Shown here in pieces: positions 1 to 64,000 of a stretch of 64,000 nt of DNA; the stretch's first letter is position 1, and each line of letters begins with the position of its first letter. Made by a program: the position numbers and the translations under genes. The notes beneath the pieces are model-generated. The model searched no databases. It was given only the letters and a program-made list of their open reading frames with translations, and was not told where the DNA came from. The DNA is taken from positions 5,602,850 through 5,666,849 of the forward strand of contig NZ_JACBZA010000001.1 of the NCBI RefSeq assembly GCF_013408535.1. The letters are read 5' to 3'. The stretch is from Actinopolymorpha cephalotaxi. GTDB taxonomy: Bacteria; Actinomycetota; Actinomycetes; Propionibacteriales; Actinopolymorphaceae.

Positions 1-1
1 C

Positions 2-922
2 ACGTGGGGCTTCGACGGTTCGAGCACCAACCAGGCCACGGGTAACTTCTCGGACCTCGTACTCAGGCCGGTCTCCGCCTACCCGGATCCGATCCGCGGC
101 GGCAGCGCGGTTCTCGTACTCTGCGAGGTCTTCACCGTCGACGACAGGCCGCACCGCTCCAACACCCGGTCGCTGCTACGTCCAGTCGCCGAGCAGTTCG
201 CGGACCAGGAGCCGCTGTTCGGCATCGAGCAGGAGTACACCTTCTTCCAGGGCCCCCGGCCACTCGGTTTCCCCGAGGCCGGCTACCCGGCTCCGCAGGG
301 CGGCTACTACTGCGGTGTCGGTGCGGATGAGATCTTCGGCCGGGAGATCGTCGAGAAGCACCTCGACAACTGCCTCGCCGCCGGGCTGACCATCTCCGGC
401 ATCAATGCCGAGGTCATGCCCGGTCAGTGGGAGTTCCAGGTCGGCCCGCTGAACCCGCTGGACGTCGCGGACCAGTTGTGGATCGCGCGGTGGCTGCTCT
501 ACCGCACCGCCGAGGACTTCGGTGTCTCCGCCAGCCTGGATCCCAAGCCTGCCGAGGGAGACTGGAACGGCGCGGGTGCACACACCAACTTCTCCACCAG
601 GGCGATGCGGTCGGGCTACGACGCGATCATCGAGGCCTGCGAGGCTCTCGGCCGCGACGACAAGCCGCTCGAGCACATCCGGCAGTACGGCGCGGGCATC
701 GAGGCTCGGCTGACCGGCGCCCACGAGACCGCGCCGTGGAACGAGTACAGCTACGGCGTCTCCGACCGCGGTGCCTCGGTCCGCATCCCGTGGCAGGTCG
801 AGGTCGACAAGAAGGGTTACATCGAGGACCGGCGCCCGAACGCGAACGTCGACCCCTACGTCGTCACCCGGCTCATGGTCGACACCTGCTGCACCGCGCT
901 GGACAAGGCGTTCCTGGTCTGA
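2..922 (+). CDS. glnII: Glutamine synthetase, class II (GlnII type), 3' part
   Basis: Makes glutamine from glutamate, ammonia and ATP in the cytoplasm. The frame is open from base 2 and the 5' end lies outside the window, leaving 306 residues of an enzyme usually about 340 long. Visible hallmarks in order are WGFDGSSTNQ, GIEQEYTFF, NAEVMPGQWEFQVG, DWNGAGAHTNFST (ATP and metal site), HETAPWNEYSYG, GASVRIPWQVEV and RRPNANVDPY. These match the eukaryote-like GSII family rather than the larger GlnA type I, which lacks the GAHTN arrangement. Actinobacteria such as Streptomyces and Frankia carry GSII as a second, nitrogen-regulated enzyme. The gene is convergent with the next one, 50 bp away. The identity is secure; only the start is missing. 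Confidence 0.96.
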   Translation, partial: TWGFDGSSTNQATGNFSDLVLRPVSAYPDPIRGGSAVLVLCEVFTVDDRPHRSNTRSLLRPVAEQFADQEPLFGIEQEYTFFQGPRPLGFPEAGYPAPQGGYYCGVGADEIFGREIVEKHLDNCLAAGLTISGINAEVMPGQWEFQVGPLNPLDVADQLWIARWLLYRTAEDFGVSASLDPKPAEGDWNGAGAHTNFSTRAMRSGYDAIIEACEALGRDDKPLEHIRQYGAGIEARLTGAHETAPWNEYSYGVSDRGASVRIPWQVEVDKKGYIEDRRPNANVDPYVVTRLMVDTCCTALDKAFLV

Positions 923-972
923 AGGTACGGACGGCCCGGCGGGGTGACACCGAGGTCGGTCCGCCCCGCTTG

Positions 973-1707
973 TCAGGCGGGTGGAAGCAGGTCGGCGCCG
1001 AGGGCCGTCGGGCACAGGTAGCGTTCGATGTGCTCCACCACGAGTTCGGTTCCGCGCTGGTGGCTGACGTACGGCGGCATGGCCGGGTTGTACATCGCGT
1101 CGGTCAGATCGCGGAGCAGGACCGGCGACAATCCCCAGCGCACCAGGTTTCTCAGCCCGAACGAGCGGCGGAGCACGCACATGTTGGTGTGCACCCCCGC
1201 GAGCAGCACGACGTCGCGCTTCTCCTGCCGGAGCAGGCTGTAGATCTCATCGCCGTCGTCGGAGATGGCGTCGCCGTCCTCGATCGCGATGGCGGGGTGC
1301 TGCCGGGTCCACACCGCCGGCATCGACGTTTCGCCGGTGTCGGAGCCGCCGTCGGAGTCGTCGATGGGAAGCGGAGGTTCGGGCGCGATGGGTGCGGACG
1401 GTGGTGCCACCGCCGGAACGTCAAGCGCCCGTTGACGTGCTGGGTGTCCGGCGTAGAAGTCGAGTGTGTCCGACGGCGCGTGCACGACCAGCACACCCAG
1501 GCTCCGCAGGTGGCGCGCAACCTGGTCGATGACCGGCGCGAGCACCTCGACCCGCTCCGCCGCACCTCGGCTCCAGTGGCGGTCCCAAACGTCGCAGAGC
1601 ACCAGCGCCGCCTGGGCCGCGGGAACCTGCCGAACCGACGTCACCGGCTCACCGTCGTCGCCACGTCGCCTCAGCGTCAGGGACAACACATTCTGCGCAG
1701 GACTCAT
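973..1707 (-). CDS. Isochorismatase-family cysteine hydrolase
   Basis: A 244-residue isochorismatase-fold hydrolase. The N-terminal beta strand with the catalytic Asp is LVLCDVWDRHW, and the nucleophile Cys sits in GVHTNMCVLRRSFG near residue 180, followed by LLRDLTDAMYNP and a conserved C-terminal VVEHIERYLCP. This subgroup, with the 'RQHPAIAIED' and 'SDDGDEIY' segments, is usually of unknown substrate, so isochorismate itself should not be assumed. The ATG at 1707 is preceded by GAGGTGAG, which decides the start; the open frame runs further upstream without a second good ribosome binding site. The catalytic Lys of the triad is not obvious, and an Arg occupies the likely site. Confidence 0.88.
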   Translation of the reverse strand: MSPAQNVLSLTLRRRGDDGEPVTSVRQVPAAQAALVLCDVWDRHWSRGAAERVEVLAPVIDQVARHLRSLGVLVVHAPSDTLDFYAGHPARQRALDVPAVAPPSAPIAPEPPLPIDDSDGGSDTGETSMPAVWTRQHPAIAIEDGDAISDDGDEIYSLLRQEKRDVVLLAGVHTNMCVLRRSFGLRNLVRWGLSPVLLRDLTDAMYNPAMPPYVSHQRGTELVVEHIERYLCPTALGADLLPPA

Positions 1708-1927
1708 TCGCTCACCTCGTCCGTCACCGACGATCCGGGAATCCAGGCATTTACATCGAATAATCGATCTGCCCAGCCTCTTCCGTAGGACGAGCCCGAG
1801 CAAGCCACTTTCGCCGACGATCCGGGTCGCGAGTCCGACCGAACCCATCGCTTCGGACCGTTCCGGTGCGCGATACTCGACGGCACTCGGCGTGCGGCCG
1901 GTCCGGCGAACGGAGAGGCACCAGAAG

Positions 1928-2887
1928 ATGGATCTTGAGTTCAGCGGCGAGATCTGGGAGTGGCGCGGCCCGGCGCCGTACCACTTCGTCACCGTGCCGA
2001 AGGAGGAAAGCCTCTCGTTGCGCGGGTCGCCGGAGGGCGCGAGCTACGGATGGGGCATGCTCCCGGTCCGGGCGCGGATCGCCTCCACCGAGTGGTCGAC
2101 GTCGCTGTGGCCCAAGGACGGCGGCTACGTCGTCCCGCTGAAGGATGCCGTACGCAAACCCCTGGAGCTCGGCCCCGGCGACACCGTGACGATCCGGCTC
2201 TCCACCGTCGACCGGCCGGCCGGTCGACGTCAGCGCAAGGCCGCGGCGCCCCGCAAGCCGACCCCACCCACTGCCCGGCCGACGAATCGGAGGGGCCCTC
2301 AGGTCACCGACGACCAGCTCTCGATCGTCCCCGCGAACGAGGCGTCCTGGCAGGATCTGGAAGCGATCTTCGGGTCGAGCGGAGATTCGTCCAGATGCTG
2401 GTGCCAGCGGTTCAAGATGCTGCCCAGGGAGACGTGGGCAAACCTCGGACCGGAGCGGCTCGCCGCGCGCCTTCGCGAGCAGACCGCCGGCGATCACCCG
2501 GACGCGCCGGCCACGAGCGGGCTGGTCGCCTACCTCGACGGAGAACCCGTCGGCTGGTGCGCGGTCGACCCGCGCTCTGCCAACCCCCGCTTGCTCCGCA
2601 ACGTTCCGGTCCCCTGGGTGGGCCGGAACGAGAACAAGGACGACAACACCGTCTGGGCGGTGACCTGTCTCCTCACCCGTGCCGGCTTCCGCCGCCGTGG
2701 GGTCAGCCGGTCCCTCGCCCGCAGCGCCGTGGACTTCGCCCGGCGACGCGGTGCCCGTGCACTGGAGGCCTATCCCCATCTCAGCGAGCCCAGTCATCTC
2801 GGCACCGCCGCGACGTTCGCCGCCGCGGGCCTGGTCGAGGTGAGCAGACCCACCAAGAACCGCGCCGTCATGCGCGTCGACTTCTGA
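1928..2887 (+). CDS. DUF1905 domain fused to a GNAT N-acetyltransferase
   Basis: A 319-residue two-domain protein. Residues about 1-95 form a DUF1905 barrel (EFSGEIWEWRGPAPYHFV, then TSLWPKDGGYVVPLKDAVRK and the GDTVTI tail). A basic Pro/Arg linker of about 30 residues follows (KAAAPRKPTPPTARPTNRR). Residues about 130-319 form a GNAT domain with a CWCQ motif, an EPVGWCAV strand and the acetyl-CoA loop FRRRGVSRSLARSAV. Domain identities are seen in the sequence; substrates are unknown. The ATG at 1928 follows GAGAGGCACC. The gene is 18 bp upstream of a VOC gene and probably shares its transcript. The two domains usually occur as separate proteins, so this is a natural fusion and not a sequencing artefact, since the frame is continuous. 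Confidence 0.85.
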   Translation: MDLEFSGEIWEWRGPAPYHFVTVPKEESLSLRGSPEGASYGWGMLPVRARIASTEWSTSLWPKDGGYVVPLKDAVRKPLELGPGDTVTIRLSTVDRPAGRRQRKAAAPRKPTPPTARPTNRRGPQVTDDQLSIVPANEASWQDLEAIFGSSGDSSRCWCQRFKMLPRETWANLGPERLAARLREQTAGDHPDAPATSGLVAYLDGEPVGWCAVDPRSANPRLLRNVPVPWVGRNENKDDNTVWAVTCLLTRAGFRRRGVSRSLARSAVDFARRRGARALEAYPHLSEPSHLGTAATFAAAGLVEVSRPTKNRAVMRVDF

Positions 2888-2905
2888 ACGGCGCATACTG
2901 CGGGG

Positions 2906-3265
2906 ATGATCGGACAGCTTGAGAAGACCGTCGTCGACTGTCCCGAACCCCGGGCCCTCGCCGACTTCTACTGCCGGATCCTCGGCATGCGGGTCAACGA
3001 GGACAGCGAGGACTGGGTGGTGATCGGCTCCGAGCCTGGCATGCGGCAGGTGGCGTTCCAGCGGACCGAACAGTGGGTCCCGCCGCGCTGGCCGGACCCG
3101 GACCATCCGCAGCAGATGCACCTGGACGTGCGGGTCGCCGACGCCGATGCGGCCGAGCACCAACTTCTCGCGCTCGGTGCACGTCGTGTGCCGGCCAAGC
3201 GCGAGACGGGCTTCCGGGTCTTCGTCGACCCCGTCGGCCATCCGTTCTGCATCGTCTTCGGCTGA
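2906..3265 (+). CDS. VOC-family (glyoxalase_6-like) protein
   Basis: A 119-residue single vicinal-oxygen-chelate domain. It has the start TVVDCPEPRALADFYCRILG, the central QMHLDVRVAD with the metal-ligand His, and the typical end VFVDPVGHPFCIVFG. Members bind small molecules, including bleomycin-type drugs and methylglyoxal adducts; the substrate here is unknown. It is 18 bp downstream of the DUF1905-GNAT gene and likely co-transcribed. It resembles the VOC gene at 13222 in the shared PPxWP and GHPFC segments, so the two are paralogues. Confidence 0.9.
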   Translation: MIGQLEKTVVDCPEPRALADFYCRILGMRVNEDSEDWVVIGSEPGMRQVAFQRTEQWVPPRWPDPDHPQQMHLDVRVADADAAEHQLLALGARRVPAKRETGFRVFVDPVGHPFCIVFG

Positions 3266-3284
3266 CCGCGTGGGCGAGTCGCAG

Positions 3285-4097
3285 TCAGGTTCTGGCCGCG
3301 AGCCACGCACGATGGAAGGCTGAGTAGCAGGTGTACCTCGCGGTGACCGCTTCCTGCACGACCGCGTACACCGCGTCCGGTCCGCGGAAGGCGCCCCGGT
3401 CCAGTGAGCCGTCCGCCAGGAGGACGAGCACCGTTCGGGCCATCACGTACGCGGTGGTGCGGCCGTCGATCGGCGCGCCGAACGAGAACTCCTCCGGCGC
3501 CATGAACCGGGTGGAGCCGAACATCCGCCCCATGTCGTTGCGGTACGGCCCGAGCCGGTAGGAGTCCAGGTCGACCACGGTGAGTTGGCGCCGGCCGAAG
3601 TCGTACAGCAGAGCACCGTCGTAGAAGTCCCCCGCCACCCAGCCGGCGGCATCCAGCATCCGGTGCAGGTCGAGCAACCCGTCGAGAGCCGCCAGGACCT
3701 CCTCGGCGGGCAGGGCACGGAAACGCTGGAACGCGGTACCGGGATCGTTGCGCCGAGCCGACGGCGTACCGAGGTGGTCACCGTCCCTCCAGTCGTAGAC
3801 GAGAAGCGGGCCGCCCGGCGACTCGATCAGCCCATGGAAGGCCGGCAGGAGCGGGTGCTGAACGGATTCGGCGAGCCAGGCAGCGTTGTGGAGAAGGGCT
3901 GTCCGGCCGCCGAAGTCGAGGTACGGGGTGGTGTCACCCGGATCGCCGGCCGTCTTGACGAAGTACCGCCGGCCGCCCGCGGCCACGCCGTAGGAGACGT
4001 TGCCGGAGTCCTGGGTGTCGGCGCCGAAGCGGGCGAAGATCCCGCCCAGTCGTTCGAGATAGCGGACCGGCACGTCGTCGATCGCGGCGGGAAACAC
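3285..4097 (-). CDS. Protein-kinase-fold protein (degenerate)
   Basis: A 270-residue protein with a kinase-like fold. It has YFVKTAG (the beta3 Lys position), AGDFYDGALLYDF in place of the HRD catalytic loop, VVDLDSYRLGPY in place of DFG, and GSTRFMAPEEF, which resembles the APE segment of Ser/Thr kinases. The usual HRD Asp-Asn pair is altered, so activity is uncertain; it may be a pseudokinase or a small-molecule kinase. It is convergent with the VOC gene 19 bp away. Two 16-bp direct repeats lie just upstream of its start. No membrane segment is seen. Confidence 0.72.
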   Translation of the reverse strand: MFPAAIDDVPVRYLERLGGIFARFGADTQDSGNVSYGVAAGGRRYFVKTAGDPGDTTPYLDFGGRTALLHNAAWLAESVQHPLLPAFHGLIESPGGPLLVYDWRDGDHLGTPSARRNDPGTAFQRFRALPAEEVLAALDGLLDLHRMLDAAGWVAGDFYDGALLYDFGRRQLTVVDLDSYRLGPYRNDMGRMFGSTRFMAPEEFSFGAPIDGRTTAYVMARTVLVLLADGSLDRGAFRGPDAVYAVVQEAVTARYTCYSAFHRAWLAART

Positions 4098-4123
4098 CCC
4101 ACAGACCTTAGCCCTTCCACCGA

Positions 4124-4157
4124 ATCCCCCGTCAGGAAAAGATCCCCCGTCAGGAAA
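4124..4157. repeat. Two 16-bp direct repeats upstream of the kinase-fold gene
   Basis: ATCCCCCGTCAGGAAA occurs at 4124-4139 and again at 4142-4157, exactly 18 bp apart. It lies 26-60 bp upstream of the leftward gene that starts at 4097. An 18-bp offset puts the two copies on nearly opposite DNA faces, so a chance duplication is as likely as a regulator site. Confidence 0.6.
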
Positions 4158-4174
4158 CGGTTGTCACGGGCCTG

Positions 4175-4780
4175 TCAGTCCCGGCACCTGCGGCGGTAGT
4201 AGGCCCAGGTGAGAGCGAGCAGCAGCGGCCCCCACAGCAGAAGGGGCAGGTAACACAGGATGAGCAGAGCTTCCCACCAGCCGTTGACGAACGCGAAACC
4301 CCTTCCTGGTGGGCCGAACACCGTGAGTAGGAAGAAGTTCACCGTCGCGAAGGTCCAGATCGCCGTCAGTGCGATCGCGCCCGTGGCCGCCAGAACCGTT
4401 GCCCCCAAGGGCGGAACGCGCCGGCCGCCGATCACCGGCATCCATCGCGGGAACACCTCGCCCCACGGCCGGACCAGTCCCAGCGACAGCAGGCCCACCC
4501 CCTCCGACAGTGCCGTCAACCCGAGGATGGCAACCGCCTGCCAGCCGGGCACGAATCCGAGCGAGGCGTCCACGCCGGCCGCGTTGCTGATGCCCATCGT
4601 GAGCCCGAAGGCGACGGCCACACGCCACAATCCTGACGGCAGCAGGATGACCGTGATCAGGTGCGCCGTCCGCACGGTCCATCGCGGAGGCCGGCGCCCG
4701 TCCCGCGGGCCGAGGCTTCCCACCTGAAGCCCGAAGCCTCCGCTGGCGGGCACACTCGTCGCAGTACGCATGACGCCCAT
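4175..4780 (-). CDS. Hypothetical multi-pass membrane protein
   Basis: A 201-residue protein that I do not recognise. It has four hydrophobic stretches long enough to span a membrane, at about residues 35-63, 80-103, 124-152 and 166-190. The cytoplasm-facing tail YYRRRCRD is basic. The second half contains the amphipathic 'RPWGEVFPRWMPVIGGRRVPP', written here only as a landmark region near residues 104-124. No catalytic motif is apparent. The spacing to the kinase-fold gene downstream is 77 bp. Confidence 0.72.
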   Translation of the reverse strand: MGVMRTATSVPASGGFGLQVGSLGPRDGRRPPRWTVRTAHLITVILLPSGLWRVAVAFGLTMGISNAAGVDASLGFVPGWQAVAILGLTALSEGVGLLSLGLVRPWGEVFPRWMPVIGGRRVPPLGATVLAATGAIALTAIWTFATVNFFLLTVFGPPGRGFAFVNGWWEALLILCYLPLLLWGPLLLALTWAYYRRRCRD

Positions 4781-4846
4781 CCTGCGCGGACCGGCCGATC
4801 ATTCCGTCGCTCGGTCTCGGGAGATTCCTCCCCCGTACGAGTGACC

Positions 4847-5551
4847 TCATCGGAGTCGTACGCCGGCCAGGAATCGGCATACCACGGCGAGGAACTCCTC
4901 CGGCGCCTCCTTGTGCACGCCGTGGCCGACGGCGACCGTCACCAACTGCGCGGCCGGCAGCCGCGCCGCCATCGCCGCGATCTCCTCCTGGGAGAACGGG
5001 CTCGTGGGACCTCCGGCGACGACCAGCGCGGGCGCAGCGATCTCGGCGAGCCGGTGCCACCAACGCGGATCGGGACGGTTGACCTGTCCGACGATGGCGG
5101 GGCGAACCGGCCAGTCGTACCCGAGTGGCCCGTCCTGCTCGTCCGGCCGTTGCGGTTCGGGGCGATGCTGCGGCAGAGGTGGCGGGGTCTCCACCAGGAC
5201 GAGCGCGCTCACCCGGTCGGGGTGGTCCTGGGCGAGCAGGTAGCAGACGACGCCGCCCATCGAGTGGCCGGCGAGCACCGCCCGGTCCAGGTCGAGTGCG
5301 TCCAGGAAGCCGAGCAGATCGGCTGCCATCAGCTCGAACGAGTAGTCGCCCGGCCAGTCGCTGCGGCCGAACCCGCGGAGGTCGGGTACGAAAACCCGCC
5401 AGTCCCGGGCGAGGCCCGGCACCACCGGATCCCAGCTCGACCCGTCGGACCCGACCCCGTGCAGCAGGACCAGCGGCGGAGCCTCCGGATCACCCACGAC
5501 GCGGTACGCCAGCCGCACCTTCCCGACGTCCACGAACAGGTGTTCAGGCAT
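4847..5551 (-). CDS. Alpha/beta-fold hydrolase
   Basis: A 234-residue cytoplasmic alpha/beta hydrolase. It shows the oxyanion-hole motif LLHGVGSDGSSW, FVPDLRGFGRSDWP, the nucleophile elbow LAGHSMGGVV (Ser near residue 96) and the catalytic His in VAVGHGVHKEAPEEF near the C terminus. The family covers esterases, haloperoxidases and C-C hydrolases; the substrate cannot be assigned. Its start ATG overlaps the end of a 30-codon upstream ORF (5544-5636) by 8 bp, so the two may be translationally coupled. Confidence 0.9.
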   Translation of the reverse strand: MPEHLFVDVGKVRLAYRVVGDPEAPPLVLLHGVGSDGSSWDPVVPGLARDWRVFVPDLRGFGRSDWPGDYSFELMAADLLGFLDALDLDRAVLAGHSMGGVVCYLLAQDHPDRVSALVLVETPPPLPQHRPEPQRPDEQDGPLGYDWPVRPAIVGQVNRPDPRWWHRLAEIAAPALVVAGGPTSPFSQEEIAAMAARLPAAQLVTVAVGHGVHKEAPEEFLAVVCRFLAGVRLR

Positions 5552-5636
5552 GGATGGCCACCAGGATGATGTCGGTGAGGCCGTCGAGAACGGCCGTCCG
5601 CACCTCGGCGTGGGTGGCGCGTGGGGTGTGCTCCAT
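5544..5636 (-). CDS. Candidate 30-residue leader or small protein
   Basis: A short ORF that begins at an ATG preceded by GAGGAGCC and ends 8 bp inside the start of the hydrolase gene. The peptide is hydrophilic at first (MEHTPRATHAEVR) and ends in the hydrophobic GLTDIILVAIHA. The strong ribosome binding site and the overlap suggest real translation and coupling to the hydrolase. With 30 codons, chance remains possible, and no family is recognised. Confidence 0.35.
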   Translation of the reverse strand: MEHTPRATHAEVRTAVLDGLTDIILVAIHA

Positions 5637-5666
5637 CAGGGTGGCTCCTCGGTCAATAGACAAGCG

Positions 5667-5679
5667 CGTTTCGGAAACG
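5667..5679. promoter_or_regulatory. Perfect inverted repeat in a divergent promoter region
   Basis: CGTTTC-G-GAAACG is a perfect 6+1+6 dyad. It lies between the leftward small ORF/hydrolase pair and the rightward APH gene that starts at 5720. Its place in an 83-bp divergent spacer makes an operator plausible; no regulator gene lies beside it. Confidence 0.4.
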
Positions 5680-5719
5680 ACGTTGCGACGGTACGGCGGC
5701 AGAGGGCATCCTCTCGGGC

Positions 5720-6625
5720 GTGCAGATGCATACCGACCAGCTCGCCATCTCGCCCGGCACCGCGTCCGACCTCGTTCGCAGCCAGTTCCCACAGTGGGGT
5801 GACCTGCCCATCCGGCAGATCGTGTCGGCCGGCACCGTCAACGCCATCTTTCGCCTCGGTGACCACGTGACGGCACGGTTCCCGTTGCGGCCGACGGGCG
5901 TCGAGGAGGCACGGCGGTGGCTGGAGGCCGAGGCCGACGCGGCCCGCGAACTGCTGGGGCGTACGCGCTTCCCCACCCCTGAGCCGCTCGGCCTCGGCGA
6001 GCCCGGCTTCGGCTATCCGATGCCGTGGTCGGTCCAGACCTGGGTGCCCGGCGTCACTGCCACCGAGCAGGACCCGGGTGAGTCGGAGGCCTTCGCGCAC
6101 GACCTGGTCGAGTTCATTCGCGACGTACGCACGATCGACGTACGCGGCCGCACGTTCAACGGGTCCGGACGCGGCGGCACGATCGCCGACCACGAGGAAT
6201 GGATCGAGACCTGCCTGCGGGAGAGCGAGCGCCTGCTCGACGTCCCGCGGCTGCGCCGGCTGTGGGCCGGATGGCGGGACCTGCCCCGCGGCGACGACCC
6301 TGACGTGATGAGCCACGGAGACCTCATCCCCGGCAACGTTCTCGTCGCGGACGGGAGGCTGGCCGGTGTACTCGACGTGGGTGGCCTGGGACCCGCCGAC
6401 CCGGCCCTGGAACTGGTCGGCGCGTGGCACCTGCTCGAGGCCGGCCCGCGCCGGATCCTGCGCAGCGAACTCGGCTGCGACGACCTGGAATGGGAACGCG
6501 GCAAGGCGTGGGCGTTCGAACAGGCGATGGGGGTGGTGTGGTACTACGAGCACACCAACCCGGCCATGAGCACGATGGGCCTGCGCACCCTGGCGCACCT
6601 GCTCGACGACTCGCCCACGCCCTGA
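5720..6625 (+). CDS. Aminoglycoside phosphotransferase (APH)-family kinase
   Basis: A 301-residue small-molecule kinase. The N lobe has SAGTVNAIFRLGDHVTARFP. The catalytic loop MSHGDLIPGNVLV lies near residue 196, with Asp and Asn in place. The usual metal-binding DFG/DxG segment reads GVLDVGGLGPADPALEL. MPWSVQTWVPG is shared with a paralogue at 40400. The family phosphorylates antibiotics, sugars or amino alcohols; the substrate is unknown. The start at 5720 lies 40 bp after a perfect dyad. Confidence 0.88.
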   Translation: MQMHTDQLAISPGTASDLVRSQFPQWGDLPIRQIVSAGTVNAIFRLGDHVTARFPLRPTGVEEARRWLEAEADAARELLGRTRFPTPEPLGLGEPGFGYPMPWSVQTWVPGVTATEQDPGESEAFAHDLVEFIRDVRTIDVRGRTFNGSGRGGTIADHEEWIETCLRESERLLDVPRLRRLWAGWRDLPRGDDPDVMSHGDLIPGNVLVADGRLAGVLDVGGLGPADPALELVGAWHLLEAGPRRILRSELGCDDLEWERGKAWAFEQAMGVVWYYEHTNPAMSTMGLRTLAHLLDDSPTP

Positions 6626-6653
6626 CCTCGTTCCATGACCGGCATCCTGACGG

Positions 6654-7532
6654 TCACGCTTGTGGGATCGTTCCCAGAACCTCCCGGCTGTAGTGGCCGG
6701 CGATCTCGTCACTGGTCGTCAGCCAGACGTCGGGGTGGTTCGCGGCGTACTCGAGGGCCTGGTCGAGGTACTTGTGCCGACTCGGCTGCCCGATCACGAA
6801 CGGGTGCAGGGCAAGCGCCATCACCCGGCCGCTGTCGGCCGAGTCCTCGACCAGCTGGTCGAGGTGGTCGGTGAACATCTGCAGGAAGTCCGGCCCGGTG
6901 AAGCCCTTGATGCCGAAGATGCCGAGGTCGTTGAGTTCGACGGTGTACGGCACGCTCAGCATGCCGGGGACGTTGAGCGCGAAGGGCTGGTCGTCGGCCG
7001 TCCAGTCCAGAACGTACTGCAGCCCGAGGTCGGCCAGCAGCCGTGGCGTGGCGAGCGTCTCGGTCAGCGCGGGCCCCATCCAGCCCAGTGGCCTTTGCCC
7101 GGTGGCCTTCTGGATCGTCTCCACGATCTCGGTCAGCTCGGCCAGCTCGGCCTCCGGCTCCAGGTCGGTGTGCAGCACGGAGTTGGTGCGGCCGTGGGCC
7201 AGCCAGGCCCAGTCACGCCTGCGTCCCGCCTCGATGATCTGCGGGTAGTGCTGGGCGACCTCGGAGTTGAGCAGCACGCTGGGGCGAATGCCGTGCCGGT
7301 CCATGGACTCGATCAGCCGCCAGATGCCCACACGTACGCCGTAGTCGCGCCACCCGTAGTTGAGCGCGTCCGGCAGAAGCGTGGACGTGTCCTGGATGAT
7401 GCTGGTGGACGGCTTGTCCAGATGGAAGTGCTCGACGTTCAGGCCTATGTAGAACGCCACCCGCTTCCCGTCCGGCCAGTGGATGGGCGCGCGCTCGGTG
7501 ATCGGTCTGTAGTCGTACAGCGTGTTCTCCAT
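6654..7532 (-). CDS. Polysaccharide deacetylase (PuuE/NodB-like)
   Basis: A 292-residue member of the NodB-homology deacetylase superfamily, closest in feel to the PuuE/allantoinase-like cytoplasmic group. Landmarks are WPDGKRVAFYIGLNVEHF, WRDYGVRVGIWRL, RPSVLLNSEVA, WLAHGRTNS, GWMGPALTET, YVLDWTADDQP and ALHPFVIGQPSR. It probably hydrolyses a C-N bond, either a ureide or an N-acetyl sugar. No signal peptide is seen. GGGAGGA sits just ahead of the chosen ATG; an in-frame ATG further upstream has no such site. A 14-bp perfect palindrome lies 54 bp upstream. Confidence 0.87.
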   Translation of the reverse strand: MENTLYDYRPITERAPIHWPDGKRVAFYIGLNVEHFHLDKPSTSIIQDTSTLLPDALNYGWRDYGVRVGIWRLIESMDRHGIRPSVLLNSEVAQHYPQIIEAGRRRDWAWLAHGRTNSVLHTDLEPEAELAELTEIVETIQKATGQRPLGWMGPALTETLATPRLLADLGLQYVLDWTADDQPFALNVPGMLSVPYTVELNDLGIFGIKGFTGPDFLQMFTDHLDQLVEDSADSGRVMALALHPFVIGQPSRHKYLDQALEYAANHPDVWLTTSDEIAGHYSREVLGTIPQA

Positions 7533-7585
7533 GATGTCCTCCCGTGTCCGCGACGAAGTGGTTGTCACCCAGCTATCGTCAACGT

Positions 7586-7599
7586 TCACACCGGTGTGA
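7586..7599. promoter_or_regulatory. 14-bp perfect palindrome upstream of the deacetylase
   Basis: TCACACCGGTGTGA is fully symmetric and lies 54 bp upstream of the deacetylase start. On the transcribed strand a TTGACC hexamer directly precedes it, so it would overlap the spacer of a promoter. This suggests an operator. The regulator is not encoded nearby. Confidence 0.45.
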
Positions 7600-7729
7600 T
7601 GGTCAAGCGGAAACGGGAAGTCATCCGGATCGGTGAGCTCGGCCACCGCACCACGGATGCAGCGCGGCCGTGCGCGGTCGAAGCCGCGGGCGGGCGGTGC
7701 CCGGCCGGAGGCGGCGCTGTCGGCGTAGG

Positions 7730-8290
7730 TCAGACGCCGGTGACCCCGTCGATGCGTTCCCGCAGCAGGTCGGCGTGGCCGTTGTGCCGGGCGTACTCCT
7801 CGATCATGTGCACGTAGACCCAGCGCAGCGAGGGTGCGATGCGCTCGCCGCCACGGATCCCGGTGCCGAGCGAGTCCAGGCTCGGCTGCTCAGCCGCGAC
7901 CCGGCGGCTGTGGGCGACCTCGGCGTGCAGGCGCGCCAGGACGGTGGCCGCGTCGACCTCCTTCACGTCGTCGACGTCGATGTCCTTCACGTCGTCGACA
8001 TCGTCGTCCGTACGGACGTCGGGGCTGTCTGTCGCCGGCGTGCCTGCGGGCGCGAACGCCGACCGGAACCAGTTCCGCTCGACGCCGGTCAGGTGACCGA
8101 GCAGCCCCAGCAGGCTGAGCGAGGACGGCGGCACCGACCGGGTCCTGAGCTGGTCCTCGGTGAGCCCCTCGCACTTGGTCAGGAGGGTCGCCCGGTGAAA
8201 CTCCAACCAGGACTCGAGCATCGCCCGTTCCCCTGCCGCGACGGGCGGATCCTCACGTACGACTTCCCCCGCGAACTCCGGCTCGCTCAC
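7730..8290 (-). CDS. DinB-family (DUF664) protein
   Basis: A 186-residue four-helix DinB/DUF664 protein with LEFHRATLLTKCEGLTEDQL, SLLGLLGHLTGVERNWFRSAF and the C-terminal VYVHMIEEYARHNGHADLL. The His residues of these three segments normally bind a divalent metal. Actinobacterial members are thought to be thiol-S-transferases that use mycothiol; this is family knowledge only. Between helices lies a low-complexity acidic insert made of an 8-residue repeat, encoded by two 17-bp identical blocks 24 bp apart (7959-7975 and 7983-7999). Confidence 0.85.
   Translation of the reverse strand: MSEPEFAGEVVREDPPVAAGERAMLESWLEFHRATLLTKCEGLTEDQLRTRSVPPSSLSLLGLLGHLTGVERNWFRSAFAPAGTPATDSPDVRTDDDVDDVKDIDVDDVKEVDAATVLARLHAEVAHSRRVAAEQPSLDSLGTGIRGGERIAPSLRWVYVHMIEEYARHNGHADLLRERIDGVTGV
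7959..7999. repeat. Direct repeat coding for an acidic octapeptide
   Basis: TCCTTCACGTCGTCGAC is found at 7959 and again at 7983, inside the DinB gene. The 24-bp step keeps the frame and yields a doubled DVDDVK unit. It looks like a recent in-frame tandem duplication. Confidence 0.75.
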
Positions 8291-8305
8291 CCGGACAGCC
8301 TAGGA

Positions 8306-8332
8306 CAAACGAGGAGTTTTGCGTCTCGTTTG
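8306..8332. promoter_or_regulatory. 8-bp inverted repeat between DinB and LCP genes
   Basis: CAAACGAG at 8306-8313 is matched by CTCGTTTG at 8325-8332 with an 11-base loop. It lies in the 156-bp divergent spacer between the DinB gene and the LCP gene. It could be an operator with half-sites 19 bp apart, or a weak hairpin. Confidence 0.4.
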
Positions 8333-8446
8333 CCGGCCCTTTGTGAGTGTCGAAGGTGCTGCCATCCGGCGACGCACAGGCCACTCACAACATTGCCGCC
8401 TAGATTGCCACCGCGCACACCCGGCATCAGGCGGAAGGGATCAGGC

Positions 8447-9907
8447 ATGGATGGTGGAGCTCGGGCGGATCGCTCGTCCCGTGCACCCCGTCGGCGCCGG
8501 GCTCTCCGGCTGACCGCGCTGGTCCTCGCCGTCGTACTGGTGATCATCGCCGTGGTAGCCGGATTCGCCCTGTCGCGGTTGAGCGGGAACGTCAGCACCT
8601 TCGATGCACGTGGCCTCGCCATGCACCGACCGCCACCGCAGAAGGCGAACACCGCCGGGGACACACCGGAGAACGTGCTCCTACTCGGATCCGATACACG
8701 CGCGGGAGCCGGAAACCGCACCCTCGGCGGCGGAGGCGCGGCGATCGGGCGTTCGGACACGGCCATCCTGGTGCACGTGTACGCGGACCACCGGCACGCG
8801 GTGGCCGTGTCGATTCCGCGGGACACCCTCGTCGACATCCCGCACTGCCGCCTGCCCGACGGCACGTGGTCCTCACCGCAGTCACAGACGATGTTCAACT
8901 CCGCCTTCACGATGGGACTCACCGTCGCCGGCAACCCGGCGTGCACCCAGAACACCGTCGAGAAGCTGACCGGGATGCGGGTCGACCACACGATCGTCGT
9001 CGACTTCGAAGGATTCGCCGCCATCACGAAGGCGGTCGGCGGGGTTCGCGTCTGCGTGCCCAACAACGTGTACGCCGGCGATCTGAACCCGAATCTCGGT
9101 CGTCGCGGCAAGCTGGTTCTCGGCAAGGGCATACGGACGGTCTCGGGGCGTACCGCGCTGGACTACGTGCGGGTCCGCCACGGCATCGGCGACGGATCCG
9201 ACATCGGCCGGATCAAACGCCAGCAGGCGTTCCTTGCCAGCCTCGCCGCGAAGGTCCGCGCGACCGAGTTCGATCCCACCAAACTGGCACCGCTGGCGGA
9301 TGCGGCCTCCAAGGCCCTCACCGTCGATCCCGACCTGGGGTCGGCGACGAAGCTGCTCACCTTCGCCCTGTCGATGCGCAACCTCGGCTTGCACGACATC
9401 AGGTTCGTCACCGTGCCGTGGCAGTTCGAAGGTTCCCACGTCCGGATGGTCCAGCCCGACGCCGAGCAGCTCTGGTCCGCGCTGCGGGCCGATCGGCCCT
9501 TGGATGCCGGCGGTGACAACGGCGGCACGAACACCGGTCACGGCATCACGATCTCGGTCTTCAACGGCACCAGGACTTCGGGGCTCGCCGCTGCGGCAGC
9601 AGGCCGGCTTCGAGCGGACGGTTTCAAGGTGACCAGGACCACCAACGCGAAGTCGCAGGACCACGGCGCCACTCTGGTCGAGTACGGCCCTGGCCGGAAG
9701 GCTGACGCGAGCGCCCTCGCCGTAGCCGTCCCGCACGCCCGACTGCAACCGATCACCGGCTCGGGGGTCGACCTCGTGCTCGGCAGCGACTACCGGCCGA
9801 CGTCCACGAAACCGACCGGCACACGCTCCGCCCGCCTGTCGCTTCCGGCCACCCAGACCCGCACCGCCGCGGACGCGGCGTGCTCCGACCTCACCTACGG
9901 GCCGTAA
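8447..9907 (+). CDS. LytR-CpsA-Psr (LCP) family cell-wall ligase
   Basis: A 486-residue membrane-anchored enzyme that likely transfers undecaprenyl-linked glycopolymers to peptidoglycan outside the cell. A basic N-terminal stretch (RAPRRRRALR) precedes one transmembrane helix at about residues 20-43. The LCP domain follows, with NVLLLGSDTRAG, RSDTAILVHVY, AVSIPRDTLVDIP and YVRVRHGIGDGSDIGRIKRQQ, which hold the conserved Asp and Arg residues for the lipid diphosphate. Residues about 366-448 form a LytR_C domain (ITISVFNGTRTSGLA). The ATG is preceded by GGAAGGGA. It stands alone, divergent from the DinB gene. Confidence 0.93.
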   Translation: MDGGARADRSSRAPRRRRALRLTALVLAVVLVIIAVVAGFALSRLSGNVSTFDARGLAMHRPPPQKANTAGDTPENVLLLGSDTRAGAGNRTLGGGGAAIGRSDTAILVHVYADHRHAVAVSIPRDTLVDIPHCRLPDGTWSSPQSQTMFNSAFTMGLTVAGNPACTQNTVEKLTGMRVDHTIVVDFEGFAAITKAVGGVRVCVPNNVYAGDLNPNLGRRGKLVLGKGIRTVSGRTALDYVRVRHGIGDGSDIGRIKRQQAFLASLAAKVRATEFDPTKLAPLADAASKALTVDPDLGSATKLLTFALSMRNLGLHDIRFVTVPWQFEGSHVRMVQPDAEQLWSALRADRPLDAGGDNGGTNTGHGITISVFNGTRTSGLAAAAAGRLRADGFKVTRTTNAKSQDHGATLVEYGPGRKADASALAVAVPHARLQPITGSGVDLVLGSDYRPTSTKPTGTRSARLSLPATQTRTAADAACSDLTYGP

Positions 9908-9938
9908 GCGGCGAAACGTGGCGGGCGTTCGCGGATGC

Positions 9939-10286
9939 TCAGATCCCCGGACCCAGAGCCAGCGCGGCCGCGACCGGGGCCAGATACAGCAGCGGGAACG
10001 GGACGTGGGCGTACGACCGCGCCCGCAGGACCGTGATCACGGCGCCGGTGAAGTAGAGGATCAGGCCGACGCCCGCGGCCACACCGAGGAGCGGGACGAA
10101 CAGGCCGACCACGAGCCCGACCGCTCCGGCCGCCTTGGCCGTGCCCAGCCACGGCCACCAGGACCGGGGGACGCCGTACTCCGACAGCGGCTCCACCACC
10201 CACTTCGCGCGGATGAAGATGGAGAAGGCGGAGAAACCCACCCAGACGGCCGCGAAGAGGGTGACCACGAGATGCGCGACAGACAT
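9939..10286 (-). CDS. DoxX-like membrane protein
   Basis: A 115-residue protein with four hydrophobic helices (VAHLVVTLFAAVWVGFSAF, then about residues 45-66, 68-90 and 98-113). The SEYGVPRSWWPWLGTAKAAGAVGL segment typical of DoxX_2 proteins lies at about residues 36-58. Function is not established for this group; relatives act in thiosulfate oxidation or redox stress. GGGAG upstream of the ATG fixes the start. It is divergent from the GH127 gene. Confidence 0.82.
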   Translation of the reverse strand: MSVAHLVVTLFAAVWVGFSAFSIFIRAKWVVEPLSEYGVPRSWWPWLGTAKAAGAVGLVVGLFVPLLGVAAGVGLILYFTGAVITVLRARSYAHVPFPLLYLAPVAAALALGPGI

Positions 10287-10433
10287 GGAAGCCGCTCCCT
10301 TCCAGCGAGGTTGCCGCGGCCGGCCAGGTCCTGGCCGGTCCCGACCACGTGGACACCGGTCGGCAGGCACCTGTGACGTTGCTCTGGGAGACTGACGGAG
10401 ATCGCCGATCCTTGATCACGCTCGGGAGTCCTC

Positions 10434-12509
10434 ATGGCCGCACTGCCACACGCCCGGTACGAGCCCGTCCGGCTGGCCGGGGTCCGGCCTCAGGGCTGGC
10501 TGCTGGAGTTCCTCCGCCGCCAGTGCGCCGGGATCACCGGCAACCCGCAGGCCAGCGGCTATCCCCTGGACCACACCTTCTGGGACGACCCGTCCCGGCT
10601 GCCCGACGTGGCCGACCCGGCGATGGCCTGGTGGCCGTACGAACAGACGGCGTACTGGGTGGACGGCGCGCTCAAGGCGGGCTTCCTGGCAGGTGAGGAG
10701 TCGGTACGCAAGCTCGCGGTGGCCCAGGTCGAGGACGCCATCGCGAACGCCGCACCGGACGGCTTCATCGGCCCGGAGATGTTCCGCGACGCCCACCGGT
10801 GGGCGTACCTCGTCTTCTTCCGTGCCGTGCTCACGCAGTACGCCATCACCGGCGACCAGCGGCTGATCGACGCGCTGGTCCGCCACTACCGCAGTACGCC
10901 CCACCCGATGGGCTTCGCGCGGGACGTGTCCGGGGTGGAGATCCTGCTGGCGCTGTACGCCGAGACCGGTGAGCCCGACCTGCTGGAGAGGGCGACCGAC
11001 CTGTACGCGCGGTTCAACGCCCAGGACAGCGAGCACGGTCGCGACTACACCCTGGCCGGCATGCGTTCGGACCGGCCGGTCACCACGCACGGCGTGTCGT
11101 TCAACGAACTCGCCAAGCTCGGCGCCCTGATGTACGCCGCCACCGGTGACCGGGAGAGCCTGGACGCGACCGTGCACGCGTACGCCAAGGTGGAACGCGA
11201 CCACCTGCTGGCCGACGGGCTGCACTCCGGCGCGGAGGCGATGAGCGGCAACGGGCCGCTGGAGTCGCACGAGACCTGCACCATCGCCGACCACACCTGG
11301 TCGCTGGGTCACCTGCTGCAGATCACCGGCGACGCACGCTACGCCGACCGGCTCGAACGCGTTGTTTTCAACGCACTTCCCGGTGCGGTGACGAAGGACT
11401 TCACCGCGCTGCAGTACTTCTCCTGCGCCAACCAGATGATCGCCACCAGCACCAGCAACCACAACCCGATGTCGCGCGGCGACAACCGGATGTCCTTCCG
11501 CCCCGGTCATCCGGTGCAGTGCTGCACCGGAAACGTCCAGCGGGCGTTGCCGAACTACGTCGAACGCATGTGGATGAGAGGTCCGGGCGGGGGCGAGGAC
11601 GGCCACGGCGAGGAGATCGTCGCCGCGTTGTTCGGCCCGAGCCGGATCGAGGTGCCGCTTGCCGGCACGACGGTGACGATCGAGGAACAGACGCGGTATC
11701 CCTTCGAGCCCGGCGTTTCGTTCACCGTGACCCCGGAACGCGCCGCCCGCTTCACGTTCACGGTACGCATTCCGGAGTGGTGTCAAGCGCCGGTTGTCAC
11801 CGTCGGTGGTGAGCCTGTCGACCAGGCTCCCGTCCCGGGCACCTTCTGCCGAATCGAACGCGAGTGGCATCCAGGCGACCGGGTCGAGGTGCGGCTGCCC
11901 TTCCCGCTGACGTCGCGGCGCTGGGCCGACGGCGGGATCAGCCTCGAGCTCGGCCCGTTGACGCTGAGCCTGCCAATCGCCACCACCCTCACCGTCGACA
12001 CCGAGGACGATTGGGAGCGGACCCCGGTGGAGTTCCGGCTGGCCGGACCGCAGCGCCGGCTGCCCGACTTCCCCGCCTACACGCTCGTACCGGAAGGTGA
12101 GTGGGCGTACGCGCTGGCCGTCGACGAGACGAACCTCGCCGACGCCGCCGAGGTGGTGTGGACGGACACCTATGACACCGATGACACCGACGGCACCCGC
12201 GCGTTCCCGCTGGACGTCGAGACTCCGGCCGTACGGGTCAGCGTGCCGGCCCGGCGCGTACGCGACTGGACTCTGGCCGAGACCGACCGGGTGAGCCGGC
12301 TGCTGCCGTCGTTCGAGAACGGCCGGTTCCGGATGGTCGAGCACGAGGTCGAGGGCCGGTTCACCCTGACACCGCCGCTGCCCGCGCCGGACACCCTCGC
12401 CGAACGCCTCGCGGACGAGACCGAGCGGATCGAGCTCGTGCCGTACGGCAACACTCTGCTGCGGCTCACGGTCTTCCCGTCAGCCGAGCCGGAGACGTCA
12501 GCGCGGTAG
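10434..12509 (+). CDS. GH127 beta-L-arabinofuranosidase (DUF1680)
   Basis: A 691-residue intracellular glycoside hydrolase (no signal peptide) that should release L-arabinofuranose from short beta-linked arabinosides. Residues 1-400 hold the (alpha/alpha)6 barrel and the rest beta-sandwich domains. The zinc-thiolate site of GH127 is visible: E280 and C282 in SHETC, and C363-C364 in HPVQCCTGN. By analogy with HypBA1 of Bifidobacterium, the first Cys of the pair is the catalytic nucleophile. The length is close to HypBA1. No transporter or other glycan gene is adjacent. The last 12 bases overlap the convergent GNAT gene. Confidence 0.92.
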   Translation: MAALPHARYEPVRLAGVRPQGWLLEFLRRQCAGITGNPQASGYPLDHTFWDDPSRLPDVADPAMAWWPYEQTAYWVDGALKAGFLAGEESVRKLAVAQVEDAIANAAPDGFIGPEMFRDAHRWAYLVFFRAVLTQYAITGDQRLIDALVRHYRSTPHPMGFARDVSGVEILLALYAETGEPDLLERATDLYARFNAQDSEHGRDYTLAGMRSDRPVTTHGVSFNELAKLGALMYAATGDRESLDATVHAYAKVERDHLLADGLHSGAEAMSGNGPLESHETCTIADHTWSLGHLLQITGDARYADRLERVVFNALPGAVTKDFTALQYFSCANQMIATSTSNHNPMSRGDNRMSFRPGHPVQCCTGNVQRALPNYVERMWMRGPGGGEDGHGEEIVAALFGPSRIEVPLAGTTVTIEEQTRYPFEPGVSFTVTPERAARFTFTVRIPEWCQAPVVTVGGEPVDQAPVPGTFCRIEREWHPGDRVEVRLPFPLTSRRWADGGISLELGPLTLSLPIATTLTVDTEDDWERTPVEFRLAGPQRRLPDFPAYTLVPEGEWAYALAVDETNLADAAEVVWTDTYDTDDTDGTRAFPLDVETPAVRVSVPARRVRDWTLAETDRVSRLLPSFENGRFRMVEHEVEGRFTLTPPLPAPDTLAERLADETERIELVPYGNTLLRLTVFPSAEPETSAR

Positions 12510-13109
12510 CTGGGTCATCACCCAGATGGGCAACGGCTCGTCGACCGTGTGTGTGACCTGCCAGCCTGCACGGCGGTACATCTCGACGTTGGCGGGGTTG
12601 CTGGTCTCCAGAACCGCCGGGAGGCCGTCGGCGGCGGCGCGCCGCAGGCCGGCGTTCATGACGGCGTGGCCGAACCCTCGGCCCGCGCTGTCGGGGTGGG
12701 TGCCCAGGACACCGAGATACCAGAACGGCGTGGTCGGCAACGCCACGTGCACGGCCTCGTCGTAGGTGCGTACGCGTGCCCACACGTCGGCCGGCAACCG
12801 CGCCTCGAGATTGTCGCCGGCCTGGTCGCCGGACTCGTCGCCGGCTGTGCCGAGCGGGTCGGCCGGGCCGGTTCCGATCGACGGGGGCTGCCACATCGCG
12901 ACCGAGGCGCCGCCGATCGTCCAGATCGTCCGACTGTGCACGCGCCGGTCGAAGAGGTCTCCGAAGAAGGCCCCCGCGTACGTCGGATAGGTGTCCTCGT
13001 CCGGAAACAGGTACCGCAGTACCGGGTCGCCGGAAAACGCGGCGACCAGCGAACCGATCACCCGGTCACGGTCGGCCGGGGTGGCGACGGCGATCTCGAC
13101 TGTTGTCAC
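12498..13109 (-). CDS. GNAT-family N-acetyltransferase
   Basis: A 203-residue acetyltransferase. It has ATPADRDRVIGSLVAAFSGDP, a FPDEDTYPTYAGAFF segment and the acetyl-CoA loop GTHPDSAGRGFGHAVMNAG, followed by LETSNPANVEMYRRAGWQV. The start is uncertain: the GTG at 13109 gives the most natural N terminus, but an in-frame ATG at 13136 is also possible. An acidic stretch (DESGDQAGD) inserts between strands. The substrate is unknown. Confidence 0.85.
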   Translation of the reverse strand: MTTVEIAVATPADRDRVIGSLVAAFSGDPVLRYLFPDEDTYPTYAGAFFGDLFDRRVHSRTIWTIGGASVAMWQPPSIGTGPADPLGTAGDESGDQAGDNLEARLPADVWARVRTYDEAVHVALPTTPFWYLGVLGTHPDSAGRGFGHAVMNAGLRRAAADGLPAVLETSNPANVEMYRRAGWQVTHTVDEPLPIWVMTQLPR

Positions 13110-13221
13110 CTGTCGACCGTACCGGCCACGAACCATCCGCCCCGCACGGCGGGCTCGAACCTCCCGACCCCTGATCACCCGCCTCTTGACCGACCGCGGC
13201 CGGGGTGGTCTGCTTGCCCGC

Positions 13222-13629
13222 ATGCTGCGCGGACGGGCAACCCCGGATCCCTCGGCCGATCCGGCGAAGAGGAGTGACTACTGGGGTGTCGTGCTGGGCG
13301 CACCCGATCCCCAGGTGCTCGGCACCTTCTACGCCGCGGTGCTGGGCTGGGAGATCAAGGGGGACGAGCCGAACTGGGTGACGCTCTACCCCGGTGAGGG
13401 CGTGGCCTATCTCGCCATCCAGCGCGAGCCCGACTACGTGCCGCCGGTGTGGCCGGGCGCGCCCGGTCAGCAGCAGATGATGTCGCACCTGGACATCGAG
13501 GTGCAGGACCTCAAGGCGGCCGTGGAACACGCGGTCGAACTCGGCGCGGTCGTCGCGGGCTTCCAGCCGCAGGACAACGTTCGCGTGATGCTCGACCCCG
13601 CGGGCCACCCGTTCTGCCTCTACTCCTGA
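13222..13629 (+). CDS. VOC-family (glyoxalase_6-like) protein
   Basis: A 135-residue VOC domain with VVLGAPDPQVLGTFYAAVLG, PNWVTLYPGEG, PPVWPGAPGQQQMMSHLDIEV and the end VMLDPAGHPFCLYS. It is paralogous to the gene at 2906. The ATG at 13222 is in frame after a short basic lead. The last 10 bases overlap the convergent small membrane protein. Substrate unknown; resistance-type binding or glyoxalase activity are both possible for the family. Confidence 0.88.
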   Translation: MLRGRATPDPSADPAKRSDYWGVVLGAPDPQVLGTFYAAVLGWEIKGDEPNWVTLYPGEGVAYLAIQREPDYVPPVWPGAPGQQQMMSHLDIEVQDLKAAVEHAVELGAVVAGFQPQDNVRVMLDPAGHPFCLYS

Positions 13630-13889
13630 TACTCCCTCGACTCCTGACGCTCCTGACCCTGCCTCGGCCGGGCCTTCCCCCGGCGTACGGTCAGCAGTGC
13701 CAGCCCTGCGAGGAACGCCACCACGCCGACGGCGAGCCAGACCGGCGACCCGCCAACCAGCGGTTGACAGTCGGCGACGCACAGTACGGGCTTGATGCGG
13801 ACGAGATCGGCTCCCTGCAACACCCACAGGGCGCCGAGCGCGACAAGAACCGCACCCACCAGCATCCGCGCGATCCTGCGTACGTTCAC
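13620..13889 (-). CDS. Small two-helix membrane protein
   Basis: An 89-residue protein with hydrophobic segments at about residues 9-27 (MLVGAVLVALGALWVLQGA) and 48-67 (PVWLAVGVVAFLAGLALLTV). The short loop between them contains two Cys (VLCVADCQP). The tail is charged and rich in Arg, Gln and Glu. No family is recognised with confidence. It is divergent from the MarR gene and shares a 63-bp promoter region. Confidence 0.7.
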   Translation of the reverse strand: MNVRRIARMLVGAVLVALGALWVLQGADLVRIKPVLCVADCQPLVGGSPVWLAVGVVAFLAGLALLTVRRGKARPRQGQERQESREYQE

Positions 13890-13928
13890 GACGACCTCCC
13901 GCCTCTCTCCATCCAGCTGTACTCAGGC

Positions 13929-13949
13929 AACCTTAGAAGGTAACCTTAG
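13929..13949. promoter_or_regulatory. Repeated AACCTTAG motif before the MarR gene
   Basis: AACCTTAG occurs at 13929-13936 and 13942-13949, 13 bp apart. AAGGT-A-ACCTT at 13937-13947 forms a short dyad between them. The motif ends 3 bp before the MarR start codon, overlaps its ribosome binding site, and sits in the divergent spacer to the small membrane protein. Autoregulation by the MarR protein is a reasonable inference. Confidence 0.45.
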
Positions 13950-13952
13950 GAA

Positions 13953-14393
13953 ATGCCAGCAAACGACCCGAGCTCGGATCCGTTCCTGCCGCAGCTCATT
14001 GCCCAGGCGTTCGCCACCCTCATGGACGACCTGCACCGGCACCTGGTGGAGTCCGGCCACGACGACCTGCGGCCCACGCACTACCTGAACGTCTTCCGCT
14101 TCATGGACTGCGACGGCACCCGGCCGACCACGCTGGCCAGGCGCGCCGGGATGACACCGCAGGCGATGGGTGAGCTCGTCACCTACCTCGAACGCCACGA
14201 CTACGTCCGGCGGGTTCCCGACCCGACCGACGGCCGGAGCCGGGTCGTCGTCTACGCCGACCGCGGTACGCAGGCCGCGGAGACCGCGACGAAGTACTTC
14301 GCGGACCTGGAGTCCCGCTGGGTCGAGGTGGTCGGCAAGGGCCGGTTGACAACTGTGAAGTCCGCGCTCGCGCAGATCGTCGGTATGCCGTGA
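13953..14393 (+). CDS. MarR-family transcriptional regulator
   Basis: A 146-residue winged-helix regulator. It shows the dimer helix FLPQLIAQAFATLMDDLHRH, the DNA-binding helices TLARRAGMTPQAMGELVTYLE and the wing DYVRRVPDPTDGRSRVVVY. MarR proteins usually repress their own operon and release DNA when they bind a phenolic or drug ligand. Its stop overlaps the GTG start of the methyltransferase (GTGA), so the two are translationally coupled and probably share control. Confidence 0.92.
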   Translation: MPANDPSSDPFLPQLIAQAFATLMDDLHRHLVESGHDDLRPTHYLNVFRFMDCDGTRPTTLARRAGMTPQAMGELVTYLERHDYVRRVPDPTDGRSRVVVYADRGTQAAETATKYFADLESRWVEVVGKGRLTTVKSALAQIVGMP

Positions 14394-15028
14394 GCAGGTC
14401 GCCCCGAGCCCTCGTCGGCCAGTGGGACCGTCGCGCACCCACGTACGACACGAAGATGGCCGGCGTGGAACGCCGCTATCTCGCCGACAGCCGCCGCTGG
14501 GTCTGCGGTCGCGCCCACGGCCGCACACTCGAGGTCGCCGTCGGCACCGGCGCCAACCTGCGGTACTACCCCGGCAAGGTCGAGTTGACAGCGGTCGACT
14601 GGAGCCCCGCCATGCTCGACGCCGCACGGCAGCGGGCCGACCAGGTTGGGCGAGCCGTCACGTTCCAGCGCGCCGACGCGGGCGCACTGCCCTTCCCCGC
14701 CGCCACTTTCGACACCGTGGTCGTGACCTTCTCCCTGTGTTGCGTACCGGACGAACGCGCCGCGCTGGCCGAGGCGCTCCGCGTGCTCCGGCCGGGCGGA
14801 AGCCTCCTGCTGGCCGACCACGTGGTCTCGTCCTCGTGGTGGTTCCGCGCGGCGCAACGCATGGTGGAGCTGGCCAGCATTCCCCTGCAGGGAGAGCACT
14901 ACACCCGTCGGCCCGCCGCCACCCTTGCCGGACTTGGCGTCGCCATCGAGGAGTCCGAACGCCTCACCCTGGGCGCGATCGAACGCGTGCACGCCCGCAC
15001 GTCGTTCGCCGAACGCCTCCCGAACTGA
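14390..15028 (+). CDS. Class I SAM-dependent methyltransferase
   Basis: A 212-residue Rossmann-fold methyltransferase. Motif I is LEVAVGTGANLRYYP, then VDWSPAMLDAARQRA, ADAGALPFPAATFDTVV and VLRPGGSLLLADHV. It resembles UbiE/Methyltransf_11 proteins that act on small molecules or lipids. Its GTG start overlaps the stop of the MarR gene. The MarR-methyltransferase pairing hints at a ligand that both sense and modify, but this is inference. Confidence 0.9.
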   Translation: MSRSPRALVGQWDRRAPTYDTKMAGVERRYLADSRRWVCGRAHGRTLEVAVGTGANLRYYPGKVELTAVDWSPAMLDAARQRADQVGRAVTFQRADAGALPFPAATFDTVVVTFSLCCVPDERAALAEALRVLRPGGSLLLADHVVSSSWWFRAAQRMVELASIPLQGEHYTRRPAATLAGLGVAIEESERLTLGAIERVHARTSFAERLPN

Positions 15029-15115
15029 CCGCCGTCCGGCATACTTCCCCTGGTCTGGTCGCGCAGTCGATCGGCAGGGAGTCTGCGGAAACACGGCGGG
15101 AAGAGGGAGAGCCAG

Positions 15116-16102
15116 GTGACCGATGCCACGGACGCAGCGCACGCTGCCGACGCGGACGTCGGCGACGCCGCCCGCCTCGTCCCCGCCGGCCTGGCGGAGC
15201 GGATCCGGACCTACTACCCGGCAGGTGCCGCCTGGCTGGAGGAACTCCCCCGACTGATCGCGACCTGTGCCCGCAGGTGGGACCTCACCCTGCTGCCCGC
15301 GTTCGAGCCGGGCGGCGACTCGAGCTGGACCGCTCCGGTGCGGCTGGCGGACGGCGACCTGGCGGTGCTCCAGCTCACCGTGCCGATGCCTGTCACCAGC
15401 GACCACCTCACGGCCCTGAAGGCGTGGGCCGGCCGGGGTGCCGTACGCCTGTTCGCCCATGACGCGGCGATCGGGGCCACGCTGATGGAGTGCTGCGTGC
15501 CAGGCACCCACGCGGAGCATCTCTCGCCGGAAGCCGCCGACGACGTCGCGGTGGCGGTCCTGCCGCAGCTGTGGTCCGCCGACGTGTCCGGCCTGCCCGA
15601 GCTGCCTGAGCCGTCTGGTTCCGACGGCCTGTCCGGTCCCGACGGCCTGGAGTCCCTGGACATCGCGGCCACCACCCGTGCCCGAGTGGTGGAGGGCCGC
15701 GCTGAGCAGTTCGGCGACGTCGTCGACACCGGACCGTTTCGCGAGGCAGCGCGGCTGTTCGCCTCGCTGCCGGCGTCCTCGGATCGTTCGGTGCTGCTGC
15801 ACGGCGACTTCCACCGGCGCAACGTCGTACTCTCCCAGCGCGGCTGGCTGGCGATCGACCCGCTCGCCATGGTCGGCGATCCGTCGTACGACGCCGGGTT
15901 GTTTCTTCAGCACGACATGGACGGCGCCGTCACACCCGCCCGGGTCGACGCCCTGGCCGACCGGCTCGAACTCGACCGCGAGCTGACCCGGAAGTGGCTG
16001 TTCGCCCTCGGAGTCCAGGGCGCGTCCTGGCACCTGTCGATCGGCGACAAAGCCACCCACGACACGATCGTCGCCACCGCGCTCACCCTCTGGACGGCTT
16101 GA
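15116..16102 (+). CDS. Streptomycin 6-kinase-like aminoglycoside phosphotransferase (APH(6) family)
   Basis: A 328-residue kinase of the APH(6)/hydroxyurea phosphotransferase family. LLPAFEPGGDSSWTAPV is the nucleotide-binding strand, then MECCVPGTHAEHL, the catalytic loop VLLHGDFHRRNVVLS (near residue 226) and the metal site LAIDPLAMVGDPSYDAGLFL. Family members inactivate streptomycin by 6-phosphorylation, but many actinobacterial copies have no tested substrate. A low-complexity doublet (GSDGLSGPDGLES) inserts near residue 170. The GTG start follows GGGAGAGCCAG. Its 3' end overlaps a VOC remnant on the other strand. Confidence 0.85.
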   Translation: MTDATDAAHAADADVGDAARLVPAGLAERIRTYYPAGAAWLEELPRLIATCARRWDLTLLPAFEPGGDSSWTAPVRLADGDLAVLQLTVPMPVTSDHLTALKAWAGRGAVRLFAHDAAIGATLMECCVPGTHAEHLSPEAADDVAVAVLPQLWSADVSGLPELPEPSGSDGLSGPDGLESLDIAATTRARVVEGRAEQFGDVVDTGPFREAARLFASLPASSDRSVLLHGDFHRRNVVLSQRGWLAIDPLAMVGDPSYDAGLFLQHDMDGAVTPARVDALADRLELDRELTRKWLFALGVQGASWHLSIGDKATHDTIVATALTLWTA

Positions 16103-16160
16103 CGAATACACAGAACTCGTTGCCCTCCGGGTCAGCGGGAACCGCCCACCGCATCAGTTC
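16083..16160 (-). pseudogene. C-terminal remnant of a VOC-family protein
   Basis: Read leftward from 16160 the frame gives ELMRWAVPADPEGNEFCVF followed by VKPSRG and a stop at 16083. ADPEGNEFCVF is the standard end of glyoxalase_6-type VOC proteins. No VOC sequence continues upstream, because the TmrB-like gene occupies that space. The remnant overlaps the last 20 bases of the streptomycin-kinase-like gene and the stop region of the TmrB-like gene. It marks an old deletion or recombination junction. Confidence 0.6.
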
Positions 16161-16696
16161 CTGGTGTTCTTGCACCTGGGAGTTTCAACCTGGCCGGCGA
16201 TCTCGGCGGCGACGTTGGCGAGTGTCTTCTGGTTCGTGTCCACGACGGTCGCCGATCTGCGCAGCCACGGCAACGCGGCCTGGTAGTCCGCCAGTCGCCG
16301 CAGCCGCCATTCCTTCGCCTGTTGCAGTTCGGCGTCGTTCTCGATGCGGCGTACGAACTCGTCGCCTGTCGCGTCCAGCACGAAGTGCCTGACCTCGACG
16401 CCTTCCGCGGCCAGCTCGCCGAAGATCTCCCGGGCGTACGCCTCCACCACGAGGGTCTGCGGCACCACGAGCGTGCCGCCGACGTACCGCAGAATCTGGA
16501 TCGCTGTCTGCGCCACCAACGGACGCCACGGTGGATGGTCCTGGAAGTCGGCGACCGGCTCGGTGGTGAGCACGTGGCCGAGCATGAAGCCGACCTGTTC
16601 GGAGTCGAAGATGCGCGACTTCGGCAGCAGGCGTACCAACTCGGCCGCCGTGCTCGTCTTCCCCGCACCGAAGGGCCCGTTCAGCCAGACGATCAT
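16154..16696 (-). CDS. TmrB-like ATP-binding protein
   Basis: A 180-residue P-loop protein. The Walker A motif is WLNGPFGAGKTSTA at residues 3-16, followed by IFDSEQVGFMLGHVL, WRPLVAQTAIQIL, LVVPQTLVVEAY and VRHFVLDATGDEFVRRI. This order matches TmrB, the Bacillus tunicamycin-resistance protein, and related small AAA-type kinases. TmrB binds tunicamycin and ATP at the membrane; the ligand here is unknown. Its ATG overlaps the stop of the upstream PhyH-like gene (ATGA), a clear sign of coupled translation. Confidence 0.82.
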   Translation of the reverse strand: MIVWLNGPFGAGKTSTAAELVRLLPKSRIFDSEQVGFMLGHVLTTEPVADFQDHPPWRPLVAQTAIQILRYVGGTLVVPQTLVVEAYAREIFGELAAEGVEVRHFVLDATGDEFVRRIENDAELQQAKEWRLRRLADYQAALPWLRRSATVVDTNQKTLANVAAEIAGQVETPRCKNTRN

Positions 16697-17463
16697 GCGA
16701 CCTCGATCGGACGGCGCTCCTGGCGGGTTTCGGCGTAGACGACGCCAGGAGCGGCGACCATCGCACGCTGCCGGGGTGTCAACGGCTCGAGTTCGTGCGG
16801 CGCCCACTGGTGGGACAGCCATGCCCACTGGCCGGGTGCGTACTTGTAGAACAGCGCTCGCCGTACGCCGGGTCCCTTCCAGTCCAGCGAGCCGTGAGTC
16901 AGCGCCTCGGTGAAGATCACGGCGTCGCCTGCGTCGAGCTCCACGTGGCGCAACCACGGATCGTCGGGGTTTGCTCGCTTGTCAAGGAAGGGCGACGGCA
17001 GGTTCGCCTTGTGGCTGCCGGGCACGCAGACAAAGCCGCCGTCCGCTGCCGAGACCTCCGTCAGCGCGAAGCTCACCACGATCAGTCCGGCGGAGATGGT
17101 TCCGTTCCGGACGTGGTACCAGGCACAGTTGCGTGGCCGGTCGTCAGGGAAGCCGTGCAGGTCCAGGCCTGGGGAACCGGCGACCATCTGGATGCCGTAC
17201 GAGTGGTCGAGTCGTACTCGCTCGTCCACGAAGTCGATCAGATACGGGAGGATGCACTGGTGGTCGATCAGGTTCAGGAACGGCCCGCCGAGGTTGGGCA
17301 GCCACTCCAGGGCGGCTTCTCTTCCGGCCTCGTCGAGATCGTCCAACCCCTGCTGGTCGAGCACCTCGTTGAGCCGTGCCACCTCACCGGGGTCCAGCAC
17401 GCCGCGTACGACGAGGTAACCGTTGAGGTCGAACAGATATCGTTCCTGGTCGCTCACGCCCAT
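16693..17463 (-). CDS. Phytanoyl-CoA dioxygenase (PhyH)-family protein
   Basis: A 256-residue Fe(II)/2-oxoglutarate oxygenase-fold protein. It has RYLFDLNGYLVVRGVLDPGE, GPFLNLIDHQCILPYLIDFV, the core WYHVRNGTISAGLIVVSFAL, the metal-site segment DGGFVCVPGSHKANLPSP and DAVIFTEALTHGSLDW. The family hydroxylates or halogenates small molecules and is common in natural-product and ectoine pathways. The exact HxD pair is not obvious by eye, so activity is unproven. A longer start at 17517 is possible. It is translationally coupled to the TmrB-like gene. Confidence 0.84.
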   Translation of the reverse strand: MGVSDQERYLFDLNGYLVVRGVLDPGEVARLNEVLDQQGLDDLDEAGREAALEWLPNLGGPFLNLIDHQCILPYLIDFVDERVRLDHSYGIQMVAGSPGLDLHGFPDDRPRNCAWYHVRNGTISAGLIVVSFALTEVSAADGGFVCVPGSHKANLPSPFLDKRANPDDPWLRHVELDAGDAVIFTEALTHGSLDWKGPGVRRALFYKYAPGQWAWLSHQWAPHELEPLTPRQRAMVAAPGVVYAETRQERRPIEVA

Positions 17464-17559
17464 GCTCAGAACCCCTGTCAGGTTGCCGCCGTACGCCAGG
17501 TCAGCCTGCCACCTCACCGACCGCAGCGCCGACCTGTTTTAGTACACGAACCACTGAAC

Positions 17560-17715
17560 GTGATCTCGGGCATCAGCGAAGGCACGAAGTCGCTCGACGG
17601 CTCGCTGGCCGAAGCCGTACGTGAAGCACGTGAGCAGGGCATCACCTGGGAGGAGATCGGCAAGGCGCTCGGGGTGAGCCGTCAGTCCGCCTGGGCACGG
17701 TTCTCGGTCGACTGA
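17560..17715 (+). CDS. Small helix-turn-helix protein or HTH fragment
   Basis: A 51-residue ORF beginning with GTG. Its core SLAEAVREAREQGITWEEIG and KALGVSRQSAWARF is a sigma-like helix-turn-helix normally found at the end of 90-170 residue actinobacterial proteins. No ribosome binding site is seen. It is therefore either a stand-alone mini-regulator or the tail left after loss of the N-terminal part. It sits in the spacer between the leftward PhyH-like gene and a GNAT gene. Confidence 0.45.
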   Translation: MISGISEGTKSLDGSLAEAVREAREQGITWEEIGKALGVSRQSAWARFSVD

Positions 17716-17776
17716 GCGCCCGAGGCACGAACGAAAAGCTGCTGCGGCGTGGGCCGCCAGGTGGCACGCTGCCTTG

Positions 17777-18280
17777 GTGATCATCATCAGGACTGTGCGA
17801 ACGGCGGACCTGCCGGTCCTGTGGTCGATGGCGGTACTTCCGCATCGGGGCGCCACCGCCGATTCGTCGGTCCCGATCCCACTTCCCGCAGCCTGCGCGC
17901 CGCCGCCGGAGTTCCCCGACCTCGCTGACCCTTCCGGGTCGCCGGCTGAGGCGGGAGGCTGTCTTCTTGTAGCGGAAGCGGACGGTCACCTGGTCGGTAT
18001 GGCGGGCTTCCGATCGACCGGAAACCCAGGACGCGCAGAGGTCGTGCACGTACGAGTTCACCCGGCCTTGCGCCGGCACGGCATCGGTCGCGGCCTGATG
18101 GATGCCGTGGAAACCGAAGCGGCACGTCGAGGGTTCACCGAGACCTGGCTCGACACAGCCACGAACATGCCCGAGGCGATGGCCTTCTACGAAGGCATCG
18201 GCTACATCGAGATCGGGCGCGAGACCAGGCCCGAGTGGCAGTGGACACTCGTCTACTACCTCAAGAAGCTTCCGTCGTGA
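17777..18280 (+). CDS. GNAT-family N-acetyltransferase
   Basis: A 167-residue GNAT. It starts IIIRTVRTADLPVLW and carries the acetyl-CoA site VVHVRVHPALRRHGIGRGLM, then FTETWLDTATNMPEAMAFYE and a final YIEIGRETRPEWQW strand. GTG at 17777 is chosen; a TTG directly before it is less likely. Substrate unknown. It is convergent with the DoxX-like gene 27 bp away. Confidence 0.88.
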   Translation: MIIIRTVRTADLPVLWSMAVLPHRGATADSSVPIPLPAACAPPPEFPDLADPSGSPAEAGGCLLVAEADGHLVGMAGFRSTGNPGRAEVVHVRVHPALRRHGIGRGLMDAVETEAARRGFTETWLDTATNMPEAMAFYEGIGYIEIGRETRPEWQWTLVYYLKKLPS

Positions 18281-18307
18281 CCTGATCGCCGACCTTCCGG
18301 CAGCCAC

Positions 18308-18946
18308 CTACGGGTCGAGCCAGCCGAGTTCGACGGCCCGCTCGTGCATCACCGGCTCGATCACTGGGAGGGTGAGGAGGGAGAAGGCATACGCGGCGAC
18401 GAGCAGCCCTGCCGCTACCGCCCATGCGCGGTGGCCGGCGCCGAACGCGCGAGAACGGGAGCCTTGCGCTCGTTCGTCGCCCACACTGCCCCGGTGCCGG
18501 TGGAGCAACGTCACCGGGAGCCGACGGTCGGTTGGTCGCAACACCCAGGACGCGACGGCGCACACGCCGAACACCAACGGCACTCCCCACAGGCTCGGGC
18601 TGTCGCCGGCGATCAGGTGTGACCACACGGCACCCGACCACAGGAAGCAGCAGCCGGCGTAGGCCCATTCCTTGGTGAGCGCGAACCGCGGCGCGATGAT
18701 GGCGGCTGCGGCAGCGACCTGCCAGACCCCGAGGATCCCGGCGAAGTAGGACGGGTAACCGAGGTGGTCCAGTTGGGCGGTGATCCAGTCGATCGGGACC
18801 AGGTTCCAGACCGATCCCGATGCCAGCTCGACGAGGATGACGAGGGTGGTGGCCCAGTAGAGGACGGTTCGGATCCGGTTCCGGTCCCAGCCTTCGCGAG
18901 CAGGGGCGAACTCGTGCGGCCGCGTGTGCCGTACCAGTGCGGGCAT
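18308..18946 (-). CDS. DoxX-family membrane protein
   Basis: A 212-residue protein with four main hydrophobic helices (VLYWATTLVILVELASGSVW near residues 28-47, YFAGILGVWQVAAAAAIIA near 67-85, WAYAGCCFLWSGAVWSHLIA near 94-113, and LWGVPLVFGVCAVASWVL near 119-136) and one more near the C terminus (WAVAAGLLVAAYAFSLLTLP). The DHLGYPSYFAGILG segment is typical of DoxX_2. The ATG is preceded by AAGGGAAGG. It is divergent from the UvrA-like ATPase across a TetR-type dyad, so both may respond to the same signal. Confidence 0.85.
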   Translation of the reverse strand: MPALVRHTRPHEFAPAREGWDRNRIRTVLYWATTLVILVELASGSVWNLVPIDWITAQLDHLGYPSYFAGILGVWQVAAAAAIIAPRFALTKEWAYAGCCFLWSGAVWSHLIAGDSPSLWGVPLVFGVCAVASWVLRPTDRRLPVTLLHRHRGSVGDERAQGSRSRAFGAGHRAWAVAAGLLVAAYAFSLLTLPVIEPVMHERAVELGWLDP

Positions 18947-19037
18947 GACGCGCCTTCCCTTGTGATGAAGGTGTCTCACTGCTCCGACAGCGCAGACCGC
19001 CCGAGTGTGAGGCGGGGAGACGTGTCGCGAGTTGAAT

Positions 19038-19057
19038 ATAAATGACCGTTCGTTTAT
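19038..19057. promoter_or_regulatory. TetR-type near-palindrome between DoxX and the UvrA-like gene
   Basis: The 20 bases ATAAATGACCGTTCGTTTAT form a dyad in which 8 of 10 base pairs match. The right half (CGTTCGTTTAT) matches the AAACGAACGTTCGTTT type of operator bound by many actinobacterial TetR repressors. It is a markedly AT-rich patch in a GC-rich spacer and lies 88 bp from the ATPase start and 92 bp from the DoxX start. No tetR gene is adjacent. Confidence 0.6.
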
Positions 19058-19144
19058 TGTCACGCCGTGACCACACCCGACCTGGCCGGTCCGCATCGTC
19101 GTGGTGGCCGGAGACGTACCGCGCCTGATCGAATGAGAGCGTTC

Positions 19145-21625
19145 ATGCACGACAACGAGACCATCGAGGTGGTGGGAGCTCGCACCAACAACCTCCGCGA
19201 CGTGACCGTGAGTATTCCCAAGAGACAGGTGGTCGCCTTCACCGGAGTCAGCGGCAGCGGCAAGACGTCGTTGGCGATCGACACCATTCACAGCGAGGCT
19301 CAACTCCGTTACCTGGAAGGGCTCTCGCCGTTCGTTCGGCAGTACATCACTCAGCAGAACCGGCCGAAGGCGGACCGCGTCCTCGGCCTGGGCGCGACCC
19401 TCGCCGTCGATCAGCGTCGGCTCAACCGCAACCCACGGTCCACCGTCGCCACCATCACGGGCATCGACGGCCACCTCGGACTGCTCTACTCCCGGCTGCC
19501 CGGCACAGCTCCGGACGCTGCGCCCGTCGCCGGCCACCTCACCACGGCCCACTTCGACCGGCACGCTCCGGAGGGGAGCTGCTCCGACTGCCACGGCGTC
19601 GGTGGTCGCTGGCAGGCGAGGGAAGAACTGATCATCACCCATCCGGAGTTGCCCCTCTTCGAAGGAGCCTCCCCCTGGTACGCGAAGTGGCGTTCCGGGG
19701 AACACGCCTTCCTTCCCGCTCTGGCCGACAAGCGCGGCGTGGACCTCACGCGGCCCTGGCAGACGCTGCCCGAGGCGTTCCGGCACAACGTGCTGTACGG
19801 GACGGGTGAGGAGAAGCTCGAGGCCACCGTCGACATGCCGAACAAGAACGAGGCGTCCTCCTGGACGTACACCTCCAGCCAACCGTTGCGCGGAGCACTC
19901 GCCGAGGTGGAACGGGTCTTCGCGAACGCCGCCACGCCCAGCGCCAAGGAGCGCTACCTGCCGTACATGCGCAAGATGTCCTGCGCCACCTGCGGTGGTA
20001 GCGGCTACGACGACGTGGCCAGGTCGGTGCGGCTCGGTGGCCTCACCTACCCCGAACTGCTGGAAGTCGATGTACGCGAGGTGCGCAGCTGGAGGGACCG
20101 GGTCAGCGCCGACCTCGGCATCGGGCAACGCGCGGTGGGCGAGCCACTGCTGCAGGACCTGGTACGCAGGCTCAGGGTCCTGGACCGGCTGGGCCTGAAC
20201 CACCTCCAACTGTCCCGCAGCGCGGCCACCCTGTCCGGCGGTGAGCTCCAGCGAACCCGGCTCGCGGCCCAGCTCAGCACCGAACTCAGCGACATCATCT
20301 TCGTCCTGGACGAGCCGGGCACCGGCCTGCACCCGGCGGACAAGGCGCACCTGCTCGACATCGCACTGGAACTGCGAGCGGCCGGAAACACCGTGCTGCT
20401 GGTCGAGCACGACCCGGAACTGATCGGCCGCGCCGACTGGGTGATCGACCTGGGACCGGGCGCCGGGCGGCTCGGCGGCGAGGTGCTCGTCTCCGGCACA
20501 CCGTCCGACGTCGCGGCGCATCCGCTGTCGCTGACCGGACACTTCCTCGCGGGAAGGGGGCCGCGACTGCGCCGTACCCGCCGACAGGTCGGGGACCGCA
20601 CCGACTGGGTGGAACTGCACGGGCTGTCCGCGCACAACGTGACCGCGGACCGGGTCCGCTTCCCCATCGGGCGGCTGACCTGCCTGACGGGGATCAGCGG
20701 CAGCGGCAAGAGCAGCCTGCTCGGCGCGATCGGCGCCGGGATGGAGGCAGCCCTGAACGGAACGGCGACCGACACCGTCCGCAGGGTCACCGGAGGCGAG
20801 GGATTCAGCTGGGTCGCCGTGGTCGACCAGGAGCCGATCGGCCGCACCCCCCGGTCCAACCCCGCGACGTACAGCAAGGCCTTCGACATCGTCCGCAGGC
20901 TGTTCGCGGAAACCGACGAGGCACGCAAGCGGGGCCTCAACGCCTCATGGTTCTCCTTCAACACGGCGAACGGCGGACGCTGCGAGACCTGCACCGGGTA
21001 CGGCCGCAAGCTGGTAGACATGCACTTCCTGCCGGATGTGTGGGTGGTCTGCGACATCTGCGAGGGTCGCCGCTACACGCCGGAGGCTCTGGAGATCACC
21101 TACGAAGGGCTGACCATCGACGGGGTGCTGGAACTCACCGTCGCCGAAGCCGTGGAACGCCTCACGGAACCAAGGCAGTTGGCGGAGGCGCTGGAAGCCC
21201 TGAACCGAGCCGGCCTCGGCTATCTGCAACTCGGTCAGAACGCCACCGAACTCTCCGGCGGCGAAGCGCAACGGCTGAAGCTGGCCTCGGCCATTCAGCG
21301 GGGCGCGGCCGGCCGCAAAGCCGGCTTGGTGGTTCTCGACGAACCGGTGTCCGGCCTGCACCCCTCCGACATCCAGCGCATGGTGGACGCCTTCGACCTG
21401 TTGCTGGACTCGGGCAACACCGTGGTCGTCGCCGAGCACGACATCCCGGTCGCCGCCTCCGCGGACTGGGTGATCGACCTGGGGCCGGGCGCGGGCCCAG
21501 ACGGCGGGGTGGTGGTCGCGGCGGGTTCTCCGGAGGAGGTCGCTCGCGCCGACACCCCGACCGCGGGCTTCCTCCGCCGGTACGCTGCGGGCCAGCCACT
21601 GCTGGGCGAGCCCGGCACCAGTTGA
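19145..21625 (+). CDS. UvrA-like ABC ATPase (DrrC/UvrA2 type)
   Basis: An 826-residue soluble protein with two ABC ATPase halves. The first has GVSGSGKTSLAID, zinc pairs CSDC and CATC, LSGGELQRTRLA and IIFVLDEPG. The second has GISGSGKSSLLGAI, CETCTGYGRK and CDICEG, LSGGEAQRLKLA and LVVLDEPVSGLHPSD. It is about 120 residues shorter than housekeeping UvrA, as in the DrrC-type UvrA paralogues linked to resistance to DNA-binding drugs. It may therefore release drugs from DNA rather than act in normal excision repair. Starts at 19133 (ATG) and 19067 (GTG) are also open. An AT-rich TetR-type dyad lies upstream. Confidence 0.9.
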   Translation: MHDNETIEVVGARTNNLRDVTVSIPKRQVVAFTGVSGSGKTSLAIDTIHSEAQLRYLEGLSPFVRQYITQQNRPKADRVLGLGATLAVDQRRLNRNPRSTVATITGIDGHLGLLYSRLPGTAPDAAPVAGHLTTAHFDRHAPEGSCSDCHGVGGRWQAREELIITHPELPLFEGASPWYAKWRSGEHAFLPALADKRGVDLTRPWQTLPEAFRHNVLYGTGEEKLEATVDMPNKNEASSWTYTSSQPLRGALAEVERVFANAATPSAKERYLPYMRKMSCATCGGSGYDDVARSVRLGGLTYPELLEVDVREVRSWRDRVSADLGIGQRAVGEPLLQDLVRRLRVLDRLGLNHLQLSRSAATLSGGELQRTRLAAQLSTELSDIIFVLDEPGTGLHPADKAHLLDIALELRAAGNTVLLVEHDPELIGRADWVIDLGPGAGRLGGEVLVSGTPSDVAAHPLSLTGHFLAGRGPRLRRTRRQVGDRTDWVELHGLSAHNVTADRVRFPIGRLTCLTGISGSGKSSLLGAIGAGMEAALNGTATDTVRRVTGGEGFSWVAVVDQEPIGRTPRSNPATYSKAFDIVRRLFAETDEARKRGLNASWFSFNTANGGRCETCTGYGRKLVDMHFLPDVWVVCDICEGRRYTPEALEITYEGLTIDGVLELTVAEAVERLTEPRQLAEALEALNRAGLGYLQLGQNATELSGGEAQRLKLASAIQRGAAGRKAGLVVLDEPVSGLHPSDIQRMVDAFDLLLDSGNTVVVAEHDIPVAASADWVIDLGPGAGPDGGVVVAAGSPEEVARADTPTAGFLRRYAAGQPLLGEPGTS

Positions 21626-21655
21626 GGAAGCGGACCTAGGAGCTGAGACACCGAC

Positions 21656-22237
21656 ATGCGTGAGTACTGGAACGCGTTCGCGCCGACCTTCGACGACGAG
21701 CCCGATCACGGTCTGCGTGATCCGCTCGTACGCCGAGCCTGGAAGGATCTCCTGCTCGGTGTCCTGCCGCCCAGCCCGGCGGACGTACTGGACCTCGGCT
21801 GCGGGACCGGCAGTCTGTCGGTGCTTCTCGCGGAGGTCGGCTATCGCGTGTCCGGTGTCGATCTTGCCGAACAGATGGTGGAGGCCGCCAAGGCGAAGGC
21901 CACCGCGGCCGGGGTCGACGTCAGGTTCGAGCAGGGGGACGCGGCTCAACCGCCGCACGAGCCACACTCCTTCGACGTCGTACTCACGCGGCACGTGCTG
22001 TGGGCGCTCCCCGATCCGGCCGGCGCACTCGAACGCTGGGTGGAACTGCTCCGGCCAGAGGGCCAACTGGTTCTGGTCGAGGGCAGGTGGGAGACGGGCG
22101 GCGGAATCGCGGCCGACGACTGCGAGGCGTTGCTGCGTACGCACTGCCGGTCGGTCCGTGTCCAGCGGCTTGACGACCCGACGTTCTGGGGACGTGAGAT
22201 CTCCGACGCGCGATACCTCGCGATCGCCCGCCCGTGA
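21656..22237 (+). CDS. Class I SAM-dependent methyltransferase
   Basis: A 193-residue methyltransferase with YWNAFAPTFDDEPDHGL, motif I VLDLGCGTGSLSVLLAE, VSGVDLAEQMVEAAKAKA, DVVLTRHVLWALPDP and LRPEGQLVLVEG. The acceptor is unknown. AGGAG lies 13 bases upstream of the ATG. It follows the UvrA-like ATPase by 30 bp in the same direction, so an operon is likely and a shared protective role is conceivable. Confidence 0.91.
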   Translation: MREYWNAFAPTFDDEPDHGLRDPLVRRAWKDLLLGVLPPSPADVLDLGCGTGSLSVLLAEVGYRVSGVDLAEQMVEAAKAKATAAGVDVRFEQGDAAQPPHEPHSFDVVLTRHVLWALPDPAGALERWVELLRPEGQLVLVEGRWETGGGIAADDCEALLRTHCRSVRVQRLDDPTFWGREISDARYLAIARP

Positions 22238-22258
22238 GGAAGCCGTGCGTGGATTGAG

Positions 22259-22729
22259 CTAACGCAGCTCCAGCTCGCCGACGGTCTCGTCGCCCCGCAG
22301 CTCGCCAGTGGGCCTGAAGCCGAGGCGGAGGTAGAAGCGCTCCGGCCCGGCCTCGCCCGAATGCCAGGTGGTGGTCAGCCGGGTGCCGCCACGACGACGG
22401 ATCTCGTCGGCCACGGACTCCACCGCGAAGCGCCCGTAACCGTGACCCTGCTCGCCGGCCGCGATGTTCAGCCGCCACAGGCCGGAACGGACATCGGCAC
22501 CTTCCCCGTCGTCGGTCCACTCGACGTCGAAGAACGCCATCAGGAAGCCGACGACCCGCTCACCGTCGACGATGAGGCGAGGCCAGGCGATGTCGGGATA
22601 GACGTACGCCTGCGCGATCGACTTCACCACCGGCGCGACCAGATGTTCCTGATCCGAACGGATCCGCAGACCGATCGCGGCGTCGAAGTTCTCCTTCGTG
22701 ATCTTCTCCAGCCTGGGTGCGCTCGTCAT
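22259..22729 (-). CDS. GNAT-family N-acetyltransferase
   Basis: A 156-residue GNAT of the spermidine/diamine-acetyltransferase-like type. It has KITKENFDAAIGLRI, YPDIAWPRLIVDGERVVGFL, the acetyl-CoA segment AAGEQGHGYGRFAVESVADE and GPERFYLRLGFRPTGE. The substrate cannot be named. It is convergent with the methyltransferase (21 bp apart) and is the last gene of a leftward run. Confidence 0.88.
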   Translation of the reverse strand: MTSAPRLEKITKENFDAAIGLRIRSDQEHLVAPVVKSIAQAYVYPDIAWPRLIVDGERVVGFLMAFFDVEWTDDGEGADVRSGLWRLNIAAGEQGHGYGRFAVESVADEIRRRGGTRLTTTWHSGEAGPERFYLRLGFRPTGELRGDETVGELELR

Positions 22730-22775
22730 GCCCGCACCATAGGCCAGCCGTCCTGACCGCCGTCCCGGACAGGCG

Positions 22776-24317
22776 TCACGACCTCCGGGAGAGGAGGCGC
22801 CGGACCTCGGATCGGTCGACCGACCGCGTCGCCTCTTCCAGCCAGTCGAGTGGGGTACGACTGCCGCTGTCCAGGGCGCGAGGGTCTGCCCCGTGATCGA
22901 GAAGTACCTCTATCGTCTTCAGGAAACCTGCCTTCGCCGCGTAGTGCAGCGCCGTGGCGTTCAACGCCTCGACCCCGCTCATACGCCCAGGCTCACCGGT
23001 TCGGCGGTCGTCCACGCGGGCACCGTACTGGAGCAGGGCACGGACGTAGTCCGGATCGTCCTTGCGGCCCTGGTTCCCCGTACAGCTGGCACCGATCCAC
23101 GCACCCGAGGAGTCGATCGACGCACCGCTCCCGGCCAGAAGTGGTGCGAGTAAGGGATGCAGCACCCAGCGACCTACTCCGATCCGAGTCGCGTCGGCGC
23201 CGTGCTCCAGCAGGAGTTCGACCATCGGCACGCTGCCGTGCTCGGCGGCGCCTCGCAGGGCGCGCACTCCCCCGTCCAACACGTCGGGGTCAGGGTCCAC
23301 GAGCAACCGCAGTGCCTCGACCTGTCCACCGGCGACCGCGTGGTCGATCGGAGTGATGTCGAGGGCGTCGACCGCCGGATCGGGCGACCGCGCGAGGTCC
23401 CCATCGTCGGCGAGCATTCGTTCGAGCGAAGGAAGGTCACCGAGGAACGCGGCGGTGAACACGTCCTCCTTGGCGCCGGCGTCCAGCAGCAGCGACTCCA
23501 CCTCCGAACGGCGCCTCAGCCGCGCCACGCACAGCGGCGTCGCGAACACCACGCGTTCGTACGCACGGCCGACGATCGCCACCTGAAGGCGGAACGGGAC
23601 GTCGGCTCCGACTCCGTGGCGCAGCAGCGACCGAACGACATCGGTACGCCCGGCGAGGGCGGCCTCCTGCATGATCGCGCCGGCGTACACGGGAAGCAGC
23701 AGGTCCGGCTCCTCCGCCACCGCGGCATCGAGTCCGCCGACATCACCGCGACGGGCGAGATTCGTTGCCTGCTTGACGATCCGGCCGCCGACTCCGTGCA
23801 GCGCAACGTGCTGTTGACGCCCATCGGCAGCCGGAGAGGACCGGTTGACCAGTGCCAGCGCCAGAGAATGTGCCTGGTCGAGGATCGTCTGCCGGTCGTC
23901 CTCCTCCGCGATCGTGGCACCCAGCGCCTGCCGGAAATGCCAGAGCCACCGGCCGGCCGCCGCACGGGTGATCGGGACACTCTCGTGCCGGTGGAGCAGG
24001 CTGCCGTAGGCCTGCTGGGAGTAGCGGTTCGGCCCGCCCAACCACTCGACGAAGAACACCTTCTGCATCGCTCGCCCGTCGGCGAGATCACGCGGGAAGA
24101 GGGGACGCAGCTCCTTGTCGTTCTCGAACCCGTCGTAGAGAGCGTCGACGAGTCTGTCAACCGTCGCTTGCCCACCGATCCGGTCGAAGAGCCCGGCACC
24201 GCGGAAGGGGCGGAAACCGGACGGATTCTCCAGCAGGACGCGGTGGGCGAGGGACACGGGTGGCGTGGCGACCGCCTCCCCTTGCCGCCCTGTGGGGGTA
24301 GTTCGCGACTTCGGCAT
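22776..24317 (-). CDS. Truncated haemoglobin (group II-like) fused to ankyrin repeats
   Basis: A 513-residue fusion. Residues about 42-165 align with group II truncated haemoglobins: LFDRIGGQATVDRLVDALY, FPRDLADGR, FFVEWLGGPNRYSQQ, the proximal-His segment SLLHRHESVPI (H111) and AGRWLWHF, with W124 at the place of the invariant group II Trp. Residues about 205-505 form several ankyrin repeats, clearest at TPIDHAVAGGQVEALRLLV, RGAAEHGSVPMVELLLEHGA and ALHYAAKAGFLKTIEVLLDH. The globin should bind haem and sense or handle O2, NO or peroxide; the ankyrins should bind a partner. No signal peptide or membrane segment. Start ATG has only a weak ribosome binding site. Confidence 0.88.
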   Translation of the reverse strand: MPKSRTTPTGRQGEAVATPPVSLAHRVLLENPSGFRPFRGAGLFDRIGGQATVDRLVDALYDGFENDKELRPLFPRDLADGRAMQKVFFVEWLGGPNRYSQQAYGSLLHRHESVPITRAAAGRWLWHFRQALGATIAEEDDRQTILDQAHSLALALVNRSSPAADGRQQHVALHGVGGRIVKQATNLARRGDVGGLDAAVAEEPDLLLPVYAGAIMQEAALAGRTDVVRSLLRHGVGADVPFRLQVAIVGRAYERVVFATPLCVARLRRRSEVESLLLDAGAKEDVFTAAFLGDLPSLERMLADDGDLARSPDPAVDALDITPIDHAVAGGQVEALRLLVDPDPDVLDGGVRALRGAAEHGSVPMVELLLEHGADATRIGVGRWVLHPLLAPLLAGSGASIDSSGAWIGASCTGNQGRKDDPDYVRALLQYGARVDDRRTGEPGRMSGVEALNATALHYAAKAGFLKTIEVLLDHGADPRALDSGSRTPLDWLEEATRSVDRSEVRRLLSRRS

Positions 24318-24406
24318 TCTGACGTCCGTTCCGGGCAGGACCGCGTTCCCGCCGACGCAGGCAGGGTAGCGGGCCTTCCTATCCGGCAGATCAGCCTGCG
24401 CGGCGG

Positions 24407-25066
24407 TCAGTCACCGAGGATGCGCCGCACCTCGCCGGCCAGGGCCTCGCCGAGTACGCGGTTGTTGTCCTCGGTGAAGTGGATACCGTCGACACCGTCG
24501 GTGCTGATGACCGAGCCCGCGTCGAAGAACGGGATCTTCAGGAAACTCGCCAGCGCCTCGTACTTCCTCGCGAGTTCGATCGTCTTCTCCCGGCCACCCT
24601 CGAAGATCACCTCGAACCATGGGTGTCCCATTTCGGCCAGCGGCGGCGGTGCGACCAGCAGCACCCTCGGCGCCGGATAGGCGGTGCCGACCCCGCCGGC
24701 CGAGGTGAGGACCTGGGAGAGCAGGAGGGACATGCCGGTAGCGATCTCGTTCGGCGTGCGCCGCAGGTAGGACTTGGTGTCATTCGTACCGAGCATCACG
24801 ACGACCAGATCGAGCGGCAGGTGGCTGGCCAGCGCGGACGGGAGGTACGTCGAACCGTTGAGCCGCGGGTCGGCCGGGTCGTCGGCCGTCGTGGTGCGCG
24901 CACTCAGCCCTTCCTCCACGACGTGGTAGCCGTCTCCGAGCCGGTCGGCGAGCACTCCGGTCCACCGCACGTCGCGCGGGTAGCGCCACGACGGAGCGCC
25001 CTCGGCCACCGGCACCCAGCCCCAGGTGAGGGAATCACCGAAACACATGATGCTCTTGTCGGTCAT
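24407..25066 (-). CDS. SGNH/GDSL-family hydrolase
   Basis: A 219-residue cytoplasmic esterase-type hydrolase. Block I is IMCFGDSLTWGW with the nucleophile Ser, block III contains VVVMLGTNDTKSYL with the Asn, and block V is TDGVDGIHFTEDNN with Asp and His. The segment RYPRDVRWTGVLADRLG is typical of the arylesterase-like SGNH subgroup. AAGGGAG precedes the ATG at 25066. It lies 22 bp downstream of the DUF4190-like gene and probably shares its transcript. Confidence 0.9.
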   Translation of the reverse strand: MTDKSIMCFGDSLTWGWVPVAEGAPSWRYPRDVRWTGVLADRLGDGYHVVEEGLSARTTTADDPADPRLNGSTYLPSALASHLPLDLVVVMLGTNDTKSYLRRTPNEIATGMSLLLSQVLTSAGGVGTAYPAPRVLLVAPPPLAEMGHPWFEVIFEGGREKTIELARKYEALASFLKIPFFDAGSVISTDGVDGIHFTEDNNRVLGEALAGEVRRILGD

Positions 25067-25088
25067 CGAGTCTCCCTTTCGGTTTCGA

Positions 25089-25445
25089 TCACTTCTTCTC
25101 ACACAGAGGGTCGACGAGCCCCGCGTTCTCCAGGTAAGACTGCCGGAACTCGAAGCCGACAAGCATGATCTTGAACGCGAACAGCGCGACAAGCACCGCC
25201 ATGAGCGAGGAAGTCCCACCGGCGATCGCCACAGAGGCGTTGTTCGCCCTGCCCCGACGCAGGCGCACGAACCCCAGCAGCGCGAGCACAAGCCCGGCCG
25301 CACCGAGGACAACGGCGAGGAACCCCCACAGTGGTATCCAGGCGATGCTCAGGCCGATGATGCCGAGAGTCAACGACGCGAGGCCGAAGCCGTTCCGGCC
25401 GGACTCCCCCGGCCCCGAGACGGACGCGTGAACCTGCTCGGACAT
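25089..25445 (-). CDS. DUF4190-like small membrane protein
   Basis: A 118-residue protein with three hydrophobic stretches (GLASLTLGIIGLSIAWIPLW, GFLAVVLGAAGLVLALLGFV and SLMAVLVALFAFKIMLVGFE). A Gly-rich start (SGPGESGRNGFGLA) matches DUF4190 proteins, which have no known role. The C-terminal 20 residues are polar. GGGGAGGAGCC precedes its ATG. It heads a two-gene unit with the SGNH hydrolase. Confidence 0.75.
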   Translation of the reverse strand: MSEQVHASVSGPGESGRNGFGLASLTLGIIGLSIAWIPLWGFLAVVLGAAGLVLALLGFVRLRRGRANNASVAIAGGTSSLMAVLVALFAFKIMLVGFEFRQSYLENAGLVDPLCEKK

Positions 25446-25546
25446 GAGGGCTCCTCCCCGCGAGCGACAGTGGTCACATGCCTAGCAGACAAGGGATGCC
25501 CGCGACCAGACGTCGCCGTCATGCGATGTCGAAGCCGCGGTCCGCG

Positions 25547-26557
25547 TCAGGTCAGCTGGTTCTCGCTGACCTCCATCGCGAGCTGGTCCAGGTGCGTCAC
25601 CTTGGCGGGAAACTCCTGCAGCAGGTCGCCGATTGTCTGCTCGTTCGTCTGCTCGTCACCCATCCACCATGGTGCCGGAAGCTCGCCGAGCGACACCTGC
25701 ACCCGCTCGAACAGCGCGTGCAGATCGTGTCGTACGACGCTGAGGAAGAGGTCCGGTCCGGCCCAGGTGACGTCACCACCGGCATCGGCGTACGAACGCA
25801 GGATGTCGTTGATCGGCTCCGGTTCACCAACGCCGAAGATGTACGCCACCCGGCCCGCTTCGAGGGCCGCGCTGTCCTCCCGCACGGAGTCCCAGTCGAC
25901 CAAGACCGGACCTGACCTCGCCATCAGCATGTTGTGCGCCTTGAAGTCTCCGTGTGTCGTCACGCGGTCCGGTGCCCTCCCGCACAGCCTCTCGATCCGC
26001 GCGGACGAGTCGAGGATGCACGGTAGCCGTTCCCCCGCGAACTCCGACCAGGCCCGGTTCCGTCGCCGCGCCTCGGCGAACCACTCCTCCCAGGTCACTC
26101 GTGGCCAGAGCGGCCGGCTCCACCAGGCAGGTAGACCGGCCAGCTTCGACGGCCGCAGCCGGTGGATCCGTGCCATCGTCCGGCCGAGCCACTCAGCGAT
26201 GTCGTCGTCGGCTCGCAGTGCCCGATGCTCGACCCATCGGTAGACCCGGAACAGTCGGCGGTCGATGCGGGAGACCCATCCCACGCAGGGATCTACCGGC
26301 GGCACCGGCTCGGGCGTGTCGATGCCGGACTCCCTCGCACTGCGTTCGAACGACATCGCGACCTCCAGCTGGCCCAGCAGGTCCGCGCCCAGATACAGGC
26401 CTGCTGACATCGGCCTGTATCCCTTGATGAAGTAGCTGCCCATGCTGGTATCGAGTCGCCAGGTGTCGGTGTCCCCGCTTCTGACGTGGACGAGCCGGCT
26501 CAGTGGTCGCCCCAGCCCGAAGGCCTGCGCGATGGCTTGCGGGGTTGGCGTCTTCAC
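25547..26557 (-). CDS. APH-family phosphotransferase
   Basis: A 336-residue small-molecule kinase. It has RSGDTDTWRLDTSMGSYFIK, the catalytic loop RVTTHGDFKAHNMLM near residue 200 and the metal site PVLVDWDSVREDSAALEAG. HGD-N and the DWD in place of DFG are intact, so it should be active. GTG at 26557 is preceded by GGAGGGATC. It is 22 bp downstream of the double-GNAT gene, and the pair probably forms an operon. A short Thr/Glu/Gln repeat (DEQTNEQT) lies near the C terminus. Confidence 0.88.
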   Translation of the reverse strand: MKTPTPQAIAQAFGLGRPLSRLVHVRSGDTDTWRLDTSMGSYFIKGYRPMSAGLYLGADLLGQLEVAMSFERSARESGIDTPEPVPPVDPCVGWVSRIDRRLFRVYRWVEHRALRADDDIAEWLGRTMARIHRLRPSKLAGLPAWWSRPLWPRVTWEEWFAEARRRNRAWSEFAGERLPCILDSSARIERLCGRAPDRVTTHGDFKAHNMLMARSGPVLVDWDSVREDSAALEAGRVAYIFGVGEPEPINDILRSYADAGGDVTWAGPDLFLSVVRHDLHALFERVQVSLGELPAPWWMGDEQTNEQTIGDLLQEFPAKVTHLDQLAMEVSENQLT

Positions 26558-26579
26558 GATCCCTCCAGGCCATGGAGCC

Positions 26580-27497
26580 TCAGCTCCTGGTGTCGAAGCC
26601 GCGATCGGTGCGGGTCAGTTCGACGAAGCCGAGCTTACGGAACAGGGCGAGTTCGGCGTCGGCAGTCGAGAGGGCATACTCCAGCAGGCGGTCGACGTTC
26701 GCCATCCGGAGCCAGTCGGCCACCAACCCGAACAGCCACGTCGCGATCCCTCGCCGCTGGTAGTCCTCCAGGATGTGCAGGTTTCCGATGTCGGCCCAGC
26801 CGTCGTGCCGGGCCACGCGGCCGGCGTCGGCGAGGTTCTCCACCTCGATGTAGCCCACTCGAAGGTCGCCGAGGTAGGCCGAGAATCGGGTGCCGTTGAT
26901 GCCCACTGATCGGCGTACGGCAAGTCCGGGGATCGGCGGCTCGCCCACTCTGGGCAGGTCTTCGACCCGGGCGAGCAGGACTACTTCGGTGTGCTGGCCG
27001 TCGTACCCGAACCCGGCCCGCTCGTAGATCGCGCGCACGTGCGGCCACTGCTCCGGAACGCCGTAGATCCCCGGTGCCGGCAGCGCACCGTCGGCGGAGC
27101 GCCGAAGAACCCGCCAGGCGTCGAACTGCTGGTGGCAGGCCGCCGCCAGCACGTCACCCGCATGCTCGGCGTCGTTCCACGGGAAGTCCGGCGGCCAGCA
27201 GACCAGCCAGCGGATCTCCCCGAGACCGCGATAGCCCTCACCCACCGGCTCGCTGTCGCCGTAGCGCAGCAGGTGTGCCGCGGCGACCAGCCGGTCGTGC
27301 TGGACCGCGACCAGCGTGCGGCGTTCGGCAACCCAGGGATCGACGATCGGCTCGCCAGGCTCGCGTTCGAGTTGGCTCAGCACCGTGTTCGCCGACACCG
27401 ACATACCGGGGACGACCACCTGGATGTGGCGGTTGACCAGTACGGTGAGCTGCTCGCGATCGCTGCGGCGGAACGGGCGCACCTGAACGGACGACAT
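26580..27497 (-). CDS. Two-domain GNAT acetyltransferase
   Basis: A 305-residue protein with an N-terminal GNAT-like half (VRPFRRSDREQLTVLVNRH, TLVAVQHDRLVAAAHLLRYG) and a C-terminal half that holds the clear acetyl-CoA motif NLHILEDYQRRGIATWLFGL, then ADAELALFRKLGF. Only the second half looks catalytic, as in several antibiotic- and mycothiol-acetyltransferase-like proteins. GGAGG upstream of the ATG supports the start. It shares a 219-bp divergent spacer with the APH-like gene at 27717. Confidence 0.85.
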   Translation of the reverse strand: MSSVQVRPFRRSDREQLTVLVNRHIQVVVPGMSVSANTVLSQLEREPGEPIVDPWVAERRTLVAVQHDRLVAAAHLLRYGDSEPVGEGYRGLGEIRWLVCWPPDFPWNDAEHAGDVLAAACHQQFDAWRVLRRSADGALPAPGIYGVPEQWPHVRAIYERAGFGYDGQHTEVVLLARVEDLPRVGEPPIPGLAVRRSVGINGTRFSAYLGDLRVGYIEVENLADAGRVARHDGWADIGNLHILEDYQRRGIATWLFGLVADWLRMANVDRLLEYALSTADAELALFRKLGFVELTRTDRGFDTRS

Positions 27498-27624
27498 GAG
27501 CGGACCTCCAAAGGACAGCGCACAACGGCGCTTTCGTACGAACTGGAGGCCGCTATCGGTGCGGCACGGTCCGACACTACAACAGGGACCGGGCTTCCGC
27601 GAGGACCTGATCCTCTAGAGCACA

Positions 27625-27639
27625 TACGGCAAACGCGTT
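27625..27639. promoter_or_regulatory. TACGGCAAACGCGTT motif upstream of an APH-like gene
   Basis: This 15-mer recurs with one change (TACGGCAAATGCGTT) at 40351, ahead of the APH gene at 40400. Here it lies 78 bp before the APH-like gene at 27717. The core GGCAAACG|CGTT resembles the half-symmetric sites of LacI-type regulators. A shared control is inferred from the match alone. Confidence 0.45.
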
Positions 27640-27716
27640 GACCCAAGGAGCTGCGCTTGCTGAACTTTGCACGCTGACCCGACCGCGTCGACCGGAGAGC
27701 ATGGAGGCAGCCCCGC

Positions 27717-28619
27717 ATGTGCGAGCCGACCGAGGACCTTGTGCGGGCGAGCGCCGGCAATGCCCTCGAGGAGGTTGTCACTTCCGTTGACCTGGTGGCG
27801 AGGAGCTCGAACTTCCTTTACCGGTTGGAGACCGCCTCCGGCGCGGCGTACTCGCTACGCGTCCCGCGGTTGCGTCCGCCGGTGCTCTCGCCGTTCTGGC
27901 AGCACCTGCAGGACGTCTTCGGTCTGCGCTACGGCACCCAGCTGCTGTCCGTCGGCCCGATCCTCCGCGCCGTTGACGAGGACGGGCTGCTCCAGGCTCC
28001 GCGTCCGGTCGCCGGCACCACGGTCGGCGACCGGCCGGCGTACATCTTCACCTGGTTGGAGGGGACGTCGCGGGAGCCGGACGAGTTCCCGGACTCCACC
28101 GAGGTGCACGAACGGCTCGGGGAGTACGTCGCGCGCCTGCACCTGCGTACCTACGACACGTACGGAACGCTCACCGAGCAGGCCATCGATCCGGCCGAGT
28201 TCGTGACCCGCACCAACGCGAGCATGCGGGACACGATCGCGAGGTTCTGGTCGCATCGGCCCGACATCGGTGCGTGGTTCGAACGCCATGCGGCGGCGAC
28301 GGACCCGGACGTCTTCGCCGGTCATCTGGCGCCGATCATGCCGGACATCTCTGGCAACCAGTTCGTCTATCACGCCGGCACCTTGGCCGGAGTGGTCGAC
28401 CTCGACTCCTACGTCGTGGGCCCGCGCGAGCTGGAACTGGCGGTGGTGGAGACCTGCCTCACCCGCCCGGAGGACTTCCGACGCGGGTACGAGTCGGTTC
28501 TGCCGTTGCCACGCTTTGCGGAGTTCCGGGCGTACTGCCGGTTCTGGATGCTGGTCTGCGAGGGCGCCGGCGACCCGGACGTCGACGAGTTCCTCACCCA
28601 CCGCACCTACTTCGCCTGA
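27717..28619 (+). CDS. APH-like phosphotransferase with altered catalytic loop
   Basis: A 300-residue protein of the APH fold. NFLYRLETASGAAYSLRVPR is the nucleotide-binding region and PAYIFTWLEGTSREP the hinge. The place of the HGDxxxxN loop reads MPDISGNQFVYHAG, so the usual His-Gly is replaced while Asp and Asn remain. The metal site AGVVDLDSYVVGPRELELAV keeps DLD. It may be a weakened or specialised kinase. GGAGG lies upstream of the ATG. The Tyr/Thr-rich RTYDTYGTLTEQ segment lies near residue 145. Confidence 0.78.
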   Translation: MCEPTEDLVRASAGNALEEVVTSVDLVARSSNFLYRLETASGAAYSLRVPRLRPPVLSPFWQHLQDVFGLRYGTQLLSVGPILRAVDEDGLLQAPRPVAGTTVGDRPAYIFTWLEGTSREPDEFPDSTEVHERLGEYVARLHLRTYDTYGTLTEQAIDPAEFVTRTNASMRDTIARFWSHRPDIGAWFERHAAATDPDVFAGHLAPIMPDISGNQFVYHAGTLAGVVDLDSYVVGPRELELAVVETCLTRPEDFRRGYESVLPLPRFAEFRAYCRFWMLVCEGAGDPDVDEFLTHRTYFA

Positions 28620-28638
28620 CCGACCCCGAGGAGTGGAC

Positions 28639-28752
28639 GTGGCCGAACCGTTCGTCGGATGTGACCGGCGCGAGGCCCGCGACAGCCACGCTGTGACGAA
28701 GTGCAGATTTGCGTCGAACCGGCGACCCTGCGCTGTTTCGGACGTACTCTGA
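28639..28752 (+). CDS. Candidate 37-residue small protein
   Basis: A GTG start lies 5 bases after GAGGAG, an excellent ribosome binding site, 19 bp after the APH-like gene. The peptide starts VAEPFVGCDRREARDSH and holds three Cys in 37 residues. No family is recognised. It may be a coupled small protein or a relic. It ends 51 bp before the peptidase gene. Confidence 0.3.
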   Translation: MAEPFVGCDRREARDSHAVTKCRFASNRRPCAVSDVL

Positions 28753-28803
28753 AAAGGCTGTATCCGGGTCGTTCCACCGCGCATCCGTGGAAGGCAGGCT
28801 CTG

Positions 28804-29664
28804 ATGGAACTTTTCGAGTACGACCGCCAGGATCGCCGGCTCGGCCGTCACGTCGAGCACGACGAACGATCGCTGGCCTACGCAGTCGGTGTCCTCCCCC
28901 GCTCCGCCATCAAGACCGTCCACTGGGACAGACGGATCGGCATCCTTGACCAGGGCAACCTTGGTTCGTGCACGGGTCAGGCCGGCACCGGCCTCCTCGG
29001 CACCGACTCCACCGCCCGGCAGGGCCTGGTGAAGGTCGACATCACCGCAGCAGCCGCCGCCGCGTCGCAAGGCGTCTTCACCGCGGGATCGTTCCCCCTG
29101 GACGAGGACTTCGCCGTACGTCTGTACTCGCTCGCGACCAAGCTGGACGAGTTCACGGGCAGTTATCCACCCGACGACACCGGATCGTCCGGGCTCGGTG
29201 TGGCCAAGGCCCTGAAGGCGCTGGGGCTGGCCACGTCGTACCAGCACGCGTTCAGCCTGGACGCGTTGAACGCGGCGCTTCAGTCGGCGCCGGTCATGAT
29301 CGGTATTCCGTGGCTGAACAGCATGTTCGAGCCCGACTCCGACGGCCTCATCACCGTCGACAAGTCGTCCGGGGTCGCCGGTGGTCACGAGCTCGAGGTG
29401 AACGGCCTGGACGTCGACACCAGCACCTACACCCTCACCAACTCCTGGGGGACCGCCTGGGGTGCCGACGGGATCGGCCACCTGAAGGCCGCCGACCTGA
29501 AGTGGCTGTTGTCCCAGCAGGGCGACGTCACCGTGCCGACCTGGGCCCTGGTCACGCCCGAGCCACCCGACCCGGGGCCCGACCCCGATCCCGGCAACGC
29601 GGTCGACGACTCCCACCTGTGGGAGGTCGCCAAGCAGTGGGCGGCCGCGAAGGGCCTGACCTGA
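28804..29664 (+). CDS. C1-family (papain-like) cysteine peptidase
   Basis: A 286-residue papain-fold protein. The catalytic segment [15 protein letters not shown] supplies the oxyanion Gln (Q50) and Cys (C56). The His lies in [12 protein letters not shown] near residue 195 and the Asn in [13 protein letters not shown] near 212. No propeptide and no signal peptide precede the catalytic domain, which is unlike secreted papains. A Pro/Asp linker ([13 protein letters not shown]) joins a short C-terminal helix ([15 protein letters not shown]). Residues 75-95 are Ala-rich. Substrate unknown; cytoplasmic action is inferred. Confidence 0.87.
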
Positions 29665-29696
29665 CATCACCTCAGAACGCCGTAACAGGCGCCTAA

Positions 29697-29708
29697 CCCT
29701 CGCGAGGG
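29697..29708. promoter_or_regulatory. 12-bp perfect palindrome upstream of the acetamidase gene
   Basis: CCCTCGCGAGGG is symmetric and lies 103 bp before the acetamidase start and 32 bp after the peptidase stop. There is no T-run, so a terminator is unlikely; a protein site or chance GC symmetry remain. Confidence 0.3.
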
Positions 29709-29810
29709 AGAACCGAAACCTGCCGTTGTTACACAGTCGGTGAGCGCGCCCACCTGCTGGACCGGTGGCCGCGCTCACCGACCGGACAGCGACGCAGGGA
29801 AGGTACCTCG

Positions 29811-31199
29811 ATGCAGCTACAGAACCACCTGGGCGCCGTACGAAACGCTCTCGTCGACGGGCTCGGGCGGCGGGAGTTCCTCCGCGCCGCCACCGCGCTC
29901 AGCGTCGGCGGCGCGGCGTCGACGCTGGGCGGTCGGGCGTACGCCGACGAGCCTCGGCCGCGCGGCCGGCAACGGAATGGTTCACCTGGGACGATCCTCC
30001 AACCCCACAAGGGTCCGATTCACGGCAGGCACTACCTGGCGTCGCTTCCCGACCAGGTGCGGTGGGGTTACGTGCCCGCGGTCGGCAGCGAGCCCGTCCT
30101 GCGGATGCGTTCAGGGGAGACGCTCACGGTCGACACGATCTCCCATGAGGGCATCCTCGAGGACCAGGGGCGCGACCCGGTCGCCTACTTCGCCGGCCAT
30201 GGCGTCTCGCGGCGACAGGTCCTCGACGATGCCGTCGCCGTCGCCCGCGACTACTCACGGACCAGCCGCGACTTCGACGTCGACGGCCCGCACGTCATCA
30301 CCGGTCCCGTGCACGTGGACGGAGCAGAGCCCGGCGACGTGCTCGAGATCGAGATGCTGTCGATGCTGCCGCGCGTTCCCTACGGCGTGGTTTCCAGCCG
30401 ACACGGCAAAGGCGCGCTCCCCCGTCTGCCCGACGGAGGCGTTCCGCCGGGAATCACCCTGGACGAGATCATGCCGCCAGTGGCCACCGACGGCCGGGCG
30501 ACCGGTGACCCGACCAGCTACGGCAACGTGTCCACCTTCACTCCGGTACGCCGCGGCAAGGCCGGTTCACTGACCGGCGTCATGCCGGTCGGCCGGTCCG
30601 GTCAGGCGGCCTTCCCGCTGCACCCCTTCATGGGTGCGATGGGGGTCGCCTTCGCCGAGGCGTCCCGCCTCACCGATCCCGTACTCAACTCGATTCCACC
30701 GACCCTGGGCGGCGGCAACATCGACATCAACCTGCTGGGAAGCGGCGCCAGGCTCTACCTGCCGGTGTTCGCCGAAGGCGCGCTCTTCTTCGTCGGAGAT
30801 CCGCACCTGGCGATGGGGAACGGCGAGGTCGCACTGACTGCGATGGAGGGCTCCCTGCGCAGCACCTTCCGGCTCACCGTACGCAAGGCGGGCAAGGCCA
30901 CCGCCCCCTCGGTCGCCTACCGATACCCGTTCGCCGAGACGCCGGACGCGTGGGTGCCGGTCGGCCTGTCGGATCCGGATGGAGTTCAGAACGGACAGGG
31001 CAACGATCTCGACATCGCGATGCGGCGCGCCGTGGTCAACGCACTCGACTTCCTCGAACACGACCGCGGCATGGACCGGCCCGTCGCGTACGCCTACCTG
31101 TCCGCGGCGGCCAACTTCGAGGTCTCACAAGTCGTCGACAAGACCGTCGGCGTGCACGGCGTGATCCAGAAGGCTCACTTCGACGGCCACGTCCACTGA
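29811..31199 (+). CDS. Tat-exported acetamidase/formamidase-family protein
   Basis: A 462-residue FmdA/AmdA-family protein. Residues 1-45 are a Tat signal (GRREFLRAATALSVGGA, cleavage after AYA). The mature part has LRMRSGETLTVDTISHEG, GPVHVDGAEPGDVLEIEML, PLHPFMGAMGVAF, GGGNIDINLLGSGARLYLPV, GALFFVGDPHLAMGNGE and AYAYLSAAANFEVSQVVD, all typical of this zinc amidohydrolase family. Most acetamidases are cytoplasmic, so Tat export is unusual and suggests a cofactor loaded before export or an extracellular amide. The 3' end overlaps the convergent nitroreductase gene by 25 bp. Confidence 0.9.
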   Translation: MQLQNHLGAVRNALVDGLGRREFLRAATALSVGGAASTLGGRAYADEPRPRGRQRNGSPGTILQPHKGPIHGRHYLASLPDQVRWGYVPAVGSEPVLRMRSGETLTVDTISHEGILEDQGRDPVAYFAGHGVSRRQVLDDAVAVARDYSRTSRDFDVDGPHVITGPVHVDGAEPGDVLEIEMLSMLPRVPYGVVSSRHGKGALPRLPDGGVPPGITLDEIMPPVATDGRATGDPTSYGNVSTFTPVRRGKAGSLTGVMPVGRSGQAAFPLHPFMGAMGVAFAEASRLTDPVLNSIPPTLGGGNIDINLLGSGARLYLPVFAEGALFFVGDPHLAMGNGEVALTAMEGSLRSTFRLTVRKAGKATAPSVAYRYPFAETPDAWVPVGLSDPDGVQNGQGNDLDIAMRRAVVNALDFLEHDRGMDRPVAYAYLSAAANFEVSQVVDKTVGVHGVIQKAHFDGHVH

Positions 31200-32206
31200 T
31201 CCTCGAGGGTGCAACACACGTCGTCGGCCACGACGTCGGCGAGCGGACGGGGAGGCGTGGACGCGACCGACGGTCCCCAGCCGAGTCGCAGCCTCACCTG
31301 GGCGGGTCCGCCCGCCCGCAACTGGTACGACGGCCCGAACGTGCCGGGCCAGCCCACCGACCCGTCGAGCCCGTCGAACCCGTGGGACCCGCCAAGGCTG
31401 CTGAGCCTGTCGAGTTCGTCGAGCTCGTCGAGCGAGCCGGACAGGCCGTGCCCGGCCGCCACCAGGAACACTCGCTGCAGCGCCTGCCCCGCGACCATCC
31501 AGTCGCGCGGGCAGGCGCCTGCCGTGGCGGACGTGAGGGACGTGGGGGACGCGGCCGGCATGGTCAGGACCGCCCGCGTCCAGAGGTCCTCGTACGGCAG
31601 GGGACACAGCCCACCATCCAGTACGCCGTCCCGACAGCCCGCCCCGTCCAGGTCCGCCGGCCCGTCGTGGTGTCCGTCGTCCGCCCAGCTCAGGGTGGTT
31701 CCCTCCGCGGCCGCCGCGCGTTCCAGCTCGAGCCGGATCGCGGGCGGGATCCGGCGGTCGGCGTACGGAAGCCGGCCCTGCCGCGGCCGGTACAGATGAA
31801 GGAGAAGTCCGGCCAGGCAGACCTCCGCGCCCGGCCCCGGCCAGACCCGGACCTGCGCGAGGAGGTCCGGCCGGCTCGGGTCGGGAAGCAGCCTCGTGGT
31901 CGTACCCCGCGCCAGCGCCGCCGCTGCGACTCGCAGGTTGAACAACGCCGCGCCGACGCAGACCATCGCCCGTCGTCCACCAGAGTCCTCGCCGAAGTCG
32001 CCGGGGTCCTCGCCGAAGTCGGCAGAGCTCTCGCCGGGATCCCGGGACACGTCCACGGTGTCGCCGTCGACGTCGAACCGCCACGGCCGGGCCTCGTACG
32101 TGGTCGGCGCCAGGATCGCGGCGCGGACGAGGAGTTCGCGTTCGGTCGGGTCGAGTTCACGCGCGATCATGGGACGCCTCTGCCCGGATGCGCCTTCGGC
32201 GGACAT
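31175..32206 (-). CDS. Acg-like nitroreductase-family protein
   Basis: A 343-residue member of the Acg/Rv3131 group of flavin-less nitroreductase-fold proteins. It shows LVRAAILAPTTYEARPWRFDVDGDTVDV, given as the region of residues 28-55, then FNLRVAAAALARGTTTRLLPDP, QALQRVFLVAAGHGL and the end AQVRLRLGWG with PRPLADVV. Mycobacterial relatives are dormancy-regulon proteins. Two low-complexity inserts are present: a GEDPGDFGEDSGG block near residue 65 and an Asp/Leu-rich block near residue 265. AGAGGG precedes the ATG at 32206. Confidence 0.82.
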   Translation of the reverse strand: MSAEGASGQRRPMIARELDPTERELLVRAAILAPTTYEARPWRFDVDGDTVDVSRDPGESSADFGEDPGDFGEDSGGRRAMVCVGAALFNLRVAAAALARGTTTRLLPDPSRPDLLAQVRVWPGPGAEVCLAGLLLHLYRPRQGRLPYADRRIPPAIRLELERAAAAEGTTLSWADDGHHDGPADLDGAGCRDGVLDGGLCPLPYEDLWTRAVLTMPAASPTSLTSATAGACPRDWMVAGQALQRVFLVAAGHGLSGSLDELDELDRLSSLGGSHGFDGLDGSVGWPGTFGPSYQLRAGGPAQVRLRLGWGPSVASTPPRPLADVVADDVCCTLEDQWTWPSK

Positions 32207-32483
32207 GACGCCCTCTTTCTGCCAGACGTGAACTCGGTCCATAGAGGGTCCCGCTGGTCCCTGCGTCCGGGCTGCTACCGATGTCCCCCTTCGGAGTAGT
32301 CGAACGTCCCTGACCTCAAGGCCCTTTTCCTCCCCCGCGCTTCCCGCGCAGCCTGCGCCACGTCCGTCGACGCGCCCCGTGACCACGTTCGTACAACAGC
32401 GGGGTTTCGAGTTGTTTGAGCGGCTGAAGTGGTCCCTGCCGTTTATTACGCTTTGCTCATCTGCCGACTGAATGGAGTGCCCG

Positions 32484-33854
32484 ATGCCCGGGAGACGTTT
32501 CGTGGAGTGGCAGCAACGCCTGGACGAACTGGTCCGCAGGCACGGTGTTCCCGGGGCGTCACTCGCCGTTCTCGCCGACGGTGACGTGTCGACCGCGGCG
32601 TCCGGCATCCTGAACGTCGAGACCGGCGTGACGGCGACCCCGGACTCGGTCTTCCAGATCGGCTCGATCACCAAGATCTTCACGACCACCCTGGTGATGC
32701 GGCTCGTCGACGAACACCTGCTCGACCTCGACCAGCCGATCGTGACCGTGCTGCCCGAGCTGCGGCTGGCCGACGCGGACGCGCTCGGCAGGATCACGGT
32801 CCGCCATCTGCTCACCCACACCAGCGGCATCCCGGGCGACCACTTCGAGGACACCGGCCGCGGCGACGACGCGGTGGAGAAGTACGTCGACACCTGCGCC
32901 GGCCTCGGGCTCGTTCACCCGGTCGGCGCCCTGATGTCGTACTGCAACACCGGTTTCGTCCTGGCCGGCCGGATCATCGAACACCTCACCGGGCAGCCCT
33001 GGCGGGAGGCGCTGCGGACCAGGTTGCTCGAACCCGCCGGTCTGCACGAGACCACCGCGCTGCCCGAGGACGCGTTGCGGTTCAGGGTGGCGTACGGCCA
33101 CGACGTCGTCGGCGACCAGCCGCCCACCCTCGTCGCCCGGTGGCAGCTGCCCTCTTCTGCCGCGCCCGCGGGGAGCACCCTGTGCGCGACGGCACGGGAC
33201 GTGGTCGGCATGGCCAGGGTGCACCTGGACGGCGGTCTCGGCGTGAACGGCCGGGAGGTGCTCACCGACTCCTCCGTCGCGGCGATGCGCACCCGCTCGG
33301 TGCACCTGCACCGCGGCGCGACCGCGGCCGGGTGGGGCCTCGGCTGGGCGCTGTACGACTGGAACGGACGCCGGGCTTTCGGCCACGACGGCGGGACGAT
33401 CGGGCAGTCGTCGTTCCTGCGGGTGGTGCCGGACGCCGGGGTGGCGATCGCGCTGCTCACCAACGGCGGCCGGGCCGAGGACCTCTACCACGAACTGTTC
33501 GAGGGGCTGCTCGCGGAGTTCTGCGATCTCGCGCTGCCGCCGCGGCCGACGCCGCCCGACGTGCCGGTCGAGCTCGACCTCACCGCGTACGCCGGGACGT
33601 ACGCCGCCGTCGGCCGCCACGTCGAGCTCACCGTCGAGGACCGCGGCCTGGTGGCCAGGGTCAGCGCCACCGGCGCACTGGCGGAGGTGGTCGACCAGCC
33701 GGTGGAGGAATACACCCTGGTGCCGGTGGAGAAGGACCTGTTCCTCACCAGGCAGCCGGACGCGAGGTCCTGGACGCCGGTGGCGTTCTCGACGCTGGAG
33801 GACGGGTCGACGTACGCCCACCTCGGTCTGCGCGCGCTGCCTAAGGTCGGCTGA
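32484..33854 (+). CDS. Beta-lactamase-fold serine hydrolase (class C/PBP type)
   Basis: A 456-residue serine hydrolase with no signal peptide. The nucleophile motif SITK is at residues 61-64, the YxN motif YCN at 153-155, and the third motif FGHDGGTIG near 305. A C-terminal lipocalin-like domain follows (LDLTAYAGTYAAVGRHVELT onward). Such proteins are esterases or D-aminopeptidases as often as beta-lactamases. GGAG lies before the ATG at 32484; the ATG at 32472 lacks a good site. A 277-bp spacer separates it from the divergent nitroreductase. Confidence 0.9.
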   Translation: MPGRRFVEWQQRLDELVRRHGVPGASLAVLADGDVSTAASGILNVETGVTATPDSVFQIGSITKIFTTTLVMRLVDEHLLDLDQPIVTVLPELRLADADALGRITVRHLLTHTSGIPGDHFEDTGRGDDAVEKYVDTCAGLGLVHPVGALMSYCNTGFVLAGRIIEHLTGQPWREALRTRLLEPAGLHETTALPEDALRFRVAYGHDVVGDQPPTLVARWQLPSSAAPAGSTLCATARDVVGMARVHLDGGLGVNGREVLTDSSVAAMRTRSVHLHRGATAAGWGLGWALYDWNGRRAFGHDGGTIGQSSFLRVVPDAGVAIALLTNGGRAEDLYHELFEGLLAEFCDLALPPRPTPPDVPVELDLTAYAGTYAAVGRHVELTVEDRGLVARVSATGALAEVVDQPVEEYTLVPVEKDLFLTRQPDARSWTPVAFSTLEDGSTYAHLGLRALPKVG

Positions 33855-33887
33855 CTCCGGACGGGCAGCCCGGCGGCGGCGGGGCGG

Positions 33888-35726
33888 TCAGCCGGCGAGG
33901 GCGGCGAGGAGTTGCTCGCCGTACTTCGCCAGCTTGTTCTCCCCCACCCCGCTGACCTGGGACAGGCCGTCCAGCGTCGTCGGCGGATCGGCGGCGATCT
34001 GCCGAAGCGTCGCGTCGTGGAACACGACGTACGCCGGGACTCCCTGCTCCTTGGCGGTGGCCGCCCGCCAGGCGCGGAGCCGCTCGAACACCGGCTCGGC
34101 GTCGGCGGGCAACTCGACGGCCGTGGCGCCGGCGGACCGGGCCTTCGCCGCCCGGGAAGGGGACGCCGGCCGCTCGGGCTCGCGGCGCATCATCACCGTA
34201 CGACGGCGGCCCAGCACCTCCGCGCTGCCCGGAGTGAGCACCAGCGTGCCGTAGTCACCCTCGACCGCGAGCAGTCCCTGGGCGAGCAGTTGCCGCACCA
34301 CGCCACGCCATCCGGCCTCGGACAGCTCGCCGCCGATGCCGAACACGGTGAGCGAGTCGTGGTCGTACTTCCTGACCTTGTCGGTGTGCCGGCCGAGCAG
34401 AATGTCGACGGATTGCCCGGCACCGAACTTCTGGTTGCGTTCGCGTTCCAACCGCAGGACGGTCGACAGCAGTTTCTGCGCCGGGACGGTGCCGTCCCAG
34501 GACTCCGGCGGAGTGAGGCAGGTGTCGCAGTTGCCGCACGGCGAGCCGTCCTGGCCGAAGTAACGCAGCAGTTGGACCCGGCGGCAGTCGACGGTCTCGC
34601 ACAGAGCGAGCATGGCGTCCAGGTGGGCGGCGAGTACCCGCCGGCGGGCCGAATCGCCGTCGGAGGACTCGATCATCTTGCGCTGCTGGACGACGTCCTG
34701 GAGGCCGTAGGCCAGCCAGGCGGTGGACGGCAGCCCGTCCCGGCCGGCGCGGCCGGTCTCCTGGTAGTAGCCCTCGACGGACTTGGGCAGGTCGAGGTGG
34801 GCGACGAAGCGTACGTCGGGCTTGTCGATGCCCATCCCGAAGGCGATGGTGGCCACCATCACCAGACCGTCCTCGCGCAGGAACCGCTGCTGGTTGGCGG
34901 CTCGGGTGGGCGCGTCCAGGCCCGCGTGGTAGGGCAACGCGGTGATGCCGTTGTGTACCAGGAACTCCGCGGTCTTGTCGACCGACGCCCGGGACAGGCA
35001 GTACACGATGCCGGCGTCGCCGGGGTGCTCGGTGCGCAGCAGGTCGAGCAACTGCTTACGCGGCTCCCGCTTCGGCACGATGCGGTACTGGATGTTGGGC
35101 CGGTCGAAGCTGGCCACGAAGTGCCGGGCCGCCGTCAGGTCCAGCCGGGTGGCGATCTCGGCGGCGGTCGCGGAGGTCGCGGTGGCGGTCAGGGCGATCC
35201 GGGGTACGTCCGGCCAGCGCTCGTGCAGCATGGACAACGCCAGGTAGTCGGGGCGGAAGTCGTGCCCCCACTGCGCCACGCAGTGCGCCTCGTCGATGGC
35301 GAACAACCCGATTGCGCCACGGTCGAGCAGGTTGACGGTCGCCCGACTGCCCAGCGCCTCGGGCGCCAGGTAGAGGAGATCGAGCTCCCCGGCGACGAAA
35401 GCTGCCTCGACCCGGCGACGTTCGGCCAGGTCCTGCGTCGAGTTGAGGAACCCGGCCCGCGCCCCGACCGCTGTCAACGCGTCAACCTGGTCCTGCATCA
35501 ACGCGATCAACGGCGAGACGACGACGGCGACACCGGGCCGCACCAGCGCCGGAATCTGGTAGCACAGGGACTTGCCCCCGCCGGTGGGCATCAGGACGAG
35601 GGCGTCCCCACCGGCGACGACGTGCTCGATGATCTCTCGCTGCTCGCCCCGGAAGGCGTCGTAGCCGAAGACCCGCCGGAGCACCGCCAGCGGCGATTCG
35701 GTCTGCACGTCGGGGAGGGAGTCCAT
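33888..35726 (-). CDS. recQ: ATP-dependent DNA helicase RecQ
   Basis: A 612-residue helicase that unwinds DNA 3' to 5' in recombination and fork repair. Walker A is [15 protein letters not shown] (residues 46-60), motif II and the aromatic loop are [19 protein letters not shown], motif VI is [12 protein letters not shown]. The RecQ zinc site follows (CETVDCRRV and CGNCDTC), then the winged helix and a C-terminal HRDC domain ([20 protein letters not shown]). Length equals E. coli RecQ. It is 10 bp downstream of the MBL-fold gene, so the two form an operon. Confidence 0.95.
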
Positions 35727-35736
35727 CCGCCGAAGT

Positions 35737-36714
35737 CTACGGAGTGGGCGACCGGGTCGACCGGTGGCGGATCCCGTTGCGCAGTCGCTCGGCGCACAGC
35801 CGGGCCACCTGGACGAGCTGCGGACGCAGGGTGACGCCGTTCCAGATGATGAAGTCGTCCCGCCGGTGCACACCCGGCCGGTCGGCGACCTCGTGCGCGG
35901 CATCGCGTACGGCGGTCAACTGCGCCACGGTCATCGCCAGCGGAGGCTCGTCCGGCTGGTAGGTGGAGCCGGCCGGATAGTCGCGGCCGGGCCTACGGGT
36001 CATCTCGATGTGACAGCCGAGCACCCGGGTGACCGGGCGTTCCGCCGCGAGGTCGACCAGCCGGTCGAGACTGGCGACGAACGCCGGAAAGTCCTTTACG
36101 TACAGGCGTCCGGGATACACCGTGTCCCCGGTGAACAGGAAACCGGACCAGCGGTCGTAGACCGCGATCGACGCGGCGTGATGCCCCGGACAGCCGGTGA
36201 TCTCCAGCACCCGCCCGCCGAGGTCGAACCGCACGATCTGCTCGGGCCAGTCCGAGAACCCGAAGTACGCCTGTACGGCCGCCACCTCGACTCCGACCGT
36301 GGTGGTGTGCGGCCGGCCGGCGAACTGCGGGTCGCCGGCCACGTGGTCGCCGTGTCCGTGGGTGTGCGCGACGACCAGTTCGTAACTGTCCCGAGCGTGC
36401 CCGGCATGCTCGGACAGCCAGTCGTCGATGATGCCGTCCACGGTCGCCCGGAGTGGGAACTTCTCCGGGTCGGCGGTGGCCCCGGTGTCGAGGAGCAGGG
36501 CTCGCTCGTTGCCGAGGAGGAGGAACACGAACGGCGCCTCGTAGCTCGTGGCCTTGCTCTGCCGCAGTACGTATGTGTGCGGATCGTGCGCGTGCACCTG
36601 GATCAACGGATCGGTGGTCAGCCGGTTGGAGAGCGCGCCGTGGATCCAGGCCGGCTCGGGCGCGCCCTCGATGGGGGCGCCGTCCAGGAAGTCGATCCTC
36701 TTCGCCACCAGCAC
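35737..36714 (-). CDS. Metallo-beta-lactamase-fold hydrolase
   Basis: A 325-residue MBL-fold enzyme. The metal motif HTHGHGDH is at residues 117-124, with later ligands in [23 protein letters not shown] and VLGCHIEMT. The N-terminal 60 residues are a family-specific extension. It probably hydrolyses a thioester, lactone or phosphodiester; the substrate is unknown. It lies directly before recQ. The start is a GTG at 36714, with a second GTG two codons later. Confidence 0.88.
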
Positions 36715-36875
36715 ACGCTAGCGCGACCGAGGATTTTCGTACTCCACAGAAGGGACCGGTCCGCCACCGGGTATCGGACCGGTGTGGACAGCGCGGACGG
36801 CGCGGGTGGCGTGGACGGAGATCCGTGGCCCGTCGGCGGACCCGGCGTCGTCCTGCCTGACGCGGCGTTCGCGCT

Positions 36876-37265
36876 TCAGCTTCCCCGCGACCGGCGCCGC
36901 CACCACATCGCGCCTCCGACCGCGCCCAGCGCCGCCAGCGCGGGGCCCGCGACCCGGGTGGCGGTGGACAGGCAACTGCCGTCGGAGCACTCGGGGATGG
37001 GGTAGGGCACCCCCGGGTTGAGGTCGTGCGTCTCGTCGGCGGAGACGTAGGCACTCGTCGCGGGGAAGGGCCACCCGTCGGGGTTCAGCAGGCGGTACCA
37101 GTACGCGTCGTCCCACTTCTTCAGCCGGCAGGTGACATTGACCGAGGGCGATTCGTAGGGCGTCGGGCCGAGCGTGCCGATGACCACGTGGTCCTGGTTG
37201 TAGACCGCCACGTGCCCGTTCGGGTTGTTCATCGTGACGGCGGGGTAGTTCGCGTCGAGCCCCAT
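36876..37265 (-). CDS. Hypothetical protein with C-terminal membrane anchor
   Basis: A 129-residue protein that I do not recognise. Residues 1-90 are polar and aromatic (GHVAVYNQDHVVIGTLGPTP, KKWDDAYWYRLLNPDGWPFP). Two Cys lie close together in ECSDGSCLSTATR. One hydrophobic stretch (VAGPALAALGAVGGAMWW) ends in RRRSRGS. The layout, with no signal peptide and a terminal helix plus basic tail, suggests a tail-anchored protein facing the cytoplasm. A strong GGAGG site precedes the ATG. It lies upstream of the MBL-fold gene in the same direction. Confidence 0.7.
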   Translation of the reverse strand: MGLDANYPAVTMNNPNGHVAVYNQDHVVIGTLGPTPYESPSVNVTCRLKKWDDAYWYRLLNPDGWPFPATSAYVSADETHDLNPGVPYPIPECSDGSCLSTATRVAGPALAALGAVGGAMWWRRRSRGS

Positions 37266-37427
37266 GAGGGCCTCCTTGTCGGTCGTCCGCCATCAGCAGT
37301 AGCCCCAGGCCGACCCGTGGTCAAGGTGGAAATCCGGAGGAGAACGCAACGGGTGCCGAAGTAGCCTCCCTGCACGGTTCGGGTGTGGCCGCCGGCCGCG
37401 CTCCTACGCACATCCCGAGGGGCAACC

Positions 37428-37949
37428 ATGAACGAGATCCTGTTCGACGCGGTACGCCACAACGCCTGGGCGACCCGGCAACTGATCGCCTTCTGCCAGG
37501 CTCAGGACCTCACCCGTGAGCAACTGGTCGACGCGAACGGGGTGGGCACCTTCGGCGGGATCCTCGCCACGCTGCACCACATCGTGATCTGCGACGGCAG
37601 CTATGTGCGCCGGCTGGCCCAGCGTGAGCTGGAGTGGGTCGACCAGCCCCTGACCGGCGTCGACCTCGCGACGATCGCCGACTGGGCGGGCGATGCCGAG
37701 CGGGTCTGGGAGGACGTGCTCGCCGGGCCGATCGACGTCGAACGTGCGGTCGTCATCGACGACGGTCTGCGCGAGTGCCGAGCCGGCATCTTCGTCGCCC
37801 AGGCGCTCAACCACGCCAACCACCACCGCGAGCAGGTCTGCGCGGTCCTGACCGGGCTCGGCATCCAGCCGCCGGACGTCCAGGCCTGGGAGTACGCCTG
37901 GGCCACCGGCCGGATCTGGGACCGTACGAGCGCGGATGCTCGCGACTGA
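37428..37949 (+). CDS. DinB-family protein
   Basis: A 173-residue DinB-fold protein with FDAVRHNAWATRQLIAFCQ, GTFGGILATLHHIVICDGSY and AQALNHANHHREQVCAVLTG. The three His positions of the metal site (first segment, LHHI, NHHREQ) are all present. The role is unknown; relatives are thiol transferases or bacillithiol/mycothiol enzymes. GAGGGG precedes the ATG. It differs clearly from the DinB protein at 7730 and is not a recent duplicate. Confidence 0.87.
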   Translation: MNEILFDAVRHNAWATRQLIAFCQAQDLTREQLVDANGVGTFGGILATLHHIVICDGSYVRRLAQRELEWVDQPLTGVDLATIADWAGDAERVWEDVLAGPIDVERAVVIDDGLRECRAGIFVAQALNHANHHREQVCAVLTGLGIQPPDVQAWEYAWATGRIWDRTSADARD

Positions 37950-37990
37950 CGTGTGACGGGCGACCGCGTCGCTCGGCCAGTGCCAGCTTT

Positions 37991-38029
37991 TTGTCCACAG
38001 GTGGCGGATCGGCTTTCCCTTGTGGACAA
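37991..38029. promoter_or_regulatory. Pair of inverted DnaA-box consensus sequences
   Basis: TTGTCCACA at 37991-37999 and its exact reverse complement TGTGGACAA at 38021-38029 lie 21 bp apart. TTGTCCACA is the preferred DnaA box in high-GC actinobacteria. They lie 38 bp upstream of the DUF222/HNH gene. Only two boxes are seen and no dnaA, dnaN or AT-rich unwinding element is near, so this is not oriC. A DnaA-regulated promoter is possible. Confidence 0.5.
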
Positions 38030-38066
38030 CGGGTTAGGTGTCGGTGGCAGCCGGTAGAGTTCGAAC

Positions 38067-40253
38067 ATGCATTCGACGACGCTGGACCTTCCCGGCAGCG
38101 GTGGCTACGGCGCCGTCGCCCGGTTGAAGGCTGCGGTCGGCATGTTCCGCGCCGGACTCGACGACGCCCTGTCCACCCCCACCACCTACGTCGACGCCCG
38201 CGCCCTGGGTGAGCTGATCGGCGAACTGACGGTGGAGGAGTCCCGGTTCGACGCGCTGAAGCTCGGGTGGGTCCGTCAGGCAGAAGCCTGCGACATCGGC
38301 AAAACCACCGGTGCGGCCACGACGGCGGCGTGGCTGTGGACCACGCAGCGGATGGGCACGAAGGACTCCTACGCCACCGTCAACCTCGCCCGCGACCTGG
38401 ACCGCACCATCACCCTGACCGCCCGCGCCATGGCACGCGGGGAGGTCTCCTTCCGGCACGCCCAGGTCATCGCAGGAGCCATCAAAGACCTGCCCAAATG
38501 GATCAGCCTCGAACAACGGGTGAAGGCCGAGGAGTACCTGATCGAGGAGTCCCGGCGGCGTAACCCCGACGACGTGCGGGTGCTGGGGCGGGCGCTGCTG
38601 CAGTACCTCGCACCCGAAGAGTGGGAGAAACGGCTCGGTAAGGAACTCGGCGATGAGGAACAGGCCGCGCAGCGTGCACGGTCCCTGAAATACGTCCCGA
38701 ACGGCATCCCGGGGTCGGAGACGGTGGTGATCAAGCTGCCGGTGCTGGAGATGGAACAACTCCGCAAGATCATCGAGATGCTCATCGCCCGCGACAACGC
38801 CCAAGCACCCGACGATAGGCCCCTCGACCAACGCCGCGGGGACGCGTTCGCCGAACTCGTCGCCGCGATGGCCGAGTGGGAAGCCTCCCCCAACCGCGGC
38901 CGCGGACGGGACTGCGTCACCGTCCTGATCCACCTGCAGCAACTCATGGCAGGCGTCGGGTTCGGCACCATCGACGACCTCAACCCCGTCCGCCCCATGC
39001 CATGCGGATGCCAAACCCCCGACGCCAAACGCCAAGCCCAGCGCCAGAATGCCAAGCGGAAAGCCCGCACGAACGCCCAGCGCAGCAAGAGCTCCGAGTC
39101 CGGCGAGTCCGGCGAGTCCGGCGAGTCCGGGCCGGGCACGAGTCGCGGCGGCACGACAGACGCCGAACCCGGGCAGAGTGCCGGCGATGGCCAGAGCGCC
39201 ACGCCCGACAAGGCCGAGAACACCAAGCCGGGTGAGAATCCCGGCAGCACCGAGACGGCCACGTCTGAGGCGACCGAGCCCAACAGCAACGGTGAACCCG
39301 GTGCAGACACCAGGGCCAGCGAGGACGCCGACGACACCGGGCCCGACGCCCGGCCAGACCAAGGAGTCACCGACCCCGACGACACGAGCGACCCCGTTCA
39401 GTCCGGTAACCCGGTCGGCAACGGCGACTCGGACGCGACGAGTGACCTCGACGAGAGTGCGGTGCCGACCGGTACCGAGGCTCCGGAGGCGGGTCCCACT
39501 GCCGCCGAGACCACAGCGGCTGCCCAGAAAGATCAACCAGACAACGAGAAAACACCAGCCGACCAGCCGGACCCGACGGCCGGGGCTGCGGAGCGGATAC
39601 CCGCACCGCGAGAACCCGGACACCACCCACAACCGAACACCGCCACCGGAACCCAACCGGAATCCGGACCCGGGCACGACCCGGAACCCGAACCACACAA
39701 CGGGAATCCGGAACCACATACGGGAGCCGAGGACTGGAACCTCGGAGTGGAAGACGACGCCGAACCCGAAGAGGGTGCGGCGGTGCCCGAGGCTGCCCTC
39801 GACCCCTACGACGGGTGCCAGAAATGTGGTGGCGGCGGATCGGCCCGCATCACCGGCCTGCGCGGGGAGCCGGTCTCGGTCGCCACGATCCGGCGGATGG
39901 CGTGCGACGCGAACATCATCCCCGTCGTCCTCAGCGGCAACGGCGAGGTGCTCGACGTGGGGATGGCTGACAGGTTCTTCACCGAAGCCCAGCGCCGCGC
40001 ACTCGCCGTCCGCGACGGCTCCCACTGCCACTTCCCCGAATGCCAAGTGCCAGAACGACGCTGCGTCGCCCACCACATGACTGCCTGGGACGACCTCGGG
40101 CCGACCGACCTCGACAACGGAGTCCTGCTCTGCAGAACCCATCACACCTTCGTTCACCACAAGGGCTGGCAAGTGCGCATGGGCAGCCACGGCCACCCCG
40201 AATACATCCCGCCCGAATGGGTGGACGTCCACCAGAAAGTGCAACGGCCATGA
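38067..40253 (+). CDS. DUF222 and HNH endonuclease-domain protein (13E12 family)
   Basis: A 728-residue protein of the actinobacterial 13E12-repeat family. Residues about 1-310 form DUF222 (TYVDARALGELIGELTVEES, DLDRTITLTARAMARGEVSF). Residues about 330-585 are a long low-complexity linker rich in Glu, Pro, Thr, Asp and Gly, including an SGE repeat. The C terminus carries an HNH nuclease (CHFPECQVPERRCVAHHMTA, DNGVLLCRTHHTFVHHKGW). A zinc pair CQKC precedes it. The family occurs in many copies per genome and may be mobile; no function is proved. The linker is longer than usual. Two DnaA-box sequences lie upstream. Confidence 0.9.
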   Translation: MHSTTLDLPGSGGYGAVARLKAAVGMFRAGLDDALSTPTTYVDARALGELIGELTVEESRFDALKLGWVRQAEACDIGKTTGAATTAAWLWTTQRMGTKDSYATVNLARDLDRTITLTARAMARGEVSFRHAQVIAGAIKDLPKWISLEQRVKAEEYLIEESRRRNPDDVRVLGRALLQYLAPEEWEKRLGKELGDEEQAAQRARSLKYVPNGIPGSETVVIKLPVLEMEQLRKIIEMLIARDNAQAPDDRPLDQRRGDAFAELVAAMAEWEASPNRGRGRDCVTVLIHLQQLMAGVGFGTIDDLNPVRPMPCGCQTPDAKRQAQRQNAKRKARTNAQRSKSSESGESGESGESGPGTSRGGTTDAEPGQSAGDGQSATPDKAENTKPGENPGSTETATSEATEPNSNGEPGADTRASEDADDTGPDARPDQGVTDPDDTSDPVQSGNPVGNGDSDATSDLDESAVPTGTEAPEAGPTAAETTAAAQKDQPDNEKTPADQPDPTAGAAERIPAPREPGHHPQPNTATGTQPESGPGHDPEPEPHNGNPEPHTGAEDWNLGVEDDAEPEEGAAVPEAALDPYDGCQKCGGGGSARITGLRGEPVSVATIRRMACDANIIPVVLSGNGEVLDVGMADRFFTEAQRRALAVRDGSHCHFPECQVPERRCVAHHMTAWDDLGPTDLDNGVLLCRTHHTFVHHKGWQVRMGSHGHPEYIPPEWVDVHQKVQRP
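39096..39131. repeat. 9-bp tandem repeat coding for Ser-Gly-Glu
   Basis: Four copies of GAGTCCGGC (the last ends in G) run in frame in the linker of the DUF222/HNH gene. It is a short in-frame expansion without function by itself. Confidence 0.75.
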
Positions 40254-40352
40254 CGTCTGTCGACGCGGGCCGGCAGTCGATGGCCGGCCCGATCCCGGCC
40301 CGACCCGCCCCGAACAGTTCTTCGTCGACAGCGGCACCGGCTGACTCCTGTA

Positions 40353-40370
40353 CGGCAAATGCGTTTGCCG
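40353..40370. promoter_or_regulatory. Inverted repeat with the TACGGCAAATGCGTT motif
   Basis: CGGCAAA-TGCG-TTTGCCG is a perfect 7-bp inverted repeat with a 4-base centre. It lies 30 bp upstream of the APH gene start at 40400. Its left part extends to TACGGCAAATGCGTT (40351-40365), which matches the site at 27625 in 14 of 15 bases. It may be a LacI-type operator or a hairpin that ends transcription from the HNH gene. Confidence 0.5.
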
Positions 40371-40399
40371 CAGGCGACGGCGGCTGGAACACTTCGCGC

Positions 40400-41308
40400 G
40401 TGATTTCGGACCCACATCTCGACGGACGTGCCGGCATCGACGCGGACCTGGTGAAGCGGCTGCTCGCCGCGCAGTTCCCGCAGTGGAGTGATCTTCCGGT
40501 GACACCGGTCGAGGTCGACGGCTGGGACAACCGCACCTACCGCCTGGGCGAGGAGTTGACCGTCCGCCTGCCCACGGCGCCGGGATACGTCCCGGCGGTG
40601 GAGAAGGAGCACCGCTGGCTGTCGGTGCTCGCCCCGCATCTGCCCGTACCCATCCCGGTGTCGGTCGCGCTGGGCGAGCCGGGCGAGGGCTACCCGCACC
40701 CCTGGTCGGTCCGGCGCTGGCTGGACGGCGACACCGCCCGACCGGACCGGATCGCCGACCTGCCGGCGTTCGCGGAGTCGCTGGCGGAGTTCCTGCTGGC
40801 CCTGCAGCGCGTCGACGCCACGGACGGCCCGGCGGCCGGAGCGCACAGCTTCCACCGCGGCGCCCCGCCCGCGTACTACGACGACGAGACGCGGAACTGT
40901 CTGCGCACGTTGGCGGGCCACCTCGACACCGACCGGGCCGCCGCCGTCTGGGACGCGGCGCTCGCCGCCGAGTGGCGAGGCGAGCCGGTGTGGTTCCACG
41001 GCGACGTCGCGCACGGCAACCTGCTCGTACGGGACGGGAAGCTGGCCGCCGTGCTCGACTTCGGCACCTGCGGCGTCGGCGACCCCTCCTGCGACCTGGT
41101 GATCGCGTGGACGATGTTCGCCGGACCGAGCCGGGAAGCCTTCCGCCGTACGGTCGGACAAGACGCCGGCACCTGGGCCCGCGCCCGCGGGTGGGCGCTG
41201 TGGAAGGCGCTGCTCGGCCTGGCCGACGACGTCCGCCAGGATCGGCCGCTAGCGGCGGGCAACCTGCGCGTGGTCGAAGAGGTCCTCACCGACCACGATC
41301 TGGCCTGA
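40400..41308 (+). CDS. APH-family phosphotransferase
   Basis: A 302-residue kinase with LLAAQFPQWSDLPVTPVEVD, WDNRTYRLGEELTVRLP, HPWSVRRWLDGD, the catalytic loop VWFHGDVAHGNLLV near residue 200 and AAVLDFGTCGVGDPSCDLVI with an intact DFG. It is a paralogue of the gene at 5720 (QFPQW, PWSV) and of the widespread 'APH family' annotated as putative resistance genes. A GTG at 40400 best matches the family start. An ATG at 40250 overlapping the HNH stop would add 50 unconserved residues across the inverted repeat. The 3' end overlaps the MscS gene by 60 bp. Confidence 0.88.
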   Translation: MISDPHLDGRAGIDADLVKRLLAAQFPQWSDLPVTPVEVDGWDNRTYRLGEELTVRLPTAPGYVPAVEKEHRWLSVLAPHLPVPIPVSVALGEPGEGYPHPWSVRRWLDGDTARPDRIADLPAFAESLAEFLLALQRVDATDGPAAGAHSFHRGAPPAYYDDETRNCLRTLAGHLDTDRAAAVWDAALAAEWRGEPVWFHGDVAHGNLLVRDGKLAAVLDFGTCGVGDPSCDLVIAWTMFAGPSREAFRRTVGQDAGTWARARGWALWKALLGLADDVRQDRPLAAGNLRVVEEVLTDHDLA

Positions 41309-42412
41309 GTCGCCAAGGCCGCCAGGGCCGCCCGAGTCGCCAGGGCCGCCGGGACCCCCGGCCCGCTCGGTCCGCAGCCGGGGCAGCGAGCCCGGGTGGT
41401 TGTCCCGCAGCCACCCGAGCAGGTGCTCGCGTACGTCACAGCGCAGATCCCACGCCGACGCGGAGTCCGCCGCCGAGGCCAGCACCCGGACGACGATCGA
41501 GTGTTCGGTCGTGTCGACGACCTGCAGGGTCCACTCGCGCCGGTCCCACAGCGGGTTCTTCTCGATGATCCGCCGGGCCTCCGCGCGGAGTTCGGAGACC
41601 GGCGTGCTGTGGTCGAGGTAGAGGACGACGGCGCCGATGACGCGGGACTCCGAGCGGGTCCAGTTCTGGAACGGCGTGGTGGTGAAGTACGTCGCCGGCA
41701 ACACCAGCCGCCGCTCGTCCCACAGGTTGACCACGACGTAGGTGAGGGTGAGCTCCTCGACCCGGCCCCACTCCTCCTCGACCACCACCACGTCGTCGAT
41801 CCGCAGCGCGTCGGTGAACACCAGCTGCAGGCCGGCGAACACGTTCGCCAGAGTCGTCTGGGCGGCCAGACCGGCGATCACACCGGCGACCCCGGCAGAC
41901 GCCAGAATCGACGCTCCGTAGGTGCGCAACGCGTCGAACGTCATGAAGATGGCGGACGCGGCCACCAGCGTGACCAGCACCGCGGTCAGCCGGCGCAGGG
42001 CGGTCAGCTGCGTCTGCACCTTCCGGGCCCGTCGGTTGTCGGTCACGTCGACCCGGATGTGCCGCAGGGCGGCGTCCTCGGCGAGGAAGAGCACCGCGGT
42101 GACCAGCCAGGAGACGGCGGCGATGGTGAGGACCACCAGCAGGTGGCGTACGCCGTTCGCCAGCTCACCATGCAGGCCCGCGCTCGGCTGGGCGGCAAGC
42201 AACGCCACCGACAGCAGCGTCACCGTCCACGGCCGGTGACAGCGCTTTCGCAGCCGTCCCCAGAACGGCCGGCTCTCCGATCGGGCGAGACGGGCGGTGA
42301 TCCTGCCGGTGAGCAGGGTCACCACCAGCGCCGCCGCCGCGGTACAGCCCAGGACGAGGAGGGTGTGCATCGGGTCGGGCACAGCGGTACTGACGGCGGT
42401 GACTACCTGCAT
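41249..42412 (-). CDS. MscS-family mechanosensitive ion channel
   Basis: A 387-residue membrane channel. Hydrophobic segments lie at about residues 15-36, 62-82, 88-111, 143-160 and the pore helix 163-195 (GASILASAGVAGVIAGLAAQ, then TTLANVFAGLQLVF). The MscS beta domain follows (DDVVVVEEEWGRVEELTLTY, LPATYFTTTPFQNWTRSES). It would open on membrane tension and release solutes. The C terminus is a Gly/Pro/Asp repeat (GGPGGPGDSGGPGG) that overlaps the convergent APH gene. Confidence 0.92.
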   Translation of the reverse strand: MQVVTAVSTAVPDPMHTLLVLGCTAAAALVVTLLTGRITARLARSESRPFWGRLRKRCHRPWTVTLLSVALLAAQPSAGLHGELANGVRHLLVVLTIAAVSWLVTAVLFLAEDAALRHIRVDVTDNRRARKVQTQLTALRRLTAVLVTLVAASAIFMTFDALRTYGASILASAGVAGVIAGLAAQTTLANVFAGLQLVFTDALRIDDVVVVEEEWGRVEELTLTYVVVNLWDERRLVLPATYFTTTPFQNWTRSESRVIGAVVLYLDHSTPVSELRAEARRIIEKNPLWDRREWTLQVVDTTEHSIVVRVLASAADSASAWDLRCDVREHLLGWLRDNHPGSLPRLRTERAGGPGGPGDSGGPGGLGDSGQIVVGEDLFDHAQVARR

Positions 42413-42564
42413 GAAACCTCGGCGATCCTCCTCGTGGGCGCGGTCGTCCTCACGGTCTCATCCGGACCTCGGCGTCCGCACCACCCGGTCGGAAGTCGCC
42501 GTCGACCTGACGGTGTGCCGTCAACCGGTCACGTCTCGCCGAGCGCCCCCGTCTCGCCGGGCGG

Positions 42565-43632
42565 TCACGTCTCGTCCGACCGGGCAGCCTCCTCGCGCAG
42601 TTCGCGGGCCTCGACGAGGGCCTTCTCCTCCTTCTTCGCGTCCTTGTCGATCTTGGTGGTGTCGCGGGGCGGCAGCTGGATCGACTCCTCGGCGGGGATC
42701 CCGGCCTGCAATTGCCGGCCGCGTTCCATCTCCGCGTCCAGTTCGGCGCCGAACAGCAGCGCCAGGTTGGTGAGCCAGATCCACAGCAGGAAGACGATGA
42801 CGCCCCCGAGCGAACCGTAGGTCTTGTTGTAGTTGCTGAAGTTGGCGACGTAGAAGCCGAACGCCACCGAGACGACCACCCAGGTGAGGATGGCGACGAC
42901 GGCGCCGATGCTCAGCCAGCGGAACTTCGGCTGCTTGACGTTGGGGGTGAGGTGGTAGAGGACTGCGACGATGAAGATGACGATGAACAGCATCACCGGC
43001 CACTTGGCGATGCCCCACACGGTGACCGCGACGTCACTGAGGCCGATCACCCCACCGATCGTCTTCGCCAGCGGCCCGCTGATCACCAGGCCGATCGCGG
43101 TGATCGCCACCAGGACGAGCACCAGCGCGGTGATACCGAGCATCACCGGGCGCAGCTTCCAGATCGGCCGGCCCTCCTCGACCTCGTACACGCGGTTCAT
43201 CGCCCGGCTGAAGGCGTTGATGTAACCCGACGCGGACCAGAACGCCACCGCCAGGCCGATGATCAGCGTGAGTCCCGCCGACTGGCTACGGGTCAGCTGC
43301 TCCACCACGGGCTGGATGGTGCTGACCGCCTGGTCGGCGCCGAGGCCACGCAGGATGTCCATCAGCATCGAGGTGGTCTGCTTGCTCTGCCCGACCAGGC
43401 CGAGCACGGACACCAGGGCCAGGATGGCGGGGAACAGGGACAGAACGGCGTAGTACGTCAGCCCCGCCGCGAGGTCGGTGCACTCGTCGTCGAGGAACTC
43501 ACGGACGGTGTTCTTGAGGATGAACTTCCGGGTCGGCGGCGCCAGGTCGAGTGGACTGTCGGGCTTCTCCTCCGCGTCCGCCGGAGGCGCGTCCTGGTTG
43601 GACGCGCCGTTGCCACCAGCGTGTGTCGTCAT
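42565..43632 (-). CDS. YihY/virulence factor BrkB-family membrane protein
   Basis: A 355-residue integral membrane protein. It has six hydrophobic helices, the first at YYAVLSLFPAILALVSVLGL. Family marks are TDLAAGLTYYAVLSLFPAIL, ASGYINAFSRAMNRVYEVEE and VVSVAFGFYVANFSNYNKTY with GSLGGVIVFLLWIWLTNLAL. The tail (about 70 residues) is rich in Lys and Glu and cytoplasmic. The function is unknown, and it is not RNase BN. A 14-bp tandem repeat lies just upstream. Confidence 0.92.
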   Translation of the reverse strand: MTTHAGGNGASNQDAPPADAEEKPDSPLDLAPPTRKFILKNTVREFLDDECTDLAAGLTYYAVLSLFPAILALVSVLGLVGQSKQTTSMLMDILRGLGADQAVSTIQPVVEQLTRSQSAGLTLIIGLAVAFWSASGYINAFSRAMNRVYEVEEGRPIWKLRPVMLGITALVLVLVAITAIGLVISGPLAKTIGGVIGLSDVAVTVWGIAKWPVMLFIVIFIVAVLYHLTPNVKQPKFRWLSIGAVVAILTWVVVSVAFGFYVANFSNYNKTYGSLGGVIVFLLWIWLTNLALLFGAELDAEMERGRQLQAGIPAEESIQLPPRDTTKIDKDAKKEEKALVEARELREEAARSDET

Positions 43633-43652
43633 CCCTCATCCTTCGGCTGAAC

Positions 43653-43706
43653 GGTCGTACCGGACTGGTCGTGCCGGACTGGTCGTGCTGGACGGTCGTA
43701 GCTGAG
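43653..43706. repeat. 14-bp tandem repeat upstream of the YihY gene
   Basis: Units GGTCGTACCGGACT, GGTCGTGCCGGACT and two shorter copies start at 43653, 43667, 43681 and 43694. They occupy -21 to -75 relative to the YihY start codon. The array could hold regulator sites or be simple slippage. Confidence 0.65.
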
Positions 43707-43832
43707 ACGACTGTATGGGGAACGGCTACCCGACGCAGCGGGCCGAAACCGTACGACGTTGCCTCAGGCGTATCTGCTCTCGGGACGGAACAGGTCCTCA
43801 GGCCGGGAATGCCCTCGGGACGGGACAGACTC

Positions 43833-44876
43833 TCAGCCGGCCGTCCGCAGCAGGTCGGCGACCTCGCCGGCGAGGTACGGGCGGAGGTTCTGTTGGTTGG
43901 TCAGCACCGCCACCGTCAGGTCGTCGTCGACCAGGTGCATCACGTCCGCCAGCGCGGGACCACCGCTGTGACCGACCGCCGGGCTCCCGTGCCGCTGGTC
44001 GACGATCCAGCCGACCCCGAACGGGCCCGCCGACCCATCCCGTAGTCGCTCCGGCGTCCACATCTCCCGCACAGAGGCCGGGGAGAGCAGGTCACCGCCC
44101 CGAAGTGCCGCGGCCCAGGTGGCGAGGTCGGCGGCCGAGGAGTAGAGCCCACCGGCCGCGTAGGTCCAGGCGGGGAAGAGGAACGCGTACACCTGCCGCC
44201 GGTCGTCGCGTACGTCGTAGATGGTCGCGCGCCGGGGCAGGACGTCGCTGACCCGGGCCGTCCCGTCGTCAGCCGCGTGGTCGAACCGGGTGGAGGTCAT
44301 TCCCAGGGGGTCGGTGAGGCGCTCGCGCAGCAGGTCGGGGAAGGCCCGCCCGGTCACCGACTGCAGGAGGTACGCCAGGACGACGTAGTCCGACAGGCCG
44401 TACCGCACCTGCGTGCCCGGCTCGTACTCCAGCGGCCGCTCGAACGCCGCCCTTGCCGCCTCCTCCACCGACGCGGGACTGCCCACGTCGTCACTGAGGC
44501 CCGAGGTGTGGGACGTGAGCCGGCGTACGGTGACCTGGTCCCAGCTCGGCGGCGCGTCGGGGAGGTACTCCCCCACCGGGGCGTCCAGGCGCAGCGTCCC
44601 GTCCTCGACCACCAGCATCAGCAGGGTGGCGGTCAGCAGCTTCGTCACCGACGCGAGCTGGAACGCCGTACCGGTCGTCGCGGGGGCGTCCCACTCCAGG
44701 TTGGCGGTGCCGTACGCCCTGGCCAGCGGCCTGCCGCCACGGACGACGGCCAGCCCGAGGGCCGGGATGTGGTGCTGCTTCATCCGTGCGCGCAGGTGGT
44801 CCTCGACAGCGGATGGCAGGAAGTCGCCGGACTCGCCGGAGGAGTCGCGGTTGAAGTCGTCGAGGTCGGCCATCAT
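43833..44876 (-). CDS. Beta-lactamase-fold serine hydrolase
   Basis: A 347-residue cytoplasmic serine hydrolase of the class C/DD-peptidase fold. The nucleophile motif is SVTK at residues 76-79. YGLSDY replaces the usual YxN, and the third motif is VGHSGGPALADV. The HTSGL segment (RRLTSHTSGLSDDVG) is conserved. It may be an esterase. GGGGG precedes the ATG pair at 44876/44873. It is divergent from the GNAT gene. Confidence 0.9.
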   Translation of the reverse strand: MMADLDDFNRDSSGESGDFLPSAVEDHLRARMKQHHIPALGLAVVRGGRPLARAYGTANLEWDAPATTGTAFQLASVTKLLTATLLMLVVEDGTLRLDAPVGEYLPDAPPSWDQVTVRRLTSHTSGLSDDVGSPASVEEAARAAFERPLEYEPGTQVRYGLSDYVVLAYLLQSVTGRAFPDLLRERLTDPLGMTSTRFDHAADDGTARVSDVLPRRATIYDVRDDRRQVYAFLFPAWTYAAGGLYSSAADLATWAAALRGGDLLSPASVREMWTPERLRDGSAGPFGVGWIVDQRHGSPAVGHSGGPALADVMHLVDDDLTVAVLTNQQNLRPYLAGEVADLLRTAG

Positions 44877-44983
44877 GCCCCCACAAGATCGGTGAGAGCC
44901 GCATGATGGCACGTTCGCGGGTTCGAGTCCTGACGATCCGAGGGACCGGCCGGCGCCGGACACCGCGGTGTTTGGATGGGCAC

Positions 44984-45553
44984 GTGAACGACACCGTGAC
45001 GCGCCACGACACCGACGCCGACGGACTGGTTCGGGTACGCCCACGCGAGGACGCCGACCTGGCCGACTGCGTACGCCTGCTCGCCGAGGTGCACGGACGC
45101 GACGGCTACCCGCTGATCTGGCCCGAGCGGCCGGTCGACTGGCTGGTCGGCTCGGCTCCCCTCGCGGCCTGGGTCGCACTCCTGGACGACCGGGGCGAGG
45201 ACCACATCGTGGGGCACGTCGCGCTGGCACGGTGCGGTCCCGGGGACGTGGCTCCGGACCTGCTCCGCGCGCGGGAAGCCGGCCCGGACGAGAGGGACCC
45301 GCGGCCCGTCGTCCTCGGCCGGTTGGCCGTCGACCCGGCGGCGCGGGGCCGGGGCGTCGGGGCACGCCTCCTGACCGGCGCGGTCGAGTACGCCCGGGCA
45401 CACGGCCTGCGTCCGGTCCTCGACGTGGTCGACTCCGACCGGTCCGCGGTCGCGCTCTACGAGCGGCTGGGCTGGACCCCGCTGGGGAGCGCCGAGCAGG
45501 TGTGGGGAGCCGGTCAGGCGGTCACCATCCACTGTTACGCAGCACCCGCCTGA
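44984..45553 (+). CDS. GNAT-family N-acetyltransferase
   Basis: A 189-residue GNAT with VRVRPREDADLADCVRLLAE, GYPLIWPERPVDWLVG, the acetyl-CoA motif LGRLAVDPAARGRGVGARLL, and LDVVDSDRSAVALYERLGW. The domain end is TPLGSAEQVWGAGQAV. GTG at 44984 gives a normal N terminus; an ATG further upstream would run through the divergent promoter. Substrate unknown. Confidence 0.9.
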   Translation: MNDTVTRHDTDADGLVRVRPREDADLADCVRLLAEVHGRDGYPLIWPERPVDWLVGSAPLAAWVALLDDRGEDHIVGHVALARCGPGDVAPDLLRAREAGPDERDPRPVVLGRLAVDPAARGRGVGARLLTGAVEYARAHGLRPVLDVVDSDRSAVALYERLGWTPLGSAEQVWGAGQAVTIHCYAAPA

Positions 45554-45622
45554 CCGCCGGCGGAGCACCTCAGCCGGGCGAACTCAGCGGCCGGCCTCAG
45601 CGGCCGACCTCAGCGGGCGGCC

Positions 45623-47521
45623 TCAGCCGGGCAGGTCGAGCTCGACCTCGTACTCCTCCAGCCACCGGTCCAGGCCCAGCACCAGCTCGACCGCCCGCCG
45701 GGTGAACTCCGAGCTCACCGACCCGACCGACTCGGTGAGGATGTCGCCGGCCTGCTTCCGGTCGATCAGCGGCAGGACCGGCGCGTCCGGCCGGGCGAGC
45801 AGTCTGCCGAACTCCTCGCGCAGGGCCTGCTCGTAGGCCGGGTCCTGGGTCGAGGGGTACGGGCTCTTGCGCCGGGCGGAGATCGACTCCGGCAGCAGGT
45901 CGACGGTGGCCGCCCGCAGCAGGCTCTTCTCCCGCCCGTCGTACGTCTTCATCGCCCACGGCGCGTTGAAGACGTACTCGACCAGCCGGTGGTCGCAGAA
46001 CGGCACCCGCACCTCCAGGCCGCTGGCCATGCTCATCCGGTCCTTGCGGTCCAGGAGGTACTGCACGAACCGAGTGAGGTGGAAGTAGCTGACCTCCCGC
46101 ATCCGGCGTTCGAGCCCCTCCTCGCCGGGCAGCCGCGGCACCTCGGCCACCGCCTGGCGGTAGGAGTCCGCCTGGTAGCCGGGCAGGTCCAGGGCCCTGG
46201 TCAGGCCGGGGTCGAGCACTCCCAGCCGTTCCCCGCCCGCGCGCCCGAACATCGCCAGCCAGGGGAACGTGTCCGCGTGCACCGCCTCGGGTTCGTGGAA
46301 CCACAGGTAGCCGCCGAACACCTCGTCGGCCGACTCACCGGACAGCGCCACCGTCGAGTGCTCGCGGATCGCCGCGAACAGCAGGTAGAGCGAGGTGAAC
46401 ATGTCGCCCATGCCGTTGGGCGCGTCGTTCGCCCGCAGTACGGCCGACCGGACGTCGGCGTCCATCAGGTCCCGGGTGTCCAGCACGATGTCGCTGTGGT
46501 CGGCGGCCACGTGCTTGGCGAGCTCGTGCACGTACGGCGTGTCCGGGGTGTCCCGCATGAGGTCCGCCTCGAACCGCTCGGTCTGCCCGGCGAAATCGAC
46601 CGCGAACGACCGGACCGGCCCGGCGCCTCGCTCGGCCAGGCCCTTCGCCGCCAGCGCGGTGATCACCGAGGAGTCCAGCCCGCCGGACAGCAGGGTGCAC
46701 AGCGGTACGTCGGAGATGAGCTGGCGGGTGACGATGTCGTCCAGCAGCTCCCGGACGGTCGCGACGGTGGTGTCCAGGTCGTCGGGGTGGTCCCACGCCT
46801 CGAGCTGCCAGTAGCGCCGCGTGCGCAGGCCGGCCCGGTCGATCCGGACCACCGAGCCCGGGCGTACCTCGTACATCCCGGCGAACACCGCGCGCTCGGG
46901 CGTCTTCACGAACGACAGCAACTCCCGCATGCCGTCCGCGTCCAGCACCCGCCGCGCGGCCGGGTTGGCGAGGATCGCCTTCGGCTCCGAACCGAACAGC
47001 ACGCCGTGTGGAGTCGGGTAGTAGTGCAGCGGCTTGACGCCCATCCGGTCGCGTACCAGCAGCAGACACTCGGCCCGGGTGTCCCAGACCGCGAACGCGT
47101 ACATGCCGTTGAGGTGGGCGGCGAGGTCCTCGCCCCACTCGAGGTAGGCGTGCAGCACCACCTCGGTGTCGCTGCGGGTACGGAAGCGGTGCCCGGCCGC
47201 GGCCAGCTCCTCGCGCAGCTCACGGAAGTTGTAGACCTCGCCGCTGTAGGTGAGGATGGCCGCCGGCGTCCCGGGGCTCGACTCTCCGCGCTCCGGCGTC
47301 GCGGCGCCGGACGTCCCGGGATCCTCCGCCGCCATCGGCTGCCGCCCGCCCTCGAGGTCGATCACCGAGAGCCGGCGGTGCCCGAGCGCGACGTGCGCGC
47401 CGGTCCACATTCCCTCGTCGTCGGGTCCCCGGCAGGCCATGGTCGCGGTCATCGCGGCCAGCACCGCCCGCTCGTGGTTCAGGTCGTGCTCGAAGTCCAC
47501 CCAGCCGGTGATGCCACACAT
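45623..47521 (-). CDS. asnB: Asparagine synthetase B (glutamine-hydrolysing)
   Basis: A 632-residue enzyme that converts aspartate, glutamine and ATP to asparagine. The N-terminal glutaminase starts MCGITGWVDF with the catalytic Cys at position 2, then CRGPDDEGMW, LGHRRLSVIDLEGGRQPM and YSGEVYNF. The synthetase half has the PP-loop LLSGGLDSSVITAL near residue 275 and SGESADEVFGGY. The start at 47521 is chosen because Cys must become N-terminal. An ATG at 47533 has the better ribosome binding site, and would give MNARMCG. It is convergent with the GNAT gene. Confidence 0.94.
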   Translation of the reverse strand: MCGITGWVDFEHDLNHERAVLAAMTATMACRGPDDEGMWTGAHVALGHRRLSVIDLEGGRQPMAAEDPGTSGAATPERGESSPGTPAAILTYSGEVYNFRELREELAAAGHRFRTRSDTEVVLHAYLEWGEDLAAHLNGMYAFAVWDTRAECLLLVRDRMGVKPLHYYPTPHGVLFGSEPKAILANPAARRVLDADGMRELLSFVKTPERAVFAGMYEVRPGSVVRIDRAGLRTRRYWQLEAWDHPDDLDTTVATVRELLDDIVTRQLISDVPLCTLLSGGLDSSVITALAAKGLAERGAGPVRSFAVDFAGQTERFEADLMRDTPDTPYVHELAKHVAADHSDIVLDTRDLMDADVRSAVLRANDAPNGMGDMFTSLYLLFAAIREHSTVALSGESADEVFGGYLWFHEPEAVHADTFPWLAMFGRAGGERLGVLDPGLTRALDLPGYQADSYRQAVAEVPRLPGEEGLERRMREVSYFHLTRFVQYLLDRKDRMSMASGLEVRVPFCDHRLVEYVFNAPWAMKTYDGREKSLLRAATVDLLPESISARRKSPYPSTQDPAYEQALREEFGRLLARPDAPVLPLIDRKQAGDILTESVGSVSSEFTRRAVELVLGLDRWLEEYEVELDLPG

Positions 47522-47699
47522 GCGGGCGTTCATCCCCTTCGCTCCGGGCCGGCTCGCACCAGCCGGGGCAGCTCCGGGAGCCCGGCATGTCGTGACCTGG
47601 CCCCCGCCGTCACCGTGGCGCGCCACCACCGCACCACCGTCCAACATAGGTCGCCAACCTGGGAACGCTCCGCGCGAACGACGACCTAGTGTCGGGGGT

Positions 47700-48926
47700 G
47701 TGTTCGCCCCCTATCGCGGTCTGCTGCGCCTACCCGGCGCCCTGAGGTTCTCGGCCAGCGGACTGCTCGCCCGGCTGCCGATCTCGATGGTGTCGCTGGG
47801 TCTGGTCATCCTGGTCTCGGCGAAGACCGGTTCGTACGGCCTGGCCGGGGTGGTGTCCGCGGTCTTCGTCGTCTGCCGGGCCGTCTGCTCACCGATGCAG
47901 GCCCGGCTCGTCGACCGGCACGGCCAGCACCGGACCCTGCCCGCGATCGCCGGGCTGAACGCGGCCGCGCTGGGCGGGCTGGTGGTCGCGGTCGAGGTGG
48001 ACGCGCCGCTCGTGGTGCCGGTCGTGCTGGCCGGGGTGGCCGGGGCGGTCTCGCCGTCGATCGGTTCGTACGTCCGGGCGCGGTGGAGCCATCTGCTGGG
48101 ACGGGGGCCGAAGCTGCAGACCGCGTTCGCGCTGGAGGCGGTGGCCGACGAACTGCTGTTCATGGTCGGGCCGCCGGTGGTGACGTTCCTCGCCACCGGG
48201 ATCAGCCCGAACGCCGGCCTCCTGGTCGCCCTCGCCTGCGGCCTGGTCGGCACCCTGCTGCTGGCCGCGCTCCGCGACACCGAGCCACCCGCGCACGGTC
48301 GCGGCGGAAGCGGTACGGCAGCGGCGCCGATGGGCTGGCCGGCGCTGTTCCCGGTGGTCGGCGCGAGCGTGGGGATCGGCACCCTCTTCGGCGCGTTCGA
48401 CATCTCCGTCATCGCTCTCGCCACCCAGGCCGACGCCCGGGCGTGGTCCGGTGTCCTGCTCGGCATCACCGCGACGGGTTCGATGCTCTCCGCGGCGGTC
48501 CTCGGCAGCCGGACCCTGCGCAAGCCGCCGTTGACACGGTTCCGGATCGGGGCGGCGGCCATCACGGTGGCGATGCTGCCGTTGCCGTTCGTCTCCCATC
48601 TCGGGTTGCTGGCGCCGATCGTGTTCTTCACCGGGCTGACGATCTCGCCGACGATGATCGCCAGCGTGGCGCGGGTCGAGGAGACCGTTCCCGTCAGCCG
48701 GCTCAGTGAGGGCATCGCCTGGTCGACGAGTGCCCTGGTCGGCGGGATCGCACTCGGCAGCGCGATCGCCGGGCGGGTGATCGACGGCCACGGGGCGAGC
48801 GCCGGGTTCTTCGTGTCGCTGTCCGCGGGCGTGGTGGCGACCGCCGTCGCCTGGTCCGGTACCCGGCGCGGGACGGGAACGCCGCCCGTCGGTGCGCCCG
48901 GAGCCGGCGCACCGGCGGGAGGGTGA
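47700..48926 (+). CDS. MFS transporter
   Basis: A 408-residue membrane protein with about 10-12 hydrophobic helices. The loop VDRHGQHRTLPAIAGLNAAA stands at the place of the MFS motif A (DRxGxR). The order LRFSASGLLARLPISMVSLG at the start is typical of actinobacterial efflux-type MFS proteins. Substrate unknown. The GTG follows a G-run. It is divergent from asnB and overlaps or abuts the next membrane protein (3 bp), so an operon is likely. Confidence 0.9.
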   Translation: MFAPYRGLLRLPGALRFSASGLLARLPISMVSLGLVILVSAKTGSYGLAGVVSAVFVVCRAVCSPMQARLVDRHGQHRTLPAIAGLNAAALGGLVVAVEVDAPLVVPVVLAGVAGAVSPSIGSYVRARWSHLLGRGPKLQTAFALEAVADELLFMVGPPVVTFLATGISPNAGLLVALACGLVGTLLLAALRDTEPPAHGRGGSGTAAAPMGWPALFPVVGASVGIGTLFGAFDISVIALATQADARAWSGVLLGITATGSMLSAAVLGSRTLRKPPLTRFRIGAAAITVAMLPLPFVSHLGLLAPIVFFTGLTISPTMIASVARVEETVPVSRLSEGIAWSTSALVGGIALGSAIAGRVIDGHGASAGFFVSLSAGVVATAVAWSGTRRGTGTPPVGAPGAGAPAGG

Positions 48927-48929
48927 GGC

Positions 48930-49457
48930 GTGCTCGCGGCGTTGATTCTGGTCGTCCTGCTGGCGCTGACGGTGGGCGGGCCCGCCGTGTGCCTGGTCGC
49001 CGCGGTGGTGCTGGCCACCCGGGTCGTACGGCTGCTCCGCGGTCGTGCCGGCGACCGCCGGGGCCTCGGCTCGGTCTCCTCGCTGGGCTGGCTCGCGGTG
49101 CTGGTGTCGGTGGGAACGGTCGAGGCGTACGCCTTGGGCGCGCTGAAGTACTCGCCGGGACTCTTCCCCGACAAGACGTGCTACTTCACCATGGGGGCGC
49201 GGGCCTTCCCTGAGTCCTCCGACCTGCTGCCGCTCAGCACGGTGTGCCGAGGCCAGGAGATCGTCCCGTTCTGGTTCAACCCGCTGATGGCCGTGCTCGC
49301 GGTGGTCTCGGTCGCGTTGCTGGCGGCCGTTCCGTTCGCGTACGCACGCCGGCGCCGTACGGCCGCCGCAACCGGCGCAACCAGCGCGTCCGGCGCGTCA
49401 GCTGGATCCGGCGCACCCGAGGCCGCGGTCAGCCCAGCCAGTGAGCGGGCGGAGTGA
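48930..49457 (+). CDS. Hypothetical membrane protein
   Basis: A 175-residue protein of unknown function. Hydrophobic segments lie at residues about 2-33 (possibly a signal anchor), 52-70 and 116-137. The extracytoplasmic loop contains DKTCYFTMGARAFPES and LLPLSTVCRGQEIVPFWFNP, with two Cys that could form a disulfide. The C-terminal 35 residues are Ala/Ser/Gly-rich. GGAGGG lies upstream, inside the end of the MFS gene. The last 29 bases overlap the convergent pentapeptide-repeat gene. Confidence 0.75.
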   Translation: MLAALILVVLLALTVGGPAVCLVAAVVLATRVVRLLRGRAGDRRGLGSVSSLGWLAVLVSVGTVEAYALGALKYSPGLFPDKTCYFTMGARAFPESSDLLPLSTVCRGQEIVPFWFNPLMAVLAVVSVALLAAVPFAYARRRRTAAATGATSASGASAGSGAPEAAVSPASERAE

Positions 49458-50478
49458 ACCACGGCGGCACCTCGGTTTCGCTGTCGCCGATGGCCGCCGC
49501 GAGCTGGGTGCGGGTGAGGAACAACGCCTCTCGCAGGTGGGCGCCGCGCAGGTCGGCCGCGCGCAGGTCGGCGCCGATCAGGTCCGCCCGGGCGAGGTTC
49601 GCCCCGCGCAGGTCGGCGCCGATGAGGTAGCCACCGCGCAGGTCCGCGCCGCGCAGGTCGGCCTCGCGCAGGTTCGCACCCAGCAGGTCCGCTCCGGGGA
49701 GTTCGGCCCCACGCAGGTCGCCACGCCACCGGTTTCTGTCCGTACGCCCTGCCCCACCGGAACGCGCCCGCCTGCCTCGCCCCTGCCCTCGCCCCTGCCC
49801 TCGTTGCTGTTCTCGCCCCTGGCCTCCTGCAGGACGCGCCCCACCTGCACCGCGCACGGGCCCCGGCGACTGCGCCCGGACGAGCTCACTGGTCCGCCGC
49901 AGGAGCGGGTTGACGGCCGACCGATGGGCGTCAAGGTCGAGTTGACGCAGGGTGCCGACGTCGGCGCGGGTGTGGCGTTCGGTCCGGTCGTGCACCTCGA
50001 TGAGCTCCTCGCGCAGTGCGCGGGCAGCGGCCGGCCCCGGCACCCCAGAGGGTCCGGGCCCGACCGTCTCCCCGGGCTCGCCCGGCGCCCCCGACGCCTC
50101 GGTCAGCGCAAGCTTCTCGGTCAGCGCGAGCGCCTCGGTGAGATACCAGCGGAACTCGTACAACTGCCGCATCACCACGAACGCGTCGAACATCGGCTGC
50201 GCGGTCTCCGGATGCGCGCGCCAGTCGCGGCCCTCGAAGGTCACCTGTGCGACCTGCTGACCCGCGCCGAGGCAGTCGAACGCCGTACAGCCCGGGAACC
50301 CGCGAGGGCGAAGCTGGTCGTGGATGCCACAGCGGAAGTCCTGCTCCAGGTTGGGGCAGGGCGTGCGGGCGGGCTTGTCGATCGCGAAGTCCGCCGACGC
50401 CGCGAACGCGGGAACGACACAGCACAGGGCGAAACACCGCGCACAGTCGGCCCGGAGTTCGTGGCGAGGATCCTCCAC
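49429..50478 (-). CDS. Cys-rich N-terminal domain with pentapeptide repeats
   Basis: A 349-residue protein. The first 80 residues hold a Cys cluster (DCARCFALCCVVPAF, CPNLEQDFRCGIHDQL, FPGCTAFDCLGAGQQV) that looks like a zinc or iron-sulfur binding domain of the YkgJ type. A charged helix region (about 90-190) and a Gly/Arg/Gln low-complexity stretch (about 205-240) follow. Residues about 245-325 are pentapeptide repeats of the A(D/N)LRGA kind, forming a right-handed beta helix. Pentapeptide proteins can mimic DNA, as in quinolone-resistance proteins. The combination is known as 'pentapeptide repeat-containing protein' without a proven role. Confidence 0.86.
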   Translation of the reverse strand: MEDPRHELRADCARCFALCCVVPAFAASADFAIDKPARTPCPNLEQDFRCGIHDQLRPRGFPGCTAFDCLGAGQQVAQVTFEGRDWRAHPETAQPMFDAFVVMRQLYEFRWYLTEALALTEKLALTEASGAPGEPGETVGPGPSGVPGPAAARALREELIEVHDRTERHTRADVGTLRQLDLDAHRSAVNPLLRRTSELVRAQSPGPVRGAGGARPAGGQGREQQRGQGRGQGRGRRARSGGAGRTDRNRWRGDLRGAELPGADLLGANLREADLRGADLRGGYLIGADLRGANLARADLIGADLRAADLRGAHLREALFLTRTQLAAAIGDSETEVPPWFTPPAHWLG

Positions 50479-50554
50479 CCGGCCAGGCTAGGACACGCCC
50501 TGGGCGCCGGCCCGCTCGCCTCGCTTCGGCTCCTCCCGCCCCGGTCCCCCGGCT

Positions 50555-51358
50555 TTACGCCCCGGGCACCCGTGCGGGCCCCGGCCGGCTGAAGGGCGCC
50601 GCACCCGCGAGCATCCCGCCGTCGACGGGGAGAACCGTGCCGGTCACGAATGCTGCCGCCGGTGAACACAGCCACACCACGGCCGCGGCCACCTCCTCCG
50701 CCGTACCCACCCGGCGCATGGGCACCGAGTCGGTGATGCGCCGCGCCACGTCCGGGGTGGGTGTCCGCAGGCGCCTGGTGGCGGTCGGGCCCGGCGCCAA
50801 GGCGTTCACGCGTACTCCCGCCTCGGCGTAGTCCAGAGCGGCGCTGCGGGTGAGGCCGATCACTCCCGACTTCGCCGAGACGTAGCCGGCGAGCCCGCCG
50901 ATCGGGTGGACGCCGGCCGTCGAGGTCATGTTCACGATCGCGCCGCCACCGGACCCGAGCATCGCCGGGATCTCGTACTTCATGGACAGGAAGACCCCGC
51001 GCAGCCCCACCCGCAGGGCACTGTCGTAGTCCTCGACCGCGACGTCGGCCAGCCGGGTCGGCGGGTGCCCGCCACCCATGGCGTTGTTGACCGCGACGTC
51101 CAGTCGTCCGTACGCCTCGACCGTGCGGGCGACCAGCCGGGCGACCGACTCGGGGTCGCCGACGTCGGTGGGGACGGCCAGCGCGTCGCCACCGTTCGCG
51201 GCGATCTCCTCTGTCACCTCCGACAGCGCCGCCTCGTCCCGGGCCGCGCACACGACCGTCGCGCCCTCCTGAGCGAGCACCCGGGCCGTGACCGCCCCGA
51301 TGCCGCGGCTGGCCCCGGTGACGATCGCGACCTGCCTGTCGAGCGTCCGCTCCGTCAC
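50555..51358 (-). CDS. SDR-family oxidoreductase
   Basis: A 267-residue classical short-chain dehydrogenase. The NAD(P) motif is AIVTGASRGIGAVTARVLA, with CAARDEAAL after the second strand, VNNAMGGGHPPTRL in place of NNAG, catalytic IVNMTSTAGVHPIGG and YVSAKSGVIG (Tyr and Lys), and the end FVTGTVLPVDGG. The substrate is unknown. GTG start with a very strong GAGGAGGAGCT site. A TGTCAA-N7-TTGACA inverted repeat lies about 200 bp upstream. Confidence 0.91.
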   Translation of the reverse strand: MTERTLDRQVAIVTGASRGIGAVTARVLAQEGATVVCAARDEAALSEVTEEIAANGGDALAVPTDVGDPESVARLVARTVEAYGRLDVAVNNAMGGGHPPTRLADVAVEDYDSALRVGLRGVFLSMKYEIPAMLGSGGGAIVNMTSTAGVHPIGGLAGYVSAKSGVIGLTRSAALDYAEAGVRVNALAPGPTATRRLRTPTPDVARRITDSVPMRRVGTAEEVAAAVVWLCSPAAAFVTGTVLPVDGGMLAGAAPFSRPGPARVPGA

Positions 51359-51556
51359 AGCTCCTCCTCGAAGACTGCCGATGTTTCGGCTCGCACCATC
51401 CTGGCGGCGTGACCACCGCCGGGTCGTCGGCCGAGGGGCGAAGATCCCGCTACGCCGACCGGCGTACGACCGGAGCCAGGCGTGGAGGATCCGCTCCTTC
51501 GGACGGACCGCCTGGACCGGATCGACAACGGCCCAGCGACTCGGCGGCTCGCCCCA

Positions 51557-51575
51557 TGTCAAGCTGACGTTGACA
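51557..51575. promoter_or_regulatory. TGTCAA-N7-TTGACA inverted repeat
   Basis: TGTCAA at 51557-51562 and TTGACA at 51570-51575 form a perfect 6-bp inverted repeat with a 7-base centre. It lies in the 289-bp gap between the SDR gene and the end of the TetR gene, which holds no other feature that I can support. It may be an SDR operator. Confidence 0.35.
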
Positions 51576-51647
51576 CCGATGTCGCCCCGGATCCGTGGTG
51601 TTCACTGTCGTGGCCGGACGCCCTGAGGCACAGGTGGCTCGCCCCGG

Positions 51648-52439
51648 TCAGCTCTCGGCCGGACCCGGAGCGCTCCGCTCGATGACGACGGCCAGGCCGT
51701 CGAGGACCCGCTCCAGGCCGAAGGCGAACGCGTGGTCGGGGTCGTGCGCGCTGCCGTGGGCGGCGCCGGCGGCCGAACCGACCCGGGTGGCCAGCGGGTA
51801 GGCCTGCGGGTCGAGCACCCTGGACAGCAACGGTCCGGCGGCCGCCCACCACTGCTCGTCGTTCATCGCGCTGTCCGCCGCCGTGGCGCGGGCCTCGATC
51901 CTGGCCCGGGCGCCGGCCTGGACGAATGCCAGGAGGTACGTCAGGCAGTCGTCCCGGTCGACGTCGGTGAGCCCAAGCCCGTCGAAGGCGGCGAGCTCGT
52001 GCTCGTACTTCGCGACCAGCCCGGGCCCCAACGGCGGCCGGAGGGTGGAGACGCCGGCCGCCCACGGGTGCGCGTCGTACAGCGCGCGGTTCTCGGTCGC
52101 GACCGCGGTGAGCCGCTGCCTCCACGGCTCGCCGCCGGTGTCGGCCCGGCGCATCCTGGCGTACGTCGCGTCGAGCATCAGGTCGAGCAGCTCCGCTTTG
52201 CCCCTGACGTAGGTGTAGAGCGTCATCGGCGCGACCCCGACCGCCTCCGCCACCCGGCGCATGGTGACCGCCCCCAGGCCCTCCTCGTCGGCGAGTTCGG
52301 TCGCCGCGTCGACCACCGCGTCCAGGCTGAGGCCGCGCGCGGGACCGCGGCGGGGCACCACGGATGCGTCCCGCCACAACAGGGCGAGGGTGCGGGCGGG
52401 GTCGCCGGCGCTGCTGCGTTCGATCGGCACGGGCATCAT
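51648..52439 (-). CDS. TetR-family transcriptional regulator (TetR_C_1 type)
   Basis: A 263-residue repressor. The DNA-binding helices are LSLDAVVDAATELADEEGLG and VTMRRVAEAVGVAPMTLYTYV, followed by RGKAELLDLMLDA. The longer C-terminal domain (about residues 100-245) matches the tetracycline-repressor C-terminal family common next to exporters and detox enzymes. It is divergent from a VOC gene, with four GTAC tetramers in the 69-bp spacer, which makes control of the VOC gene and of itself very likely. Confidence 0.92.
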   Translation of the reverse strand: MMPVPIERSSAGDPARTLALLWRDASVVPRRGPARGLSLDAVVDAATELADEEGLGAVTMRRVAEAVGVAPMTLYTYVRGKAELLDLMLDATYARMRRADTGGEPWRQRLTAVATENRALYDAHPWAAGVSTLRPPLGPGLVAKYEHELAAFDGLGLTDVDRDDCLTYLLAFVQAGARARIEARATAADSAMNDEQWWAAAGPLLSRVLDPQAYPLATRVGSAAGAAHGSAHDPDHAFAFGLERVLDGLAVVIERSAPGPAES

Positions 52440-52448
52440 TCTTGCGCA

Positions 52449-52476
52449 TCGTACGTTGTACGACGTACTGTGTACG
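52449..52476. promoter_or_regulatory. GTAC array, likely TetR operator
   Basis: GTAC occurs at 52451, 52458, 52465 and 52472, exactly 7 bp apart. Two overlapping dyads are formed: TCGTAC-GTT-GTACGA (52449-52463) and CGTAC-TGT-GTACG (52464-52476), whose centres are 14 bp apart. It lies between the divergent tetR and VOC genes and fits binding of two TetR dimers. Confidence 0.65.
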
Positions 52477-52508
52477 GAATTACTGGACCAGCACCATCAG
52501 GGAGTCTC

Positions 52509-52895
52509 GTGAAGATCACCTCGTCCGCCGTGTCGCTGAACGTCGACGACGTGTCGGCCGCCAGCGCGTTTCTCACCAAGCACTTCGGCTTCACCGAGGA
52601 GATGGCCGCGCCCGGCTTCGCCTCGCTGACCCGCGAGGACGCCGGCATGAACGTCGTCTTCCTGCGGCGCGGGCTGGAAACCCTGCCCGAGGACCAGCGA
52701 AACGATCACGCCGGCGGGATCATCCTCGCGTTCGTGGTCGAGGACCTGGAGGGCGAACTCGCCCGACTGCAGGCCGAGGGCGTGCCGATCACCATGCCCC
52801 TGACCGCCGAGGAGTGGGGCGAGCGCGCCTTTCAGGTACGCGACCCCAACGGCGTGATCGTCCAGCTCGTCGACTGGAACGGCCCGCGCTCCTGA
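52509..52895 (+). CDS. VOC-family protein under TetR control
   Basis: A 128-residue VOC domain with AVSLNVDDVSAASAFLTKHF, FASLTREDAGMNVVFLRRGL, IILAFVVEDLEGELARL and the end FQVRDPNGVIVQLVDW. It resembles bleomycin-resistance/glyoxalase proteins. The GTG start follows GGGAG. The divergent tetR gene and the GTAC array next to it suggest a small-molecule ligand that induces the gene. Confidence 0.9.
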   Translation: MKITSSAVSLNVDDVSAASAFLTKHFGFTEEMAAPGFASLTREDAGMNVVFLRRGLETLPEDQRNDHAGGIILAFVVEDLEGELARLQAEGVPITMPLTAEEWGERAFQVRDPNGVIVQLVDWNGPRS

Positions 52896-52964
52896 CGAAC
52901 GGCCGGGTCCCGGGTGCCGATGGACGGCGCCCGGGACCCGCTTCACCTCAGAGCTCGCTTCACC

Positions 52965-54377
52965 TCAGAGGTCGGCCAGGTCGATCGCCGCGGCCATCGC
53001 CCGCATGCCCGCGTCGTTGGGGTGCAGGGCGTCGCCACCGTCGTAGGCCGGCAGGAACGCGTCCGGGTCGTCGGGGTCGGCGACCGCACGATCGAAGTCG
53101 ACCACCGCGTCGTACTCGCCGCTGGTACGGATCCAGTGGTTCACCTCGTCGCGGATCCGCTCGTTCTCCGGGGTGTCGTAGCCGTACTCGTTGCCCTTCA
53201 CCGGGGTCAGCGTCGCACCCAGGATCCTGACCCCGCGGGCGTGCGCGGCGGCGATCATGGCGCGGTGGCCGGAGATGATCTGGTCGGCGGTGACCTTCGG
53301 CGAAGCGCCGCACCCGCTGTCCGGCAGCCCGCCGGAGCCGATGTCGTTGATGCCCTCGAGCACGATCACGGTGCGGACTCCGGGCTGGCCGAGCGCGTCC
53401 CGCCCGAACCGCCCCACTCCCGACTCGCCGAAGCAGGTCGAGTCACCCAGAACCTTGTTGCCGTTGATGCCCAGGTTGACGACCCCGAGCCGTCGCCCGG
53501 CGGCCACCAGTCGCTCGGCGAGCTCGTCCGGGTAGCGGTTGTCCGCGTTCGCCATGGAGAGCGCGCCGTCGGTGATGGAGTCGCCGAAGGTCACCACGGT
53601 GCCGGTCCGGCGACCGGTCCCGCGCGTGACGTCCACGCCGGTCAGGAGGTAGTAGGAGTGGGTGGTCTCGTCGCCGAACGGCCCGGCCGCGGTGGCGAAG
53701 CGATGGTCACCGTCCGCGCGGTAGGTCGTGGTCAGCCCGCCCTCGTGGAACGTCGTCGCACCCGTCGGCTGGGCGAAGTACGTCGTCACAGCGAGCCGCT
53801 GCAGCGCCCGCGTCGGCAGCCGCACCGGGTCGGAGGCGAGGTCCCTGCCGGCAGGAATCGTCGTGCTCGTCCGGCCGCCGAATGTCACCGGGCGCAGACT
53901 CCCGGGCCGGACGGCCGCGCCGTCGCCCGCCCTGGCGACGGTGACGCCGGTGACCCGCAGCGGCGCCGTGCCGAAGCGGTTGGACAGCCGGACCCGGACC
54001 CGGTTGCCGCCGGTGGAGACCCGGACCACCTGCCGCACCGTCTGGTCGGCGAATCCCTCCATCGACCAGTTGGGGCCGAACCACTCCGACAGGGTGAATG
54101 GGTGGTGGACGGCGGCGGCCCACGCCGCGGTCCAGTGCGGGACCGGATGGCGCCGGCCGTCGTCCGGTGATCGACCGGCGTTCTGGGATGGGTTGGCGTT
54201 CTGGGATGGGCCGGCGTTGGGGGATCGACCGGCGTTCGGGGATCGGTCGTCGGCGCGAGCGACAGGTGCCGGGCCGACGACGGCGGCCGACGCGACCAGC
54301 AACGCGAGCGTCGCGAGCACGGCCACCAACGCCGCGGGCAGTCTGGTCGCTCCGGCCGGGGCAGTCTTCGAGCGCAT
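52965..54377 (-). CDS. Secreted SGNH/GDSL hydrolase
   Basis: A 470-residue secreted esterase. Signal peptide: LPAALVAVLATLALLVASAA with likely cleavage after ARA near residue 42. A six-residue repeat linker (RSPNAG-like units, about residues 45-70) follows. A beta-sandwich domain (about 85-255; SEWFGPNWSMEGFADQTVRQ, RVRLSNRFGTAPL) precedes the SGNH core: VVTFGDSITDGA, NLGINGNKVL, VIVLEGINDIGSGG and DALHPNDAGM. The two-domain form is usual for actinobacterial GDSL lipases/xylan esterases. Convergent with the VOC gene. Confidence 0.91.
   Translation of the reverse strand: MRSKTAPAGATRLPAALVAVLATLALLVASAAVVGPAPVARADDRSPNAGRSPNAGPSQNANPSQNAGRSPDDGRRHPVPHWTAAWAAAVHHPFTLSEWFGPNWSMEGFADQTVRQVVRVSTGGNRVRVRLSNRFGTAPLRVTGVTVARAGDGAAVRPGSLRPVTFGGRTSTTIPAGRDLASDPVRLPTRALQRLAVTTYFAQPTGATTFHEGGLTTTYRADGDHRFATAAGPFGDETTHSYYLLTGVDVTRGTGRRTGTVVTFGDSITDGALSMANADNRYPDELAERLVAAGRRLGVVNLGINGNKVLGDSTCFGESGVGRFGRDALGQPGVRTVIVLEGINDIGSGGLPDSGCGASPKVTADQIISGHRAMIAAAHARGVRILGATLTPVKGNEYGYDTPENERIRDEVNHWIRTSGEYDAVVDFDRAVADPDDPDAFLPAYDGGDALHPNDAGMRAMAAAIDLADL
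54173..54244. repeat. 18-bp tandem repeat in the SGNH hydrolase linker
   Basis: Four 18-bp units begin at 54173, 54191, 54209 and 54227 and differ by a few bases. They encode the hexapeptide linker of the secreted hydrolase. The frame is kept throughout. Confidence 0.75.
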
Positions 54378-54586
54378 GAGAACTCCTTGCGGATAAGGGG
54401 TGTGGAACGGTGTGGCAATTGAACGGAGTGCGGTGAGGCAGTTGAACGGTGTGAGACGCTCTGCGGTGTTGACCGGCGTCCCGGCCTGAACTCATCGGTG
54501 CGGACAGCATGCTGGACACCACCGACAACGAAGGTCGGCAAAGAGATTCGGCATCGACCGCTGGACCACGAGAGCGGAGGGACGGC

Positions 54587-55063
54587 ATGGCACGCGTCGA
54601 CTTCTGGGACGACCCGAACGCGCCGTCCCCCACCAGCATCGTTCCGTCGGTCACCGCGGTCGTCACCCGTGAGGCGCACCTGCTGCTGATCCACAAGGTG
54701 GACAACGACCGCTGGGCACTGCCCGGTGGTGGTGTCGACCGCGGCGAGTCCGCCGTACAAGCGGCAGTACGCGAGACCGCGGAGGAGACCGGACTCGACG
54801 TGCGGGTCACCGGCGTGGTCGGCGTCTACACCGACCCGCGGCACGTGATGCGGTACGACGACGGCGAGGTACGCCAGCAGTTCAGCATCTGCTTCCGGGC
54901 AGAGCCGGTCGGTGGCTCACTGCGTCCGCAGCCGGGTGAGACCAGTGCGGCCCGCTGGGTACCGCTGAGCGACCTGCCGTCCCTGGACATCCATGCGTCC
55001 ATGCGGATGCGCATCGACGACGGCCTGACGTGGCGGCCCGGCACACCCGCTCGCTTCACCTGA
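54587..55063 (+). CDS. Nudix hydrolase
   Basis: A 158-residue Nudix enzyme. The Nudix box G-x5-E-x7-REUxEExGU runs from G48 to about residue 71 (GGVDRGESAVQAAVRETAEE is the core). WALPGGG and the later RWVPLSDLPSLDIHASM are usual for ADP-ribose/NTP pyrophosphatases of this kind. It hydrolyses a nucleoside diphosphate linked to another group; the substrate is unknown. GGAGGGA lies before the ATG. Divergent from the SGNH hydrolase. Confidence 0.92.
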   Translation: MARVDFWDDPNAPSPTSIVPSVTAVVTREAHLLLIHKVDNDRWALPGGGVDRGESAVQAAVRETAEETGLDVRVTGVVGVYTDPRHVMRYDDGEVRQQFSICFRAEPVGGSLRPQPGETSAARWVPLSDLPSLDIHASMRMRIDDGLTWRPGTPARFT

Positions 55064-55266
55064 CCGCCCACGACCTGACAGGGCAGCCCGGCAACGCACC
55101 AGCCGTCGGGCACGAGCCGGAATCGCCGACCCCGAGACGGCGGCGGGGTTCGGTCAGGGAGTACTCGGGCCCGAGCCCGGATGCCCACGGACCTCCGAGC
55201 GTCCAGGATCGAGCGCGACCGCCGATCGGTCGCCTGCCCGCTTTCCCCTGTCAGGAAAGGCGTTTC

Positions 55267-56529
55267 GTGATCTCCAGCAGAAGCCGCAGACTGGGCGCGG
55301 TGTGCACCGGCCTCGCCCTGACCGCCGTGATGGCGACCGTGGCCGTACCGTCGACACCGGCGTTCGCCACCTCCCGCGCCACTATCTCCACTATCTCCGC
55401 CACCTCCGCGACCAGCGGGACGAACGCGGAGCTCCCACCGCTGGACCCGGATCTCTTCCGCGAGGCGATCGGCGACCTGCCCTCGGCCACCGTGACCGGC
55501 GCGCTGGTCCGGGTGAGCGGACCGTCAGGAGCATGGGCCGGGACCGGCGGCGTCGCCGACGTACGCACTCACCGGCCGGTGCCCGCCGACGGCGTCTTCC
55601 GGATCGGCAGCGGCACCAAGATGTTCACCGCGGTGGTGGTTCTGCAGCTTGCCGCCGAGCATCGGCTCGACCTCGACCGGCCGGTCCAGCACTACCTTCC
55701 GCACCTGCTGCCCGCGTCCTACCCCGACATCACCGTGGGGCAGCTGCTCGACCACACCAGCGGCCTGCCCGTCTCCCACATCGACGACGCCGACACTGAT
55801 CCCCGCTGGTTCGCCGAGCACCGGCTGGAGGGCTGGACGCCCGGCCAGGTGGTCGCGGACGCCGTCCGCGCGCCGATGGAGTTCGCGCCGGGCACGCAGC
55901 AGCGGTACAACGGCACGAACTACTTCGTCGCGGGCCTGCTGATCGAGAAGGTCACCGGACACTCGTACACCACGGAGGTACGCCGGCGCATCGTCCGGCC
56001 CCTGCGGCTGTCGCACACCTCCGCTCCCGGCTACGCCGACACCAGGCTGCGCGGGCCGCACGCGCACGGCTACGTCACCGTGGACGGCGCGCTCGTCGAC
56101 GTGACTGAGCAGAGCGCGTGGTCGTGGGCCGAGGGCGGCATGGTGTCCAGCGCCGGCGACCTCACCCGCTTCGTCACCTCGTTGTTCCGCGGCCGGCTCC
56201 TGCCGCCGGCGCAGCAGGCTCGGTTGTTCGGCGTCCCGGACGTGCCCTACACCGGCGGCGGCGTTCCGTGCCGGGTGGGACCGGAAGCGGGCCGGGCGTG
56301 CTTCAGCATGGGACTGCAGAAGACGACTCTTCCCAACGGCGTGACCGCCTGGGGCAAGAGCGGTTCGGTGCCCGGCTACACGATGGCGGCTTTCGCCACC
56401 CGGGACCTGCGCCGGGTCGCGGTGTACTCCCTCAACCCGACCGGGAACCGCGACGGCTCGGAAGGGCCGTATGTGCAGAACCTCGCGGCGGCCGCGTTCG
56501 ACCCGGACCTGTTCGTCCGCCGCGACTGA
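55267..56529 (+). CDS. Secreted beta-lactamase-fold serine hydrolase (D-Ala-D-Ala carboxypeptidase-like)
   Basis: A 420-residue secreted hydrolase. Signal peptide with cleavage after PAFA (residue 34), then a Ser/Thr/Ala-rich stretch. The nucleophile motif SGTK is at residues 115-118, the second motif is RYNGTNYFVAG, and the third is KSG in WGKSGSVPGYT, which fits D,D-peptidases (Streptomyces R61 type). LLDHTSGLP is conserved. It may trim peptidoglycan stem peptides. GTG start after AGGAAAGG. With the L,D-transpeptidase downstream it forms a wall-maturation neighbourhood. Confidence 0.9.
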   Translation: MISSRSRRLGAVCTGLALTAVMATVAVPSTPAFATSRATISTISATSATSGTNAELPPLDPDLFREAIGDLPSATVTGALVRVSGPSGAWAGTGGVADVRTHRPVPADGVFRIGSGTKMFTAVVVLQLAAEHRLDLDRPVQHYLPHLLPASYPDITVGQLLDHTSGLPVSHIDDADTDPRWFAEHRLEGWTPGQVVADAVRAPMEFAPGTQQRYNGTNYFVAGLLIEKVTGHSYTTEVRRRIVRPLRLSHTSAPGYADTRLRGPHAHGYVTVDGALVDVTEQSAWSWAEGGMVSSAGDLTRFVTSLFRGRLLPPAQQARLFGVPDVPYTGGGVPCRVGPEAGRACFSMGLQKTTLPNGVTAWGKSGSVPGYTMAAFATRDLRRVAVYSLNPTGNRDGSEGPYVQNLAAAAFDPDLFVRRD

Positions 56530-56878
56530 GGCCGCGTCCGGTTATCCGACCCCAACGCCTGGTCGGGAGGCATTTCCGGTTGGTGACCTTCGGGTCGAAA
56601 GGCGAAGAACTGTTCCATGCCTTTCTTCGCGATCATTTCGATATTCTCGAAAAGGTACCGGAGTTCATTAGTACGGACATTCCGACGACCCGCTGAGCGG
56701 GCCACACCGCCGTACGCCGAAAAACTCTCACTCACCGTCCCCGAACTCTGTCGTTGGGTAATCTTTGTGTGGCACCACAGCGATGACCTTCCCCGAGACA
56801 GGTGCACCACCTCAGCGCCGAGGCCCTGCCGAAGGAAGCGCACACCTCGCCCGAAGCCCGCCGGTACAGGGGGTCGAG
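56530..56878. other. Gene-poor gap with an AT-richer patch
   Basis: A 349-bp gap between the D,D-peptidase-like gene and the L,D-transpeptidase. Bases about 56600-56700 are richer in A+T than the rest of the window. They hold an 8-bp inverted repeat (GCGAAGAA at 56602, TTCTTCGC at 56623), a second of 6 bp (TTTCGA at 56636, TCGAAA at 56647) and a 38-codon ORF. The stretch 56700-56878 has a possible -10 (TAATCT near 56760) but no gene that I can support. Confidence 0.6.
56580..56696 (+). CDS. Candidate 38-residue small protein
   Basis: A TTG start (a GTG follows directly) lies 9 bases after GGGAGG. The acidic, aromatic peptide reads VTFGSKGEELFHAFLRDHF, then DILEKVPEFISTDIPTTR. Codon choice is unlike the neighbours, with many A/T third bases (CAT, TTT, CTT, GAT, ATT, GAA). 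This could be a RiPP-like precursor or horizontally gained small gene, or chance in an AT-rich patch. No modification enzyme is adjacent. Confidence 0.35.
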   Translation: MVTFGSKGEELFHAFLRDHFDILEKVPEFISTDIPTTR

Positions 56879-58198
56879 ATGGTTCCACGACGAGTGCGCC
56901 CGCCACACACGGCGCAGACCACCGGTTCGACACCGACACAACTCACCGGTGCACCCGAATTCTCCGGATCGGCCGAATTCACCCGTCCGCGCGGACGGAA
57001 GGAAAGCCCCGCCACGGGGGGTTCCGGAATTCACGGCACTCGCGGCATGGGAATTCGCGGTATCGGAATTCTCGCGCTCACCGCGTGCACCGCCCTGGCG
57101 GCTGGTTGCACGGGGTCCGGTGGTCCGGACAAGGACCAGCGCGGCCCGGTGCCGCCGGCCCGGATCGCCACCAACCCGCTCGACAACGCGGTGGCGGTCG
57201 GCCTGCACACCCCGATCAGGGTGGTGGCCTCCGGAGGCATGCTCACCCGGGTCCGGGTCACCGACCAGACCGGGCGGGCGCTGACGGGTTCACTGAACCC
57301 CGCCCGGACGACGTGGACAGGCACCGGCACGCTGGTACCGACCGAGGTCTACAGCGTGCGAGCGCAGGCGGTCAACGCCGACGGCAGGAGTTCGGAGACG
57401 TTGCGGACGTTCAGCACCACCGAGCCGCCGAAGGCGCTGAACACCGACGTCATGCCGCGTGAGGGCGCCGAGGTCGGCGTGGCCATGCCCATCGCCGTAC
57501 GGTTCTCCACGGCCGTACGCAACCGTGCCGCGGTGGAGAAACGCCTGCAGGTGAAGACGTCCAGGCCGGTCGTGGGCGCCTGGCACTGGATCAGCCCGTC
57601 CGAGATCCACTACCGGCCCAAGGAGTACTGGCCGACCCACACCAAGGTGACGCTGTCCGCCGACCTGGACAAGGTGAACGCGGGTGCGGACGTGTGGGGC
57701 ACGGCGAACCTCACCCGGAGCTTCGAGATCGGCAACTCCGTGATCACCAAGGTCGACCTGGTGGACCACCACGCGCGGGCGTACGTCGACGGAAAGCTCG
57801 AGCGCACCATCGCGGTCACCGGCGGCAAGCCCGGCTGGGAGACCCGGCAGGGCACCAAGGTGATCATCGACAAGCAGACCGACTACGTCTTCACCAACGA
57901 GATGATCAACGTGCCGGAGAGCTACAGCCTGCTCTCGCAGTACGCGATCCGGGTCACGGTGAGCGGTGAGTTCCTGCACACCGCGGAGTGGTCGACGGGC
58001 TCCCAGGGCAACTCCAACGTCAGCCACGGCTGCGTCGGCATGGACCTGGAGGACTCCGACTGGCTGTTCCACCACACCCGCATCGGCGACCCGGTCGAGG
58101 TGCACAACCCCGACGGTCCGCGGATGGAACTCACCAACGGCTACGGCGACTGGAACCTCAACTGGTCGCAATGGAAGGCCGGCAGCGCGCTCGGCTGA
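56879..58198 (+). CDS. L,D-transpeptidase, Ig-domain lipoprotein (Ldt class 2-like)
   Basis: Makes 3-3 cross-links in peptidoglycan outside the membrane. Signal GIRGIGILALTACTALAAGC ends in a lipobox-like AAGC. Two Ig-like domains follow (about 130-215 and 218-310 of the long form), then a YkuD catalytic domain with NVSHGCVGMDLEDSDWLF (His and Cys). This order matches mycobacterial LdtMt2. The end NGYGDWNLNWSQW is conserved in the family. The start is unsure: ATG 56879 has an AGGGGG site but adds 56 residues ahead of the signal; ATG 57047 gives a normal lipoprotein signal but has no site. Confidence 0.9.
   Translation: MVPRRVRPPHTAQTTGSTPTQLTGAPEFSGSAEFTRPRGRKESPATGGSGIHGTRGMGIRGIGILALTACTALAAGCTGSGGPDKDQRGPVPPARIATNPLDNAVAVGLHTPIRVVASGGMLTRVRVTDQTGRALTGSLNPARTTWTGTGTLVPTEVYSVRAQAVNADGRSSETLRTFSTTEPPKALNTDVMPREGAEVGVAMPIAVRFSTAVRNRAAVEKRLQVKTSRPVVGAWHWISPSEIHYRPKEYWPTHTKVTLSADLDKVNAGADVWGTANLTRSFEIGNSVITKVDLVDHHARAYVDGKLERTIAVTGGKPGWETRQGTKVIIDKQTDYVFTNEMINVPESYSLLSQYAIRVTVSGEFLHTAEWSTGSQGNSNVSHGCVGMDLEDSDWLFHHTRIGDPVEVHNPDGPRMELTNGYGDWNLNWSQWKAGSALG
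56957..57071. repeat. Cluster of five GAATTC hexamers
   Basis: GAATTC occurs at 56957, 56975, 57027, 57051 and 57066. In DNA of this composition about one per 16 kb is expected. Three of them lie within GGAATTC(A/T/G)CGG-like units around the lipoprotein signal sequence of the L,D-transpeptidase. Confidence 0.7.
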
Positions 58199-58400
58199 GA
58201 CCGGACCCTCAGCCCGGGCTGCTGCCCGGCCACGTCCCGCCAGGACGCGTCGGTCACGTCCGCACATCATGACGGCTGCCGGAGCCGTCGCGGACGAGCC
58301 GGCGCCGGGGGGAAGGAAGGGCGGGGGAGGGAGCGGCGGGCTCCCTCCCCCGCCCGAGCAACTGTCCCCTGGCGGCCTACCCCGCTGTCGACACCGCCTG

Positions 58401-59384
58401 TCAGGCCTGCTGTCGACCCACTGTCAACACCGTCTTGCCCACCACCGAGCGCGCCTCGATCGCCGCGTGCGCGTCGGCGGCGCGCTCCAACGGGAAGGTC
58501 GCCCCGATCATCGGGACGATCCGGCCGGCGGCCGCCAGCTCCAGTGCCCGCTCCGCCAGCCGGGCCGCCTCCACCGGCGCGAACTGAACGTCGGTGATCC
58601 CGCGCAGCTTCACCCCGCGGCGCTCGGCCTCGCGTGGATCGACGGTGGCGAAGCCGCCGCCGGGCGCGCCGTGGGCGGACATGCGTCCCCCGTCGGCGGT
58701 CAGCTCGAACGCCGCCCGGCCGAGGGCGCCGCCGGCACCGTCGAAGGTCACGCTCACACCGCGCGGCCCGGCCAGTTCCCGGACCCGCGCCGGCCAGTCG
58801 GGTTCGCCGTAGTCGACGACGTCGATGCCGTACGTGCGCAGGTGGTCCAGCTTCGCCGCGCCCCGCGCCGCCCCGATCACCCGGGCGCCCGCCGACCGAG
58901 CCAACTGGACGAGGAGTACGCCCATCCCGCCCGCGGCGGCGGTGACCAGCACCGTCTCACCCGCTGCGGGTGCGGCCGGTTCGAACACCCCGAGCGCGGT
59001 GACCCCGTCGTGCAGCAGTGCCGCCGCGACGGCCTTCTCCACCTCGTCGGGCAGCACGACCAGCGTTTCGGCGAGGGCCACCGCCTGCTCGGCGTACCCG
59101 CCCCACTCGGCCGTTGCGGTCGCCACCCGGCGACCGGTCCAGCCCGGGTCCACGTCCGCACCGACCGAGAGCACCCGGCCGGCCACCGCGTTGCCGGGCA
59201 CCCACGGGAGCCCGATCGGGAAGTAGTCCTGCCAGGCACCGCGCCGGATCTGGGTCTCGACGAAGCCGGTGTCCGCCACGTCGACCCCGACCACGACCTG
59301 GCCGGGCCCGGCGGCCGGCGCGGGCACCCGCTCCGGCACCAGGACCTCCGGCCCACCGAACTCCTTCACCCGTACGGCCCACAT
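58401..59384 (-). CDS. Zinc-less quinone oxidoreductase (MDR superfamily)
   Basis: A 327-residue NADPH:quinone reductase-like protein. It has MWAVRVKEFGGPEVLVPERV, VPGNAVAGRVLSVGADVDPG, the nucleotide site VLVTAAAGGMGVLLVQLA and VIGAARGAAKLDHLRTYG. The Cys/His zinc ligands of alcohol dehydrogenases are absent. It reduces quinones or enones with NADPH. A GAGGAGGGG site lies 12 bases before the ATG. A MerR-type element lies 73-93 bp upstream. Confidence 0.92.
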   Translation of the reverse strand: MWAVRVKEFGGPEVLVPERVPAPAAGPGQVVVGVDVADTGFVETQIRRGAWQDYFPIGLPWVPGNAVAGRVLSVGADVDPGWTGRRVATATAEWGGYAEQAVALAETLVVLPDEVEKAVAAALLHDGVTALGVFEPAAPAAGETVLVTAAAGGMGVLLVQLARSAGARVIGAARGAAKLDHLRTYGIDVVDYGEPDWPARVRELAGPRGVSVTFDGAGGALGRAAFELTADGGRMSAHGAPGGGFATVDPREAERRGVKLRGITDVQFAPVEAARLAERALELAAAGRIVPMIGATFPLERAADAHAAIEARSVVGKTVLTVGRQQA

Positions 59385-59456
59385 CCGTTCCACGTCCCCT
59401 CCTCGGTCCACGTCCTGCTCCGGCTCTGAACACGCCTACGCCCGCCACCCTGCTGG

Positions 59457-59477
59457 CTCAACCTTGGTTCAGGTCAA
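59457..59477 (-). promoter_or_regulatory. MerR-type operator/promoter element upstream of the quinone reductase
   Basis: On the minus strand the 21 bases read TTGACCTGAACCAAGG followed by TTGAG. A -35 hexamer TTGACC starts a near-dyad ACCT-N6-AGGT, with AACCAAGGTT at its centre. This is the layout seen in MerR-regulated promoters of stress oxidoreductases. No merR gene is in the window beside it, and a -10 box is not clear. Confidence 0.4.
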
Positions 59478-59519
59478 ACCGTCCGGGTGACGGGCGTACG
59501 GCGGTGAGGGGCTTCGCGC

Positions 59520-59888
59520 TCAGGCGCCGGCGGGCACCTTGTCCAGGAACCCGAGCACCGCCCGGATCCGCCCGTCCTCGCCGCGGACCGCGACGTCGAA
59601 CCCCACGACCAGCGCCTCGCCGCCCTCTGGCCCCAGCTCCCAGGTGAACCGCGCGATGTCGTGGTGGGTGTCGACGCCGCCGCCGAGCCGGAACTCAAGG
59701 CCCGGGAACTGCGCCTGCACCGCGGCGACGGTCGCGTCGAAGGCGTCGTGGCCGGCCACGTCGACCAGCGGGTCGGTGTAGGTGCCGCCCTCGGCGAGGA
59801 CCGCCTCGACCCCCGCCCGACGGGCAGTGGGGTCGGTCTCGTTCCAGGTGGCGATGTAGCGCTCGACGAGTTCGGTGAAGTCGCTCAT
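59520..59888 (-). CDS. SnoaL-like (NTF2-fold) protein
   Basis: A 122-residue NTF2-fold protein with FTELVERYIATWNETDPTAR, AEGGTYTDPLVDVAGHDAFD and a final VAVRGEDGRIRAVLGFLDKV strand. Family members include polyketide cyclases and ketosteroid isomerases, but many bind unknown ligands. It lies 135 bp upstream of, and in the same direction as, the quinone reductase, with the MerR-type element between them. Confidence 0.87.
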   Translation of the reverse strand: MSDFTELVERYIATWNETDPTARRAGVEAVLAEGGTYTDPLVDVAGHDAFDATVAAVQAQFPGLEFRLGGGVDTHHDIARFTWELGPEGGEALVVGFDVAVRGEDGRIRAVLGFLDKVPAGA

Positions 59889-59970
59889 GGTGGTGAACCT
59901 CCGGTCGTGGTGCGTTGTCGTTGTGCCTCACACGCTAGGAATCGCGGGGCGTCCGCGGCATCTGTCGAAT

Positions 59971-60036
59971 GACTGGTCCGCCCTCCGCGCACGACCGGTG
60001 GTTGACCGGTGGATGACCGGTGGATGACTGGTGCGG
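59971..60036. promoter_or_regulatory. 11-bp direct repeats before the LuxR regulator
   Basis: GAC(C/T)GGT starts at 59971, 59993, 60004, 60015 and 60026. The last four are exactly 11 bp apart and the first is 22 bp ahead, so all lie on one DNA face. The longest unit is GACCGGTGGAT. The layout resembles the heptamer direct repeats bound by SARP-type activators. Repeats end 24 bp before the GTG at 60060, which favours that start for the regulator. Confidence 0.55.
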
Positions 60037-60059
60037 ATCACCCCGGGTACCGTGCAGCG

Positions 60060-62864
60060 GTGTTGTACGGCAGGGCGGAGGAGCAGGAACGCCTGGCGGG
60101 CCTGGTCGAAGGAGCCCGCACGGGCCGCAGCGGCGTGCTCGTCCTGCGCGGCGAGCCGGGCATCGGCAAGACCGCGCTGCTCGACGACGTGGCCGACCGG
60201 GCGCGGGCCGCCGGGCTGCGTGTGCTCCGCGGCGCCGGGATCGAGGCGGAGGCGACACTGCCGTACGCCGGACTGCATCTGCTGCTGCACCCGGCGCTGG
60301 ACCGGCTCGGCGCCCTCGCACCGCCCCAGGCCGGCGCGCTCTCCGCCGCGTTCGGGCTGTCCTCGGCGCCGGCGGGAGGCGACCGGTTCCTGGTCGGGCT
60401 CGGTGTCCTGTCGCTGCTGTCGGAGGTCGCCGAGGACGGTGGTGCCGTCTGCCTGGTCGACGACGCGCACTGGCTGGACCGGGCGTCGGCGGACGCGTTG
60501 TCGTTCGCCGCCCGCCGGCTGGACGCCGAGGGCGTGGCCCTGGTGGTCGCCGCCCGGAACGCGGCGGACGCGTTCCCCTCCACCGGGCTGGCCGAGCTCC
60601 ACCTCGCCGGCCTCGACGCCGGCGCGGCGACCGCCCTGCTCGACTCCCATCCCGTCAAGGAACGCTTGACAGCGCAGGTGCGCGTCCGGGTGCTCACCGA
60701 GGCGCACGGCAACCCGCTGGCGCTGGCGGAGCTCCCCGCGGCCTTCGCCGCCGCGCCGTCGGGTGAGGCGGCCCGGCCCGGCGCGCTCCCGCTGACCGAG
60801 CGTCTGCGGGTCGCCTTCGACGGGCAGGTACGCCGGCTTCCACCGAGGACGCAGCTCGCCCTGCTGGTCGCCGCGGCCGAGGACGCCGGGCACCTTGACG
60901 TCGTACTGCGGGCGGCGGGCGAGCTCGGCGCCGGGCTCACCGACCTGGCCGACGCCGAGGACGCCGGACTGGTGGTCGCCGGCGCGGGCACCATCCGGTT
61001 CCGCCACCAGCTGGTGCGGGCGGCGGTGTACGAGGGGGCCCCGCTCGGATTGCGGTTGAAGGCGCACCGGGCGCTGGCCGCGGCGTTCGCCGACCCTGCC
61101 GACCGCGACCGCCGGGCCTGGCACCTCGCGCTGGCGAGCACCGGCCCGGACGACCACGTCGCCGCCGAGCTCGAGGCCACCGCGACCCGCGCGGCCGAGC
61201 GCGGTGGGGACGCGGCCGCAGCGACGGCGTACGAACGCGCCGCCCGATCCAGCACCACGGCGCGGGACCGCGCCCGGCGGTTGCTCCTGGCCGCCGAGGC
61301 TGCCGCCCAGTCCGGCGACTTCACCCGCGCGCTCGCCCTCGCCGACCGCGTACCGAACACTCCCGGCAACCCCGACGACCCCGACGACCCCGGAGACCCC
61401 GGCGAGGAGCGCTCGACCGAACGCGCCCGGCTCGCGCTGGTCCGCGCGAACACCCACTTCTGGGCCGGCGCCTTTCCCACCGCGCACCGCCTGCTGCTCG
61501 AGGGCGCCACCGCCGCGGCCTCACGCGACCAGCAGCTGGCCGCCTGGCTGTCGATGCAGGCGATGTACGTCGCCTGGTTCACCGGGGACCGCGACCTGAG
61601 CCGGGCGACGGCGGACCGGCTGCGCGACGTACGCCTGCCCGCCGGCCACCCGCACCGGGCAATCCTTCCGCTGATGGCCCTGCTGGGAAGGTTGGCGAGC
61701 GGAGCACCCGGCCCCGGGGACAGCGAGGCCCGCGACGACGGCGACCGGCCGTCGATCGTCGCCGAGGCGCTCGGCCAGGTCGGCACCGGCGACCCCCGCA
61801 CCACGGTGATGATCGGCGGCTCGGCCTGGATCACCGCGCAGGACGACCTGGCGTACGACGTGTTCGCCTCCTCCGTCGACCGGATTCGCGCCGACGGCCG
61901 GATCGGCTGGCTCGCGGGCGCCCTCGGCTCGCTCGGCGAGGCCGAACTCTTCCTCGGCCGGCACCGCGACGCCGCCGCCCGGCTGGACGAGGCGATGCGG
62001 ATCGGCGCCGACACCGGCCAGGCACACGCGGTGAGCCACTTCGGCGGCGTCCGCGCCTACCTCGCCGCCGTGCGCGGCGACGAGCCGCACCTGCGCGAAC
62101 TCGTCGGCGCGGTGCGGGCCGCGACCGCCGGCGACTCCTCACCCGGCCCGTCGTGGACCCAGTGGGCGCTGGCGACGTACGACCTCGCGACCGGCCGCAC
62201 CGAGGCGAGCCTGAACCGGCTCGAGGCGCTCGCACGCGGACCGGCCCGGCACCAGATCCCCGCGACCCGCTGCGCACCCGACCAGGTGGAGGCAGCGGTC
62301 CGCCTCGGCGCACCCGACCGGGCCGCCGAATCCCTTGCCCGGTTGACCGAATGGGCCTCGTGGGTACGCCAACCCTGGGTTGACGCGCTCGTCCGCCGGT
62401 GCCGGGCGCTGGTGGCACCCGAGGAGGAGGCGGAGGGGCACTTCGTCGCGGCGCTCGGGCTGCACGAGGCGTCGGCGAAGCCGTGGGAGGCCGCGCACAC
62501 CAGGCTGCTGTACGGCGAGTGGCTGCGCCGGGCCCACCGCCCGACCGACGCGCGTACCCAGCTCGCTGCCGCGCTCACCGCGTTCGAGCAACTCGCCGCT
62601 GCCCCCTGGGCGGACCGCGCCAGGGCAGAGTTGCGCGCGTCCGGATCGCCGACCGTGGATCAGGCCCCGGACCCGCTGGCGTCCCTCACCCCGCAGGAGC
62701 TGCAGATCGTCCGGCTGGCCGCCGAGGGGAGTTCCAACCGGGACATCGCGGCCCGGCTGTTCCTGAGTCCGCGTACCGTCGGATACCACCTCTACAAGGC
62801 GTATCCGAAGCTCGGCGTCACCTCGCGCACCCAACTCGGCGCGATCGTCCGCGCGGGTTCCTGA
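60060..62864 (+). CDS. Large ATP-binding LuxR-family regulator (LAL type)
   Basis: A 934-residue regulator. Residues about 1-240 form a STAND/AAA ATPase with Walker A LRGEPGIGKTALLDD, Walker B VCLVDDAHWLDRASAD and LTEAHGNPLALAELP. A long helical, TPR-like middle follows, including a Pro/Asp repeat (NPDDPDDPGDPGEE) near residue 440. The C-terminal HTH reads LTPQELQIVRLAAEGSSNRD and IAARLFLSPRTVGYHLYKAY. LAL proteins usually activate catabolic or antibiotic genes when a ligand binds. Starts at 60009 and 60024 would overlap the 11-bp repeats. Confidence 0.92.
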   Translation: MLYGRAEEQERLAGLVEGARTGRSGVLVLRGEPGIGKTALLDDVADRARAAGLRVLRGAGIEAEATLPYAGLHLLLHPALDRLGALAPPQAGALSAAFGLSSAPAGGDRFLVGLGVLSLLSEVAEDGGAVCLVDDAHWLDRASADALSFAARRLDAEGVALVVAARNAADAFPSTGLAELHLAGLDAGAATALLDSHPVKERLTAQVRVRVLTEAHGNPLALAELPAAFAAAPSGEAARPGALPLTERLRVAFDGQVRRLPPRTQLALLVAAAEDAGHLDVVLRAAGELGAGLTDLADAEDAGLVVAGAGTIRFRHQLVRAAVYEGAPLGLRLKAHRALAAAFADPADRDRRAWHLALASTGPDDHVAAELEATATRAAERGGDAAAATAYERAARSSTTARDRARRLLLAAEAAAQSGDFTRALALADRVPNTPGNPDDPDDPGDPGEERSTERARLALVRANTHFWAGAFPTAHRLLLEGATAAASRDQQLAAWLSMQAMYVAWFTGDRDLSRATADRLRDVRLPAGHPHRAILPLMALLGRLASGAPGPGDSEARDDGDRPSIVAEALGQVGTGDPRTTVMIGGSAWITAQDDLAYDVFASSVDRIRADGRIGWLAGALGSLGEAELFLGRHRDAAARLDEAMRIGADTGQAHAVSHFGGVRAYLAAVRGDEPHLRELVGAVRAATAGDSSPGPSWTQWALATYDLATGRTEASLNRLEALARGPARHQIPATRCAPDQVEAAVRLGAPDRAAESLARLTEWASWVRQPWVDALVRRCRALVAPEEEAEGHFVAALGLHEASAKPWEAAHTRLLYGEWLRRAHRPTDARTQLAAALTAFEQLAAAPWADRARAELRASGSPTVDQAPDPLASLTPQELQIVRLAAEGSSNRDIAARLFLSPRTVGYHLYKAYPKLGVTSRTQLGAIVRAGS

Positions 62865-62900
62865 GGGGCCTCGGTCAGCCCCGCCAGCCCGCCAGCTCCG

Positions 62901-63404
62901 TCAGCCCCGCAGACGCGCGGCACCCGCCTGGGCGTCGGCCACCAGCGCGCGCCGGAACATCACCCACAGCGCCAGTCCCACGACGGCGACCCCGGCCACC
63001 AGGTCGGCGACGATGAGCGTGTTCTGCAGACCGTCGAACGCCGAGGGCGGCGCGTCGGTGTAGTGGACCGCGCTGACCAGGCCGCTGACGGAGTAGACCG
63101 CGAACGCGCCGACCGCCCGCCACCAGTTCCCCGCGCGATAGGCGAGCAGGCCGACCAGCCCCACCGCGGTGAGCACCACCCATGCCAGGGGGACCGACCA
63201 CGGCGCGTTGGCGACGGGGCTGTCGGGGTTGAGCGCGTACCGGTCGAAGCGCACGGTGTTGTCGGCGTAGTGGACGACAGAGACCACGAAGGAGACCGCC
63301 AGGATCGCCGGCACCCAGCGGGTCGCACCGGAGGACCCGGCACGGGCCGAACCCGCCTCCGGACGAAGGTCTGCGCTCGAACTCTCCCGACCGGCCTGCG
63401 ACAT
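62901..63404 (-). CDS. Hypothetical membrane protein
   Basis: A 167-residue protein with four hydrophobic segments (WVPAILAVSFVVSVVHYADN, VPLAWVVLTAVGLVGLLAYR, AVGAFAVYSVSGLVSAVHY and IVADLVAGVAVVGLALWVMF). The repeated VVHYADN and SAVHYTD motifs suggest two related halves, and each holds a His next to a membrane face. No function is known to me. It starts 7 bp after the HAD gene stop, with the ribosome binding site (GGGGAGGAG) inside that gene, so they form an operon. Confidence 0.75.
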   Translation of the reverse strand: MSQAGRESSSADLRPEAGSARAGSSGATRWVPAILAVSFVVSVVHYADNTVRFDRYALNPDSPVANAPWSVPLAWVVLTAVGLVGLLAYRAGNWWRAVGAFAVYSVSGLVSAVHYTDAPPSAFDGLQNTLIVADLVAGVAVVGLALWVMFRRALVADAQAGAARLRG

Positions 63405-63411
63405 CGACGGG

Positions 63412-64000
63412 TCACTCCTCCCCGAGCAGCCCCGGAAGGTCGCGCATGTCGTCGAACAACGTGGTGCCGGGGCCTGCGAGCCGTTCGGCGGGGATGATGC
63501 CACCGCCGACGTAACCGTACGCCGTCATTCCGGCCGCGCGCGCGGCCAGTACGCCGTACTCGCTGTCCTCGATCACCGCGCACTCACCCGGGTCGACGCC
63601 GAGGGTGCGCGCCGCGTGCAGGAACAGGTCCGGCGCGGGCTTGCCGTGCGCGACCTCGGTGGCGCTGAAGATGCGGCCCTCGAAGCGTTCGTACAACCCG
63701 GTGAGGCCCAGCGTGAACCGCATCTTCTCGTGGCTGCCGCTGGAGGCGACACAGGTCAGGCCGGCGATCCGGTCGAGCGCGGCCGCGATCCCCTCCACGG
63801 GGCGGAGCTCGGCGGCCAGCACCTCGCGGTATCGGGAGGTGAACCTGGCGTCGACGTCCTCGGGCACCGGCCCGCCGAGGTGTGCGGCCAGCTCGCCCAT
63901 CATGTAGTCGGTGGTCCGGCCGACGAACCGCCGCGCGATCTCCTCGCTGGACAGCGGCCAGCCGAGTTCGGCGAAGAGTTCGGTGTCGACCCGGAGGGCG
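63412..64000 (-). CDS. HAD-family hydrolase, 3' part (beta-phosphoglucomutase/phosphatase type)
   Basis: The C-terminal 196 residues of a HAD phosphatase; the 5' end lies beyond the window. VDTELFAELGWPLSSEEIAR and RFVGRTTDYM belong to the cap, then LTCVASSGSHEKMRFTLGLT (motif II Ser), SATEVAHGKPAPDLFLHAAR (motif III Lys) and CAVIEDSEYGVLAARAAGMT (motif IV). The nucleophile DxDGTL motif is off the edge. Members hydrolyse sugar phosphates. It is the first gene of a pair with the membrane protein. Confidence 0.9.
   Translation of the reverse strand, partial: ALRVDTELFAELGWPLSSEEIARRFVGRTTDYMMGELAAHLGGPVPEDVDARFTSRYREVLAAELRPVEGIAAALDRIAGLTCVASSGSHEKMRFTLGLTGLYERFEGRIFSATEVAHGKPAPDLFLHAARTLGVDPGECAVIEDSEYGVLAARAAGMTAYGYVGGGIIPAERLAGPGTTLFDDMRDLPGLLGEE

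Follow-up and report, generated by a model that had tools for sequence, protein, structure and literature searches.

A predicted fusion of a group II truncated haemoglobin with an ankyrin solenoid in Actinopolymorpha and scattered distant bacteria

The window analysed here is a 64-kb stretch at 5.60-5.67 Mb of a one-contig, 6.86-Mb Actinopolymorpha genome, and the gene of interest occupies positions 22776..24317 of it on the minus strand (stop codon included). It encodes a predicted protein of 513 residues from its ATG, here called P0001, in which a truncated haemoglobin is followed by ankyrin repeats. A first-pass annotation had placed an open reading frame exactly there without giving a strand, which we now add; an overlapping 507-residue frame on the plus strand is disfavoured, as the substitution pattern fits the minus-strand frame. 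That annotation had named a profile search as the step at which its globin reading could fall—the search returned Bac_globin (PF01152) at residues 43-156, with an E value of 6.9e-22 and 78.3 bits (cut-off 21), along with five ankyrin models (Ank, Ank_2, Ank_3, Ank_4, and Ank_5), each above its cut-off. Up to an E value of 0.1, Pfam matched no models in P0001 beyond globin and ankyrin, and no output domain. By its sequence and predicted structure, the fusion is a real, rare, and conserved protein that combines a group II truncated haemoglobin with an ankyrin solenoid.

The fusion gene is flanked by two genes that run in the same direction, both identified by Pfam. Upstream lies a GDSL-like hydrolase gene (24407..25075, minus strand), which is found near the fusion in the window and in three near relatives (96-97% identical), and was not found in loci L105, L106, and L019; the hydrolase is probably not functionally linked to the fusion. 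A GNAT acetyltransferase gene (22259..22729, minus strand) lies downstream; no counterpart was seen in the available stretches that surround the fusion in Trebonia and in the other five Actinopolymorpha genomes. Four genomes of the genus share a conserved block of 66 bases before and at the start codon (24315..24380, minus strand). One of them is genome G001 (L007/L103), and since the block is kept there even with the end of the GDSL gene about 830 bases away, the base pattern points to a probable promoter or leader of the fusion's own. Outside the genus, no recurring gene cluster, client, operon partner, or reductase was found beside the fusion with a crude gene caller; this negative is weak, as the caller missed the GDSL gene in L016, which is present in L104, the same place. 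Elsewhere in the window, positions 19067-21625 (plus strand) hold a UvrA-like ABC ATPase of 852 residues (UvrA_DNA-bind, ABC_tran), presumably shorter than the housekeeping UvrA, that may be an accessory UvrA paralogue.

P0001 begins with an N-terminal tail (residues 1-40; 24198..24317, minus strand), delimited by alignments and the full-length model. Residues 1-20 are poorly conserved and residues 1-34 have low confidence in that model. An HR element ahead of the globin (H25 R26) is found in 12 of 13 fusions; the thirteenth has no residue at that site.

The globin half spans residues 41-160 (23838..24197, minus strand), as seen by Pfam, phmmer, Foldseek, and the structural models. The first-pass annotation had assigned the first 165 residues to a group II globin—the class stands, while the span shrinks to about 41-160—and the motifs that it had listed (EWLGGPNRYSQQ, LLHRHESVPI with H111, and W124) were all located in P0001. 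Four haem residues are found in all 13 fusions: Tyr61 (position B10; codon 24135..24137), Phe74 (codon 24096..24098; CD1 in what we take to be the numbering), the proximal His111 (F8; codon 23985..23987), and Trp124 (G8; codon 23946..23948), all on the minus strand. Tyr61 and Trp124 align with Tyr26 and Trp90 of 5v3t, which, by the structure titles, are the residues mutated in 5v3v and 5v3u. His111 is also present in all 28 rows of alignment A2, and aligns with the His of an R-H segment in three phmmer alignments to solved structures. Gly81 and Gln85 would presumably be E7 and E11 in HbO numbering, and 11 of the 13 fusions retain Gln85. Across the fusions 15 of 118 globin columns are invariant, including all four haem residues, for which the chance probability is 1.8e-4 with columns treated alike and kinship ignored.

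A search of solved structures with phmmer matched 17 sequences in total, with truncated haemoglobins on top—5d1v (E 2.3e-17), then 5v3t, 2bkm, 5v3v, and 1ux8. A globin-only model, built from A2 (28 sequences from the window and the loci), has a mean pLDDT of 82.8, with about 88 around residues 98-115, and superposes on 5d1v with a Z score of 19.2 and an rmsd of 1.4 A over 120 residues. The 14 best structure matches to this model are 12 bacterial truncated haemoglobins and two Arabidopsis GLB3 proteins, and Foldseek likewise returned truncated haemoglobins. Z scores for the 12 best rows run from 19.2 to 17.7, compared with 16.1 for HbN (2gln), 15.5 for a group 1 protein (9yg7), and 13.6 for a group III protein (2ig3); the group II label of the matched structures comes from the title for 5v3t, 5v3u, 5v3v, and 2xyk, and for the others, such as 5d1v, 2bmm, and 1ngk, is our assumption. 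The modelled fold thus resembles group II more than it does group I or III, and we assign the globin half to group II. With regard to the direction of His111, the backbone of the globin-only model fits at 1.4 A, and residues 98-115 have a pLDDT below 50 in the full-length model. The haem residues are in place, which argues for a working haem protein; by analogy with other group II proteins, we infer that the P0001 globin would bind haem b and react with O2, NO, or peroxide.

A linker (residues 161-174; 23796..23837, minus strand) connects the two halves and varies among the fusions both in length, from 14 to 21 residues, and in sequence. Its surroundings, residues 159-177, have low confidence in the full-length model, and its 14 codons give dN/dS values of 0.18-1.80 in six pairs of the four nearest genomes. 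The end of the linker carries a Cys or His in all 13 fusions: a Cys at the site or a few positions off in nine, two of which also have a His, and the His174 type in the four closest Actinopolymorpha. This residue 174 region is a possible redox or metal site.

The ankyrin half (residues 175-513; 22779..23795, minus strand) was delimited by Pfam and the full-length model, in which about ten repeats can be counted by eye from the helices. That the remainder of the protein is ankyrin, as the first reading held, agrees with both the five Pfam models and the modelled solenoid fold. The full-length model was built from 10 rows and has a mean pLDDT of 78.3 and a pTM of 0.63; its residues 175-513 match the ankyrin 6mol with a Z score of 18.8 and an rmsd of 10.4 A over 299 residues, the curvature being unmatched, and its residues 40-159 match 5d1v with a Z score of 16.4 at 2.2 A. 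One conserved site is Cys412-Thr-Gly-Asn415 (23073..23084, minus strand), with Cys412 in 13 of 13 fusions and the full CTGN in 12 of 13; in our reading of the model it sits in an enlarged inter-helix loop of repeat 8. Cys263, His326, Trp384, and Trp407 are likewise invariant among the 13 fusions. In 25 stand-alone ankyrin relatives, Cys263 is found in 24 and Trp407 in all, position 326 is Tyr in all, and Trp at 384 occurs in none. The ankyrin half belongs to a distinct ankyrin family. Its stand-alone members, found in Poribacteria, the Chloroflexota draw, and the G454 group, correspond to residues of about 171-490 and differ from the fusion in lacking the globin; identity to the fusion is 27-32% among the near-full-length matches listed.

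Joined proteins of this kind are rare and scattered. The 13 fusions analysed come from all six Actinopolymorpha genomes, Trebonia kvetii, metagenome-assembled genomes (MAGs) labelled Sorangium, Chloroflexota, and Gemmatimonadetes, and three further members of the Gemmatimonadetes MAG's group; duplicate loci of one place (e.g., L005/L016/L104) were counted once. Orthologues in the other five Actinopolymorpha genomes have identities of 80-84% and 61-66%. The fusion sequences on L020, L021, and L022 stand well apart from the window's protein (39-52% identity); these contigs are short (5-10 kb) and their taxon labels may be wrong. A fourth MAG, labelled Deltaproteobacteria, has a fusion with a run of N inside the gene (L023). 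Two genomes of the G454 group, G967 (L066) and G968 (L079), have the fusion in pieces and split over two frames, respectively; these genes (the second at L079:6643-7975, minus strand) may reflect decay or sequencing error.

Genome draws, for which the top 3-6 candidates of each genome were scored so that counts are lower bounds, give a similar picture. Among the relatives searched, full-length matches occur in 6 of 6 genomes of the genus versus 0 of 51 others, in which matches cover either the globin part or the ankyrin part only; that full-length matches are confined to six of 57 relatives is in line with the earlier remark that actinobacterial globins are usually free-standing. Full-length fusions number at least 1 in 396 genomes for Actinomycetota (the window genome only), 1 in 249 for the order of Trebonia, and 1 in 251 for the Chloroflexota draw, the genome at the centre of the draw in the latter two; 34 genomes of the Chloroflexota draw have some match, the rest of these being globin-only or ankyrin-only. 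The draw around the Sorangium MAG gave 1 in 235, again the centre genome, with one additional ankyrin-only match, and that around the Deltaproteobacteria MAG (n=235) gave that ankyrin-only match again and, besides it, just the MAG's gapped gene, the genomes of these two draws being largely identical. The phylum-level group of the Gemmatimonadetes MAG holds whole fusions in 4 of 64 genomes, that MAG counted, and G967 and G968 of this group add the two broken copies. The scan that picked up Trebonia and the labelled MAGs used six short peptide patterns of P0001, so its yield is a lower bound too. Among plasmids, four records gave partial matches and none covered more than 80% of the query, and of 51 viral contig stretches with a pattern match none was confirmed as a relative. 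Two more PF01152 matches lie elsewhere in the window genome, neither of them this fusion—one groups with free group II globins and the other, the outgroup of our tree, is read as group I—so the fusion is an extra to two other truncated globins. The presence of the joined protein in scattered, distant bacteria suggests that the pairing is probably useful.

The two halves were placed in separate trees. In the globin tree (31 sequences), the 13 fusion globins form one clade (97/93) beside the free globins L053 and L060; the 18 non-fusion globins are those most like the query and come from few phyla, and the clade is therefore tested against a limited set. In the ankyrin tree (38 halves), a single branch splits the 13 fusions from 25 stand-alone proteins (100/99); its midpoint root falls inside the fusions and groups L078 with the stand-alone proteins, and the program issued a long-branch warning. 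The alignments and trees exclude L023 (run of N), L079 (two frames), L066 (pieces), and L034 and L035 (partial); L046 was left out of A2 and the globin tree, and the ankyrin tree is without L085, L094, L096, L097, and L099, in which, of 20 regions, no ankyrin frame was called. Each half is split from its non-fused relatives on a single branch, which fits one old fusion. The trees agree on the seven actinobacterial fusions and on the pairs L020 with L021 and L022 with L076; however, they disagree on the placement of L077 and of Trebonia within the actinobacterial group, and these differences, the long branches of L077 and L078, the midpoint root, and the limited globin set all count against the single origin.

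Selection has acted on both halves. For the four closest genomes (six pairs), dN/dS lies between 0.15 and 0.28 in the globin and between 0.13 and 0.26 in the ankyrin part; when all six genomes of the genus are compared (15 pairs), the ranges are 0.15-0.41 and 0.13-0.31. By these substitution ratios, purifying selection acts on the globin and the ankyrin half alike. That the fusion is neutral or decaying, its halves serving no joint function, is strongly disfavoured and highly improbable: the patchy, rare distribution and the broken copies L079 and L066 would fit, but the 13 open frames share one architecture with invariant haem residues, and dN/dS is well below 1 for both halves.

Truncated haemoglobin chimeras are known, and the fusion can be compared with these and with other globins. 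It resembles the group II truncated haemoglobins 5v3t and 2xyk in its fold, Tyr B10, His F8, Trp G8, and a W-L/F-G-G..YS segment; unlike these single-domain structures, it has an ankyrin half after the globin, and the GHPRLRMRH stretch ahead of the proximal His is rewritten, with one residue fewer. Globin-coupled sensors likewise have an N-terminal globin and a C-terminal second domain, as described in passages of PMC1457004, but have a 3/3 fold, whereas the fusion is 2/2—the Z score is 19.2 for 5d1v against 8.5-8.8 for 4uiq and 4zvb. A truncated haemoglobin-antibiotic monooxygenase chimera of Streptomyces avermitilis (Bonamore 2007, a title cited in PMC7082302) is a two-domain protein too; its second domain is, by that title, a monooxygenase, whereas that of the fusion is a binding scaffold with no monooxygenase match in Pfam. 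Passages of PMC7082302 mention truncated-globin fusions with a kinase, a nitrate reductase, and extended termini, and its reference list includes a work on multidomain truncated haemoglobins (Hade 2017); a nitrate-reductase/truncated-globin fusion is described in PMC3820574. For the 3/3 fold, chimeric globins are well documented (PMC1457004), and the two classic multidomain classes, flavohaemoglobins and globin-coupled sensors, have this fold (PMC1457004 and PMC7082302). In PMC4256840, ankyrin and truncated globin are mentioned in separate contexts. A literature search of titles and the starts of abstracts, whose scope lay short of subscription papers, British spelling, and the key survey (Hade 2017), found no ankyrin/truncated-haemoglobin fusion; we make no claim that the ankyrin version is unreported.

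We tentatively favour a docked haem module: P0001 may be a cytosolic haem protein, derived from one old fusion, in which the ankyrin half docks on a client, the linker serves as a tether, and haem chemistry is delivered to that client. The ankyrin solenoid would dock on one particular client protein—a step suggested by the fold, which argues for protein binding—and would bring haem-ligand chemistry to it, such as NO or peroxide scavenging or O2 handling. The linker would act as a tether, and the state of the haem would not reshape the ankyrin domain. The variable linker and its low model confidence are easier to reconcile with a tether than with a rigid route for a signal, and each half has relatives without the other, which also counts for a tether. 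Against the docked module, no client, operon partner, or reductase recurs beside the gene outside the genus in the crude gene calls, haem binding is read from residues, and the proximal-His stretch has low confidence in the full-length model. Additionally, the HR element and the Cys/His at the linker end may mean that the junction is more than a mere tether; they might form a redox or haem-linked relay.

The closest alternative is an allosteric haem sensor, in which the globin's response to O2, NO, or redox conditions would alter partner binding by the ankyrin half, as a 2/2-globin analogue of the globin-coupled sensors. This reading is possible but doubtful. Its layout of an N-terminal haem domain and a C-terminal interaction domain is the one expected, the haem residues, the HR element (12/13), and the linker-end Cys/His (13/13) are kept, and the fusion occurs in distant bacteria. 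However, the 14-21 residue linker is variable and of low model confidence, Pfam finds no output domain, no neighbour recurs outside the genus, and, to our knowledge, group II truncated haemoglobins are not generally sensors. Real sensors can also have variable linkers. The first-pass annotation had proposed a gas or redox switch; no partner, output domain, or evidence that one half influences the other turned up, and the linker is variable. We weakly prefer the docked haem module over an allosteric sensor. A more specific form of the idea, a gas-sensor family in which the 2/2 globin would signal through the junction Cys/His to the ankyrin half and the CTGN loop would grip a specific client, seems unlikely.

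The ankyrin half might instead serve the globin itself, in folding, haem loading, or assembly, which we consider improbable. AnkB is reportedly necessary for full KatB catalase activity in Pseudomonas, a precedent that pairs an ankyrin protein with a haem enzyme, and both halves of the fusion remain together in the trees. Yet two further truncated globins are encoded elsewhere in the window genome, apart from the fusion, AnkB is periplasmic by the title of its report, and the likeness to it goes as far as that title. Two further candidates from database names were rejected. The phage-defence model PDC-M72A (PADLOC) matches P0001 partially and in the ankyrin part only (327-387 of 392, 33.9 bits); its matches in L021 and L022 (58.3 and 69.1 bits) are partial too. 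Injected-effector names from NCBIfam are ankyrin-only in P0001, at 16-21 bits against cut-offs of 600-800.

What group II truncated haemoglobins do in the cell is often unclear. In distant bacteria the fusion ties such a globin to what would be a docking module, and the partner of the ankyrin half would thus show the role of the globin. The fusion would also add a 2/2 globin to the multidomain haem proteins, and permits a simple test of tether versus switch.

Two observations concern genes near the relatives of each half. The stand-alone ankyrins of Poribacteria (L024-L033, e.g., L026:3179-5946) have one or two same-strand PhyH genes no more than about 1 kb upstream in 10 of 10 loci; many of these loci have further neighbours in common and may represent one event. 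A PhyH-type gene also lies in the window (16777-17517, minus strand), about 5 kb from the fusion, and others lie near the fusion in A. rutila (L104; 3 kb in L016), near the split fusion L079, and beside 1 of 15 other stand-alone ankyrins; none was found in the stretches of the other four genomes of the genus. PhyH (an Fe/2OG dioxygenase) was not seen in the remaining fusion loci examined; it is retained as a lead for a partner of the ankyrin family and carries no weight as evidence here. The nearest free globins, L053 and L060 (L100:4217-5858 and L101:2922-5684), adjoin CoA-transferase family III genes, with an overlap of about 40 bases in one case and two such genes following in the other.
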